A DNA stretch of 64,000 nt from Oidiodendron maius Zn. Its lineage: Eukaryota > Ascomycota > Leotiomycetes > Myxotrichaceae. Where the stretch lies: the NCBI GenBank assembly GCA_000827325.1, contig KN832874.1, positions 200,044 to 264,043 on the forward strand. Direction: 5' to 3'. This document shows positions 1 to 64,000 of this stretch, piece by piece. The stretch's first letter is position 1, and each line of letters opens with the position of its first letter. The position numbers were made by a program, and so were the translations under genes. Under the pieces are notes generated by a model. It did no database searches. It saw nothing but the letters and a program-made list of their open reading frames with translations, and had not been told where the DNA came from.

Positions 1-3000
1 ATTCGCTGCAGATGATGAGGGCCTGCTCTGCTGCTGGAAGGACTGAGGAGTACCACCGGCCAATGGTGAGGTCACTCGAGCGGGAGCTGGTCCTTTCGGT
101 GGAGGTGGGGGAGGGGTAGCGGTCGCTCTGGGTTGTCCATATGGCGAAACTGGCGGGGCCGTCGCCGAATTATTTTGATTGGGAAAGGGAGAAGTAACTG
201 GAGGGACGGGGGTAGTCCTCCGTGCAACAGGAGGTTTGGTCACCAAGGGCGTATCGTTCCAGTTCACCATTTCCTTTGCCTTGGAAGGTGGAGGTACTGA
301 GGGTGTTGGGTTCCTAGGAGGGGCCGAGCCGAACGCTGGCGGCGGAGGAGCTCCGTAGCCAGCAGTGGCACCCCCATACGATCCATAAGCACCGTAACCT
401 GCCTGAGCTTGAGGTGGTTGGTATCCTTGTTGCGGCTGTTGCGGCGCGTAGGCACCCGTTGGAGGAGCATAGGGATTCGAAGCTGGCATAGAGGACTGAG
501 AGGCAAAGGCATTTGTAGCCGGGATGGAAGATGCTGTCGGCTGATAACCTAGAGGCTGAACACGAGATGCCGTTCGTGCGATTCCTGGTTGTGTAGCTGT
601 ACGTGGAACTGTAGCCACCGGTGCCGGTTTCCTTGATGCTAGCTTCACTCTGTTTCGTGCAACTTCAGCCGCAGGGTAATGGTCGGGAAGGAGTGCAAGA
701 TATTTCTCTGCGATAGATAATTGGCCATGTGCGGCGACGATGTCTGCATACTCGGTATACATATCGTACAGAGGTGCAAGCTTCCAGCCAGATGTCAAGC
801 TCCGTTCGGTATCATTGAACTTGGTGACATCTCGGAACACGGTAACCTTTTCGATGAAGTTCTGTAATGAGCGTGCATGAACAGAGAATGTAGAATCTCC
901 ACTAAGATCCTTGATCCCTGCTTTTTCACTCTCCTTAAGTTCTGTGATCCAAATCGAGGTAACCTTCTCCAGCTTTGATCCAACCAAATAGCAGAAGGAA
1001 GCATCTTCCAGGGCACCCGATTCCATGACTCGGTCCCCAAGAGCCTCGCACAAATCAGAAAACTCGCTATGCTCGGCATATGAGCAGACAATCGCCATAG
1101 ATTCTTTCCAGTTTGAGAGGTCGGCATTGTATACAATATCCCAGAGATTTTTGCCAATGACAGAGGTTAATAGACGAAGATAATTCGGCCCCTGTGTCTT
1201 GCGTGACAGATACTGAGACTGTGCGTTTTCTAGGAGTTCTTTGCCTCCACAGTTTGCGATAATCAGAGCATCCGCGATCCGGTCTTCCTTTAGGCAAATG
1301 GTCATAGCCTTCTCGAATTGGCCTAGCATCAATGCTTTAGTAATCTGTTTCTCTGAGTCTGAATCTTTGTCAGAAAAGAGATGGAATGGATTGTCAGTCT
1401 TGGCGCCTTTCGTGGCTGCGATTATTGAAAGGAAGTCCTCTCCGTCTCCGCCATCAGCGAAGATAGTGGATAGTCTGCTGTTCTTTGCCGCTGTAGCAGC
1501 TCCGTTTGTCTCCAGCGTAGAGTCTTCTTCCTTTACCTCCTCGGACTCAGAGATGCCATTTGTTGTCTCTTCAGACTCTGAGAATCCAAGATATTCGACC
1601 ACGCGTTTTCGTGGATCATCTGAAATGAGGGTCTCGATTACTTTCCAGTCTGCCTTCTCTCCATCTGTCTTTGCCTCGGCAATGTGAGACTCGCAGATAC
1701 TGCTGATATCACCAGCTTGAAGTGACTTCTCAAATGCTTCTGTTGCAGAGCCGACACCAGAATCAACGGAGAAGTTTGAAATCTGGATTTTGGATGATCT
1801 TGGCTTCCCAGCTGCACCAGACACCAGGCCAAAGCTAACTAGTTTTCCACCAAATCCAAATGACGCTCCTGCAGGCCGTTCTAGCCATTTAGGAGCCTTT
1901 ATTAACGAGAAGGATGCACCCTGAGGTTGCGTCTGAGCCTTGGCAAAGAAGTCTTCTCCATCAACTGGGCCTTGTGCTTGCGACGTAGCTGCTGTTGGAT
2001 TCGTATTCTGCAGTGTCTGAATAGAGATTTTGCCATCAAAGGATGCAGTGGCTGAAAGAGTTGGATTGTGGGGATTGAATCTTGTCTGGAAAGTCCAGTT
2101 TGTAACCTCAGGGAACTCGCCAAGATGCTCTCCGGTCTGGGGATTCCAGATTAGCGTTCTGTTATCCTTGCCGCAGGATAGCAGTAGGTCGCTGTCTTGC
2201 TGACACCAGGAGAGAGACAAGATTCCCTGGTCATGTCCCTGCAATGTACGTTCTGGTGCGTTGGAGTTTCGCAGATCCCAGAGTAGGATAACCGGGCTCG
2301 AATCATCAGGCGTAGCGGTCAAGAGCTTGGTGGCATTATTAGGATCCCAGGCAATGGCTCCAACAGCCTTGCGGTTGTTGTTCAGGGTAAGGGATGCTTT
2401 CTTGGTCTTTAGATCCCAGACCGTGACAAATCCACCGCTGCCGCCAGTTGCCAGAATATGAGGAACCTTTCTATTCCACGCCACGCATTCGAGGTCGTCT
2501 GATCGTGCTGCGGCCGTACCCAATCTAAATGGGTTTGAGATGTCGTTGATATCGTAAATGAAGAGTTCCCCCTTTGCGCCCGCTGTCGCGAGGATTTGGG
2601 GCTTCAGGGGATTGAATTCGAGTGACTTAATTGCGCCTGTGTGCTTCGTTGTCCGTGACATAAACGCATCTTCAGAGCCTTTTATGAGCTTCTCGGCATC
2701 CCACAGGTCCAAGGAGCCGTTCTCCAGCGCCCCAGCAATTATACCCCTGGGATGGTCCTCGCTCGCCGGCCCCCAGGCAATGTCGTGAAATCTGTACAAA
2801 GAGTACTTAGCATTATATATTTATACCATAGGCAAGCAAGCTCACCTTGAATCTGTGCTGAGACTTGCAATAGGTTGAAGTTCAACGCCTTGTTGACGGT
2901 CATCGAGGCGCAAGTCCCAGAGCTCCAGCTTGGTCTCATCAGAGAAGTCCGCATCGACTGCACCAGCCCTAGTCCCTGTTACCACATATGGCGCGTCTGA

Positions 3001-3054
3001 GCCCGAGGACCACGCAAATGCTGCGGTCTTGGGGATTTCTCTCAATTTCACCAT
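1..3054 (-). CDS. sec31: COPII coat outer-shell protein Sec31 (3' part outside window)
   Basis: This is the large outer-cage subunit of the COPII vesicle coat. It pairs with Sec13 and stimulates Sar1 GTP hydrolysis at ER exit sites. The start [16 protein letters not shown] opens an N-terminal WD40 propeller, with phrases such as [20 protein letters not shown] and [15 protein letters not shown] helical region follows, then a long Pro/Gln/Ala-rich linker near the left edge. That linker contains NWNDTP (about 248-262), matching the Trp-Asn 'active fragment' that inserts into the Sar1-Sec23 site. One intron, 2792-2845, has GT-AG ends and restores phase. About 1000 residues are visible; family members are about 1200-1300, so the C-terminus lies beyond base 1. 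The gene diverges from the RRM gene at 3373. Identity is secure; only the C-terminus is unseen. Confidence 0.93.
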
Positions 3055-3372
3055 GGTATGGGGTGTTGTCCCTGCCGAGTGTTTCTCGACGGGGGATGAA
3101 TTTGTCGACCTTCAGCAGGGGAAGAGACAATTTTTTGAATTCGAATTATAATTGGCGGACTCGGACTTGGGGGAATGTATGCGCGATGTCCTGAAGTTGT
3201 CAAAATAACATGTGTTTTAAGTGTTCTAAATTCGTGGACAGATTTCCAGCCAGCTGCGCTGCGCCTACTTATATACACGTGACCTTAGCCTTGCCTGGCG
3301 AAGTTTTTGCCTACATAAAGGGAACTTTATGGGCTTATCAACGCTCCGCAGCTAGGCTCAAGACGTTTAAAT
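3055..3372. promoter_or_regulatory. Divergent intergenic region between sec31 and the RRM gene
   Basis: This 318-bp gap separates two genes that start back to back, so both promoters must lie here or overlap the gene ends. I see no reading frame of its own. No specific transcription-factor site is claimed. Confidence 0.5.
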
Positions 3373-3938
3373 ATGACAGATCAATCACGCTGGAAAGCGA
3401 CTGTATTTGTTGGTGGCTTAGCACCCATGGTCACTGCTGCAAACTTGGAGGCTGCATTTTTGCCCTTTGGTGAGATTGCTGATGTCTCGTTACCGTACGT
3501 TAAGTCTCAGTCTATTCGTATAAATGGTATTTCTAATGTTCACAGTAAGCCTGAAGCTCCCAATTCCACAGAAATTCACAGAGGATACGGGTATGTGGAG
3601 TTTGAAGATCCCGAGGACGTCAAAGATGCTATAGACAACATGGATCAGTCCGAGCTCTTTGGCAAGGTGATTAAAGTTAATGCCGCAAAGCCTCCGAAGA
3701 ACGTGAACGAAGGCCTTGGTAGTAAAACCGCATTGTGGGAGCAGGTATGATGCTTTATTGTCAAGTTCTCTTGAAAAATCACTGACCGGATTTCTAGGAG
3801 GGTTGGTTGGCAGAACATGCCGTTAGCGAAGAGGACAAACTTGCTGCAGAGAATGCAAAAGCAGGTGTAGAAGATAGGGCAGAAGACCCTATGCAAGGCT
3901 TAGAGGGACTGGATGTGGCTGGGCCAAAGCCAGAGTGA
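3373..3938 (+). CDS. Small RRM protein similar to the RNA-binding half of cyclophilin E
   Basis: This 153-residue protein is essentially one RNA-recognition motif. RNP2 is TVFVGGL near residue 10 and RNP1 is GYGYVEFE near residue 55. The RRM ends with KVIKVNAAKPPK, wording typical of the RRM of cyclophilin E (CYP33/PPIE). The cyclophilin domain itself is absent and an acidic tail ends in GPKPE. Three exons: 3373-3494, 3546-3744 and 3798-3938 (462 coding bases). The first intron is 51 bp, a multiple of three and stop-free, so an unspliced transcript would still be open. Acidic residues and the short length suggest a spliceosome or mRNA-associated partner. That role is inference from the RRM type. 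Confidence 0.85.
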
Positions 3939-4222
3939 ACGGTTTAGCTCTCGATACTTGTAGCATTGTAGGATAGACAATGACTGGAGGGGGCGTTCAA
4001 GGCACAATGGGATATTGCCAGGAGTTTGAAGGTAGTCGATCATAGGAATCGCATATACTTTTACTGCCAAGTGAAATAAAGACATTGTTGGTAATGAACA
4101 AGTTGACTTGCTTTACTTTGTACATCTCCCTCCAAGGTATCCACTGCGTCATCTGCCATACCTATCTACCATCTTGACATAAAAGAAAACCCATATTCAC
4201 CAAGCAGTATCTGCAGCGGTAT
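3939..4222. other. Convergent 3' spacer
   Basis: The RRM gene and the MLRQ-like gene end facing each other across 284 bp. It presumably holds both 3' untranslated regions; AATAAA occurs at about 4076. No other feature is seen. Confidence 0.4.
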
Positions 4223-4707
4223 CTAGTCCTTTCTGTTTTGTCGGGTTAAACGCATTTGCTTGTCCGAAACAAGCTTATTGCCCATCGAATACACGGCGGC
4301 ACCAACAGCGACAGCAACGACAAAGCCTACCAATTCTTAGCCTTAGATTCGGTAATTGGGTATAGGAACACATACCGAGAGGGATCAACTCCGGGGGAAT
4401 TCGCTTGAGTGTTCGGAGTCGTTGTGAGATGGTGTGAGCTAGAGATCCATCAGCTTCTGCAATCCAATGCCTGGCCCCCGTCCAACAGCTGTAATAGAGC
4501 TTTGTGTCACTTGCTCCAGCATCTCCTCTTTCATATGCCCTATTGGGTAGATATGTTGGAAACGTACCGCTCTGGTCCTCCTTCTACGAACACAACTTCA
4601 TCAGCCGTTTTCTTTTTGTAACATGTGACGGGGCTGCGACTTACCGGGACAGGAAACATCATCCTCCTCGTAGGCTGGAACATCCTGACAGCGGTGGTTG
4701 GGTGCAT
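4223..4707 (-). CDS. NDUFA4/MLRQ-type (B12D) respiratory-chain subunit
   Basis: This is a predicted 64-residue mitochondrial inner-membrane protein with one hydrophobic segment (about residues 27-44, GFVVAVAVGAAVYSMG). It follows a short basic N-terminus and the motif PPELIPL, and a basic tail follows. That layout matches the fungal 'complex I MLRQ subunit' family; in mammals the homologue NDUFA4 is now regarded as a complex IV subunit. Three exons: 4707-4645, 4403-4376 and 4326-4223 (195 coding bases). The introns are 4404-4644 and 4327-4375, and the first has a consensus GTAAGT donor. The start MHPTTAVRMFQ is the only ATG that keeps phase. The gene lies head-to-head with cox12, 255 bp away. 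No single open frame covers the gene, so the model depends on splice calls. Confidence 0.66.
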
Positions 4708-4962
4708 GGTGGTTGATGTCCAATTGCAGTTCCGGTGTTTGGAGGAGGTAGCTTGTCGTTTCTGTGGTGAGAGTGTGAGTCCCGACCTTGGATTCCGCGA
4801 ACGACTACGGTGCTCCAAGTATTCCCGGCCGGGTCGCCAAATCCACAGCCGAACTTCCTCACGACCTCATTCCATCTGCTCGACTAGCAAGATCGTCTCC
4901 AATTGACACTCCCACCACGACCCTTATTCCTCACTCTCACGCTTCAAAGCATTGTCGCAACC
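4708..4962. promoter_or_regulatory. Shared divergent promoter of the MLRQ-like gene and cox12
   Basis: Two small respiratory-chain genes start back to back around this 255-bp gap. The arrangement would allow coordinated expression. No defined binding site is claimed. Confidence 0.5.
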
Positions 4963-5446
4963 ATGTCTGATAGTGAACGTGAGACCAAGCCCTTTAAGTT
5001 CGTGACTGGTACGTGCCAAGCTCTCCTTCATGCGCTCTGACGAAAACAACCCATTGCTAACATTGTGCTGCAGCTGGTAAATGTCACTCCTCACAGAACC
5101 ATGAGTTTCGCTCATTGATATTCTTATCATAGGCTTTGATGCCCGCTTCCCGAACCAGAACCAGACCAAGCACTGCTGGCAGAACTATGTCGACTACCAC
5201 AAGTGCATTCTAGCCAAGGGTGAGGACTTTGCTCCGTGTCGCCAGGTATGCGGACAACAACTGTGAGCACGGTATATGATCTAATGAATGTGGATAGTTC
5301 TTCTTGGCCTATAAGTCATTGTGCCCAAGCTCTTGGTGTGAACGATGGGATGAGCAGCGGGGTTAGTATCTACGCTCGTGGCGTGCGATGTTTACTTACC
5401 ATTCCTACTAGAAAACGGAACCTTCCCAGCCCGTCTCGACCAGTAG
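4963..5446 (+). CDS. cox12: Cytochrome c oxidase subunit VIb (Cox12), with a 3-nt microexon
   Basis: This is an 86-residue intermembrane-space subunit of complex IV that helps hold the dimer near the cytochrome c site. It carries the twin-cysteine CHCH fold: C-x9-C in [12 protein letters not shown], then C-x10-C from APC to SLC. The motif [14 protein letters not shown] is a family signature. Length agrees with yeast Cox12 (83 aa) and human COX6B (86 aa). Exons: 4963-5008, 5074-5076, 5133-5245, 5298-5361 and 5412-5446. The second exon is only CTG and supplies the Ala of T-A-G-F-D. The acceptor before it follows a textbook TGCTAAC branch site, and reading past it meets a stop. Skipping it is also in frame but would remove a residue position that yeast (TVGFD) and human (TAPFD) both keep. 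Confidence 0.92.
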
Positions 5447-5654
5447 AGGACTATATGATGGAATGGAGAAGGGAGTCGCAAAACGAAAGGAGTGTGAAGA
5501 ATGGGCGGTGCGATGGGATGGACCAGTTATACACAAGTCTGTGCACTGTACAAATCACCAATGCGAATTGATAGAAAGGCTACATATGGTTCTGATCTAT
5601 GATTACAGCTGCTGGATGTTTCTATGTGATTTGGACGGTTCCTATATGGCCCTC

Positions 5655-7661
5655 TCAAGCTCCTTTTCCTGCCCTTAAGCGGTCATAATGAAGCATGGCC
5701 CCCAGTAGCACCTGAGCACCATTCGCGCAGTCCTCTGGGCTGCAGTACTCTGATGGATTGTGGCTTACTCCATCTCTACATGGCACGAAAATCCTAGAGA
5801 TATATGTAAGTATTCGAATACTTATTCTAGATCGAGTCAACTTACATTGCTGTCGGAGCACGCCTCGACGTATAAACACTAAAGTCACATCAGTCATGCT
5901 CTCATGCTCTAATGCAACTCTCTTCTTCCCCGCCTACCTGTCATGTCCTGCACCGGATGTCATTCTTTGTATCTTGCTCTCAGCACTGACCCCTAGCATA
6001 TCCTTTGCACTGGCCTCCACACATTCTATACAATCCTCATGGAACTTGGTAGCTGGCGAATCTGTATCCATTACCCACTGGACGCTGCATCCTCTTCCCT
6101 TGGTGCCAACTTTATTTATACTATCTATTTCATCTCCAGCCGCAATTTGAGCAAAATCAGACCTAAGTGCGTTCTCTAGATCTATGAGTTTCTGATCTTC
6201 CTTGGATCTCATGTCGAGTGAAAACTGCACGAAACCAGGCACTGTATTTGTCGAACCCGGCTTTAGGGAGAGAATACCAGTGGATGCCAAACAACCTAGC
6301 TCTGCTGCCTTATTATGACTATGCAAGATCAGTTTCGCAGCTGTCAGCATGGCGTCAGAACGATTCCTGAAGTCCGTTGTTCCAGTATGGCAATCTCTGC
6401 CTCTCACGGTGATCGTATACCATCTATATGCCTGAACACCCTCGACAGCTCCTATTTTCCTATCAGAGCTCTCGAGAATCGGACCTTGTTCAATGTGAAG
6501 TTCAAAATGGGCTCCCAATGGGTTCACTTTGTAGCTTGCTTCGAGGGATCCAAGATATCCGATTCTTTCCAGCTCTGACCTCTGGGTAGCTGTGCCAGCG
6601 CCTACTTCGGCGAGACTATATGCTTTTTCAAGGGTAACTGCGCCTGCCCATACACCCGAAGATATCATGGATTGCGGAAACCGTGCTCCTTCTTCGTTGG
6701 TCCAATTTATTACACTGCACACAACCTAAATCAGCGGATTCATTGCATTTCAGGCGTGCGAATTTCTGAGCCATGTCTCACAGATGAGTTTCAAATCTTG
6801 GTTCTTACCCAGTGCTGTATTCAGTCTCTATATTGTGGTCATTCATGGTCTTCAAAGCCTCAATGCCAGCATGAACTCCAAGAATACCTGCTATGATTAG
6901 CGTTTCTCTCACAACATGACTCTGACTATTAATTCCTACCATCATACCGACCACCTGTAGGCTTCTCGTCGTTAACATGTTAAGATCTACAATAAAAGAT
7001 ATTCATAATCTAACCTGCGTATCCATATGACTACCTATCTCCAGAATCAGCATCTGTTTTATATGAGCGAAAAAATAGTACTAACCGGCGTACGTTGGAG
7101 GCCCATCTTTCCTCCCTGGCCGTATGGCAAATATATTTCCTATCGAAGAGATTGGTATAATTTCAAGGCTTTGACATGAAATGCCTACCCATAGCATCGA
7201 TCTTTACTTTACAGCCTAGAGACTTCGTCGTCGCGACGAACCAGTCTCGGGCTGACTTGTCTGCATCTGAAAGTGCAAGACGAGACATCCCGATGTCTGT
7301 TTCGCCACTGATTTAATGTTAAAAACTGTCACTGAGAAGCCATGGTACTGGCCGATCATATAGCGAAGAAGCTTAGGCGTTCATATCCACGACTCAAAAC
7401 TACTCGTAAAGAAATAGGAAATCGCACTCACGGTCCCCACCTCTCCCCTTTCCCCCACTCACAAGTCTCATGAAGATCTCTCCAGAGCCTATCCGGGTTG
7501 ATTCTCACACGCGCAAGCTGCTCTCTTGACATGCTCATTGTCGTCACATTTCTCTTCGTTGTGGTTGAGAATCGTTTATAACCCGAACATGAAGCTCTGA
7601 CGGGTCCAGTTATCACAGGCGCGGACCGGTAGACGGACCGGAGAATGATGGGCTGGGCCAT
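5655..7661 (-). CDS. M20-family amidohydrolase, likely beta-ureidopropionase (N-carbamoyl-amino-acid hydrolase)
   Basis: This 490-residue enzyme is predicted to release ammonia and CO2 from N-carbamoyl-beta-alanine or a similar ureido compound, the last step of reductive pyrimidine breakdown (Pyd3 type in yeasts). Metal and catalytic motifs are in order: SHMDTQPTGGRYDG, WTNEEGARF, a lid with HFELHIEQGP, then TSGAGHDS and VSHNPSEYC. Nine exons: 7432-7661, 7189-7307, 7086-7139, 7015-7034, 6940-6961, 6809-6887, 5938-6714, 5846-5878 and 5655-5793. They sum to 1473 bases in phase. The 20- and 22-nt exons are the shortest in it. The N-terminal 40 residues are basic and Ser/Thr-rich, possibly a mitochondrial or peroxisomal presequence. 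Allantoate amidohydrolase or hydantoinase-type carbamoylase are close alternatives. Confidence 0.85.
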
Positions 7662-8070
7662 TGTATAGAATTTAAGAGAGCAAGGGAAGGAATGGATGGG
7701 GCACCTTTAATTTGATTAGAAAAGGCGTCTGTAGGCTTAAAAGCGGTATTTAGTTTTGATAAAGTGGTTTAGAGGAGAGAGGACGCGTGAGCTGTATGCT
7801 GATAGGAAGGAGGTGCTGTACAGCAAAGGTGGGGTTTATTATGCCGATTTCAGTGTAGGTACACTGACATAATTTTATTCACGCCTAGAGACGGTATAAT
7901 CTTGTTGGGAGACATAACATGAGCTAATAGTAAAGTCGACTGGCTTAAAAGAGTTACGCCGAAGCAGGTAGAATAATGTTCCTTTTTAACATAATACAAG
8001 CCCTCCCTGGATGCTCCGACCGGTCCCCAACGCCATGCTTGATTTGGCATTTTACTAATACAGACGGAAA
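7662..8070. other. Intergenic region upstream of the amidohydrolase gene
   Basis: This 409-bp gap should contain the amidohydrolase promoter and the sde2 3' end. I see no supported coding or RNA feature. Confidence 0.35.
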
Positions 8071-9036
8071 TCATTTTGCTTTGGCCTTCCCTTTCCCTTT
8101 TGCTGGAGCCCTTGCCTGAGAGCGGCCCTTTCCCCTGGTGGTTGTTGGTAGAGGAGAAAGATCCTTGCTCCTCTCTTGGCCTTCGTCCTCATTGTCCTCC
8201 GCATCTTCTACCTCCTCGTCTTCATCATCTTCTTCATCGCTCATGAACTCGTCATCGTCGTCGAACCCGAAGAATGTCTTGGCCTTGGGTTTTGATTGTG
8301 GCTCTGAAGGTGGCGTCGTATCCTTTGAACTCGTACCTCCTGTGGCCTCATCTTCACTACTTGAACTACTAGCAGTTCTCAACGACGTCCTTAGAAGATT
8401 ATCTCGATAATCCCCAGCCTTCATAGCAGTAAGAACAGCTTCTCTTGTGCGTTCGTTCGCCTCTTCCTTGTCCTCCATCCACTTTCCATCCACCTTGCCC
8501 TTATTACCAGATCTAATCTCCTCCTCTCTTCGCTCTGCAAGTTCTACGACCTGCTCCCACCTCTTCCGTCGCTCCTCTTTCTCCCGCTTCGCCATCTCCG
8601 GTTTGATAGCTAAGTACTCGGCCAGCGCTTTTGCCTCATTCACCGTTCTCAGCCTGCGCCCATCCAGGTTCCGGCTCGATCCATTATCCTCGCCTTGATT
8701 CTTCCTCCGCTTAGAAGACATGCGTCCGCCTGCTGCTCGCAATTGCGATCCGAAACCTCCCTTACCACCACACATAGGGACAGATAGGCGGAGAGAGAGG
8801 AAACCATCTTGAGGAGAAGTAAGGAAATCGGAGATTGGGGTGGTAGAGGTAATCGGGAGTTGCTTGTTCGATATGGTAGTAAGAATCAGGCGATGGTTGT
8901 GAGCAGGAAGACGCTCATGAAGTCGTTCTTGGAGCTCGGAGACGGTCGTGTTGCGAGGGAGTGGTAAGGAGAGTGTCGACGGAAGTTTGAGACCCGGGAA
9001 TGAGGTGAGTAGAACATTCACGTGGGACGAAGCCAT
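8071..9036 (-). CDS. sde2: Sde2-type splicing and genome-stability factor with ubiquitin-like N-terminus
   Basis: A single-exon 321-residue protein. Residues 1-86 look like a ubiquitin fold ([18 protein letters not shown]...). They end at [13 protein letters not shown], the GG-KGG junction where Sde2 proteins are cleaved so that the C-terminal part, starting with Lys, enters the spliceosome. The middle is a charged coiled coil ([24 protein letters not shown]), followed by Ser-rich and Asp/Glu-rich stretches and a Lys/Ala tail. In fission yeast Sde2 promotes excision of particular introns and supports heterochromatin and telomeres; human SDE2 also acts at replication forks. The gene is head-to-head with rps10 across 327 bp. 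The start ATG (9034-9036) is the first in frame. Confidence 0.92.
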
Positions 9037-9363
9037 GATAGGTAGTCTGAGAGAAGCTTTGTAGAAGAGATAGTGAGTCTGATGCAGATTGTGTTGCCTG
9101 TTAACGCTCTCAAAGCGGCGTATTCAGACGTGACTGTTGTTATCTAGGCTCTGCTAGTCGTGGAGGCAAAAGAGGTGAGGCTGTCGAGATAGGAAAAGCG
9201 AGCAACATGTGGCTGGTAACGGCGCTAAACCCCAGTAAGGTTAGAGAGTTAAACCGCCTCGCTTACTGGCCCCTCATCTCGCACACTCAATAATTTATAT
9301 TTTCCATTTGATCATCCGCGAACTTCTTGAAGAGTATTCCCAGCACCACCAAATACCGCCAAG
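9037..9363. promoter_or_regulatory. Divergent promoter of sde2 and rps10
   Basis: A 327-bp gap serves two back-to-back genes. On the plus strand it contains GCTAAACCCC and AGTTAAACC near 9222-9255. These resemble the AACCC/GGGTT-type elements seen at many fungal ribosomal-protein promoters. That link is by eye only. Confidence 0.45.
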
Positions 9364-9983
9364 ATGTACGAGACCATCTTGATCTTCCCTCAATCACTTC
9401 AAGCTGACTTTCACCCAGGCTTATCCCCAAGGCAGACCGCAAGAAGATCCATGAATACCTCTTCCGCGAGGGTGTTCTCGTCGCCAAGAAGGACTACAAT
9501 CTGCCCAAGCACAACGACATTGACACAAAGAACCTCTACGTGATCAAGGCCTGCCAGTCGCTCACTTCCCGCGGCTACGTCAAGACACAGTTCTCCTGGC
9601 AATACTACTACTACACCCTCACCCCAGAAGGTCTGGACTACCTCCGCGAATGGCTGCACCTGCCTGCTGAGATCGTACCCGCGACGCACATCAAGCAGCA
9701 GCGCTCGCATGCTCCTCCTCGAGGAATGATGGGCGGTGACGGCGAGCGTGAGAGGAAGCCGTTCGGTGGCCGTGGCGGGCGTGGTGATCGCGGTGATCGT
9801 GAGGGTGGATACAGAAGACGTGATGCCGGAGAGGGCAAGGAGGGTGCGCCATCAGGAGAGTTCGCTCCTCAATTGTGCGTTCCACCGTCCCCTTTTACTT
9901 ACAGAAGAAAATAAACTAACTGCTTTACCAGCCGTGGTGGATTCGGGCGTGGTGCTGGCCGTGGTGCCGCTCCTCCCTCTTAA
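9364..9983 (+). CDS. rps10: 40S ribosomal protein S10 (eS10)
   Basis: Small-subunit ribosomal protein with the eS10 winged-helix domain at the N-terminus: [20 protein letters not shown], then [11 protein letters not shown], and later [26 protein letters not shown]. An Arg/Gly-rich tail follows, with [19 protein letters not shown] and [13 protein letters not shown]. Exons: 9364-9365 (only A and T of the start codon), 9419-9874 and 9932-9983. Introns are 9366-9418 and 9875-9931, both with clear branch and acceptor signals. The unspliced ATG at 9364 would be read in the wrong frame, so the start codon must be completed by splicing. Length and motif order fit the family. Confidence 0.94.
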
Positions 9984-10373
9984 CTTGTCTAAATAGCTCA
10001 GCTCGTTTGCATCTGACAGACATTTCCCTTTATAAAACTCTCTAAACAGGATGTGGGTTAGATAGTAGCGCATCTGGCCGAGTGAAAGTAACCGCCGGGG
10101 GAATGGAATAGGTCGAAGGGGGAAGTTGACACTTCAAAACTGTCAGTTAGCATCAACGAGCTTCTTCCAAGATGATCGTCCAGTTTGAGTGATTGCCGTT
10201 ATATACTTTTTATCCATCTGTGATTCCTACTGCTGTTACGAGATGTAACCCCATCTAACTGTCTTACTATCAGTCCATGACGTATTTGTTCATTCACAAA
10301 ATTAAGCAGAACACCTCGAGGTGGTGATACTGTAAATTCTGCCATATAGGAGTCTGGGTATCTAATAACTATA
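9984..10373. other. Convergent 3' spacer between rps10 and gep3
   Basis: A 390-bp gap between two genes that end facing each other. It should contain both 3' untranslated regions. Nothing else is supported. Confidence 0.35.
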
Positions 10374-12682
10374 CTATACATATGCACCAGCTCGTGCCCT
10401 TGACTTCGCAAGTTTTTTCATCCCCTTCATAGATCTCCTAGGCCGAGATTTCAAATTCTTTTCAGAAGGTTTCTTTGCGAAATTCACCCACGCATTCATT
10501 GGCCTCCTGACACCAATAAACTTCCCGTCGGGCGAGAACACTTCCACCGAAGGCCAGTCCGGGTCGATTTCCTCGTCCTCTTTTTCGTATTTCTCGTCTG
10601 TCTTATGTCTCTCAGCTTTCTCTCCCCGCGTCCAATCATCGTTTCTTTCCTTCGTTTCTGGTAACATTGCACTAGGCTGTCTCCTAATCTGTGCGACGAG
10701 CTCCACCCACCCGACGCCTTCAATCAGGATATCGGCGGCCATGACGCGATATGGAAGTCTCTCGACTTTTATATTGGCTGCCTCGCGGGCGGTTACCGGA
10801 CCAGTACGCTGCTTTGTTACATCCCATTTCAAGTGAAACCTTCCCGCACTAGCAATGTTCTCGCCTGTCCCTGGCACTGAGATATTCTCCACATTGGATT
10901 CTCGAGTTTGCGTTTGAGTTCCAATAGCCTTTTCGGTTGATGTCAAATGAGGCTTAAGAGGATTGAAGGAATAAGCCAGGAAAACAAGGTTTGGTGTTAT
11001 GGGAGTAATGCGGATAAAGCCACCTAGCAGAAGAGATTGGCCAGGCTTAATGGATTGTTGTTCAGGTCTGATTCGAGAACGCATGATGAGAGACGGCCGA
11101 TGCTCAGGTTGGACATGCAGTTCGAGATCTCCTCTCGCAAGACCAGGAAGGTCGATTAACTCTCCCCTTCCGTTGCCATAGGGGACACGGATTGGCGACG
11201 CAGTGGTACCCGGAAGAGATGACACGAGTGGCATCTCAGGATAATCAGTTTCCTCTTGTGCTGGAGGGAGGAGGGAATTGGTGTCTAAATATTCATTCGA
11301 CACTGATTCAAGCTCCTCAAGATTAGCTGAGGGCGTGGCTTCTCCTAATAGCGGGACCTGGCTCACTTCAGCAGATTCACGCTCGGGCGCAGTAGACGAT
11401 TCTTGAGCGTCCAAGTGTTCCCTTGACGTACTGGCAATGAGATTCATAGGTTTATCTCCGGCAAAGAATCCTTTTTGTTCATCCGCAGGCTCGGCCTCAG
11501 TGCCTTCAACTGGTTCCAGAAGGACAGAGGTACCCGCCCCGATGGCTCTGCTCTGTGTCCATCTCGAGGGGGTGGCCAACGATTTAGTAGTCTCAAATGG
11601 CAACACACCGCGTCTGCCCTTCGGGAAGATTTCTCCAAAGAGCTGGCTCTTTCCAACATTAACCTTTCCCACCATCCACCCAGCACCTCCACGCTTCCAA
11701 ATATCTTCTTTCAACTCCTTTGTCCACCACCCTTGTTTGGCACTCACACATCGAACATTTCCAAGCCGGGAACCTTTCCCTGCTCTGCCAAGCGCATCAC
11801 GCAGGACATCTCTAAGATACGGCATCATGGCATTTACCTGCTCCTTTTTAGGTGCCAGGAGATCCGACCGTGTGATAACGAAGCTAACTTCCGTTTTCTT
11901 CCCTTGGTAAAACTTGCCCGTCTTTGAGCGCCTATTGAGAGACCGTTGAGGCGTTATATGCAGAAGTTTGTGCAGCCCCGGAATGATGGACATAGGGAAA
12001 TCTGCCGCGTCGATAATGTGGTAGACATGGTTGATCTTATGGGGAGACTCAAATAGTGTATCCTTGATGGAATAAATGGAAGGATGGTGTATAGACACGC
12101 CTGTATCATGATGCTTGATATTGTGACATCGGTCGCAGAGAGGAGGATCAGTAACTCCCAGTGGTCCTGCTTAAGCGTCAATTCATTGGACATATTCACA
12201 GAGTAGATTTTCCTACTACCTGGTTGACTTTTACTATTCTGAAAACTTAGCTGCTTCAAGATCTCTGGATCAATAGCTGCAGCCGCCTGCAAGGATTTCT
12301 CAATGATGGCATCTTCTTCAGATCGTCTTAGAGCTGATTTACCTCTAAGGTATTCGCTCACGGATCTTCTCTTTAGATTGTAGTAGCCGGCCTCATCCTT
12401 GTCGACGACTTGGGAGAGCGCGCCGCAGCCAGAGCATTGAGGGGGTAACTTCGTCAGTAATAAATCTGAGGGCTGCAGTTTCGTGAACTGTGGTAGACGT
12501 GTAGGAGTAGAAGTCAAATGGAGGGTCTGGGTAGAGGTTGTATAAGATTGTTGATAGTGGAATTGAGCACGAGACGCCCCAATCCAACCAGGGCAAAGAA
12601 ACAGAGGAAGCTCAGCAACAGGCGTTCTGAACGGATGCCCTGCCCTTCGGACAAGTCGCGCTCCTCCAGCACACACCGACAT
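10374..12682 (-). CDS. gep3: Gep3/Mtg3-type mitochondrial circularly permuted GTPase (YqeH family)
   Basis: A 751-residue protein of the YqeH class, known in yeast as Gep3/Mtg3 and needed for mitochondrial ribosome biogenesis. Motif order is permuted: a zinc finger first (CSGCGA, then PLCDRCH), then G4 TRSDLL, then G5 (CVSAKQG), followed by the P-loop G1 GKVNVGKS and G3 DLPG near the middle. A fungal C-terminal extension ends with many Arg/Lys. The N-terminal stretch is basic and hydroxylated, fitting mitochondrial import. Exons are 12682-12220 and 12166-10374. The 53-bp intron 12167-12219 joins SQPG to PLGVTDPPLC and gives 2256 coding bases. It is head-to-head with the mitoribosomal gene mrp49, 213 bp apart. 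Confidence 0.87.
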
Positions 12683-12895
12683 ATCAAAATCGGTGGAGAA
12701 ATAGCAAATCCAAGAAATGGTTAAAGGGTCGCGCTCCAGGAATATTTTTTGCTATCTGGGGTACGCGAAGATATCCGTCGGATAAAAGCTTAAATCGAAA
12801 TATTCAACCTCTCCTGCAAACGGTAACTTACAAGTGTCCCACCACCACATAAATTCTCCTCACTAATATCTCAGGTCAGGACATTATTAGTCAAG
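12683..12895. promoter_or_regulatory. Divergent promoter of gep3 and mrp49
   Basis: Only 213 bp separates the start codons of a mitoribosome-assembly GTPase and a mitoribosomal protein. Shared control is a reasonable inference. No particular site is claimed. Confidence 0.5.
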
Positions 12896-13676
12896 ATGGT
12901 GAGCGTAGTAAAGCGCATGCGGAAGCTGCAAGCTGTAAGTCTTCTTTCCCACGAAGTTTGTGAAGATTCCGGCAGGCTAATCTTTTCGTAGAAGGTAAAC
13001 TTCAACTATATCCTCCTCCACCCAAATCTTCCCATTGATCCATTTCCAGCTGCTTTTTATAAGATCCGGACCAGGCGCTGCTATACTACCGCCAGAAGTG
13101 GCGCGGATCCATATGGACTTCGCGCTGAACACTACCAAAGGACACCACGGTGCGAAGTACGTTCCCAGCTGCAATAAACACTACTCCGGCACCCGAATAT
13201 CACACCCTTCTTCATATCTCTATAAAGGTTAACTAACGACTCAACCCAGGCAGTTCTGGCGTAACCACCTTATCCGCTTGAAATACCACAACCCCGCGGT
13301 CCCCATGACGGTGAACCGAACCGAAGACGCCTCCGGGCCAGCGCTCATGACTCTACATTTCTCCTCCCCCTCCGGCAATACCCCCAATCCGTCAAACCCA
13401 TCTGAATCAACAGAAATCCCCACAACAACCCAAACAATCGACATGAGAAACCTCGAGTCCTCTGCCATCTTTGCGCAGCTAACGGCGTTGACCAAAGCCC
13501 GCGTATTGCGCACCGATCTAGAGGACGCCAAAATCGGACAGGACTTAGAAGAACAGGAAGCGCGCAACAATCGTGTCAGAGAGCTGATGCAAGCGGCAAT
13601 GGCGAGAAGGAAGAGAGAGAAGGCTATTTTGGCGCAGGCAAGAGGGGAGGTGGAGGCGTTGAAGAATGAGACGTAG
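12896..13676 (+). CDS. mrp49: Mitochondrial large-subunit ribosomal protein, Mrp49 type (L51/S25/CI-B8 fold)
   Basis: A 191-residue mitoribosomal protein. The start MVSVVKRMRKLQA is followed by SGPGAAILPPEVARIHMDF, then GHHGAKQFWRNHLIRLKYHNPAVPMTV. This is the core of the thioredoxin-like L51/S25/CI-B8 domain. A fungal C-terminal coiled coil with QEARNNRVRELMQAAMARRK ends the protein. Exons: 12896-12934, 12992-12994, 13050-13156 and 13250-13676 (576 bases). The second exon is just AAG, between introns of 57 and 55 bp, each with its own acceptor and branch-like signal. Merging them into one 115-bp intron also keeps the frame and would drop one Lys, so the microexon needs transcript proof. It is head-to-head with gep3. 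Confidence 0.88.
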
Positions 13677-14029
13677 ATTGGGAGAAGAGGAGGCGATTGC
13701 ATTATATTGGCGTTGGAAGCGTATGTAAGACTATTATACTATATGTATACGAGGGGTGGGAAGAATTTAATCCTGTATGATATCGATACAAACCGGGGTT
13801 GTACAATAGTAAGACTATGAATCAATTCCGTCCACAACTGAACAACCATTAATGGCATACTCTGTGCTGTAAACACGAACGTCCAGGTCAGTCAGGATGT
13901 ATCTTATCTTTGACTTCTATACCAGTATTGCTACCTACCCAGTCCTACACATCCCATACCTACAAACGCCCGGAATTCAAGGTATCATCTACCCGCTACC
14001 TCTTCCCCAATGCAATCAAAATGCTTCCT
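13677..14029. other. Convergent 3' spacer between mrp49 and the HECT ligase gene
   Basis: A 353-bp gap between two gene ends. I see no further gene or RNA. Confidence 0.35.
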
Positions 14030-17000
14030 CTACTTCAATCCAAAGCCTTCACTCTCATTAACGGCCCGCCAGAGCATGCGTTCCAGCTTCCCCCTCGAGG
14101 CGTAGCGATAGAGCGACAACATATTAAAACACGTCCTCGCAACAGGGAACCTGTTGCAGTCATCACCTAGACAGGAGAGCTTTATAACAAGGTTTGTCGC
14201 TCCCATAGCAGGAATTCGATCACTCCCAGTGATAAAACTCAGGAGTTTCCGCTGATCTTTTGGGCTTGCTGTCTCAAACGATTTCCAGAACCATTGCACT
14301 ACCGGCTCCGAGTCTGCGGCGTTCGGCACGCCCCAGTTCTCGCACACCGCTACGGCGCGGAGGGATGCGATATCGAGTGGCTCGTCGGAGCCGCGGATAA
14401 GCAGCTCAATTTCTTCTGGGCGGAAGAGAGAAAGTGCATTGCCTCCACAGACGGTGAAGAAGCCGCGTTTGAAAGGCTCAAACTGACGAACCACCTGAAC
14501 TTCGAGAAGGTAGCGCACATATAGGTCGACGAACTCCCTCCTATTGGTATTTGTAACGGGGATCTTTTCTCCGTCAGGGCATAGCGGGACCTGCATCGTC
14601 TGGCCATATCGCTCGATATCAGCGACGAAATCTCGGCAAAAGGTGCTTTCGACATCACCGTCGAATTCAAGTAGCTGCCGGAGGCCAGTGGCTAGAGCTG
14701 GCCGGTACTCCGCTAGGTCTTCCAAGGTGTATGTCATGATTGGCTTAGCATGTGATGATGCACCAGGCGCGGAAGCTGGCCCAGCCGCGAGCAGTTTTCT
14801 AAATGCAAAAGGAGGAAGTGCCACATCCAAGATGGTGGAGTTATAAATGGCAAGACCAAGTACAACGCCAACAAGGAAGAACTGATCCGTTGTCTCGAAG
14901 CTATAAGGGTTGAAGTAGCAGAAATACGAGTCCTCATCATATGTGAACATTCCTGCGCACAATAAGACTCTGCCATGCATAGTATTAGATATACGTACCA
15001 TGCTCGGGATTAAAGACATCCCTGACGAGCAGGAGAAACCACTCTTTACGCAGTCCTCCGGCGTCAATACCTTCTTCACCATTAAACTCGATGCGTAGCC
15101 CCTTCTTGATTTCCTCATTTCCAGAGCCGACGACCTCACTGACCCCTTTCAAGCTGTCCTCAACCAGGCAATCTCGCCGTATTTTTAGCACGAGATATTG
15201 ATTCACATTTTTGTGCGTCATGATGCTGTCGAAGAAAGCCTCTCGGGCTTTGACCTCCATCTGCCTCCGGGCATCGTGCTCCATGATCTGGATCTTGGCC
15301 CATATGCTTAGGAAGAATGGGTACTGGCAGAAAGTGAATTTCCCTCGCTTCGATTCCCAAGCCTCGAAATCAGCGATGAGATCAGAGTAGTCGAGAAGTG
15401 TGTTGTAGAAGTCACTCGTAGGTAAGATCTGACCGTGGTTATATGCTCTCTCACGAGCAGCCAGACCGGCACTCTGTCCATTTTCAGGAGTAAGAGCCTT
15501 TGCATTTACCTTTCTGCTCAGTCCACTGTTGCTTGCTGAGAAGAATAACGCCATTACCCTAGCAGCTGCTTTGATCTGCCAATCGTCATTGTAAATCACA
15601 GCCTGCGGCATGCTGTCATTCTTCTTCGACTGTCCTGAAGAGCCAATGGCGGCGTGAAGAGCTGCTGAGGTATTCCGTCCAGATGAACTCATACTTGGGA
15701 CCAAGCCTGCCGTAGGGTCCTGATCGACTTCGCGCTTCGCCCCATTCTGTCTGGTGAGCCTATAGGTGACGAAGCTTCCTATGAGATCCGTAGTTCTTTG
15801 AAATTGCCCGTCTGAGTACCTCGCAAACCAAGAAACTAGGTGGTGGTGACACTCATTCGGAAGATTCGAAAGTAAGCCAAGTATCCGTTTGATAATTCCT
15901 GAATGCCTCCCTGAGCTTCCTCGACCTGTGTTTGGTGCCTGAGTCGGATTTGGCGATACTGCTTTATCTTTCGGTGTTCTCGTACTTAGCTCCTGGATTA
16001 TCTTCCTCTCTGTTGACGCTGACCTCGATCTCGTTGGTCTCGAGTTGGAGTGGTTAGGGTAAAGTAACGGATTTGCAAGAATGATGAGTAGGAATCGGAG
16101 GTCGCCTGGTTCCTGCAATAGGCGGCCTGGTCGTTTCAGCAGACTCTCAGTCGCTTTGAGCAAAACCCTCTGGGCACGGAACTGTGCCTCGATCATCTGG
16201 GCCTCAATCTCATCCATCTCCTTATCGGAAAGTGGCGGTCTTCCCATATGAGGCTCTAAAGCCACTATCTCGTTTAGCTTCTGCTGCCACGACCTTCCAG
16301 CATTCAGAACGAGGTAGTACCACTCATTCACATCCGCCCAGTCGATCATAGGAGACTTCAATGTGACCAGGATGTCGTTAGATGTTTCTCTGCCGTGGAT
16401 CGCGCGAGACCGCTCAGGACTGCTCGAATCTGTCATTCCGTCTCCTCTCCACCACGAGCTGCTCTCAGTAATGTCTCCAATATGCAGCGTTTTGGCGTCT
16501 AGCTCCCACAAAGTCTCGCCACTTTGTACCTGCTTTTCGCCTGGGAAAGGACTCTTACGCTTCCCCTTATCTGCTCTAGCAATTTTGAGGGTGGTGCTCG
16601 GCCGCGATGTCTTGAACGAATTGTTGATGCATTCTAGCGTGCCAAAGGATAAGATTATAAAGTCTTCCAGTGGTTGAAATATGCTTTGAGGCGTCTCTAC
16701 TCGTCCTTGCCGTGCGTGAGTCTCCTTCGACATAGCCGCATGTATTTGATCTTCAGAATTTTCAATACTATCCTGTCGATGACTATTTTCCCGGCCTCGA
16801 TGGTGCTCAGCCTCATTCAAGCCTATCGCAGTCATGGTGAGAGGGAGTACCGAATGAACTTTGGTTGATAGAGACAACTCATCCCTACCTGTCTCTTGAG
16901 TATTCTTCCTTCCGACGGCGTCTCTCTTCCCTTTCACATCACCATCCTGATGCGTCAACCTCTGCAGCAGATAGTCCACAACACACTTCTCGATCAACTC

Positions 17001-17714
17001 TCTTGTCCTCCCAATCGATAGCTGAGGGACCCCCGCCCCTCCCTTGCCACCCTCTTTACCAGTCTTAACCCTCACCCCGTTCTCCCGTTGCACCTCCAAG
17101 CTCACCGGGTGCAGATCATTAATTGTTAAGCAGACCGTGCATCGAAAAACCGATAATTCGCGCGGCCAGCGCACGAGTGAGTCGCAGGTCATGCACTTGC
17201 CAGTAACCATTTCTTTGGAAGGATTCCCCGTATCCCCTTCTGCTCCCTTCACCTTCGAATTCAAGCCGTACTTCTTCAGGCCTGCTTCTAGTCCCAAGCT
17301 GCTCAGCTCCTGCTCCCGCTCGCGTTGGTGCGGCATGGGGCCAGAATCTTCACCATCCCCGCTCCGATTAGCTCCTGCACCACCTTTCCTTCCTCGTGCG
17401 AAGAGTCCTGGAAGTGTGTGTCCCAGACTCACAGCTCTGGTATGGCTCTGACTCCCACTCTGGTCCCCACTTCTGCTGGGAATCCCCCTCCGTCCTCCCC
17501 CGCGTCCTCTTGTTTTCAGCGCCGCTCTGGGCGAAGGAGGAAGCGTCGGGATGCCGTACGCATTCTCGAGGATGTCAGATTCGGTTATGCGGGACGGCAT
17601 GCGGGAATGCCCTGGAGAGGGGGAGGGGGAGGGGGATGTTGACGATGGAGGATTAGAGGCGGATGCTCCTGGAGGAGGTCGAGGAGGTAGCAGGCGGTTT
17701 GGCCAGGACGGCAT
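14030..17714 (-). CDS. hul4: HECT-type E3 ubiquitin ligase, HUL4-like
   Basis: A 1212-residue ligase. The N-terminus is low-complexity and Ser/Pro/Arg-rich. A four-Cys finger follows (CMTC, then RCTVC 13-16 residues on), then a helical middle. The HECT domain occupies the last 350-400 residues, from RIEFNGEEGIDAGGLRKEWF through FYFNPYSFE-like wording (YFCYFNPYSFETTDQFF) to the C-lobe. The catalytic Cys is in ARTCFNMLSLYRY near the C-terminus. This layout fits fungal Hul4, linked in yeast to turnover of chromatin-bound or unassembled proteins. One 46-bp intron, 14953-14998, joins NPEHG to MFTYDEDS. I chose ATG 17712-17714 (MPSWPNRLL) because the longer frame upstream has no ATG. Confidence 0.9.
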
Positions 17715-18540
17715 TGTGAGCTTGTGGTGGCATTGAGATGTGTGTATTTCCGTCTTTGTTTGTCTATCTGCGAAAGTTGGTAGGAAAGGCAAGAAGTCTC
17801 TTGAATATCAGGTACAGCGGGCTAGGTCTTGGAGGATTTAAAGAGGTAAGATAAGAAATGTAAACGAATGTTTGAAGAGAGGAGCTCCTTCTCAGGTACG
17901 AGTTTGTAAAACCCAAGGTTAATATTAAGGTTGAGCTACCGGAGAAGCTCGGCGACATAAAGTCGTTCGTACCTGAGATTTAGCCGCGAAAGAATAAGCA
18001 AGGCGGGAAATGTCAGCCTTCAGGTCGATTGGTTGGTCACGTCCGGTACGTCGTACTGTTTTAATTTTATTTCTTATTTAATTTTTGTCAATCTTGCAAT
18101 AATCTACGTGAAATAGGAAATATCATACGGGTCAAGCTGAGGTTGATGACTGGAAACTGCAAGGTTATCATGATGCGGGCGGTTGCTTTTACCCTATGAT
18201 ACGCCAGCCCTCCCCGCAAAGATTTTTGTTCCAGCTTGATACAAGCACATGCAAAATATTAGACAGGTTCATGTCATATTGTTTTACTTGTAACATTCAC
18301 GTCTACAGAAAACACATACATCACACATGATGATGAAGAAGCTTCTCAAATCACTTCAGTTCCACCGGTTTGCAATCAATTAACCTGCGTGAAAATACCA
18401 TTGAGCAAAAGTTTGTCTTTTTCATGCTATGCTTTTCGCAAGATAAGAGCTTTGACCCAGAACCGTTAAACATCCCGCCTGCCCACCGAAGCAGCAACGC
18501 AACAACCACACAAAAACGCTCAACCATAACAACCTCACAT
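17715..18540. other. Intergenic region between hul4 and rpl15
   Basis: An 826-bp stretch between two minus-strand genes. The part near 17715-18000 should carry the hul4 promoter. The part near 18240-18540 should carry the rpl15 3' untranslated region. No other supported feature. Confidence 0.35.
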
Positions 18541-19426
18541 CTATCTGTATCGCTGGAGTTTGAGGGTGTTGTGGCGCTTCCAGGTCTTTCTCCTGCCGGC
18601 GGTGGTCTTGTTGTAGGAGTGACCCTTGCCAAGGCCGCGCGACTTCTTGCCGGTGGCTGTGAGGCCACGAGACTCGCGATGCTTGTGGACGGGGTTGACG
18701 ATCCAGTTGATGCGGGGGTCGCGGCGGATAGCCTTGTGCTGCGGGTCGACGAGGATGATCTCGAAGTACTTGTATGTGGAGTCTTGGTTGATCCAGTATG
18801 AGTTGAGCACTCGCAAGTTGGCGCAGCGGCGGCCAACACGCTCCTCGGCAGTCGACTTCAGCGATCGCTGGTACTTGAGCTGGTTCACACCCTGGTTCGT
18901 GGGCTTGCCTTTGAGAGTGGTCAGTGACTATTTCAAGGAGGACACACAATACTCTGTACTTACCGTAAGTGGCACCCTTAGGCACTGGCCGCTTGCGCCC
19001 TCCACGGCGCACTCGAACGCGGTAAATAACATAGCCTTGCTTGGCCTTATAGCCCAGGCGGCGGGCCTTGTCAGGGCGCGAGGGGCGGGAGGCACGGTGG
19101 ATGACATTCAGCTGTCGGAGCTATATTATGCACTCTCAGCTAAGTTCAACGAGTGTATAGCAGGAGCATCCTCGAAGTATTATCTTCGAAGATGCCCACA
19201 ATCAGACCCGACTTGAAATCCACGATTTCTCCTCTTTCCTCTTCTCTTCTCATGTATCCGGGGAAGGAGCAGATTTGAAGTAGGATATAGAGGATCGATG
19301 GAAGTGTCGGTCGGTATTTCAAGGGTCGAATTCTCTTACCTCCCAGCATCGCACGCGCAGAAGGAAGCGCAGCACATCGGACTGCTTCTTCTTCTGGAGC
19401 TCTTCGACGTATTTGAGGGCACCCAT
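18541..19426 (-). CDS. rpl15: 60S ribosomal protein L15 (eL15)
   Basis: A 203-residue large-subunit ribosomal protein, the expected family length. Highly conserved phrases are in order: [80 protein letters not shown]-like wording ([19 protein letters not shown]), and [20 protein letters not shown] at the end. Exons: 19426-19340, 19120-18964 and 18908-18541 (612 bases). The first intron (19121-19339, 219 bp) is long for this window, as is common for ribosomal-protein genes. The second, 18909-18963, is 55 bp. The start lies in ATG 19424-19426 just after a short leader. Identity is certain. Confidence 0.97.
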
Positions 19427-21100
19427 CTGTAGAGAAATTAGCACGAGACCACAGTATTTGCGAGAATTGGAAGTAATGGAGGTCGGTGCGAGGAAGATAT
19501 CGTGCGAGCATTGATGCCCGCATGCACAAATCTCAATGTGCCACTAATGAAAGTGAGATAGCTCGCCCTCTTCTTCTCCAAACAGCTCAGTTAAATCAAA
19601 CATACTGACCTTCGCTATGTATTAGGGATGATGGTTGTCGTTGGTCGTGAATTCGTTCTCGGCTGAACGAAAGAAAATGAATGAGGGAATATTGAAAATG
19701 TGCGAACTTCTCGCTTAGCAAACCCGCTAAATGCTGCCCTGATTGGATCTAAGGCAACAAGGCAGTAATATTCAACTACTATCATGACGAAGATCACGGC
19801 TGTAGAAGAAGGTACTGTGGGAAAGTTGTTTGTATATTGAGCCACAGTATTGGAAGAATACTTCATCAAACTTACGGAGACACGCCAGCCACCTTTAGGA
19901 CCAGGCCAATCCAAAGCGCCAATAAGAGAAAGGGAGATGAGACGAGGAGGGAATACAGGAAGTCGACAGAGACAAGGGGCTCGTAGGTAACAAGATGATT
20001 TTACTAGTCTCCTTTGCTGTGACAATGTACATTCCATATACTGGCCCTGGGTTGGCGACTCCATTCTGCTCCTAAGTGGGAGAGGCCCAAGATGTCCATC
20101 TACTTCGATATGCTCGCACACACGCCAACCGAGCGAAATGTACAGTGTGGTTGCGTACACACGATTGAATGAGGCGGATTAGGCAGCGCTGGCCATTTAT
20201 GATCAGATTCGAGGTACTGCCACTGCCGTATTCTCTACTAATGTGCACGCATTGCAACATGGACCTCTAGAGTAGGCGTTGTACAGAAAGAAAAAGCTAA
20301 GTACGATCAAATAGCTGGCGTTTAATCCTCACCCGCAAACGTCTCAAGCACCACTGTTACTGCGAGCCGATTTGGGCCAAGGGACGCGATATGCAACTCG
20401 CCCTTTCGCGCATTGACCCTTCAAGACCACTGTCACAGCTGGGAGGGATCCAGTGTCTTTATTCAGCCAGCTGCATCGCAGCCTAACATTCCTCAAGTAG
20501 ATTGTAATAGCATTCGTGCTAATTAGGAAGCCAAGAATGTCATTGGAGAACGTCTTAAAAGGCATGTTCAGCTCATCCCGCTCAAGGGTTATTCTTTTCC
20601 AGTCCTATCGGTCGATTTTGAACACTACCGAGCTGGCCTATTGATAACTTCAATAAAAAATACCTTAGTCAAGAATAATGGACTTCATCACCGAGCCATG
20701 ATTTCGGTGAGCGATATTATCATTGAGTACCATTCTCATTTGCATTTTCTCTTTCTTCTAGGGTGTATTCACACGGCACTATTACTAGAGTTCTTTGATG
20801 ATCAAGGATGTCAATCCTGGTAGCAGGCCCAGGGGCAGTCGCCCTCCAGCCTTACCCCGCCAGATAAGCTGGTGCGGCAGAACACCAGCTTATCTCATAT
20901 GCTTGTTCGGACAAAGGTCGACAACAACCTTGCTGTCGAAAACGATGAAGAGGTCGAAAACGACAAAAAAGGGCAATGAAGATGAAGAGGATGACGATGA
21001 TTATTACGATATTTTCCGACGGAGCAAAGTGTCCTGAAGATGAACGGGGTGGCAAACGCAACGTCGGCGAATTCATTTTAGGGGGCGCATGTTATCTCCC
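19427..21100. other. Gene-poor stretch upstream of rpl15
   Basis: About 1.7 kb holding the rpl15 promoter and no convincing gene. Open frames exist (for example minus 19615-20160), but they lack known domains, and other frames overlap them. A perfect 13-bp inverted repeat sits at 20862-20895. Confidence 0.3.
20862..20895. repeat. Perfect 13-bp inverted repeat with 8-nt loop
   Basis: The left arm AGATAAGCTGGTG (20862-20874) and right arm CACCAGCTTATCT (20883-20895) are exact reverse complements around CGGCAGAA. RNA from either strand could fold into a stable hairpin. It lies outside any supported gene. It might be a remnant of a small transposable element, but nothing else supports that. Confidence 0.6.
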
Positions 21101-21129
21101 CTATCCTGACCGTACTATATAATCGTCCG

Positions 21130-21346
21130 ACACCGAGATTGTATAGCAGATGTCAATGATCAAGGCACGGATAATGAGGGATATCCTTGGCATGTGGCCA
21201 TTGAGTGGGCAAAGCTTAGCCCGGCAAACCTTGAAATGCTTAAACTAATCTTAGAGAAGAAGCCTGTCCTCGATGCGATGCGATGCGCAATAGGACATCG
21301 GCTCTTGTTGCTGCGCATGGAGACATTGATTTGGTGAAGCCCTGAA
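21130..21346 (+). pseudogene. Ankyrin-repeat gene fragment
   Basis: Translation shows a short run of ankyrin-like text. One frame gives ADVNDQGTDNEGYPWHVAIE and LEMLKLILEKKPVLDA. After a frame change near 21275-21285 (a GATGC-GATGC-like duplication) another gives RTSALVAAHGDIDLVK, then a stop. Ankyrin repeats read roughly as ...G.TPLH.A...G...+V..LL...AD.N, so the match is to repeat consensus only. No start, no full protein and a frameshift point to a remnant. The parent gene is unknown. Confidence 0.4.
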
Positions 21347-21557
21347 TAATTTGCACTTGTCTCGCAGCTGTGGCATATTGGACTTTATCTGTATCACGAC
21401 GGCTCCATTTCCATGTAGTAATTCTATTATCCTCTTCATCTTCTCTTTTAGCATTCGAGTCCAGTTCCTGCTCTTCCATTCCGAGACATCTATTAGCACA
21501 GCATGCAAAGCCAGACCTATCAACTCTTACTTTCTGGTCTATCCGCAAAGTCGACAA

Positions 21558-22787
21558 TCACTTCTCTAGACTTCTAGCAAGCTTCCGCATCGCCTTCTCC
21601 TGCTTCCTTGCCACCTTCCCCCAACCCTCTTTGATCGAGGTCTCTTCGTCATATAGCACCTTCTCCGCAAGCGTTTCTCCAGCATCCCGACGAGTTTGCT
21701 TTGACGCAGTCACTACGACCTGTGCCTTCTCCATGCCAACCTTCTTGCCGGTCTTAAGGAGTTTGGCAAGAGATTTATCCTCTTGCTTCCAGTTATTCTG
21801 GACGAATTTTTTAGTGTCAAGATTTTTAACATGCTGAGAGATATGCTGGAAGTTGTTGATGAGGCTCCAGGCTTTGGTGGTGAGGTTCTTGTTTCGTTCG
21901 AATAGTGCCGAGAAGCCATTGCGTCCCTCATTCCCCTTGGGCTGAGAGGTGAGAAGTGACATGGACTTGTACGCCGTCTTGAAAGATGTCAGAAATTCGA
22001 CATCTTTCTTTGCACTGTTCTTATCTTCAGTATCTCCTCTCTATCAACTAATCCTGGTATCAAGATCATCAAACAACAGGGTCAAGATAAATGTAAAACT
22101 CCAAAAGAAAAAACGAAACTCACGCCTGCTCACACAATTCTGCAATCCTCTTCTCTACTATCTGCCTACCCTCCCTAACACGTTTTTCGAATCCATTGAG
22201 ATATTCCTCTGCTTCCCTAACTGCCTCTTTCTTGCCTTTACTCCTGAGCTTGGCAATTGCGAGGAGCTGTCTGTAAGTATCGTGACATTAGTGCATCATC
22301 CTCTACTATCCCCGTCTTATCCATTTTTCTTCTTTTCTCATACTTCAAACCCAAATAGAGCAGGTTAGCTAGATTAAAATTCAACTTACTGCGTCTCAGT
22401 CATCTCCTCCTCGCTCTCAATATCGATCATATCACGCTTTCTCCTCTTGCCTTTCTCATACTTCTCGCCATACGTAGTAGGAGCTGTAGTAGTGGCAAGT
22501 TTAATTCTACCACGCATGAACAGCTCTTCAGCACTGGACGAGGCCTCACTCTCGGTTGCAGCATGAGCGATGGAAGCCATTGCCTTGCGAAGTTTTGAGG
22601 CTTTTGTTGGAAGAGGAATTGCTGGATTTGTCCAATATCAGGGTTGGGCTGGAGGAGAGCAGAGCGAGATGAGGAATAGTCATGGAGAAAAGAAGAGAAC
22701 AGAAATAGCATATGAAATGACGAGAAGAAAAGGGATCCCGATCTTACCCTCATCGCTCGCCTTGCGTTTCATGCCTTGTCTTGCCAT
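21558..22787 (-). CDS. Predicted basic coiled-coil protein of unknown function
   Basis: I do not recognise this family. Four exons, 22787-22748, 22621-22390, 22270-22124 and 22038-21558, give 900 coding bases and 299 residues. The start is MARQGMKRKASDE. Basic patches (GKRRKRDMID) could be nuclear-localisation signals. Then come acidic residues, and most of the C-terminal two thirds is predicted helix rich in Lys/Glu/Ala (KGKKEAVREAEEYLNGFEKR, later KLLKTGKKVGMEKAQVVVTA). Introns have GT-AG ends and phases that add up; the acceptor of the last intron (ending ATAGAG) is the weakest choice. A nuclear or DNA-associated scaffold role is only a guess from composition. Confidence 0.62.
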
Positions 22788-24272
22788 ATCGCACTTCTCA
22801 CTGCCTCGTATTTCGTTCTTGAAGATATAACTCTCCTCGTGCGATGAAATAAACTAAATATTTTCGCCGTCGATTAATAGCTGCTAGTCAACTCGTCTTG
22901 TGCTTGGATATAAAATTTCGAGGATGTCTAGTGGTGAGGTGTAAGCGTGAGAGGTACATTATAGGTTGTCTAAAATAGGAAAGAAGCTTAAAATGACCCC
23001 CATCCCCCCCCTTCCCCGCCCATAACATCTGCAATCTCACCTCCAGTTATACATCAATTTACCCTTACCGGCTCGTCCAGTCACTTCAAATCTCAATCTC
23101 AGTTTCATTATAGTGCCCAGAGACACAGTTGCACGCACGCATGACTATAGGATCAAAGTATTCAAATATGAAAATCTATCTATCATTTCTTTATTCCATT
23201 CGTGTAGTAGTAGTAGTACGTCGCTCTCAGTCTGTAGTAGTAGTATTATCATCCCGCCCATTCACCAAATCCCCCCTCTGTTTTCTTCTTTCCAATTCTC
23301 CGAAAAAGAAAAAAAAAAAGAAATTCCCAAATTCCCCCCTGTAGTCAAAGAACCTCGTAATAACAAAAATGAAAGAAGCATGCAACAAGAAAGAAAAGGG
23401 AAGGGGAATCATTTAACCCTCGAATCTCAAATCCGAAAGCCGAAATCCAAAAGCCAAGACAAACTCTCTTCTCGCGCCGAAGACCGTTTCCATTCCGATT
23501 TGACCTTAGAGAATGCACGCTTTGCTGGAAAATGACGGATGAAAAATAGACCCTTTTCCGTTCCCAGGCTAGACTCGAGAGAGAGCGAAAATCAGAGACA
23601 AGGGCAGAAAATTCAGCGTCGACTGGTGGAAATCGCAGTAAAAGGATAGACAGAAAGGGAATCTAGATGGGCAGATCGTTCTGCGTTCTACTAAACCACA
23701 CTCGGCCAGATTTGTTTCGTTTCCTTTATCCGTATTGAAGGCGTGTGTGTGAGCATTTGTATTTCGTCGATTCAGAGTAGAGAAGAGTCTCTGTTTTCTC
23801 ACTTTTCATTGCGCATCCAGTCTGATCTCTGAATTTTCTGACACCGAGTCCCTTATCTATATCAAAAACAGGTCGCCGGCATATAATTGCCTCGTTTATT
23901 TATTTTGGGTGTTTTTTTTTTCATTTTGGACTTATTTTGACGAATATATCCAGGGAGAAGTGAACAAGCAGTCACAGGAGAGGTAGTGAGCGTGAGTGGC
24001 CTTTTTGTTTCAGCCAGCGGCCATAGTAGAGACTGAGATCACCCTGAGATGATGTGTGTTTTGGTTACCGGAGGCGGTATGTAGTATGATGAGATAAATC
24101 CCCTCTCTTACTTTCTGTTCTACCATCGAAGATGGAGATTAGATTATCCGAATCCAGGTTCAGGTGCCTCGAGGCTGGATGGGTTTCGAGATGAGTTCGG
24201 TCGTATCGGTGATTGTTCGACCCTAGATCCGGCTTCGTAACAATGTGTAATCTTTCCTCATTTCCCAATTCC
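22788..24272. other. Intergenic region between the coiled-coil gene and psp1
   Basis: About 1.5 kb with several simple-sequence stretches: C-run at about 23002-23011, A-rich at about 23300-23320, T-run at about 23911-23922. It should contain the coiled-coil gene promoter and the psp1-type gene's 3' untranslated region. No supported gene. Confidence 0.35.
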
Positions 24273-27097
24273 CTACCGACTACCCATACTCAATCCTTGA
24301 AACCCCGCAATCCACCCTTCACTCGGACTTCCCAAAGCTCCTCCAGGCTGCCTCGCATATTCTACTCCTCCTCCTCCTTCTCCCCCGGTTCCTGCGCCAT
24401 GTGGCGACGGGAACCTACCGGGCAATTGATAATCAATTGCCGCGGGGAATCCACCTAGAGGATCCATCATCCCCACATATCCACCGGGAGCGGAAGTCCC
24501 GGCGCTGCGTGGAGACGCGCCGCTGAATGGTGAGTATCCATATGTATATGCGGTGGGCGAAAAGCCGTTCGGCGGGATGGGGCTTCTATCTGTCGTGAAC
24601 TGTGGGGGCGGAGGGAACGCAGAGGCGTAGCCACGATTCGGGTTTGGCGAGGCGAAAGACGCTTGCTGCTGTTGCTGTTGTTCTTGTACCTGGCGGCGCT
24701 CGGTTTGTGGGTTACGACCGACACCCACTGCACCAGGACCGATGCCAGATGGGGCTTGCAGACCTAAGGACGGGGAGGCAAAGGAGGCAGGGTTGATAGC
24801 GGACATCCAGATGCGAGTCTTGTAGACCTTAAAGAGGTCCGTGACAAGGGAGTTGAAGTTGATGTAGGCGTCGGCGAAGTAGTAAAAGGTGAGCTTCTTC
24901 CAGTCCCTAACCATCCATTTCATTAGTCGTAATCCCCAAGATCATTTTGTGTAATTAAGATGAAACTTACATCTGGAACTCGGCATCAAGAATTTCCATA
25001 TGGAGACCATGCTCCTTGACCTTCTGCATACACACGCGTTTCGCCTTGGCCTCATTGCCCTCTTTATCCCGCAGAGCCTGGATCTCATGGTTTTGTGCTA
25101 AACGTTTGATGATCTTTGGTTTGATCTCTCCAGGATTCGGCTCCTGCATGCCGTGCTGATTCGGGGGCCCCATGCCACCAACCGCGCTTCCCTGCATGCC
25201 GTTGGAAGCAGCCATCAAACCTGCTCCTGTCCCGTCTGAGTTCGCTGCCGCACCTTGTGAGTACATCATAAGCCACTTGTAGTGTTCCTCAGCGTAATGC
25301 TCTTTTAATTCCTTAGCAATGGTCCAGTCAACATTGTCGCGTGCGACAGTGCCGAGATCCGTACCCCGGTCCGCCTCGACAATGACGAGGTCGCCTGGCT
25401 TGACGGAGAGGCCGGTTCCCTCTTGGACGTAGAAGACATCGGCGCGCGAGCACTTGAAGAGGACGATGTAGAGGAGTTGGTTGTGTCGGGGTTGCGGGAC
25501 ACCATACATGCTACGATGTGGTGACGCTGGCCTACCTCCGGTGTATTGATTCTGGCCGTATGCTTGCGTGGGATAGCCGGATGGATACGAAGGGTATTGT
25601 TCGAGGTTCCGGGGCACACCACCGAAATACGACGCAGCTGCGAAATCATGTCAGTATACCATCCTGCAAGAAGCTCACCCGGTATGAACTACTCTCGGGA
25701 AGCAATGATGTTAAGAGAACCAACTCACCATGCTCATTAAGCGAATACCCTCCTCCCTCCTGAAACCGTCCCAGACCGCCCTCCTGCAAACTCTCATGTG
25801 CAGACAGAGGCTCGCCCGCTGAGCTCAGCGATCCCTGCCTCGTCGGCACATCCGCAAACGAGTGGCGCCTGCTCTGCGGGATATCCGCCAGACCGCCGAA
25901 CCCGAGCGAGCTCTGCCAGTAAGCCTTCTTAACATTCTCGAGCTTCCGGTTTTCGAGGCTACCATAGGGAGGCATCCGATTCTGGCCGGCAGCGAACTCG
26001 CTGAGTCTACGCCCGGGCAGGCCCTTTGATGTTACTTCTTGCATCTCATTGATCTCGTCGAGTTCGTCGATTGCGTAGTCTGATTCTTCGGGGACGGGTT
26101 CCTGCAGGCCGTATCCGCCACCTAGGGAGAAGGCGTTAGAGGTAGAGGAGCGAGGCCGGTTACGCAGGTTATGATATTGCTGCTGCCGTAACATAGCGTT
26201 CTCTCTCGCTAACAACTCAATCGTCTTTGCTTCCGCAGACTTCTCCTGCGCGCCATGATTCGAGTCGTTCGTGCTGTCATCATCATCATCCTCCACTTCC
26301 TTGAGCTTGCTCAGGCCGCCTTCATTCGACATCTCACTGAGCATACTTGGTCTCGACGGCCTATGCTGCAGGCCTGAAGGCTGGAGTGGTCTACCCCTTC
26401 CTGGAAAGCCTCCCGGGGCGCCGGTCGAAGTCGGAGAGCCCGTTGGTAGGTCAGGGTCGAGTTGCCCGACGGAATATGACTGTGATCGGTAGGTTTTTGG
26501 CGTGGGATGGAGTGGGATGGCGAAGGGAATTGTGGTATTCGGTGACTGATCTCGCGCGAAGTTAATGCCTTCGCCGAAATATCCGTTACCGACGGAACCC
26601 GGGGCCTGGATAGAGGTGGGTGAAGGTAAAACTTCTGTTAATCTGGATGGTGGTTCTTTTCTAGATTCGTTATTCCAGATGCCGCTGCTCCAGGTGAAGG
26701 AACTCGAGCCGGTATGTCCCCGGCCAGCGCCAGTGCTAGCTGGAGCGTGGGGATTCCAGCCGGCAGCTTCGCCAGTTGGAGTTGATGGGTGAGAGGTTGT
26801 AGGAGATAGAGAGCTGCTTGCAAATGAGCCCTTGCGTGGCTGCTGTCCGGCTGGGCTGGTATCGTTCAACCACGACGCTCGCCGTGTCGGTTTCTGTGCG
26901 GGAGCAGCCGGTTGAGGGTGGTCTTGCCTCTCGTTCTCATCGTCGGAGCTGGCCAGAGCTTCTGAGTCTGGGGTCGAGCGTCTCCCGGCGAACTTGTCCA
27001 GCAAGAGGGACGGGTTACTGGAGGTCATGGACGAGGCATTCGATGGGACTGCCTTTCCACCGCCAGCAGATCCAGACTTAGAGTTATTCGCACTCAT
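24273..27097 (-). CDS. PSP1 C-terminal-domain protein
   Basis: An 889-residue fungal protein. Residues 1 to about 460 are low-complexity and Ser/Pro-rich with many Arg-x-x-Ser sites (PTRRASWLND, RRLSEFAAG), likely kinase targets. The PSP1 C-terminal domain lies in the middle: LLYIVLFKCSRADVFYV, KPGDLVIVEADRGTDLGTV and then KLTFYYFADAYINFNSLVTDLFKVYKTRIWM. A Gln/Pro/Gly-rich tail follows. PSP1 was found in yeast as a multicopy suppressor of DNA polymerase-alpha mutants; its biochemical function is uncertain. Exons: 27097-25729, 25637-24971 and 24906-24273. The start ATG at 27095-27097 (MSANNSKSG) was chosen because the frame upstream of it lacks another good ATG. No other gene starts within 2.8 kb upstream. 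Confidence 0.85.
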
Positions 27098-29962
27098 CTT
27101 TTCTGGAGGTGTATGTCTGAACGACTCGATGGAGTCGTTTGGAAGTTCTAGATGTCGGCTATATTGGGAAGAAGTATCATATAGGTCACGTGTGAAGTGC
27201 GGGGAAATGTTGCTGGCTTCGACAATGTGACCCGTGTGCAGAAACGAGGCTGCGCTGGAGCAAAAGAAGAAAGTCAGTAATGCAAACACTAGTTGAGACG
27301 AAAGTGAGATAAGAGGCGACTTGTTCCTTCGCTGCCTGAAAAGCCACCAGTAGCCCAGTGCAGTCGGGAAAGCCGCGGATCTCAAGACTCGTGATTCGAA
27401 ACTTTTGAAAACCCGCAATTCAGAGTGGAATGAGTCTGAACGATAGAAGAAGGTAGTACATGCGACTAGGGAACCACTTTGCTCCTCCCGCCGATGGGTT
27501 GTTTGGAGGAGCTGTCATGCTCAAGGCCGATGAACGCACGTACCTTTTCAGCTTTGGCGAAGCCTAAATTCTTACACTGCCAAGCCCGATGCCGTAGTTA
27601 TTCTCAGATCGAGAACACCAGGCGTGGACTCGCTGAGGACACGGCAGTATTAGAGGTCGAAGAGACGGCAACGGGCGTCTCAACTATGTTCGGGTATGAA
27701 GTTTTTGTACGTAGGTAGTTCAAACGTGTGTAGAATTGTGGGAATTGTGGCTGAAGAGATCCAAGGAGAAGTTGAGTTGAATTAGCAGTGGTGCTGATAT
27801 TCGTCTTGTGTAGATCCAATCGTCTGAATTGGGCCGTATTAAAATCCTGAGAGGCAAGGCGTTAGTGAATCCTATTCAAAGATTTCTTGTGAATATGGTT
27901 CGAGAACAGGTGATCGGGGGCCAGAAACCCCCAGGTGCAACCCAGCGCCACCAAAATGCGACAAGATGAATGCGCACACCATACCAGCACAGTTGACAAC
28001 TATCCCGCTCAAGCACCAGTATTCCTCATCGGCGGCGACTCTCGTGTGCGCGAGTAAGAGCTTGGGTGACGTTGCGCTTGCCTCGGTCCTCGTAAAAAAA
28101 ACAGACATGGAACAGGAAGATATCCAGATGAAAATCGCGCAAACTCACCAGCACCGGCTTCTTATCTGTAGAAAAGACGGTCGAATCTCCCAAGATGTCC
28201 GAGTCAGGTATCTCTCTGCACCGTATCAGCCCAGTCCAACTGGTGTTCCTCGTCCCAGCACCGATCTGGCGCGCAGGGTTTAAGGGGCGAGGCGGGGACT
28301 TAACCTACGTCTCTAACCGCAGGGCGTCTCGATTCGGGAGCAGGAATAGTCGATGGCCCTGTCGACCACTCTGATAGAATGCGCGCGGCGGTGACCTGGA
28401 GATGCTGATCACGATGCCGCGGGGATCCCATCGACCAGCGCCGCAGCGAGGCTGGAGTGGGCGGGCGATGGGGAGTCAGGGCGTGGGCGCACGCGACTGG
28501 GGAGGGTCGCTGGAAAAATGCTCTGAGAGGCGCCTGGGTTATGCGCGGCCCATACTTCTTCCTCTTGTGCGCGGCGGTGGTGGGCGAGGACGAGGGCCGT
28601 AGTGTCGCACGGCCGTCGAGGGACAAGTGGTGATGAAGGCAAGGTCGATGAGTGCCTTTTGAGGATTCACGAGAGTTCAACGAGGAAGAGGGCGGAGTGG
28701 AGAGGGAAGAGGGTGGTGAAAGCGTTGTGGCGGACTCGAGATTTGAGGAGGCGCAAGGATGAATGCGGGGAATAGACGAGCGCGTCCCCGTCGGCCAGAA
28801 CTTGATTGATTGAGAATCGATCTTCTTGCCGTTTTCTCACTTGTCTCTCCCTTTTCTCTTTTTTACTTGCTGTCTCTTGCGTGGTGAGGAGGGGAACCCT
28901 GAAAAAGGCAAGTGGTAGGACTGCGTCGGGTGGGCGATGGTGGCGGCGAGGTGGACAACCGGTCAGTACCAGTTGCTCGTAGCAAAGAGAAGAGCTGTTG
29001 CGGGTAGCTAGAGCAGCAGTAGAAATAACCGTCGCAGCCAGATGGATGCTCCAATTCCCAGCAGTGCGGCGAGTACAGTAGCCAGATGCCCGCACCCAGT
29101 GAGCGGCGACGCCTATTTAGCTTCCTAGATCCTCGCCACGCTGGCCAGGGACGGCTGGCGGTTAGGGATGGCACAGAACGATGGAGAATGCGCGGAGAGA
29201 TGGTGGTGGTGACGGTGATGGAGGAGAGGGCTCGATGGATTAGGGCATGTCTCTATGGCTATACATTTTCCCTCTCAAATCCCCTTCCAATATCCCCTTC
29301 GGCCTCATCAGCGTTGGGATTCTGCCATCGGGCCTCCTTTTCTCAGCAGAAGGGGGTCTTGGGGGGTTTTGGTCTGGTAATATCCTCGACACCTCAGGCA
29401 CCACACTACCGTACCCCGGATTTCGGTTAGGCATCCAGCCAGAAACCGTTCTCCGGGGCCCAGAACGGCTGGTTAGCTAAGGAATTCCTGCGCCAAGGGA
29501 GCAAGGGAACAATGGCATTCGATTCTTCTGATAAGTCAGATCTCGCCATCTATCCTATAGGCCGGGCAATTATGGACGCGCCGACGTCACTCCCAACCCA
29601 TCCGTCTGGTTACGCTGTCCAGGCCCAGGCCTCCACATTCTACCAGTCCCGTGCCATCTTTGCGTTACATGGTCCATAGGGCGCGATAAGACGCAACGGC
29701 CCAAGGGTCCACATCAGCATCATGGCACCGTCGATACGGTGCGGCACTTGACACCCCATTTCCCAGCAGGTAGAGTGGTATTATATTTTTATGTCGTATG
29801 TACAAAAGCATGCACGTACATCCGCCCTGTCCAATGCAGCAGTGCAGCACCCCCTCCTTACCTTTCCCGCGTCTTTTCCCCAGCCAGTGCCCGACCCAGC
29901 ATCTAATATACGAATTCCCACTCACCCCATGACCCGCGACCGTTGCATGCCATCATTACCCG
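27098..29962. other. Long gene-free region upstream of the PSP1 gene
   Basis: Nearly 2.9 kb without a convincing gene, although much of it is GC-rich rather than AT-rich and shows no transposon features. The likeliest reading is a long promoter and leader for the PSP1 gene plus the nfu1 3' end. Short open frames are present on both strands, but none has domain or splice support. Confidence 0.35.
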
Positions 29963-31110
29963 TTACCCGGGCACAGTGTCCAATGAGTCCTTGCCCGTCG
30001 TCGACGGCGCCGCGCCCGGACCCTTCTGCTGCCGTAGCTTCTCCTCGAACTTGGCGAACTCCTGCATCGCGATCTCTTCCTCCTGATCCATCACTTGAAC
30101 GACACCTTTGACTTCTTCGATCTGCATGGATGTTAGCATTCATCTCCAGGTGTACTAAAAGCCAAAAAAAAAAAGATTTTCATATAAAATACATAAAAGA
30201 AAATGCGAAATGTACTGGAGAAGCGAGTATGAGGATTGGGGGGAAAAAAGAGAAACGTGGAAGGTAAAGCAGAGGCATGTGAAAATCATGGTGATGTACT
30301 CACATAGTGCATCAACATCCCCTCAATCCCATTCTTCAGTGTCACTGTGCTTGAATCGCACGTCCGACACGCACCCCTCAACTTCAGAAGGACATTCCCG
30401 TCCTCAAATCCTCGAAACTCGATATCTCCTCCATCCTCCTGAATCGCCGGCCTAATCCTCGTCTCCAGCAGTTCTTTAATCATGCCCACGACCTCACTGT
30501 CATTCTCATTGTAACTCAGACTATCTTCCTCGATGCCCATCTCGTTGCCATCAGCGGACAAGGGGGAGGCCGAGAGATTGACGATTTGAGCGCCAGATGA
30601 CACGGCCTCCGTGATCAGGGAGAAGACTTCAGGCTTGATGTGTGCCCAGTTGGCGTCCGGGGCTTTCGTTATGGTTATGAAATCCGCGCCGTAAAATACC
30701 GCTGTCACGCCATCGACGTTCATCAGTGATGCTGCGAGGGGGGAAGGATGAGGAGGTGAGAGTGTAGCGCGCGGGCTCGTGTATTCGAGGAATGGTGATG
30801 CGAGTCCCGGTGGGAGAATCGGGTGGTTAGGGAGGAACTTTAAAGCGTCGATGTTGGGTGTGTTTTCCGTCTGGATAAAGATTGTGCGAGCACCTCCCGC
30901 GGCAGCAGAGGGACGTAGAAGAGTAGACGGCTGGTGTAGAGGTTGTAAACTTGGTCTGCTTTGAGAATTCGCTGCCGCAATCGCGGGGAGTCGGGTCCCC
31001 TGGTGCAGAGATCGCGCGGACTTGGGGTGGAGAGATGGCAGTGAGGGTTTCGCTGGTCTGGCTTTAGTGAGCAGCGGGATTGCTGCGTTAGATGCTCTTC
31101 TGAATGCCAT
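29963..31110 (-). CDS. nfu1: NFU1-type mitochondrial iron-sulfur cluster carrier
   Basis: A 321-residue mitochondrial protein that hands [4Fe-4S] clusters to enzymes such as lipoate synthase and aconitase-type targets. Residues 1-75 are a Ser/Arg/Ala-rich presequence. The Nfu N-terminal domain follows (RTIFIQTENTPNIDALKFLP, later MNVDGVTAVFYGADFITITK). The NifU-like C-terminal domain then follows, with RPAIQEDGGDIEFRGFEDG and the cluster-binding motif GACRTCDSS (Cys-x-x-Cys). Exons: 31110-30304 and 30121-29963; the 182-bp intron 30122-30303 joins MLMHY to IEEVKGVVQVMD. The tail ends acidic then Gly/Pro-rich. It starts 260 bp from the HIT zinc-finger gene on the other strand. Confidence 0.94.
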
Positions 31111-31370
31111 CGTTCTGACGATGTAAATTGTCCTGTCGAGGTGGTCGTAGGCTAAGGTGGACTGAGGTAGACTTAAAGATTCGGATAGTCTGGGGATTAA
31201 TAAGATTTCCGATTTCGCCTCCTCGGCAACCCACGTCATAACGCGAAAGGTCCGTTTCTCACTGCAGCGCCTCACTTGATCACTACATATCCCCTGGCCC
31301 CGGATCGTTTAGGTCGAAAATTTCGATCTAACTTTTCGACGCTCATACGTCGGAATCTTCTGATACTCCA
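31111..31370. promoter_or_regulatory. Divergent promoter of nfu1 and the HIT zinc-finger gene
   Basis: A 260-bp gap between two back-to-back start codons. Both promoters should lie here. No specific site is claimed. Confidence 0.5.
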
Positions 31371-32173
31371 ATGGCCCAAACAGACGAGAAGCTGAAATAT
31401 CCAGGGGATGTGGAGAATTCATCAACCACACCCACCACACCCATTACACTAAAGATAAAGAAGATCTGTGGCGTTTGCAACAAAAATGAAGCACGATATA
31501 AATGCCCCCGCTGCTTTCGCCCATAGTATGTCTTCTCTTCTTACCTTTCCTTACCAAACTGAACTAACTTCTTCAAAGCTGCTCTCTCTCCTGCTCTACC
31601 AATCACAAACCCACACACGCCAACGACCCTCATCCTTCCCCCCCAAAATCCCACCCCTCAATCTCTCCCATGAAGCAGCCCACATCCGCACCCCGAGCAG
31701 GCACAGTATCTGCTGCAGGCACCAAGTCCCCGTTCTCCGCCCTCGAGAACTCTTCTGAGCTCCAGGAACTATTTCGCCGTTATCCCCGCCTACCAGAGCA
31801 ACTCTCTTCCATCCTGTCCGCAACCCTTCCCCCCTCCGCACAAGATGCTGTGCATGCGCACAACCAACCTGAACCTCAATACCGCGACTACAGCAAGAGA
31901 GGTTACGGGAGGAAAAAGAAAGAGCCCTGGTCTCACGACCGTGGGATCGAGATGGGGGTGCAGGCGCTAGCGCGCGCGAGGGAAGAGGGTGGGGTCGAGG
32001 GGGAAGGTATAAGGGAATTCTCGGCACTGGTGTTGAGGATAGTTGAAGGCGGAGAGGTGGCGGTAGGTGGAGAAGAGAGGAGAGAAGGATGGGATGGGCA
32101 GCAGGAGATATGGAGGGAGGAGGTGAAGGAAAGTGTTAGGGTGGTTGAGAGGTTATTGAAGGGAGAGATGTGA
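31371..32173 (+). CDS. HIT-type zinc-finger protein
   Basis: A 249-residue protein. The zinc finger starts near residue 32: CGVCNKNEARYKCPRCFRP, and after the intron YCSLSCSTNHKPTH. This is the Cys/His pattern of the zf-HIT family (Hit1, Bcd1, ZNHIT3). Members of this family help assemble box C/D snoRNPs or chromatin-remodelling complexes. The rest is basic and helical, with PWSHDRGIEMGVQALARARE and an acidic end. Exons: 31371-31525 and 31579-32173; the intron 31526-31578 splits the Tyr codon in the finger. The closest counterpart may be yeast Hit1, but I cannot separate paralogues from the sequence alone. Confidence 0.85.
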
Positions 32174-32292
32174 AAACTGGTTTGGAGAGAGGGTACGGAT
32201 GTGATTATATTAGATTCGGATCTTGAGATACCCGGTGCCTACTTTGCTAGGTGGCACCATGCAACATTGCAAATGATAAAATACTCCCAATT

Positions 32293-33252
32293 TCAGGACT
32301 TGTGAGCCACAGCGTGACCCGGATGCCACTTCAGCCGCGCAAGGAGACTACTTCTTCTACCCTTCTTCCCTTCCACTTCCGCTTCCGCTTCCGCAGAAGC
32401 GAACTTCTCCAACTCCATATTTACATCCTCTTTTCCTGCAGTTGGCCTAATACCAACATCCTTTTCCGCTTTTCGTTTTCCTAACCCAAAGCGCCTAATT
32501 ATATCCCTCAGACCCTTCTTCCCTGTCTCCTCTCTTACTCCCACACTCTCCTCCTGTTGTGCCCAATCACCCCGACCCTCAAACCCAACCAAACTCCTTC
32601 TCTTTCTCTCTCTCTCCTCCTCTTGTTCTGCCATTGGGGGGACAGCTCTTTCCCTCTCCTTTTCTCTCTCTCCATCCCCAAACCCCCTTTTCACCTCCCG
32701 ATACACACCCCTCCTCTCGTCCCCCTCCCTCACAGCATTCATATCCCTCCCCCACTGCCACGCATTCCTCTCCCCTCTCTCCTGCCTCTGCCTCCTGGCC
32801 CTATCAATCTCCTTTGCGCGCTGCACGCTCCCAGAAAACCCATCCCCAGACTCATTCGCCCGCCGTAGATGCTCGCGTAATACCGGGGCGGAGAGACGGT
32901 GCACGAGGCCTTTAGGCTCCGGGGTCGCGGTGCGCGCGAAGGAGAGCGCGGGATGCGTTGGGACATGGCGATATTCGTGTGCAGAAGATCGGCCCTGGTG
33001 GTGATGAGATGAAGAGGATTGGTGCTGGGGACGAGAGCTGGTGGATGGAATAGAGGTATCCTCTACGGCGGCAGATGTGGAGAGGGGTCTCGTTATGCGG
33101 GACCGAAGACTATGGCGCCGCTGAGCGGTTTCTTGAGCCGTGAGGTGCGCGGTGAGGCGGCGCGAGAGGTCTGCTGCATCGAGGGGCTGGTCGCGCGCCG
33201 GCTTCTGCTTGAGATAGGCGTTAGAGAGTGAAGGTGGTGGTTCCGTGTCAAC
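32293..33252 (-). CDS. Predicted basic protein of unknown function (5' end unresolved)
   Basis: Open frame running from VDTEPPPSLSNAYLKQKPAR (33252) to AVAHKS and a stop at 32293-32295. It continues in frame without an ATG until a stop abutting CTGTAG at 33253-33258. Codon composition (many Arg, Glu, Ser) and the nearly stop-free 960 bp support coding. It is rich in charged heptad-like helix (RAKEIDRARRQRQERGERN, EREKERERAVPP). I do not recognise the family. The first exon is uncertain: an ATG at 33299-33301 starts a run ending KKPPA that would join well to VDTEPPP, but four bases (GTAG) separate them out of frame. An upstream exon or a sequence error could explain this. Confidence 0.55.
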   Translation of the reverse strand, partial: VDTEPPPSLSNAYLKQKPARDQPLDAADLSRRLTAHLTAQETAQRRHSLRSRITRPLSTSAAVEDTSIPSTSSRPQHQSSSSHHHQGRSSAHEYRHVPTHPALSFARTATPEPKGLVHRLSAPVLREHLRRANESGDGFSGSVQRAKEIDRARRQRQERGERNAWQWGRDMNAVREGDERRGVYREVKRGFGDGEREKERERAVPPMAEQEEERERKRRSLVGFEGRGDWAQQEESVGVREETGKKGLRDIIRRFGLGKRKAEKDVGIRPTAGKEDVNMELEKFASAEAEAEVEGKKGRRSSLLARLKWHPGHAVAHKS

Positions 33253-33302
33253 CTACAGCCGGGGGTTTCTTGTGGCGTATGATCGTAGCGTAAGAGTACA
33301 TG

Positions 33303-35312
33303 TGTAATTGATTGATTAAGATGCTCGGAGAGATGGAGAAAAGGAGGGAGAACAGAAAGCAGAGATTAGCATGTCACGCGGATAACTAAGAGAGTGTTGA
33401 CTCGTAGAAAAATGAGCGGCATGTGCGCATGGTCGAGCGTCGACGATAAGGAGGAAGGACCTCGGTAGAGAGAAGAGATATAGGGCAAGAGCGATTGGGG
33501 TTCATGTCATATATACTTTGTACTTGGGCGTGTATATGCACATAACATGGATCATGATATGGATGGGCTCGAGCACACGACAGGGGCGAGACTGAGGTGG
33601 AAGGATGAACAGGTGGAATGTGGGGAGATGGACGAGATATCACCTGATGATATCATCTGACCCTTTCTCCCGTCAGGGGCAGGGGAAATGCATGGGGAAG
33701 GGGGTTCTTTATTTCAATGCCTCGTATCGCAGACCCCAACGTATACCTTAGGCATGAACATCATCAAATATTCCATCATTTCATTGGCCAACCCACTTCT
33801 CTGCACCATGGCACTACTAGATTCACCCAACATTGAAAGATCCTCTGGTTCCTGGAAGTATATATTGAAAATCGCCCCGCAATATAACGCCAACGCCCAT
33901 TTTTATACCGAGAAATATGACAACCCACGGGATTTGGATGAAGACAGGACAGCTCAACTTTGCAAATCAAGTTCTCACCATGCTCCAGCCTTCGACAAGA
34001 ACAAAGACATTACACCACCTTGCAAACCAAATACAGACTGAGAAATGCCGATACCAAAGCTTCAAGTCAGTGCGACTGTGTGAGGCCTGGTGGATTCGTT
34101 CACCACATTACTGATCAAAAAATAAAGAACACATCATGCTTGCAGGAAATCTCTCAACCAATCTCGCGCGCCTGGATATTCGCTTGATTTCAATTGCGAC
34201 TGTTAACGCGTCTCTGAGTGCAAGCCGGATTGTTCCTGGCTTAATAGTGGCTTGCCACCAGTGCCAAATGAGAGTAATGAAATCCATAGGGCGCACGTGC
34301 AAAAGACCGAGGATGGAGAGAGGCGTCCATCGAATATTGGGAAAGTTTTTACATCTTTTCTAAACTTGTCTAACGCGACACGTTAGATCTATGGACCAGT
34401 TCTCTATTCTCTGTCATTAACCCAAATCTCTAGGCAAACGTGATACTCGAGAACAGTTCTGCTGATGTCGCTATTTGGCACATAGACACTCAAACAGTGA
34501 GGTTTTCTGGGAATACACAACTGCAAGAGTGAACTCAAGCATTGTGGGCTTTCCTCTTGTAGGAGGCGTCGGGTAAACTGGTAGAATACCATAATGCAGC
34601 ATAGTCATGCTCGCTGCGCCAAGTTTCCTGATTTATAGCCTGCTAGTGCTGACGATCACACTGCGCTGAGCATCTGGCACTATTAAGAAAAGCCTCCTCC
34701 ATAAACTCCGCGGAAATATTCTGAATAATAACTTTACCATCCTAGAGACAAACCCAGCGACGATATTTTCTGGCGCCACAGCTCACTTCATCGTTTGGCA
34801 CCGCTCAATGCAAGACAACGCCGTCAAACCGTTCTATCCTTTACGCTTTTGGGATTCGCGGCAGCTTCTCTCTATCGATAATTCTCGTCCCACTGCACCA
34901 TTTCCCAGATGATATGTTATGGAGAGTAAGTAAAGATGAAAAATGGTAATGTATGCTTGCGTAGTGAGTGAGACCAGTAAAAGGAGTTGTTCAATTAACT
35001 CGACTTCCCTCTGTAGGGACAAGTCGGTCTCCACTAACACCAGATGTGCCACCCCAATATGGCTTGCAGTCAAGAGCTTCCGTTCTCAAGAAGTCAAGAG
35101 AGAGAAGTTGGGAAGATGGAACTCGAGAACCACGATATTAAAGATTTTCTACATTTTTTATACTCGAGCCAAATATCTTCGTACTATTTAGATACCTTAC
35201 TAAACTACTCTTTTATAAGTGAGCCTATATCGTGTTTGGTGCTCTTACCTTAACTTAAGCTTGTGTCGTAGATTCTTCTAAAGAGCCGTTATTTAATTAA
35301 CCAAATAATCTA
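33303..35312. other. Gene-poor region before the transposon
   Basis: About 2 kb that becomes AT-rich after roughly 34.6 kb. Short open frames (for example plus 33688-34041) lack domain or splice support. Nothing else is claimed. Confidence 0.3.
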
Positions 35313-35314
35313 TA

Positions 35315-35369
35315 ACGTGTATGTATAGTGAGTCGCTTAGGACAGTAAGCCGTTCATTTTCTATAATTT
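35315..35369 (+). repeat. Left terminal inverted repeat of the pogo/Fot1-like element
   Basis: This pairs with 37122-37175 on the other strand. Shared core: AGTGAGTCGCTTAGGACAGT, then AGCCGTTCA and TTTTCTATA. Two base differences and one single-base indel distinguish the arms. Both substitutions are C/T-type transitions, as RIP would cause. Confidence 0.8.
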
Positions 35370-35413
35370 CCTACCCTACTACACTTTACCCTACTTTTTC
35401 TCCACTGTACATT

Positions 35414-37063
35414 ATGGAATCAACTTCTAATGAATGTAAGGTTATCCTTACCCTCCAAGCCCTTAAACATGACCCCTGTCTTAATGTTATACGTGTAGCC
35501 AAAATCTATAGTGCTCCACTTAGAACAGTCCTTGATTGATATAGTGGCCGACCATCACGACGCGATATTTAACCCAAATCTCGAAAGCTTACTGATTTAG
35601 AAGAATCAGTGATTGTTCAATATATTCTTAACCTTGATTCCAAAGGGTTTCCACCTAGGCTTTGTGGTGTAGAAGATATGGCTAATCATCTGCTTGCTGA
35701 ACGAAATACAGGATGTATCGGAACGTGCTAGGCTTCTTGCTTTATATAACGATAACCATAGCTTACTACACGTTTTAATCGAAAATACGATTACCAGAGA
35801 GCTAAATGCAAAGATCCAATTATAATTAGTGGTTGGTTTTCACTCCTTAAGAATATAATTATAAAGTATAGGATTGTAGATACGGATATCTATAATTTTG
35901 ACAAGACTGGGTTTATGATAGGCGTTATCTTAACAGCAATGGTGGTTACAAGCTTAGAGAGGTCTGGTAGAGCAAAGGCAAAGCAGCCTGGTAATCGCGA
36001 ATAGGTTATAGTAATCCAGGCTATAGATACGCTTGGCTGGTCACTACTGCCATTTGTGGTTGTGAAGGGCGTATATATCCTACTCTCCTGGTATAATAAG
36101 TTCAAATTACCAAAGGGTTGGAGGCTCTCTGTTAGTGATAATAGGTGGACTATAAATGAGATCGGCCTAGATTGGATCAAGCATTTTGAATTATATATAC
36201 AGCCTTGAAAAGTAGGTAGATATTGACTCCTAATACTTGATGGCTATAAATCCCACCACTTAACCGAATTCGAGCTTTTCTGTCAGGACTACAATATCAT
36301 TACACTTTGCATACCTCCTTATTCCTCTTATATTCTCCAGCCACTTGATGTAGGCTGTTTTAGTCCATTGAAAAAGTCATACAGCAAGCAAATTGAGGGT
36401 TTAATGTATGGTGGTCAGACCTATATCATAAAGGAGGATTTCTTTCCAGTATTCCAGGTAGTATTCCAAGAGTCAATGACTATACAAAACATCTAGGGAG
36501 GCTTTAGAGGGACTGGAATTACACCTTTTAATCCTCAGCGAGTCCTAGATATCCTCCCTCCTTGTGCAAAAACGCCAACTCCTTCAAACTCACGTCCTAG
36601 TATAGCCTAAACCTGGAACTCTAGGACTCTAAAGAATGCAACCGATGCCTCACGATAGTCTACCTTTATTAAAACCCGAATTAATTACTATCAGGGTAGC
36701 TCTCCAACACAGGCTATTGATGCTGTAGACTAATTTACTAAGGGTTCAGTGGTAATTATATATAAGGTAGCTCTATTACAGTTACGGATTACTGAGCTAG
36801 AAGAGGTAAATGAGAGGCTTAGCAAGCGTTGCAAGCTAAAAAAAACCAGACTATAAAAAGGAGGATCACTTTCTATAGAAGAGGCAGAGGAGTTAGTAGG
36901 TTGTATTAATGTAGATAGCCAGCAGAGTGAGGAAATAGGTAGTAGTGGAGGTTAAGGGCAAGGTATACAATCATATATTTGGCACTGTAGTAATTGCAGC
37001 AAGACTGGACATAATATGCGTACCTGTCAAATAGTACTAGAGACCTCTGAGGAAGAGGATTGA
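35414..37063 (+). pseudogene. Pogo/Fot1-type DDE transposase, dead copy
   Basis: The frame starts MESTSNECKVILTLQALKHD with the helix-turn-helix typical of pogo proteins (VAKIYSAPLRTV, then SGRPSRRDI). It continues to the DDE core: NFDKTGF, LLILDGYKSH and YSSYILQPLDVGCFSPLKK. These hold the three expected acidic residues, the third as D. A C-terminal zinc knuckle reads WHCSNCSKTGHNMRTCQ. Several in-frame TAA, TAG and TGA codons break it. Each sits where CAA, CAG, CGA or TGG would be expected, the transitions RIP produces. I give no repaired version. It no longer encodes an active enzyme. Confidence 0.85.
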
Positions 37064-37121
37064 TACATTAATAATTAGTTTTAGGGTGTTGTGGTTGAAT
37101 AATAATTAATCTTATACTAGG

Positions 37122-37175
37122 GTTATAGAAAAGTGAACGGCTCACTGTCCTAAGCGACTCACTGTACATACACGT
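37122..37175 (-). repeat. Right terminal inverted repeat of the pogo/Fot1-like element
   Basis: Reverse complement of the left repeat, with C where the left has T at base 12 and G where the left has A at base 32. TA follows directly at 37176-37177. Confidence 0.8.
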
Positions 37176-37177
37176 TA

Positions 37178-38030
37178 CATATATATTAAGTATTAGAGAA
37201 ATTTCAGACGATAGAACTTGATTCTTCTTTGTAATGGGATATAGGACGTATAACCGACGTATCCAAGTTTATATAGTACTCTTGGCGTTATAGTTAGGGT
37301 AGCTAAGTAGTATTTGGCTAAATAATAGGAGAGAAGCGTGATGCCCGCCGAGAAAATCCTGTGGACAGTCTCTCTTCAATATTGAGTCGAGTAGTTGCTC
37401 GACCTCAAAGAAAGATGAGATCTTATGTTACCACTATTCCAGTCAAGTGAGAGCAGGGGGTAATTCGATAAATGCTACGTCTGCTAACAAGTGCTATGCC
37501 GAAAGCGTCTCCTAGGTTATGTACCCTCCAACCCAACCGAAAAATATTACAAGATATATTCTTTTGTCTTTGGTCACATACTGATAATTCTAGTCAGCTA
37601 CATCCGGATCTTCCTCTTCTATCATCTCCTATAATTTAGCATGCTCCAATTTTGCTCTCTTTGAGCCCGCAGCCTGAACGACCGAGTCATTGACCGATCG
37701 TTTAATAAGTCGAGTGACCGCAGGCGTTTCAATGTTGGCCAGTTTCGAGCTCTCTTGTATGCCTAGATATCGCCTACTAGGGCTTTCCCAGTTGATGTCT
37801 GCTCAAGCCCAAACATGCGAGGCAGTTCAAACTAGAAATATTAAATGTCCAATAATGGTAAATGTTGACGATGTGAGATCTAAATAGTAGAATCTCGCTA
37901 CCAATTGAGCTGGAGGACTTACACGCATATCACCTCTGCTTCTAAGAACGCAGCAACTTTATACTATTAAAACAATCCTATTAAGGAGAATTTGATTTTG
38001 CCGGCTCATAATAATTGTACATAGGGAAAA
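37178..38030. other. AT-rich gap after the transposon
   Basis: About 0.85 kb with frequent TpA and no supported gene. It may be older RIP-mutated repeat, but no element ends are recognisable. Confidence 0.3.
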
Positions 38031-38750
38031 TTAGAAAAACCAAGACAGGTCTCTTCTAGCAATGGCCCTCCGCCTGGCCTTCTCATACAAGCCGAGACAG
38101 GTCAGTAAAACCCACTCCTCCCACTCCCTTCCCTCGCTAGCTAAGAGTCGGACTTTGCCCACTTTTGTCCAACTTCTATTGATACCGTTCGCTGCAAACA
38201 CGGCCACCACCTGACCCGTTGCGTCGTCTTCGAGTTTCCAGCTGCGTCTGTCGAGTCGCGAAGACTTGGTGCCTTTGATGCTTGGATCGCGCGTGCGTTT
38301 CCAGGAGTACGTCTTCCGTTCTTGATCCCGCGACCAGACAGAGAACTTGTAAGAGCTGTGGTCGCGAGAGGTCTTGGCGACTTCTTCCCACACCATGTCG
38401 TTGGGCTGCTGGGGATCGCCACGGCCAACGTTGATGGAGGTGGAGAAGGAGGCATACCTACACACCCCTAGCACGGCGCCGTTCTTATCTTTTCCCTCAA
38501 ACATGGTTACGTCTGGAATACCCGGACGGAACACTGAGCTGCGAATGAAGTAGAGGGGCGTCTTGTCTCGCGATGAGAGGTGAAGATTGCCACTTACGCC
38601 CTCTCGATAGACACCGATCTCATGCTCGGAAGATGGTATCAGACCCAGAGCATTTTGGTCGTATTCAGATGCAGCGATCGATGAATCGGTAGCTCGTCTC
38701 CGTGGTGGCGCGGAAGAGATGCGGTCGTCCCCAGGTAGACTGCTCGGCAT
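38031..38750 (-). CDS. Hypothetical protein, tubby-like/LURP-one-like fold suspected
   Basis: An intact single-exon gene of 239 residues; ATG at 38748-38750. It has a beta-rich central part: TPLYFIRSSVFRPGIPDVTMFEGKD, KFSVWSRDQERKTYSWKR and RRSWKLEDDATGQVVAVFAAN. This succession of short strands with W-K-(x)n-D-x-x-T-G resembles the tubby C-terminal/LURP-one family often multiplied in filamentous fungi. The C-terminus is helical and basic (CLGLYEKARRRAIARRDLSWFF). No signal peptide or membrane segment. It is the only complete gene between two decayed elements. The fold assignment is inference from pattern, not a search. Confidence 0.65.
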   Translation of the reverse strand: MPSSLPGDDRISSAPPRRRATDSSIAASEYDQNALGLIPSSEHEIGVYREGVSGNLHLSSRDKTPLYFIRSSVFRPGIPDVTMFEGKDKNGAVLGVCRYASFSTSINVGRGDPQQPNDMVWEEVAKTSRDHSSYKFSVWSRDQERKTYSWKRTRDPSIKGTKSSRLDRRSWKLEDDATGQVVAVFAANGINRSWTKVGKVRLLASEGREWEEWVLLTCLGLYEKARRRAIARRDLSWFF

Positions 38751-39708
38751 GAATGTAGATCGGGAATATGAGGTGAACCGAGACCTTTGAATTAAATATA
38801 TGGCAGTGTGGTGTGCCTTCAGTCCGTGGAAGTTAGAGTGTATGAATCAAAAGGCTCGTCGCCATGTCGAAGATTGACTGCCTAGTTTACATCTTCTGAG
38901 TCGGTTCGGCTACTTCATCCGACAGGGCGCATGAAGAGATATCCCTCCTTGTTGATCATTGGCAGACTGGGCGCAATTGACATAGTTGCAGAGCACATGG
39001 CCTCCGAGATACTCTTGGCATATTGGACACCACAAGTAGTGTCTGCGTCATCCCTCTTGAGGCGGAGACGTTGGAAGTTATTCAGCCGTACAGTACGCCT
39101 GCTGCCCCGCACCAGTATTATTTAGACTGCACCTGTAGTTCTACAACCCTCCAAGGCAATTGTCGTCGCTAGTAGAATACTTATTAATTCTCAGATTTAC
39201 ATTCTTCGTAGTATAAAAATCAAACCTCGGATTCTTCCCGGCGAGGGCCTTCTTAAAGTCAAGAAGGAGGTCGTCAGGTAGTGGAATATATAGAGAATTA
39301 GGTTGCAACCTTGTTCATAGCGGCGTCACAATGCTTCGAACTCCACATTGCATTGCATTGGCGAGTGCCACCAGCTACCCCCAGTTCCCTGCGTCGACTA
39401 AGTACTGACCCCAGCACCTTACAGCTGCAATGGTGAGTGTGCTCAAAAAGTCTCTGCAACGCGATCGCTGGATGGAACCTTGCGGGGTAGCTTTGCTCCG
39501 CCACAACAGGTAGACGCAACCACAGCTTTGCAATCCAGTTTCCCAAACCAACAAACTTTTTTCTTCTTTTCCTGTGCTCTTTGTAATGAGGTCAAATCGT
39601 GTGTTGTATATTGCAATTGAAAGGGTGTAACTGCCACTCAAAAGCGATCTATGAGATCATCTTATCCTTCAGAGGAGCGAGGACGGGCTCCAGCTTCATT
39701 CTTTCGAA
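38751..39708. other. Spacer before the HET pseudogene
   Basis: About 0.96 kb between the tubby-like gene and the HET remnant. It should contain the promoter of the first. No further gene is supported. Confidence 0.3.
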
Positions 39709-41035
39709 ATGCGTCTCATTAACACCAGAACCCTCCAATTGGAAGAGTTCATTGAAGATGAGACGCATTGACAAAACTAGCAGTGCCGAACTCGGAGAGG
39801 CGATCAATTCTATGTATCTGTGGTATCAGCATGCCGGAATCTGCTATGTATACCTGTCGGATTTTTTTCTTCCAGCTCAGATCAAGACGTCAAAGGTTCA
39901 TTTCCAGAGAGCAAATGGTTCACACGGGGGTGGACGTTGCAGGAGCTGATTGCGCCGAAGCAAGTTTTCTTCGATTACCAATGGAATAAGTTCGTTTCGA
40001 GTAAGCAATTGTTGGCGGAGACCATAGAGGATATCACCAAAATCGATAGAGTGTCCTTAATGGGATGGCAGACTTGAGAGAATTCTCTGTTGCTCAAGGA
40101 ATATCTTGGGCCGCCAGCAGAACAACGACGCGAATTGAAGACACGGCATATTGTCTGCTGGACATCTTTGAGGTCAATATGCCTACGTTATATGGCGAGA
40201 GGGAAAAGGCGTTTTGAAGACTACAAGAGGAGATCATTAAGACTAATGACGATTATACCATTTTCTCGTGGACTGGTGTTGGACCGGGTCCTTCTGGCCT
40301 GCTGGCCCTCTCACCAGCTGCCTTCAAGGATTGCACTGCTATAGAGGACCACCAGTTTTGGGAGTCAATGCATGTTGACCTTCTCGAGATGAGGTCCAGA
40401 TTTGTCCGACAGCCGTTCTCGATGACAAACTGTGGGCTATCAGCAACGCTCCTGTTAACCCATAGGACATGTACACATACCTGGTCTGATTCCCATTGTG
40501 TTACCAAAGAGGTGACTTATGTGTCAATATTCCTAAGGAAGCTCGAAGGGAAAGACTAATATATTAGAGTCAAGCGGAAGAAATAGACGTCCTACATTAC
40601 TCTCTGGAGTGGCTTAGTTCTCTTCGTTTCCAATATGTACCGCTCTTCGTCGAGCAGCTCTTCTTGAGAGGTAAATTTGGGAGAATTAGCGACCCTTCCA
40701 CTCTCCAGTATGGATTCATGGTCGATGGATGTGAAGACTGCTCTGAACTTACAGGATGACCAAGCATACCACCTATAAAAGACTCCAACTTTCGAATGTT
40801 TACACTGAAACCTGGTCAATGTGGGACAGTATGCTTGCTTGATATATCATCGCTTCTCACTGGTATTAATTTGGTGCAATTAGGGTTTGATTGGGATTTC
40901 AATCCCGTCTGTTTCCTGATCACGTCAAATATTAAGCCGAGAATTATATCATTGAATGATCAACCTGTAGAGTATTGCCACTCGAATGGGTCGACTTGGA
41001 CGGGATCTTGCTTAGGAAATTCCGTGTAGAGCAGA
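39709..41035 (+). pseudogene. HET-domain (heterokaryon incompatibility) gene remnant
   Basis: HET proteins trigger cell death when incompatible fungal strains fuse. Here the text begins MRLINTRTLQLEEFIEDE, the usual HET start, and goes on to DKTSSAELGEAINSMYLWYQ and CYVYLSDF in another frame. Further on, SKWFTRGWTLQELIAPKQV and YCLLDIFEVNMPTLYGERE are strong HET signatures. About 60 residues normally found between the first two blocks are missing, at least two frameshifts separate blocks, and a TGA sits where CGA is expected in EKAF-RLQEEI. The part after about 40.6 kb is weaker and may be the rest of the same gene. I did not rebuild it. Confidence 0.75.
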
Positions 41036-44000
41036 CTCGATAAGACTACACAGCGCAAGTCACCGTACGCCCACACAGTTCATCGAATGTATGGCGTCAG
41101 TTGGCTCTACGCTGTGAAAGCAACGTCTAATCTACTATTTGAGGGTAATTTTACTTTTGGTTGCGATCTGGTCAAGCGGCATGCATTTAGTAGCGGGTCA
41201 CATTGGGAGTTTCTGTTGCAGAAATACAAGGAATAATTCTTTCTTAAAGTGCTTTTTAATATATTCGACCAGCATTGGCAAAATGACAAGCCGCTTTTGG
41301 AGCTCAAGAAGTATCTGTTGAGTGTAGTGACCAGTTGATAAAATTATGTTCCGGGAGGAAATGAGATATAGTACACTAGCAGCCAATGATCTGATAGCTG
41401 CTTAGCGGATATATTTTCCATCTGCAAAACGACCTTTTTTTGTGATCTGAGATACAGTCAATGAAGGTAACAGCTCATCTAAGAATTTTTTCTTTATGCA
41501 AGCCCGCATGTTTGAACCTAAATATCAAAGAGCATTGGCTGACAGTCGTCATTTATGCTCGCGATTCCACGAACTGCTGCACCTAAGGCACTTTGGCCAC
41601 AATCTCTTTTTATTATAGATTATGTAGTCGGTTCATGGGCGCACTTGCGCGGGAGATAGTGGATGAAGAAGATTGATGTTGAGACATCGAAAGTTACCCA
41701 ACAGAACTGAAGAGCACTGGCCCCTGAAACTAAAAGGGAAGACTAAGCAAAAGATAAACCTGACAATTGGGATAAAAAGCATGGGACTAATATCTCTGAA
41801 GGGGAGACGACTAAGATAAGAAAGTAAACCTCAAGCAACCTGCCAAATTCTCTTTCTCTTTGAATCCCATATTGTTGGGAGGTGGTATATGCGCAACAAA
41901 CTACAATGGCCACGACAAAAAGCTATCCTACGACCGGGGTTGCGCAGGGGATTTTCACAAAATCTGGCTTGTTGTCACGCTTCTGTCACTGTAGAATTAG
42001 TGGCTTACAGGCTTGCCGGCCCTAAATTTATAGCGGGCAGGCCTGTAACATCCACTAAAGGCCCAGAACGAGGCTACCGCTACAACCTTAAACCCGTCCA
42101 AACCCGACACTCTGTCCGAGAGACTCCTGATGTCTCTCGATGCAATGCAGCAAGAGTAGTTCAGGTGGCTGCTATTAACAAGCTAGCTACCTTTGCCTTC
42201 GATGGGTGCAGAGGAATACGTGGTATTATGCTCTGCAGAGGGGCTGCCGTGAATATCTTAAGACTCTCCTCTCCCCTTTACATAACCCCCTTGACCCCCA
42301 CAACCCACAGCCTGACGTCACGTTACTTATGAGCACGTGCGCATCTCGTCGACGTCGCGGCGTGCTCAGAACTCGAAAACACTAGTAAACAAGAGGTGCC
42401 GTAAGTGTCCGAAGGCCAGTCGATCTCGCTTCAGCACGGGTGGATTAGAAGCAGCCTGGGCGGGTCGATGGAGAGAAGGGAATGACGGTGCTAATATGGT
42501 GTGCCGGGAACCGCAGGCCAATCGGAATCAAGAGGCTCAGGACGACCGTCTTATTGGACGTGCAACAGTGTGAATCGTGGGTTGTAAACCTCCTAACACG
42601 ATTGGATGCGAGGAAGATCAGGCCTCATGGAGATGTTTTCAGCTCTTCGTAAATGGGAGGCGCCAGTCCTCTCTTCGATGGTTGAAAGGGGCGATCCAGG
42701 CTCTCCTTAACACTCCTGACTATATAACTATACCCCTCCACAATCTGTATGAGACACTGTACCGCTCTGCACGGTCGGGTAGATAACAGCGCCAACGGGG
42801 TGCTCAGGCCAGGTCCACTCTCGCCGGCGGTGGGTTTCCCAATAATTTTCAAAGGGGGGGGGGGGGATTTGTGCTTATTCCGAGTGAGACCAGACGCGAA
42901 CGCGCGGGTTCCATAGCCCATTGGGGAGGGGATAGGCGGGGTTGGGAGTGAAACTGGCTGCAAGGAACCCTCCCTCCCCGATGCACCTCCAGAGTGGGTG
43001 CATAATGAAGGAAGCATGAAGGAGGAAGAAGGAAATGCTGGGAGGAATGGTACGGATATTCCTCAGGACGCAAGGCCATTCTTGAGCGGACAAAAAAGAA
43101 GCAAAGTTGCTGGCATGAACAAAAGCTTTTCTTGCGTGGTGGGGAAACCTTGCACTGGTCCCACGGGCCCAAGCAACGCACGTGCAAAGGTCCAATTGCA
43201 GACTAGCCTGGCCCACGACAATTGTGCCTACGGTACGTTTCTCGGTGCCTTACTGTATGTCCTGATCGTACTCTCCTGGTGTCCTCTCCTCTTGTCCCAA
43301 GGTCCCACTACCCTCCCAATCCGGTCTACTCGTCTACTCGTCTCCTCGTCTACTGGTTCTGCTGATCTGCTGGTCTGCTGGTTGCTAATATATGTGTCGC
43401 AGTTTACTGATTGGGGTATTTATAGACGATGCCCCCGCGCCCGCCGAAAGCGATCTAGGCCAATCAGCCACCCTGGGGAGCCAGAGAGAAGGATCAGCCA
43501 TACACGGGCGCACTCGCCTTCCACGTGCGCGCTGGGCCCCGGGCGATCGGCTGGATTTTGACAGCTGGGGGCGAGCGTCGACTAGCGACTGTATGTCTTA
43601 AGGTCTCGTACCCTTTGTGCGACCAACCCATCACAACGTCTACCGCGGGGCCATTCCATCCACTCCATCCATCACACTCTCACGCTCTCACCCTGGACAC
43701 CACATATGCCTCCTTTGGTCTTCTACTTCTCAGGCCATCCATTGATCTAGCTCGGACGATCACTCTAGGGCGAGGGACCACCCCACCCAGGTACCCTCAG
43801 GTACCTCCCCCCTCTCTTTTCGGTGCGCAAGTACCTCTCCGCGACCCTGAACCCCCAATCTGGAACCCCTCCGGACCTGATTAACCCGCCCTTCCCCAAT
43901 TTCGTCTAGCCCGGCGGAACCCACGGTGCTCCTCTGTCGCCCTAGACCAACGTCCACAAGCCCAAATTCATCCATATTTATATCCTCATTTCTTCCTCTC

Positions 44001-44182
44001 TCTCTCTTTTTCTCCTGTGCTGCCTCGCCCGCCCTCCCAAACCTTAAACCCGCATTCCCCCCATCCCTCCCATTGTCCCCCAATCCCCCCCTCGGCATGA
44101 TCGACGCTCCGGCCCCTGCTGTCTGGTATGGACTCGAGTCCCGCGGCTCGACTTCCGCCTGAATAGCTGCCCCCCCTTAGCT
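41036..44182. other. Long gene-poor region upstream of the RasGEF gene
   Basis: About 3.1 kb. The first part (to roughly 42.3 kb) is mixed and holds no supported gene. The last kb is CT/C-rich with many short runs, fitting a fungal promoter and leader for the RasGEF gene. A G-run of 13 lies at about 42855-42867, and a short tandem repeat at 43323-43382. Confidence 0.3.
43323..43382. repeat. Short tandem repeat, CT(A/G)CTSGT-like units
   Basis: Units around GTCTACTC and GTCTGCTG follow each other for about 60 bp. It lies in the probable RasGEF upstream region. Unit number may vary between strains. Confidence 0.5.
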
Positions 44183-44510
44183 ATGATCCCCAATCCCTCA
44201 CCGCGAATCGCCACCGTCATCGCCGCCAGCTACCGTCCCGAGACGCGCCCGAGTAGGAAGACGTCAGTCACCACCAGCAGCGTCATGGGCGAGCCGGCAA
44301 TGTCCCTGCCCACCCGCACACGCTCCAAGCGCAGCGCCCGCTCCTCGCTTTCCTCCCAGTCAACCTCGCCCTCGCAGGAGCAGCAGCAGCAGCACTACCA
44401 ACACTCCTCCAACCCCAAACCCGCCGCCGTTGCGCGTGCCCCCCGGCCCAGCCTCGCCTCGCGCACCAGCTCGGCCCCGGCCATCCCCCAATCCCAGGGC
44501 GTGTCTCGGC

Positions 44511-44544
<34 letters not shown>

Positions 44545-47500
44545 GCATTTAGACGACGAGAGCGACGACGACGAACACCATAGCCCGACCTCATCAGACC
44601 GGCCTCAACGCCCCCAGTACCGCTCCCGCGACTCGGTCGCCTCTATCAAAGACGACCCCTTCTTCCGCAACTACCAGACCCCACATTCTGTCTCGCTGGG
44701 CCGCGAGCTGATGGCCGCCACATACGAGCGCGAGGAGGACGAGGACGCCGAGCTGGTCTCGCCCCTGAGCCCCCCCCCCGCGCGCCGTGAAGAAGCCCTC
44801 CGTTGACGAGGGCGTGAACCTGCCCGTAAGTGAATTTCCCATCTGTAAAAATGATGGTGCAGATAAAGGCAGACGCTGACATGGCCTCCCCTATCCAGCC
44901 CCAGTCGAGGAGCGGTCTGGCCGACATCAATATCGCCGTCATTGGGAGCGCCGGCGTGGGCAAGAGCACCCTCATCCATCGCGCGCTCGGCCTGCGCACC
45001 CCGCCGACGTCCATCGCCTCCAGCCAGCGCATGTCCGTCGACAATGTCCTGTACACCGTCAGCCTGATCGAGATCGAGCTCGAATCGTTCGACATCAACC
45101 CCGAGCGGCGGATCCAATGGCCCAAGCAGATCAATGGCCACATCGTGCCCCGCATGGATGGGGCCTTGCTATTATACGATGTGATGAATCGGGAGAGCAT
45201 CCAGGAGCTCCCCCAGACGTTGAGTAGGTTTCTGGTGTGCATTTTGATGAGCGTGGCCTAACTCTGGCAGATGGCTTGGTCAAATCCAACCTCCCTACGA
45301 TTCTCGTGTCTTGCAAGTGCGACAATCCCGAAAATACGCGCCAGATCAATGTGGATAGCATGGAGGAGGCGTGCTCCACCTGCGTCGATGCCGTCAAGAC
45401 GGCCTCGAACGTCCCGGAGACAGCCCGGCTCAGCTTATCATCCATGCTGCGAGCCATCATGACGCATCGAGCTGGTCTGTTTGGTACGTTACTGCATCAG
45501 CTGGGCATCCACTAACTCATTACAGCCAACCCCACAGAACTGGCAGGCCCTCGCCGTCGAGCAACATCATCTACAGATCTAGAGAAGTTATCAGAGACGG
45601 CATCCGCAAACGAGGCTGCCAAGCACGGCCGCGCCAGTTCAGACGTCTCCTTCTTGCAAGGGTTCCCCGCGCCCCCACCCGTGAACTCGAGAGGCCCTGT
45701 GCCAGCCCGCGGGAATGGACGCGTGCACAAGTTCAACTTGCCGGACCCTCACGACGCCCCTCCCATCTCATCCCACCCGGCCTTTAGAAAGGACGAGTTT
45801 GATGAGGTGGATCCGCCTCTGGAGCTCGCCTCACCCTCCCTGGGTGGCCCCCCACCTTCCAAGAACGCCGGAAACTCGTTCCTCGACATGGAGGAGTCGG
45901 ACGCCGAATCGTTATATCGTTACTCGGACGTCACGCCTATCCTGCAGCGGAATGACGACACCTTCTTCGACAAGCCGGCCAAGGTGGCTGGCGTGACATT
46001 CGACGAACTGGTGGACAGGCTTCTCAGCCAGAACATGTCGAGAGCGGACAGCAACTTCGCCGACATCTTCTTGTGTCTGTATAGGAAGTTCGCCGCGCCC
46101 GGCCAGCTCTTTGCTGCGATCTTGAACAGGTTAGAGGCGGTTACAAATGACAAGAACACGCACTACCTGACGCGGAGCGAGGCGCAGCTCCGCATCATCA
46201 CGGTCATTGCGAAGTGGGTGTCGACGTACCCGGGGGACTTCGCCAGCTCGACCTCGCACCGCAACCTCGAGGCGTTCGTCGCCCAGTTGTCGGGCGAGCC
46301 GATCTTCGCCGCTGCCGCGCAGGAGATGCGGATCCAGCTGCAGAACCGCGTCGTGGAGGACGACGACACGGGCTGGGCGCGGACGGACGATAATTTTGAC
46401 AAGGCGGCGGGTCTATCCGTGCCGCCCTCGCCCGTGCGGCAGAGGATCAGCACGCGGAATGAGTACGAGGAGAGCAATAATGCGCCGACGGAAGCGAGCG
46501 AGGAGCAGGAGAGGAAGATATCAGTAACAGAGTCGACTGGCTCTGGGCGGGCGCCGTCTCCTACGCACTCGCTCTCCCCATCCTTCCACACCGTGGAGGA
46601 CTATGAGAAGGAGGCCACCACTATGATTCCCAAAGGCACGCTCCCGCTCACCAAATTTCGCTACGACATCTTCATGGACACGCCCGACGACGACTTCGCC
46701 GACGAGGTCACCCGCATCGACTGGGTGATGTTCTCATCGATCCGCGTGCGCGATCTCGTGCGGCACGTATCTCTCCCGCTCGACGAGAAAGAGAAGTGCA
46801 AGTCTCTCACCAATGTCAACCGCATGATCAGCCACTTCAACCACATCGCTCGTTGGGTCGCCAACATGATCGTCATGCGCGACAAGGCTAAGCACCGTGC
46901 CCGCATGCTCGAGAAGTTCATGAACATCGCCCTCAAGCTCCGCCAGCTCAATAACTACAACGGCCTCGCGGCCGTCCTCGCCGGCATCAACTCCTCCGCC
47001 GTGCACCGCCTCGCGCAGACGCGCGCCCTCGTGCCCGCCGACGTCCAGAAACGTTTTGCCCGGCTAGTACTCCTCATGGGCACGCAAAAGTCGCATTTTG
47101 CCTATCGTCTAGCGTGGGAGAATTCGTCGCTCCCCAGAATCCCATTCATTCCGCTGCATAGAAGGGATCTGGTGAGCGCGGAAGAGGGCAGTCGCACGTT
47201 CGTGGGCGCGAATGGGGAAAGGATCAATTGGAAGAAGTTCGAAGTGTTGGCGGAGGTGCTACTGCCAATCATGAAGTCCCAGGTGGTGCCGTACCCGAAC
47301 CTGACGAAACGCGACCCGGCAAATGAGTTGATCCTGGATTGTAGGATGTACGCTGATGATGAGGTATGGTGCTTCACTTGATCACACACTTTTTCCCTTT
47401 TCTTACCTTTTATTCCTGGGCAACCTCTTGGCCGAACCTCTCTAGCTAACACTCTTCCAGGACATCTACCAGCGCAGCGTCAGCCTTGAGAGCTCGTCCG

Positions 47501-47556
47501 GTAGCGCGCTCGAATTCGGGAAGAAGAAGCTCCCCTGGTTCCAGAAGGAGAAGTAG
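44183..47556 (+). CDS. Ras guanine-nucleotide exchange factor with N-terminal GTPase-like domain; one-base frame break in exon 1
   Basis: Exons 44183-44825, 44899-45223, 45271-45483, 45526-47363 and 47461-47556 sum to 3115 bases, one more than a multiple of three. Order in the protein: Ser/Gln-rich N-terminus with an Asp/Glu tract (GGGDDDDDDDEHLDDE), a GTPase-like domain with P-loop GSAGVGKST and an odd G4 (SCKCD), a linker, the RasGEF N-terminal domain (VTFDELVDRLLSQN, FLCLYRKFAAPGQLF), then the catalytic Cdc25-type RasGEF domain (FNHIARWVANMI, LRQLNNYNGLAAVLAGIN). It should load a Ras-family GTPase with GTP. The extra base is in the C10 run at 44770-44779; nine C would connect the acidic N-terminus to VKKPSVDEGVNLP. 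Domain identity is secure, the N-terminal joining is not. Confidence 0.87.
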
Positions 47557-48599
47557 GCCTCTCCCCTCTGTTCATGCAATTGCTCCATACCCAGTTCTTC
47601 GGCGGCGTGATTATTATATATTTTCTTCACGCATCTATTAGATTTCCTATCCTTTTTTATTATCCTTTTTTATCGAACTTTTTGAATAAAAGAGAAGATA
47701 TATGGAAGCGGAAAGATAATTCGGGTAGCGATTTTAAAGGTAAATATTTACCTGGTGGACCCATTGCAGTATAGCTTCGTGTAGGAGATTGCATACAGGG
47801 GTGAGAAGATGGAGAGGGTGGTATATCTCCGCTTTTGAGCTCGGGGACACCTATCTCCCTGATTTCATACTTGTGGCAAAAGTGCGGATGATGAGTGTCG
47901 GGGGGCATGGACAAAAGTACAAAACCTGCTGAAGGAATCAGGGCTACTTGATGGGGAAATTATTTATTGGCACGATTATATGTGAATTGGAAATTTGGAC
48001 ATGGAATTGAACTTGGAAATGGGAATGAATGGAAATTATTAGGGTAGGGGTAGCGGTAGGGGATATGAATGATATAATATGATATAATAATTATTATATT
48101 ATACATAGATACCTTCGATAAAATCATTAAATTCTGAGGGTTTATATGAGGAGATGGGATCAATTTGTGAATTTTTGACGATATGGAATGGGAGAATGGG
48201 TAGGCTTTGGAAGGAAGTAGCATGAGATATTTTTTTAAACGTCTAAATAAAGTAGGAATATAAGCGAGGCATAAAAAAGGGGGTTGTTCAGGGGCGTAAT
48301 ATTATTATCACCACGTGTGATCTATTACTATAAGAAGCTATTAATTAAGTCTCTCGTACTTGTCTTACTCCTTAAGGATAAGGACATCGCCTTAATATGA
48401 TAGAAGTTAATATATTTAACTGCCGCGTGCCTGCAATAGTAGAGTCGCGCTGGCCACAAAACACAACATATGAAGATCAGCTTAGCGCCAGTAAAAAAAG
48501 CCATTGAATGCCAGCCCAAACCAATACCAGGTAGCAGAAGTGGTTGACTGATTCGTGCGTGCTTGCTTAAACTAACTAGTCAGGGCGCAAAGAGGATTT
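47557..48599. other. AT-rich spacer between RasGEF and the retrotransposon
   Basis: About 1 kb including the RasGEF 3' untranslated region, then AT-rich DNA. No supported gene. Confidence 0.3.
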
Positions 48600-48604
48600 T
48601 AAAG

Positions 48605-48810
48605 TGTCAAATACCAAGGGGATTACCTTGATTCAGCAATATCGAGTTGGCAGCTTCATTTCATCGTGTTGAATTGATTAATTATTATGAGGCTAGAATA
48701 CACAACCACTATTTGTGTGATTCGCTTCCTAATTAGGATAAACCTTCGGTCCGTTCCTCCGTACAACTAACCTGACTAGGTCAGTTGTTCCTGGCACCGC
48801 TGTTCCAACA
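48605..48810 (-). repeat. 3' LTR of the copia element
   Basis: 206 bp, TG...CA on the plus strand as written. It matches the other LTR exactly as far as I can compare. TAAAG duplication on its outer side. Confidence 0.93.
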
Positions 48811-48818
48811 CACCCCTT
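48811..48818 (-). other. Polypurine tract of the copia element
   Basis: AAGGGGTG on the coding strand lies directly against the 3' LTR, where plus-strand DNA synthesis is primed in LTR elements. Confidence 0.65.
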
Positions 48819-48851
48819 AGTTCTGAGTGCGTATATCACGTTGAAGAGCTA

Positions 48852-51800
48852 TTAGTTGAGTGTGGCAGGACGCAGACCTAGCTGTTGTATAAAGGTCTTG
48901 TGTTTGATCGGAGTAAGAAGCTTAGTTAGTCCGTCTGCCTTCATGTCCTTGGTTGGACAGTAATGTAGTTGAATGAGACCTTTGGCACGTTCTTCCCGAA
49001 TATAGTGGTATTTGACCGCTATATGCTTAGTATGCTGGTAAAAGGAAGGGTTCTTAGCCAGTTGAAGCGCAGCTTGATTATCCCTATATATCTTGACACA
49101 CTCAGCATCGGGGTTCTGATATTTGAGCTGTTTCAAGGTCTCCCTCAGCCAGGTTGCTTCCATAACTGCCTTGGCCAGTCTATAATATTCGGCCTCAGTT
49201 GTTGAGAGGGCTGTAATTGATTGCCGCTTCAATTGAGCTGATATGATTCCACCAGCCATGAAATAGACGAAGCCAGAGGTTGATTTGTGTAGCTCTATAT
49301 CACTAGCGAAGTCTGAGTCTGTGTAGCCATGTAGGTTACCAGAGGTCTGATCAAGACTACCGAATTGGATACAGAGATCAGCTGTCCCTTTGATGTATCG
49401 CAGTAGGTGATCAGCTACATTCAGGTGATCTGCACTAGGATTCGAGAGAAATCGGCTAAGCAGTGAGCAGGCAAAGGCTATATCAGTCCTGGTCTGAATA
49501 GCCAGGTAGGTGATTGAACCCATCTTTGATTGATATGCCTCAATATCGGCTTTTGACGCTTGATCAGGGTTTGAAATAAGCATGCTGCCCTGCTACAGAG
49601 GGGTTGAGATTGGTTTTGAGTCTTCTAGGTTATATCGCTTTATAACCTTCCGAATATATACGTCCTGAATCAGCTGAATAGAGCGCTCTGCTCTGTTCCG
49701 GACGATTCGCACCCCTAGGAAGTAGGTGACTGGTCCCAGGTCCTGTATATCAAAGGCATTCGACAGCTGCTGCTTGAACTGGCTGATTAGCTTCGAATTA
49801 GGTCCGCAGATCAGTATATCATCAATATGCGTGACTAGTATAATGAGATCCTTGCCGCCTGGCCAGGTCTTGATATACACTGAGTCGTCTGTAAGAAGCG
49901 GTTGGAATCCTAGCTGAATAAGGGTTGTCTTGAGCTTTTGTTGCTACAGCTAAGGAGCCTGCTTCAGTCTATAAAGGCCTTTAAGTAGCTTGCAGACCTT
50001 ACTGCAGATCTGATCAATTGGTAGACCTAGTAATTCGGCCCAAAGAGGTGGAACTTCCATATAAACGTCTCCCTGTATAACAGAGTTGAGGAAGGCTGAT
50101 ATTACATCCATTTGATCGATATCCCAGTCATAAATAGCTGCTATAGCTATAACGATCTTCCAGGTAGCTGACTTGTATATGCTAGTGTAGGTTTAGTCAA
50201 AGTCTCGGCCATATTACTGTTTATAACCTCGTGCCACCCAGTATGTCTTATATCTCTCAATATAGCTGTTTTGATTACGCTTAGTCTTGAAGACTAGCTT
50301 TCCAGTCAAGACTTTGACTCCCTTTGGACAATCAACTAGCTTCCAGGTTCCAGTCTCCTGAAGCTTAAGGTATTCAGCTCGAATAGCCTTCCTCTACTCA
50401 GATATATCCTTTGAATCAGTAGCCTCTTTGAGGGTTTGAGGATCATTAGTGATAACCTTTGCGGCTACAATTAAGGCTCTGAATGTCTGTAGTTGATCTG
50501 CAAGGTAAAGAGCTGTAGTCTTTGATCAAGTGATGCGCTCATATTCAGGGTTTGGTTGCCATACACGTCTCTGGCGCTGGCGCCCTGTAGCTGGTTGATT
50601 GATTTGATCGTCTTGATCGTCTTGATTGTCTTGATCGACTTGATCGACTTGATCGTCTTGATCGTCTTGATAGTCTTGATCATCTTGATCATCTTGATCA
50701 GCTTGATCAGCTTGATCTAAGTCAAAGAATTCAGTTTCTTCATTATTACATTAAGGGATTTAGCCTAGAGTAGGCTGGTCTTCTGAATCCAAGGTATCTG
50801 ATTGATTCATGATATTGTCCTGCTGATCTGACTGATCAATTCGATGTTTAGGGTAACTGATATTTGGTCCGAAATCCTGAATATTGTCCTCTTCACCCCT
50901 GCTTTCAGACTGAATATCAGAGCTGAAGCGATCAACCTTGTCTCCTGAATATATGCTGTATTTATCAAATACCACATTTAAGCTTCGTATAATATATCTA
51001 TATCCACCACCCTTTGTATTTGCTGGAACCCAGATCCTGTATATATGTTCTCCATTGTATCTAACTAGCATACCCACTTCAGTATGCGGATCGATCTTTC
51101 GAGAGTGTTTTCGAGTCTCTTGAGGGATTTGGACATAGCACTTGCAACCTAATATGTGTAGGTACCCTAGGTAAGGAGTGTGGTCATGATCAGGGTCAGG
51201 ATCAGTATTGTCAAGGAAATACTTAATTGGAGTGATATCGTTTAGGTTCGATATAGCCGTACGATTCATGATTTTGAGGATAGATTGGAAGATCTCTAGC
51301 TATAAGAAGGCTGGTATATTCATGCCTATCATAACACTTCTGACCTTCTCAAGGATTAGTCTAATTGAGCGTTCAGATATACCGTCCTAGTTAGCTGAAT
51401 AGGGAGTTATAATCTTAAGGATTGCCCCTATATCATTACAGAGGTCTTGCAGCTGAGCAAGACTATACTCTCTTCCACTATCCAGTCAAAAAGCCTTGAT
51501 TTTGTAGCCATATTGAGTCTCAGCTAAGGCTATAAACTGCCTTATATAGGTAAAGGCTTCATTCTTTTCCTTGAATATATAGCCCCAGTATATATAAGAA
51601 ACCTCATCAGTAAGGATTAATCCGTATTTGTGTTTGTTATAGGCAATTAGATTAATCATGAATGTATCAATGTGTATCTTGTCAAAGGGCTTAAAAACTC
51701 TCTTTGATAATACCTTTCTTATATACTTTAGAGGCTTTATAATTGAGCAGGCCTTACAGGGTGATTTTGAGGGTTCAGTACCTGTCAACTTAATACCCTT

Positions 51801-53387
51801 TGTGATATCAGTAGTCTTCTTGATGTTCTTGAGACCTAGGTGACCTAGTCTCTTGTACTACAGGTCGATATCAAGAGCTTTCGGCTTCTTCTGATCGTCA
51901 GGCTTCCTAGCTATCAGGAGGGCGTTGACTTGACTCAATTAAACCTAAGTGGCTTCGGCTGGCGCCTGTTTCAGAAAGAGGTTTTCATCAAGAGCATAGA
52001 TCTCTTTATCACCACTAGGTGTATGCAGCATTAATTGACCCAGGAGTATATATCCCTTCTGTTCCTTCATGAGCTTCCTAGCTCCAAAGAGGTTGACTGG
52101 ACATTTCGGCATATATATAACGTTTGTCAATATGACATTACGGATCGTACCATCTGAGCGTAGTAGCCACAAATTGACAGTTCCAGATCCAAGGGCCTTT
52201 GATAGTCTATCAGCCGTATCAATTATACATGTATCTGGTGTAAAGGTATCAAAGCAGGCAAGGTTGTTTGCTATATATCCATCAGCACCAGAGTCAGCCA
52301 GCCATTGATTTGATTAAAGGTTAACAAGCACTAGTAAGACTAGGCTTCCTGCTACAGATCCTGTATTTAGTCCGTTTAATTCATTCTTATACTCCTTATA
52401 TAGAATATAGGTCTTACCTGTCTTCTATTCCCAGGCTTGACATCTCTCGATATTTGTAGTAAAGCAGTCTTCTGGCTTGTGATATATATTTAGATCACTA
52501 CAGTTGTTGCATTTAGAGCCTAAACTCTTGCCCTTCTTTCCACCCTTGTTTCTACCCTTATTTTGAGCTGCAAGTGCTCCTCCAGTGGGTTTCAAGTTAT
52601 TCGAGTCATTCAGCTTCTTAGCCTTACTGGCGTCAAGGAGGTCCTTAATTAGGGTATCCAATATAGCCTTTAAGGCTGGATTGTTCTTATTAATCCTGTT
52701 GATTATATCTGTACAATAACGATCAGCCTATATTGGATACGCCTTCTTTGCACCAATCATAAAGAGTATAACTGTATATATATCTAAGAGTGGTGCTTTC
52801 AAGTCTAATAGCTGTGACAAGAGCTTTCGGAATGTATTGATATATTCGTCTATCTTTGCAGTATTCTTGTACTAGAGTCGATTGATATCATTGAGGGCAT
52901 GATATACCAGCATTCCACCCTTACCTTCATATATGATTTGAAGTGTATTCCATACATCAATAGCAGTCTTCTTCCCTTGAATAGCATCCAAGGGTCCACT
53001 CAATATGTTGTTACATATAGCCATCAAAGCCTTTACATCTATAGCTACCTAGTTCTCCTATTGTGTCTGTTGTTCAGTTGAGGCATCCTCCCAGTCGTCA
53101 TTATTTGAGAGATCTTAAGGCTTCAGATATCGCTTTAAGGGGACTAAATGGTAGTCAATTCGATATGATACAGCCAGAACCATTATATTCTCCTTCCAGA
53201 CTGTATAATTTTCATGTCCCTTAAGCTTCTGACCCTGTAGAAGGGATAGACTTGATGTTGATGTTGATTCAGCCATTTTGAATGGATTCGATGAATTCGA
53301 TGACTTTGAAGAACTAGTCTCTGCTTGCTGAGTAGGACTAGGACCAACGACTGTGTTGCTTCTTTGACGACTTCCTGAATCAGACAT
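48852..53387 (-). pseudogene. Copia gag-pol polyprotein, stop-interrupted
   Basis: From ATG 53385-53387 (MSDSGSRQRSN). Gag includes ESTSTSSLSLLQGQKLKGHE and a zinc knuckle CNNCSDLNIYHKPEDC. Protease: WLADSGAD. Integrase: HIDTF and later LDSGREYSL. Reverse transcriptase: THIDDILICG in place of the usual Tyr-Val-Asp-Asp. RNase H: GYTDSDFASD and STTEAEYYRLA, ending RPATLN and a stop at 48852. Premature TAG/TAA codons stand where CAG, CAA or TGG is expected, for example near 49590 and 49945. The frame otherwise holds over long blocks, so decay is by point transitions more than by indels. Confidence 0.88.
50591..50724 (-). repeat. 9-bp minisatellite within the copia pol region (Asp-Gln-x repeats)
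   Basis: Units of CTTGATCGT and variants (CTTGATCAT, CTTGATCAG, CTTGATCGA) run about 14 times. In the pol frame they encode DQD/DQV/DQA triplets. The tract lies in the variable segment between integrase and reverse transcriptase, where copia proteins tolerate length change. Confidence 0.8.
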
Positions 53388-53674
53388 TGATTGTATTGAT
53401 TAAAGGATCAATACAAGGGTTGGATTTGACTGGTGGTTGTGGGCATAACTCGAGTTCTGCACTCTCAGTAACTCGTCCGAATTCCACAACACCACACTCT
53501 GACAGCCCACTTAAGCTGCTGATTAGGTGTATTGAGGGCTGCTTAATGTAGGTTGGAGTATACTGACTCTAGGGACTACTACAGAGGCGTTGGTGCTCAA
53601 GTAGTTCAACTAAGCCACTACTCGGAGCGTAATAAAGCTGTAAAATAATGATACCCGGTTGCAGTTACGCTCCC

Positions 53675-53686
53675 GGGCTCATAACC
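53675..53686 (-). other. Primer-binding site of the copia element (half initiator tRNA-Met)
   Basis: The coding strand reads GGTTATGAGCCC next to the 5' LTR. Its complement GGGCTCATAACC is the anticodon stem-loop sequence of eukaryotic initiator tRNA-Met (CAT anticodon). Drosophila copia is primed by such a 5' half-tRNA. The match beyond these 12 bases is weaker. Confidence 0.65.
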
Positions 53687-53892
53687 TGTCAAATACCAAG
53701 GGGATTACCTTGATTCAGCAATATCGAGTTGGCAGCTTCATTTCATCGTGTTGAATTGATTAATTATTATGAGGCTAGAATACACAACCACTATTTGTGT
53801 GATTCGCTTCCTAATTAGGATAAACCTTCGGTCCGTTCCTCCGTACAACTAACCTGACTAGGTCAGTTGTTCCTGGCACCGCTGTTCCAACA
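53687..53892 (-). repeat. 5' LTR of the copia element
   Basis: 206 bp, same sequence as the 3' LTR. It should hold the element's promoter and transcription start. Confidence 0.93.
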
Positions 53893-53897
53893 TAAAG

Positions 53898-54900
53898 TAA
53901 TCCAGGGCTCGCAGCGATGACAAACCGGCCACCCTGGCTGGTCACCTCACACCCCACCACAATAGCCCTTCTATCTATCTAGTTTATAGTATTATTTACT
54001 ATCCCTACTTATAATAAAAGACTTTAGCTCTACTATATTTATAGAGTTCTTAGTGCACTCTTAGATGGCTTCTTATAAGGATTTAGGAATTGTTTTGGCT
54101 TATTACTAAAACAGTATTATATTGACTAGGGCCTCAAGCACATATTACACGTCCTTTAGGATTCAGGATCCAGGATTCATGTAAGTCAGTAAGAGACTAA
54201 ATAGGTCGATATAAAGGGGTCCTTACTCCAGCGTATCTGTGCTTAATTAGTTGTCTCTGCATTACTCAATAGTCAATATAACTTAGTTTCACCTTGATAT
54301 CTGACTACAACCTGTGCATTAACCTGACCTCTGATCAAGATATTATATATATAGTAAAGAGTTTATGCTATAGGTTAGTTACCATTACTATAGTAACAAG
54401 CTATTTGATAGTAATATTTTAAAGCTAAAGCTACCTTAAGTTACTTCCTATAAGGTCTTTATCTAAGAGTATCTCGTGATTAATAATAACTATACCTTCC
54501 TTGTTTTATATAGTTCTAACTCTACCTACAAGGAGGGCACGATATTAATAATCTATACGTGTCTCGGTGGTCCTCTTGAGGAGATATATCTTGTTACTCT
54601 TCCGTCAGATCTTGATCCCGGTGATGAATCTAAGGAAGTGGACCGGAAAGCGGCGACTCTAAGAACACTGAACTTGAGAACTGCCAAGCTGGGGAGAGAG
54701 CCGGGAAGGGTAGGAAAATCCGCCAGAAAATGGTTTTGCAATCAGGAGTGTGGTCCTGAATATCGAGGCGCCTTTAGGAGTTTTGTCCGGTGCGAGGTAT
54801 GTATCGGAAGGACGACGTAGGACGTACAATTCATACCTAATGCCGCTGCTCATATTCGCTGTAAACACCTTAAGCGAACACAATGGCAGAACGAGACAAA
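53898..54900. other. AT-rich, probably RIP-mutated DNA
   Basis: About 1 kb beside the retrotransposon, very rich in TpA (roughly 53970-54560) and lacking supported genes. It may be an old repeat, but I cannot name it. Confidence 0.35.
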
Positions 54901-55772
54901 TTTCAGCGGAGTACGCTGGTTCGGTAGCATAATGGCGAACTGGACTCTAATGATGAAGTTAGGAAGCTGGAGAATGGAAGTAGAAGAGTGGTCTACCGAA
55001 CAACAGGAAGTTGAGACGTCCTCAAAGAAACCCCGCAGCCTTCCACAATCAATATAACAGACAAAGCATCCAACCCTGGCTCCATTATGAAGTACATATG
55101 TGGCTCTCAGGGTCGTGTCGACGCCATTATCTGCAATGGTTGCTTCGCGTTGCAGCATCTCAACTGCCACTATTGGGACAACTGGGCGGACGTATCTCGT
55201 TCTGCCCATGGATGTTTCGACTGCCAGCGATGGCATATCTTACAGGGTTCTGTGAGGCAAAGTATTGTCGTATCTCTTTCTAACATAGACCTCCAGTGCA
55301 CACTTGCTCAAACCAGAGGCTGTGGCGCTCAGCAGTCATAGCCAAGATGCCACGAAGCTAGAGCCCTCTACTCTAGCCAATCCGCTTCTTACAACTTTAC
55401 TCCAACCCGAGGGAGAAGAGGCTATGCCATATATTTCTTGCATGAAAACCAAGTCTCATGTGATGTTGATGATATTGACCTTGGAAAGTGAGTGTAAGCA
55501 GTCTCTCCTATGGTCTTGTTCCAACGTTACTGGCTCTTTGCCACCAACTGAGAATAAGTATTGGTATTGGTGAAACGGCGGAGAATGCGTTCTTATCATG
55601 CGATGGCCATCCTTACCCCGTTAACGATCCCGGACAATTTCTTCCCGAGAATATTAAGCAGAACTTTGGACCCATCTCTTGGCATGATTACCTCTGCGTC
55701 ACCTCTCCCTGTGTTATAACTCCGGCTTGGGAGGTAATGAGACCTATATTATGCCAATCTCGGAATCCTTAG
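54900..55772 (+). pseudogene. Remnant with a PHD-finger-like segment
   Basis: One frame near 55080-55260 gives ICGSQGRVDAIICNGCFALQ, HLNCHYWD and HGCFDCQRWH. The Cys/His spacing (C..., C-x2-C-x4-H-x2-C..., C-x2-C) fits a PHD finger except that the first Cys is Tyr (TAC, one transition from TGC). Flanking frames are broken by stops and do not assemble. A fragment further on (ENAFLSCDGHPYPVNDPGQF) may belong to it or not. Probably a decayed gene; function unknown. Confidence 0.35.
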
Positions 55773-56272
55773 ATAGAAGCGAGCTAGAATCTTAGATATT
55801 AAGATGTAGGGAGCATATATATAGAACTCAGGTAGAGTTTAGCATAATGGCACTCTTAATGAATGAATGAAATCCCAAAATCTGGATTAACGTATTATAT
55901 CCCAAAGAGAACGAGCACGTTTGGTGACTAGTGAGTGACCTGGGTAGATTTGTTAACTTCAGCCGCCGCACCTCTATGGACGTTAAAACGGCGGGCGGGG
56001 ATGCGTACATACCCTGCCTCCATTGCGAGATTGGAAATCTCGGTATACAACTCATAAAGGTCAATATGAAATAACAGATATAGAAACGATGAATGTAAAT
56101 TTATCAAAGTCTATATCTTGCTTGCTCTCTTTTCCCTTGGAAATTACCTAATATCCTCTCCATGGTACAGTATTCTTACTCCACTGCACCAAAAACGCCA
56201 TATATGCATCGATATCTCTTCCCATCTCATTCCCGCATCCAATCTCTAATAAAAGTTAACGCTGCTCTGCCC
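55773..56272. other. Spacer before rgp1
   Basis: About 500 bp containing the rgp1 3' untranslated region. No other feature supported. Confidence 0.3.
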
Positions 56273-58834
56273 CTACACAACCAGCCCCTCCACCGCTATC
56301 GCACCGCCTCCATCGTCCCTCTCCCCACCGGAAATAACATTTCCATAAACCGTAATCGGGACCTCGACCTCGAAACTCTCACACTCGAGCACCTCTCGCG
56401 GAGCAAACACCATCCCACGATCATCCCTTCCCACTTGCTCCAATAGCCCCTCCCTTCCATCCAGTGGCTCGCCATCGTCATCGACTAATCGCGGAGTCAC
56501 AAACTCTACCCTAATGCACCAGTCCAATCCCACACCACTCGTGACAAACTCCGGGGTCGCGCCCGCGGGGATTGTGGGGGAGAACACCACCCTGCGTGCA
56601 AAGAGAGTGGATTCAGAGCTCGCAGCGTACACTCTCCTTGTCGCACGGAGGATACTCGCTTCGGAGCGCAGAGCGATGCTCGCATCGACTTTCTCGGAGG
56701 TCTCAAGGGAGCAGTGGACGGCGTAGCAGGGAATGGAGGAGTTAGCGAAGGAGATTGCGAGCGTGATGGTCTCGCCGAGACGGTAGGCGGGCCGTGCGAG
56801 GGTGATGGTTGCGACGAGGCGGGAGGAGCGGGCGATGGAGAAGGTGTTGCAGGATGGGGCAGTGGGGGAGGAAGGTGCGTTAGAGCGAAGGATGGCAAGG
56901 TCGATGGCTTGTTTGGCTGTTGGGGGAGGAACATGGTGGTGGTCGGTGGTGGAGGTGGTAGAGAGACGGCGTGGAAAGGGGATGGTTGGCGAGAGGAGGG
57001 CAGCGGAAGAAGCGTTGGCGGAATTGCCAGTACGGGAAAGAAGCTCGTCGACGTAGGAGAGGAAACCGGCGAGGGTTGATGAAGGCTCGGGTTTGGAGGA
57101 GGGGGTCTCTTTGAGTTCTTTAGGAGAGTCGAGGGAGACAGTGGAGGAGGTCTGGATGGATTTAATGCGTGCCTGGTCGCGGAGGATGATGTACGGGGAC
57201 ATCAGATCGTGGCCGAGGAGCTCGCCGTGGCTGTTGACGCTTCCCAGTATTCGAAATGGCACCTCAACGGACTTCACCTGCTGTTCCTTGGCGCCGCCCG
57301 GTCTCTGCGTGCCGATGATGAGTTTGTAAGAAATCTTGATAGCCTTGCCTCGATGGCTGGGAGGGAGTCCCTTAGGTAGAGTGAAGGAGTACTTGTAGCT
57401 CCTGCTTTCTCCAGGTGCGAGCCTCAGGTCCACAAACAAGATGGACTGAGGCGTCGACAGCAGCGGTATGGATCGAGAGCTGGCGATGCCGCGCATATCC
57501 TTCATGCTGCTAAGCTCGCCGCCTCCTAAAAGGCCGCCGAGTGATTCTCCTAGGCTGCCCCATCCAAAACTCCGCAAGAGACGGCTGTCTCTCTTGTTGG
57601 TGTCGACTCCTATGACGCCACCTCCCTGGCCGCCAACCGCTCCCTTCCTCTTTACCTCATCGAATGGGGTCTGGCTAATCAAAGACCCATCCAGGGTGAA
57701 TGATCCATGGATCTGCGCATAGCCCATCATGAGCACCTCCGGTGGGCGGTGACCGATTCCGGGGCCCAGACTTGACGGCCGTCTGACGTGTTTGGTGAAT
57801 GATGGCGGCACCGTGGTTGGCGGCACATATTCTGAAGCTATAGTCTCCGTAGAGTTATTGCTAAGTGAGTAGAATTCTCCGCTGCTTCTAGGCGTCCCGA
57901 CCATGCTGGTGGGCGAGAGCACTTTTGCAGCTGCTGCTTGCTCCGTGATTTTCGGAATGGTGACAGTTTCCTTCGATCGCGGTGAGAGCATCCCAGTATT
58001 CATGCCATTGGATGTCGGCCCCTCAAACGGAGAGCTCTCTATGCTCTTCTCCGATGGCGGCGCAGCCGGAAACTTAAATGACTGTTGGAATGGCGCTGAC
58101 GTGCCCCTCTTTACAAATGGTGCAGCTCTTATATTTGGTGTATTTGGTGCCGTTGCAGCACCCCGACGTCCGGGCCTCTCTGGCATAACTCCGTCTAGGC
58201 CAGGAGAGGTCGAGGGAAGGAGAGGCGAAGGCTGTGTTGCATACCTCTGGATGAGGGGTGCTATTGGGAGTTAACGAGGACTCGCCCAAAGATCTAGATA
58301 TTGAGACAAACCTGATGTAGGACCATTCATACCATTCCTGCGTGGTATTATCTGCAAGCTCGCAGAGCGCCGGTGCGCCCTCGCCATCCTCTGTCCTTCA
58401 GCTGTGCCATTGCTTGCTATGCCATCCGCATTACTCTCGCTCGCCCCGATAGATATAATCGATACAGAACGCTTATGCGTGCTCCCTGACGCTGACGCTT
58501 TCGAATGCCCTCCGGTCCATGATCCAGGTCCTGGGGCCGCTCGCCCAATTTCGACTGGCGCCGTCAGCGAAAGTGTCGACCGATGGCCCCTTGTTGGCGG
58601 CGGAGGCCGTGGGCTCAGGGTATTGCTATTCCTAGCCTGCGAAACGGGAGGGTTTCTCTGTCTTTCACCCCCAGCGAAGCCATTCGTCAAGGGCGGACGC
58701 AGCAGCGTTCTCGGTGGCGGGGGGTTCGAAGCTACATTCTTGAACGTTATCTGGCACTCAACCTCCTCGCCCGCGAATACCGTCGGCTCCGTCCACTGTA
58801 CAAAGACCCTGATGTTCGTCGATGGCGTCGACAT
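56273..58834 (-). CDS. rgp1: Rgp1, subunit of the Ric1-Rgp1 Ypt6 exchange factor
   Basis: An 836-residue protein of the Rgp1 family, which with Ric1 activates the Golgi GTPase Ypt6/Rab6. It has an arrestin-like beta-sandwich core. The start MSTPSTNIRVFVQWTEPTVF and EEVECQITFKNVASN is the first strand set. Later come ILFVDLRLAPGESRSYKYSF, IKISYKLIIGTQRPGGAKEQ and PFRILGSVNSHGE. Long Ser/Pro-rich loops separate them, as usual in filamentous fungi, which makes the protein longer than in yeast. Exons: 58834-58312 and 58260-56273 (2511 bases). The 51-bp intron 58261-58311 ends CCCAATAG after a GTTAAC branch; the alternative acceptor at CATCCAG breaks the frame. It is head-to-head with mob1. Confidence 0.88.
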
Positions 58835-59312
58835 GTCGTAGACTGGGCTCTCGGAGCTCCTCCTGGTTGAAGGAGAGCGGCGCCGCCAGTCATGAACGCA
58901 GCAGAGTCAGACCAAAAGTGTATGTGTCCGTCGACATAATTATCTGTGAATATTGACGGAATGAACGCAATCCAAAATGTTCTGACCTGGAGCTTGGCAT
59001 GATGGCCAGACCAGAAGTTAGAAAGGGGATCACTTCATGCCTTAGTGCCTGAGGATTGAATTAGTAGGTGCTGCGCCAACCAACAAATCGTGGGGCAAAA
59101 GTAAACATTGCTGCATCCTACAACTTCTACTCTGGCCCGGACGAGCATCAACATTGCGCATTACGTTACACGTACAAGGTGTCTTTTACTGCGAAACATC
59201 TGGTTTTTACTCAAGTAGGTTCATTTCTCCCTCTAAATTCTCTCCTCTTTAACCAGAGCTAACAATTACAACAGGACACCGCCCACTTGTGTCCTACTCC
59301 CGGGACTTCACA
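58835..59312. promoter_or_regulatory. Divergent promoter of rgp1 and mob1
   Basis: A 478-bp gap between two start codons in opposite directions. No specific element claimed. Confidence 0.45.
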
Positions 59313-60293
59313 ATGACCTCCTTTATTACAACTGTGTTAGTACCATTATTTCTGTGAGCTGCAAGGCCTTAGGATACTCGAATTCGTGGGAGCTGGCCAT
59401 GTCCGCGCCTAGATATCAGTAGCTTCATGACATCAGTGGTGGCCATGGAGAGTGGTTACATTAAACATGCGATCTGTACCTATGCACATATGCTCACCTA
59501 AATATTGTATAGTAACCAGCGGACTCGCAATCAATTTCGACCACGAAATGCAACTAAAGGAACGACCAGCTACCAGCTGCGACAGTATGCAGAAGCCACC
59601 CTTGGTGGCGGCAGCCTTCGAAAGACTGTGAAGCTTCCAGAAGGCGAAGATGAGAATGAGTGGCTTGCCGTATACAGTAAGGAATATCCAACCCGGCATA
59701 CTACTCGCCTACTGATAAATCATCAGTGGTCGACTTCTACAACCAGATAAATCTTCTCTATGGCTCGATCACTGAGTTCTGTTCCCCGCAATCGTGCCCA
59801 GAAATGAAGGCAACGGATGAGTACGCCAAAGCTCCATTCCTTGTTTTCTTCCCTATCTAAAATAAATAGGTTCGAGTACCTCTGGCAGGACTCTGAAAAC
59901 TATAAGCGCCCCACGAAAATGCCAGCACCGACATACATCGAGCACCTGATGGCCTGGGTGCAGAGTAACATTGACAATGAGTCTGTTTTCCCAAGTAGGA
60001 TTGGTAAATACGCCTCTCAGCACTGAAGCTGCTCTGTGCTAACCCTTCCAGGCGTCCCGTTCCCGAAGTCCTTCCCAAGCATAATTCGCCAGGTCTTCAA
60101 GCGGATGTACCGTGTCTACGCTCATATCTACTGCCATCACTACCCGGTTATTCGAGAACTCGGCCTCGAGGCACATCTCAACACCAGTTTTAAGCACTAC
60201 GTTCTATTCATAGACGAGCACAATCTTGCTAGTGGCAAGGATTTCTGGGGCCCGCTGGGAGATCTGGTGGACAGCATGCTCAAGAGTGACTGA
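59313..60293 (+). CDS. mob1: Mob1-type kinase activator
   Basis: A 218-residue adaptor that binds and activates NDR/LATS-type kinases (Dbf2 in mitotic exit, septation). The N-terminus reads [20 protein letters not shown], then [20 protein letters not shown] and DENEWLAV. The zinc-binding core has [12 protein letters not shown] and later YAHIYCHHY (two Cys, two His). It ends with [20 protein letters not shown] and [12 protein letters not shown]. Exons: 59313-59335, 59513-59676, 59727-59820, 59870-60003 and 60052-60293 (657 bases). The first exon is only 23 nt and its donor follows GT of a split Val codon. Length equals that of Mob1 family members. Confidence 0.95.
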
Positions 60294-60798
60294 GGGGCGG
60301 TAAAGCCTTCATGTTTGTGGTCATAAGAATATGTATGGCGTTGGTATTATTGGAGTTCATGGACGGGCAGCTTATGGACTGGGCTGCAATGAAGGGCTAG
60401 TGAGTTGAAATGTTATTAGAGTGGTACCTATAGAGATTGCAAAGCACCAATTGTTTATACGGGAGTTGGCTTATATGGATGAATTGAGTATCACCATAGC
60501 TTAGGAGTAGGTGACGAAGCCATGCAGTTACAAGATGGCCCTCATACTCTAAAGTAATAGTGAGTAAATATATTATTGCTCTTATCTGCGAAGGAAGCCA
60601 GAAATAAATGACACATGGTTCAGCAAAAAGATTTTTCTGGCCTTATATATGAGGCTTCGGTGCTCTCCGCGAATCTATGATTCACGTGATCATCTCCGGC
60701 AGATTTGCGCTCCAACCCGACAACTTCGGATTGACGAGACGACGAAGCTTCCATCTCCTCCCTCTTCCCCTCCCTAAGCTCAATTGAACACCGACATC
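60294..60798. other. Spacer between mob1 and atp5
   Basis: A 505-bp tandem-gene spacer with the mob1 3' region and the atp5 promoter. Nothing else supported. Confidence 0.35.
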
Positions 60799-61709
60799 AT
60801 GCTCTCTGGTCGAGCAATTTTCAATGCCACACGGGTGGCAGCTCCTTCGAGGGCCATCGCCCCCAGGGTCCTCGCCAGCTCGCAGATCCGGTCATATGCC
60901 ACGCCTGCACCGGCCGAAGTGAAACCCCCCATCGCCCTTTACGGTCTCGATGGCACCTATGCTACTGCTCTTGTACGCTCATATCTCCTCGTTATCCTTC
61001 CCGGATGGTTGTCCAGACCTTTTTTGGAAGTGGTGGCAGCTAGGACGTGGCTAACTGGTAGCAAAAATAGTACACTGCAGCCGTGAAGAGTTCCTCTCTC
61101 GACATCGTCGCAAAGGGTATCAACTCCCTGAACGAAGTATACCACAAAGATGCCAAGCTGTCGGCCATCCTGAGTGCCCCAACTCTCAGTCCCGAGGACA
61201 AGTCCCAGATCGTGGCCGAACTGCAGAAGCACACCGGGGGCGCGGACAAGGATATCACAATCAAGAACTTTCTGACCACCCTCGCCGACTACAACAGACT
61301 GGGTCTCCTGAAGGGCGTGTGCGAGAAGTTCGGCGAACTGATGAGTGCCGCTAGAGGAGAGATCGAGATGACTGTTACCAGCGCAGCTGTCGGTTTCCCC
61401 TCCCGAAAACCTCTCCTGGGAAACTAAAGCCAACAATAATGGTGATATAGGCATTAGACAGCAAGACCCTGTCCCGTCTCGAAGCCGCTGTTGCTAAATC
61501 TCAATACGTCGGCCAAGGAAAGAAGCTGAAAGTTACCAACAAGGTATATGAGAGACTCTACACTTGCTCTGAAAACACACTCACATTCCACTCAGGTCAA
61601 CTCCGACATCCTTGGCGGTCTCGTCGTCGAAATCGGTGACCGGACAATTGACCTCAGCGTCTCGGGCCGTATTGCGAAGATGAACAAACTCCTCACGGAC
61701 ACCCTGTAA
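60799..61709 (+). CDS. atp5: ATP synthase OSCP subunit (subunit 5)
   Basis: A 232-residue oligomycin-sensitivity-conferring protein that joins the F1 head to the peripheral stalk of mitochondrial ATP synthase. Residues 1 to about 33 are an Arg/Ala/Ser presequence (MLSGRAIFNATRVAAPSRA). Then comes the family signature PPIALYGLDGTYATAL and the helical domain with KNFLTTLADYNRLGLLKGVC. The C-terminal domain reads SDILGGLVVEIGDRTIDLSV. Exons: 60799-60972, 61071-61388, 61451-61543 and 61596-61709 (699 bases). Introns have GT-AG ends. The length fits the family. Confidence 0.96.
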
Positions 61710-62138
61710 AATGGTTGGGTTTTCCGGGGGCCGGGGATCTTGTATTCGTGAGAGTAGTTAGACTGCGGGAATGTTCTACCGGGAGTGGGTAGCAAGCAAG
61801 AAGTGCTGTGTCTGTATATGATCCGGAAACTAGAGATTCTCATTTATCAATTTGTTCGCAAACTGTGACTGGCATGAATGTGCTTGTAAGTTTACTGAGA
61901 GTAAGGGAGAAGGTTGAATGAGGTAAAGCTATATATTTCTAGAGCCTCTTTTGCTTAGGTATTGAATTTCACGGCCGTGATCAAGAGCTTTAACGCCCTG
62001 TCTATAAGTCTACCCTCCTTTCCCTCCCTGCCATAGCAATTTCTCTATCTTTCATGATCTTTCGTTTATTCCCCCTTCTGAGCCAGTTTGTTTTCTAGAT
62101 ATATTTCTAACAAAACTCACGCTATCCTTGAGCTTTCG
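61710..62138. other. Convergent 3' spacer
   Basis: A 429-bp gap between the atp5 and glycosidase gene ends. It should hold the two 3' untranslated regions only. Confidence 0.35.
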
Positions 62139-64000
62139 TCATCTCTGGGAAAGCTCGTCTAATTGAGCCTCAAACTCATCGCCGCGTTCGAAATCGACTG
62201 ACTGCCGACTTCGAACCCTAGACAGCTGCTCAGAGACGTAGTTCGCTGTGTGGGCATCCGCCTCTTGGCGTTCGCGATCCCTTTCCGCAGTGTCGGGACC
62301 GACAGAGTTCTCGTCCTCGTGGTCACCGTTGACGGAGAGGTCAAAGTCGCTGCGGGCGCTGATCGATCGGGCGGTTGAGGAACGACGCATGCGCGGGCGA
62401 GACTTGTTCCGTTTGGGCTGGGCAGTGTGGTGGCGAGTGAAGATGTCGTCGAAGTAATGAGCCATACCAGTGGACGGAGTTCTGGGCGTTTGAGGTAAAC
62501 GGCAACTGATGCTGCGAAGTTATTAGTATCTGGTTAATTAAATGAGAAGATTTGACTTACCCAGTGTCGTGGATCATCCTCGCCATTAAACCAGTCCAAC
62601 CGCACTGATGAGTAGCACCTAGACCACGTCCAGAATTCCCGTCAAAGAATTCGTAGAACCACAGATTATCTCTCCAGTAGGGATCAAAGTCCAGCAGGTC
62701 ATTGCCATCATTAATGGCTCGGCGACCATCATCTCCCCTTGCCATCAAGTGCTGCAGGCGATGCTGAATCTCTTCCGACACATGCCCCAGATGCATGAAA
62801 TCTCCCGAGCCAGTTGGGCACTCAACCTCGAATGAGGGTCCGTAGAACATGTAGAAACGCTGTAAAGACTCAACGAGGAGGAAGTTAACGCAAAGCCAGA
62901 TGGGACCTCTCCAGTTGCTATTACCACCAAAGAGCCCGCTGTCAGAATCTCCAGGAACGTAGGTGACCTTAAACTCTTGTCCATGCACCTCCATTGAGAC
63001 GGGATTTTTCTCATGATATTTCGACAGCGATCGAATTCCATGCTCACTGAAAAATTCATCCTCATCTAACATGCGCTTGAGAATCTTCTCCAGTCGGTCT
63101 TTGCTCACAAGAGAGAGCAGGATGCGATTATCCTTTCCTCGCTTTCTGATACTTGCCATATTCCGCTCGGCAAGGTCAGGCCTGTTTTCAACGAACCATT
63201 GAACACGTTTCTTAAAGGATGGCAGTTTATTGATGAGTTCTGGCTCCAGGGTCAGAGTGGCGTAGAGCGGGATCAATCCAACTAGAGACCTGATTGGGAG
63301 CTGTTTTGTATATGGCCCGCCCCAGGAAATGGCATCATAGTAGAAGCCATCATCTTCGTTCCACAAAGACTGTTCTTCTGTAGAGCCAGATTTGTAGGTC
63401 ATAGCGTCGCTAATGAGGATGAAATGCTCGAAGAACTTGGATGCTATATCCTCGTAAATGCGACGGTGCTTGGCCAGCTCCAGCGCAATGTTGAGCATGG
63501 ATAGGCAGAAGAACGCCATCCACCCTGTGCTATCGGCCTGTTCAAGAGTACCACCTGTAGGCAGAGGCTCCGAGCGGTTGAAGAGACCAATATTGTCTAA
63601 TCCAAGAAAACCACCTTCGAAGAGGTTCTTTCCGTGGAAATCCTTCCGGTTGACCCACCATGTGAAGTTCAATAAGAGCTTGTGGAATACTCGTTCCAAG
63701 AAATCGAGATCTTCACGCCCATACATCTTTCTCTCGATCTTGAACGTCCGGAAAGTCGCCCATGCATGGACAGGCGGGTTGACATCGCCAAAGTTCCACT
63801 CATAAGCTGGAAGCTGCCCGTTAGGATGCATATACCACTCTCGCGTGAACAAATCGAGTTGCTTCTTTGCAAAATCAGGGTCGATCATTGCCAGAGGAAT
63901 GCAGTGGAATGCCGAGTCCCAAGCTGCAAAGAATGGATACTCCCACGAATCCGGCATCGACAAGATATCATCTAGATGCATATGCTTCCACTGCATATTT
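62139..64000 (-). CDS. GH63-like glycosidase (5' part outside window)
   Basis: A (alpha/alpha)6-barrel glycosidase of the GH63 group, cut by the right edge so the N-terminus is missing. Catalytic landmarks: EYPFFAAWDSAFHCIP (general-acid Asp), EQSLWNEDDGFYYDAI (Glu region), also FGGNSNWRGPIWLCVNFLLV and ATHQCGWTGLMARMIHDTG. ER glucosidase I belongs to GH63, but the visible part lacks features that would tie it to the ER, and fungi have a second, cytosolic-type GH63 group with such text. Exon 1 here is 64000-62562; the 50-bp intron 62512-62561 leads to a basic tail ending FEAQLDELSQR. Substrate is unknown; an alpha-glucoside or alpha-mannoside is likely. Confidence 0.82.

Follow-up and report, generated by a model that had tools for sequence, protein, structure and literature searches.

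A Probable 3-nt Coding Exon in the cox12 Gene

The triplet CTG at positions 5074-5076 is very probably a genuine 3-nt coding exon of a nuclear gene of the COX6B/Cox12 family in Oidiodendron maius Zn, and we infer from the sequence that it is normally included in the mRNA. The gene lies on the forward strand of the window, by which we mean the whole 64,000-nt stretch of DNA that was analyzed. Exon 1 (4963-5008) ends in phase 1 with the letters GTGACTG and is followed by the donor GTACGT at 5009. Intron 1 (5009-5073; 65 nt) contains the branch site TGCTAAC, with its branch-point A at 5060, and a CTGCAG acceptor ending at 5073. The CTG exon completes an Ala codon (G plus CT) and opens a Gly codon (G plus GC). 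Intron 2 (5077-5132; 56 nt) begins with the donor GTAAAT and has a weak branch site, CGCTCAT (A at 5114), and an ATAG acceptor, after which exon 3 (5133-5245) starts with GCTTTGAT. Exon 4 (5298-5361) is flanked by intron 3 (5246-5297; 52 nt) and intron 4 (5362-5411; 50 nt; donor GTTAGT), both of which were placed from frame and homology and not by the gene finder, and exon 5 (5412-5446) ends with the stop codon TAG.

Exons 3 and 4 match PF02297, and the product was assigned to the COX6B/Cox12 family with a score of 86.5 bits against a curated cut-off of 26. The score is 86.6 bits without the CTG exon; the match begins behind the site and therefore speaks neither for nor against it. The predicted product has 86 residues with CTG and 85, reading VTGFD, without it. 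When the frame is continued past CTG, a stop codon is met before exon 3. A first-pass annotation, made from the letters alone, had proposed the exon on the strength of the TGCTAAC branch site, the CTGCAG acceptor, the GTAAAT donor, and a next acceptor at 5132; it had also stated that reading past CTG hits a stop, that the two flanking introns measure 65 and 56 nt, as is normal for this genome, and that skipping CTG keeps the frame. Each of these statements agrees with the sequence, and the median length of the 175 reference introns described below is 56 nt. Microexon length limits used by authors run from 15 to 51 nt; at 3 nt, the cox12 exon falls within the microexon range, and it has canonical sites on both sides (CTGCAG-CTG-GTAAAT).

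Splice-Site Strength and Scoring of Alternative Structures

Splice sites were evaluated using a gene finder that imposes no lower limit on exon length, trained on 264 kb (the window and 200 kb around it). An initial training on introns obtained by joining open frames was rejected, as these were mostly false introns, and the initial scoring, which predicted too many introns, was replaced by a corrected model. The output consisted of 112 genes, and the 81 that scored at least 20 provided 175 reference introns. These had a median length of 56 nt, with GTAAGT, GTGAGT, and GTATGT as the commonest donors, CTAAC or CTAAT as the most frequent branch sequence, and acceptors of CAG in 100 and TAG in 53 of the 175. 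The cox12 prediction scored 4.9, below the last-round training threshold of 20, and cox12 was absent from the final training set. With its last round of training on the 81 other genes, the finder placed cox12 introns 1 and 2 and the 3-nt exon unaided, whereas introns 3 and 4 escaped it. The expectation of the first-pass annotation that standard gene callers would miss the exon is not borne out by a finder that has no minimum exon length, which does find CTG.

When compared with the 175 reference introns, intron 1 stood at the 77th percentile for its donor, the 61st for its acceptor, the 100th for its branch site, and the 94th in total. Corresponding values for intron 2 were the 51st, 75th, 13th, and 34th percentiles. 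The low rank of the intron 2 branch site is a weak point of the proposed exon, as is the fact that the same finder also made a doubtful 2-nt exon and failed to place introns 3 and 4.

A total of 30 splice structures were enumerated between exons 1 and 3, and 8 of them keep the Cox12 frame. The best of these eight was the microexon form, with a score of -0.02; lower-scoring frame-keeping forms included a single 124-nt intron (-2.89), a shortened exon 1 (-3.16), and a 9-nt exon with a donor at 5083 (-3.56). Whatever the frame, the top score (1.47) was obtained when intron 1 alone was removed, but that form hits a stop.

If a single 124-nt intron were removed instead (5009-5132), CTG would be intronic and the protein would read VTGFD. 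This structure is in frame, its final acceptor is good (75th percentile), and its length lies at the 88th percentile of the 175 introns, so that length alone is no argument for a split intron. The intron-length argument of the earlier annotation thus stands in that both short introns are ordinary and falls in that an unsplit intron of 124 nt is ordinary as well. On the other hand, the single intron must bypass a 100th-percentile branch site and a CTGCAG located 13 nt after it while using a weak branch site, and the microexon form (65- and 56-nt introns) outscores it by 2.86 nats, or about 17:1 in model odds that do not penalize so rare an exon length. In 5 of the 175 model introns, of which some could be errors of the model, a strong branch site followed by YAG was bypassed, and the first AG was used in only 92 of the 124 introns having a good branch site, so such bypassing is not without precedent.

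The arrangement seldom arose by chance. When the 124-nt interior was dinucleotide-shuffled 3000 times, a 3-nt exon with an acceptor-plus-branch and a donor matching the observed strength appeared once. When thresholds were set at the 10th percentile of ordinary sites, a 3-nt exon was seen in 2 of 3000 shuffles and an exon of 1-12 nt in 27 of 3000. The same score gain from an in-frame exon of 3-12 nt occurred in none of 2000 shuffles of the cox12 interior and in none of 2400 made from 24 further introns (100-180 nt).

Residue Spacing in Cox12 Homologs

Alignments to solved COX6B/Cox12 structures, which are distant relatives, showed that the extra Ala raises the score in all 21 rows spanning the site, by 0.5 to 5.3 bits. 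The best solved match, 8c8q_J, scored 136 bits with the exon versus 131 without it; its FTFGTVGFD segment aligns gap-free to FKFVTAGFD of the cox12 product, and an insertion is needed when the exon is left out. All five animal chains printed read TAPFD, and TVGFD occurs in fungal chains. With the exon, the product reads T-A-G-F-D and fits the T-x-[GP]-F-D spacing of other Cox12 proteins, in keeping with the first-pass claim that the Ala restores this spacing. Rows that start behind the site (three Coa6 rows, 9fq7_4A, and an ATPEG5 row) shifted by no more than half a bit in either direction; for 9fq7_4A, the scores were 20.7 bits with the exon and 21.2 without.

These alignments also bear on the other in-frame structures. 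The single 124-nt intron loses 0.5-5.3 bits in all 21 homologs aligned across the site and, taken together with its score, we regard it as very unlikely. In the 9-nt form, intron 1 would end at 5073 and intron 2 would start at 5083, giving VTAGKCFD; it too is in frame, but it lies 3.5 nats below the 3-nt exon and its two inserted residues are absent from the homologs printed, which makes it extremely improbable. A third reading, which overlaps with that of a normally included CTG exon, has both forms made in comparable amounts, as isoforms one Ala apart that could be either regulated or noisy. Both forms are in frame and the branch site of intron 2 is the weaker one, which speaks for this reading, whereas the sequence carries no sign of regulation, and we consider comparable amounts of the two to be quite unlikely.

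Several searches yielded nothing further for the site. APOBEC rows in the solved-structure search were dismissed as chance matches, and the other COX6B-domain match in the genome, on contig C2, is Coa6-like by reading and no help for the Cox12 site. Peptides of both Cox12 variants had no match in a peptide search of papers. Relatives of Cox12 were absent from plasmids, viral contigs, and a set of one genome per bacterial or archaeal species, as expected for a nuclear gene.

Proposed Order of Splicing in cox12

Under exon-definition models, very small exons are hard to splice. Introns 1 and 2 of cox12 are short and of the kind common in this genome, and each could be recognized by intron definition without bridging across the exon. 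With only 3 nt between them, the acceptor and the donor can scarcely be bound at the same time, so the two introns are probably removed sequentially. Given its near-perfect branch site, intron 1 would be expected to go first. Its removal would join exon 1 to CTG, leaving the next donor with 49 nt of exon upstream, and intron 2 would presumably be removed after that. If 5008 were instead joined straight to 5133, the result would be an in-frame by-product minus one Ala, probably in minor amounts.

Genome-Wide Search for 3-nt Exons

A search of the 45.9-Mb genome for a branch site, YAG, 1-12 nt, and GTRAGT returned 121 matches versus 220 in a backward control. Among those 121, we noticed a cluster on contig C16 whose spacing was almost always exactly 3 nt. 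A second genome-wide pattern, consisting of a donor, 35 to 65 nt, YAG, a fixed spacing, and another donor, was run with spacings of 3 and 4 nt only; it gave 93 matches at 3 nt (backward control, 27) and 14 at 4 nt (backward control, 30). Two consecutive 3-nt exons were matched 58 times genome-wide versus 0 in the backward control, and 2 of these 58 (on C4 and C21) were simple repeats by reading. The surplus of 3-nt matches was concentrated in a few loci. Solitary 3-nt exons showed no excess: by our count, the 93 include 10 isolated and 5 simple-repeat matches, which is at chance level given the 14 matches at 4 nt and the backward controls of 27 and 30.

Within the 112 genes predicted in 264 kb, the gene finder produced four internal exons no longer than 8 nt, including that of cox12 and one of 5 nt. 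A 2-nt exon in an ARMH3 gene (locus L006; G000:C5, about 121600-122250) was judged false by reading, since the frame runs through the supposed intron, and it serves as a caution for automatic microexon calls. Another candidate 3-nt exon, AAG at 12992-12994 in the window, lies in a gene for a mitochondrial ribosomal protein (L51/S25/CI-B8 domain) between introns of 57 and 55 nt. Its inclusion is preferred by 2.58 nats in the model; the Neurospora homolog 6ywe_j has the skipped-form length, and TAGAAG is also a tandem acceptor.

Probable Series of 3-nt Exons at Other Loci

Judging from their sequences, four loci elsewhere in the genome probably belong to a class of genes, several of them for secreted-looking proteins, in which each 3-nt exon would encode one residue, with up to 58 such exons following one another and being joined one step at a time in the 5′-to-3′ direction. 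In such a codon ratchet, each acceptor would leave one codon before a near-perfect GTAAGT donor. Single codons could be gained or lost by unequal exchange of intron-plus-codon units with the frame intact, and the cox12 exon would be a solitary case arising through the same tolerance of the spliceosome.

All four loci lie outside the window. They are L024 (C16:432000-437000, reverse strand; gene at about 1815-3933 in reverse-complement coordinates), L025 (C18:779000-782000, forward strand; gene at about 756-2960), L026 (C11:305500-313500, forward strand; gene at 1462-5944, corresponding to C11:306961-311443), and L031 (C17:741000-743200, forward strand; a run of ten 3-nt exons). Their models contain 18, 28, 58, and 10 3-nt exons, respectively, for a total of 114. 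A chain finder that looks for consecutive 3-nt exons recovered chains of 16 in L024, 28 in L025, 35 and 22 in L026, and 11 in L031. When exon lengths of 0-12 nt other than 3 were tried on these loci and on L030, only chains of 0-3 were found, except at a length of 7 nt, where the chains reflect the second GT inside GTAAGT. The longest chain of 3-nt exons in 264 kb of ordinary sequence was 3, and 119 of 120 shuffles of the four loci (30 each) had no chain of at least 3, the one remaining having a chain of 3.

The putative gene of L026 consists of a 54-nt ATG exon (MNPRLLLAGLFAALAAAQ), 58 triplets, and an exon that opens with TAG. The first exon, the terminal stop exon, and one triplet with a GC donor were placed by eye; an automatic model of this locus was rejected because it lost the phase, probably as a result of the finder not permitting GC donors. 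The predicted product, MNPRLLLAGLFAALAAAQDCRGFCNSVAAFQQYYPCAAQGCTTAAVDCCLALQNCPNCSGCGTTCASVCLENLPCA, is small (76 residues) and cysteine-rich, with a start that resembles a signal peptide by eye. Its coding sequence would be spread over about 4.5 kb, with no exon longer than 3 nt between the first exon and the stop exon.

The L025 model contains an 87-nt ATG exon, 28 sense 3-nt exons, 26 of which form one uninterrupted run, one 6-nt exon, and a TAA exon whose acceptor (AAG before TAA) is weak; its predicted product is rich in D, Y, and G. A triplet of the L025 chain with introns of 106 and 116 nt was set aside as misplaced, the model having a different start with one 6-nt exon. In the L024 model, two longer exons (147 and 528 nt) are accompanied by 18 sense 3-nt exons, all but two of which belong to the main run, and by single exons of 9 and 6 nt; a TAA exon ends the model. 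Its product is repeat-rich and secreted-looking by eye, with a glycine-rich run at the end (mostly Gly codons). The L031 model has a 192-nt exon, ten 3-nt exons, and two short last exons, and omits a TAA that the chain finder placed before the ten triplets. All introns are in phase 0 in the L024, L025, and L031 models, where they follow an open ATG exon, and also in the hand-built L026 model. Introns in the L024, L025, and L026 series measure 46-99 nt, mostly about 50-80 nt. No Pfam family scored above its cut-off for the four series proteins, and no relative of the predicted L026 protein was found among solved structures.

Short or possibly decayed runs were observed at L027 (contig C1; 4-5 triplets), L028 (C14; 3-4 triplets), and L030 (C14; 6 triplets); a relaxed L028 chain contains a stop triplet. 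Loci L032 and L033 have 3 triplets each and L029 has none.

Conservation of Splice Signals and Scrambling of Triplets

Neutral growth of non-coding minisatellites made of intron-like sequence is another way in which such series might arise. The introns within L026, L025, and L031 are indeed alike, and the runs probably grew by tandem duplication. Across the 58 introns of L026, however, nucleotide diversity was 0.05 over the six donor positions and 0.00 at the branch T, the branch A, and the terminal AG, against 0.35 in the interior and 0.74, 0.75, and 0.42 at the three triplet positions. Minisatellite drift is not expected to keep the signals while scrambling the triplets. A similar picture was obtained for L025, with an interior diversity of 0.43 and triplet diversities of 0.70, 0.51, and 0.59. 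The introns of L024 bear almost no resemblance to one another (interior diversity, 0.64), yet the donors (0.07) and the 3-nt spacing are kept; on the other side of the argument, the L024 triplets (0.45, 0.63, and 0.63) do not exceed the intron interior in variability. The TAA exon is counted in the triplet values given for L025 and L024. In L031, the interior diversity was 0.30 and the third triplet position was invariant.

Stop codons were scarce among the triplets. The chain finder gave one stop, in L031, among 112 triplets, for which the chance of one stop or fewer is 0.072; this is weak evidence against minisatellites. None occurred in the 101 triplets of L024, L025, and L026 (chance, 0.020). 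We count the lack of stops as supporting evidence at most, because the gene finder, unlike the chain finder, forbids in-frame stops. The restriction of the spacing to 3 nt and the phase 0 introns behind an open ATG exon in L024, L025, and L031 also argue against minisatellites, a reading that we consider unlikely.

The series donors are much stronger than ordinary ones. GTAAGT follows 50 of the 57 L026 triplets found by the chain finder versus 22 of 175 ordinary introns, and G precedes the donor in 0 of 57 cases in L026 versus 89 of 175. The L026 donors may thus depend solely on pairing within the intron, which would be expected where the exon is unable to contribute. Human donors are reported to split into U5- and U6-favoring classes (PMC11732430). 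The donor context in cox12, with a G before GTAAAT, is unlike that of the L026 series, which counts against equating the cox12 exon with the series.

If the series are spliced as read, the spliceosome of this fungus would handle 3-nt exons routinely. We infer that intron definition governs how introns are paired here. Bridging across a 3-nt exon would be impossible, and the acceptor and donor of such an exon would hardly both be occupied, so neighboring introns would go one after another. Were they removed in 5′ to 3′ order, each step would add one codon upstream and the next donor would come to lie beside an exon of normal size. If true, this offers a compact natural system for studying intron pairing where exons cannot be defined, and a testbed for the order of intron removal and for the requirements of donor-snRNA pairing. 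It would also mean that a minimum exon length in annotation can miss whole proteins, such as the 76-residue product of L026.

Comparison With Known Systems

Single 3-nt exons are already known elsewhere, and the cox12 exon would add one more member. Examples in animals are the 3-nt microexons of Drosophila troponin T and mouse Ncam (PMC8042270) and of Drosophila homothorax (PMC7392893). Like the cox12 exon, these are in frame and add or remove one residue. The troponin T and homothorax exons undergo alternative splicing, whereas the cox12 exon appears to be constitutive; its gene is a core respiratory one, and the introns on either side of it are very short.

Among fungi, a 20-nt microexon has been described in Trichoderma (PMC11121469), and CYP621A of Fusarium has a 1-nt exon with supporting reads (PMC12940212). 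The CYP621A exon resembles that of cox12 in being an ultra-small fungal exon that keeps a conserved motif, and existing CYP621A models are reported to be nearly all wrong (PMC12940212). It differs in being 1 nt long, essential for the frame, and supported by reads; the cox12 exon is 3 nt long, skippable in frame, and known from sequence alone. Conserved plant microexons, including the 1-nt exons of APC11 and VPS55, are likewise tiny coding exons that are often missed by annotation, and the portion of that study at hand does not describe runs of 3-nt exons (PMC8831610).

The closest parallel to the series is found in the MEG genes of Schistosoma, which encode secreted proteins with a signal peptide and have many short exons, mostly in multiples of three (PMC10526429). 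The MEG exons measure 6-81 bp (3-81 in the abstract), most being 15 bp, with 10-20 per gene and introns of 0.1-5 kb. L024, L025, and L026 share the combination of a putative secretion signal with short exons, mostly in multiples of three, their hydrophobic N-termini having been judged by eye. They do not share the long introns and mostly 15-bp exons, their introns being 46-99 nt and their exons 3 nt. The series are fungal, their exons are exactly 3 nt with up to 58 in a row, and their introns are mostly about 50-80 nt, which sets them apart from MEG genes. No fungal genes with series of one-codon exons were found in the open-licence literature, among the titles and beginnings of abstracts of the matches listed. 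If spliced as read, the series would constitute a new variant at the extreme end of such genes.

Two kinds of stepwise splicing are also comparable. Ascomycete stwintrons are removed in two successive canonical reactions by intron definition, with mis-splicing of the whole as a single intron occurring as a side reaction (PMC12403724). As in our proposal for cox12, a complex intervening sequence is taken out in two steps, and stwintrons show that splicing in successive steps takes place in ascomycetes. In a stwintron, however, the outer intron has one of its elements interrupted and no sequence is left behind, whereas in cox12 both introns are complete, each with its own donor, branch candidate, and acceptor, and 3 nt remain. 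In recursive splicing and RS-exons, the second step uses a donor that is formed at the new junction or lies near it (PMC6224609). In cox12, the second donor lies 3 nt downstream of the junction and the residue would be kept.

Neighboring Features of the Window

A gene for the splicing regulator Sde2 (PF13019 and PF22782) is located on the reverse strand at 8071-9036, about 3 kb from cox12. At about 48852-52930, also on the reverse strand, predicted fragments resemble by eye the polyprotein of a copia-type retrotransposon.
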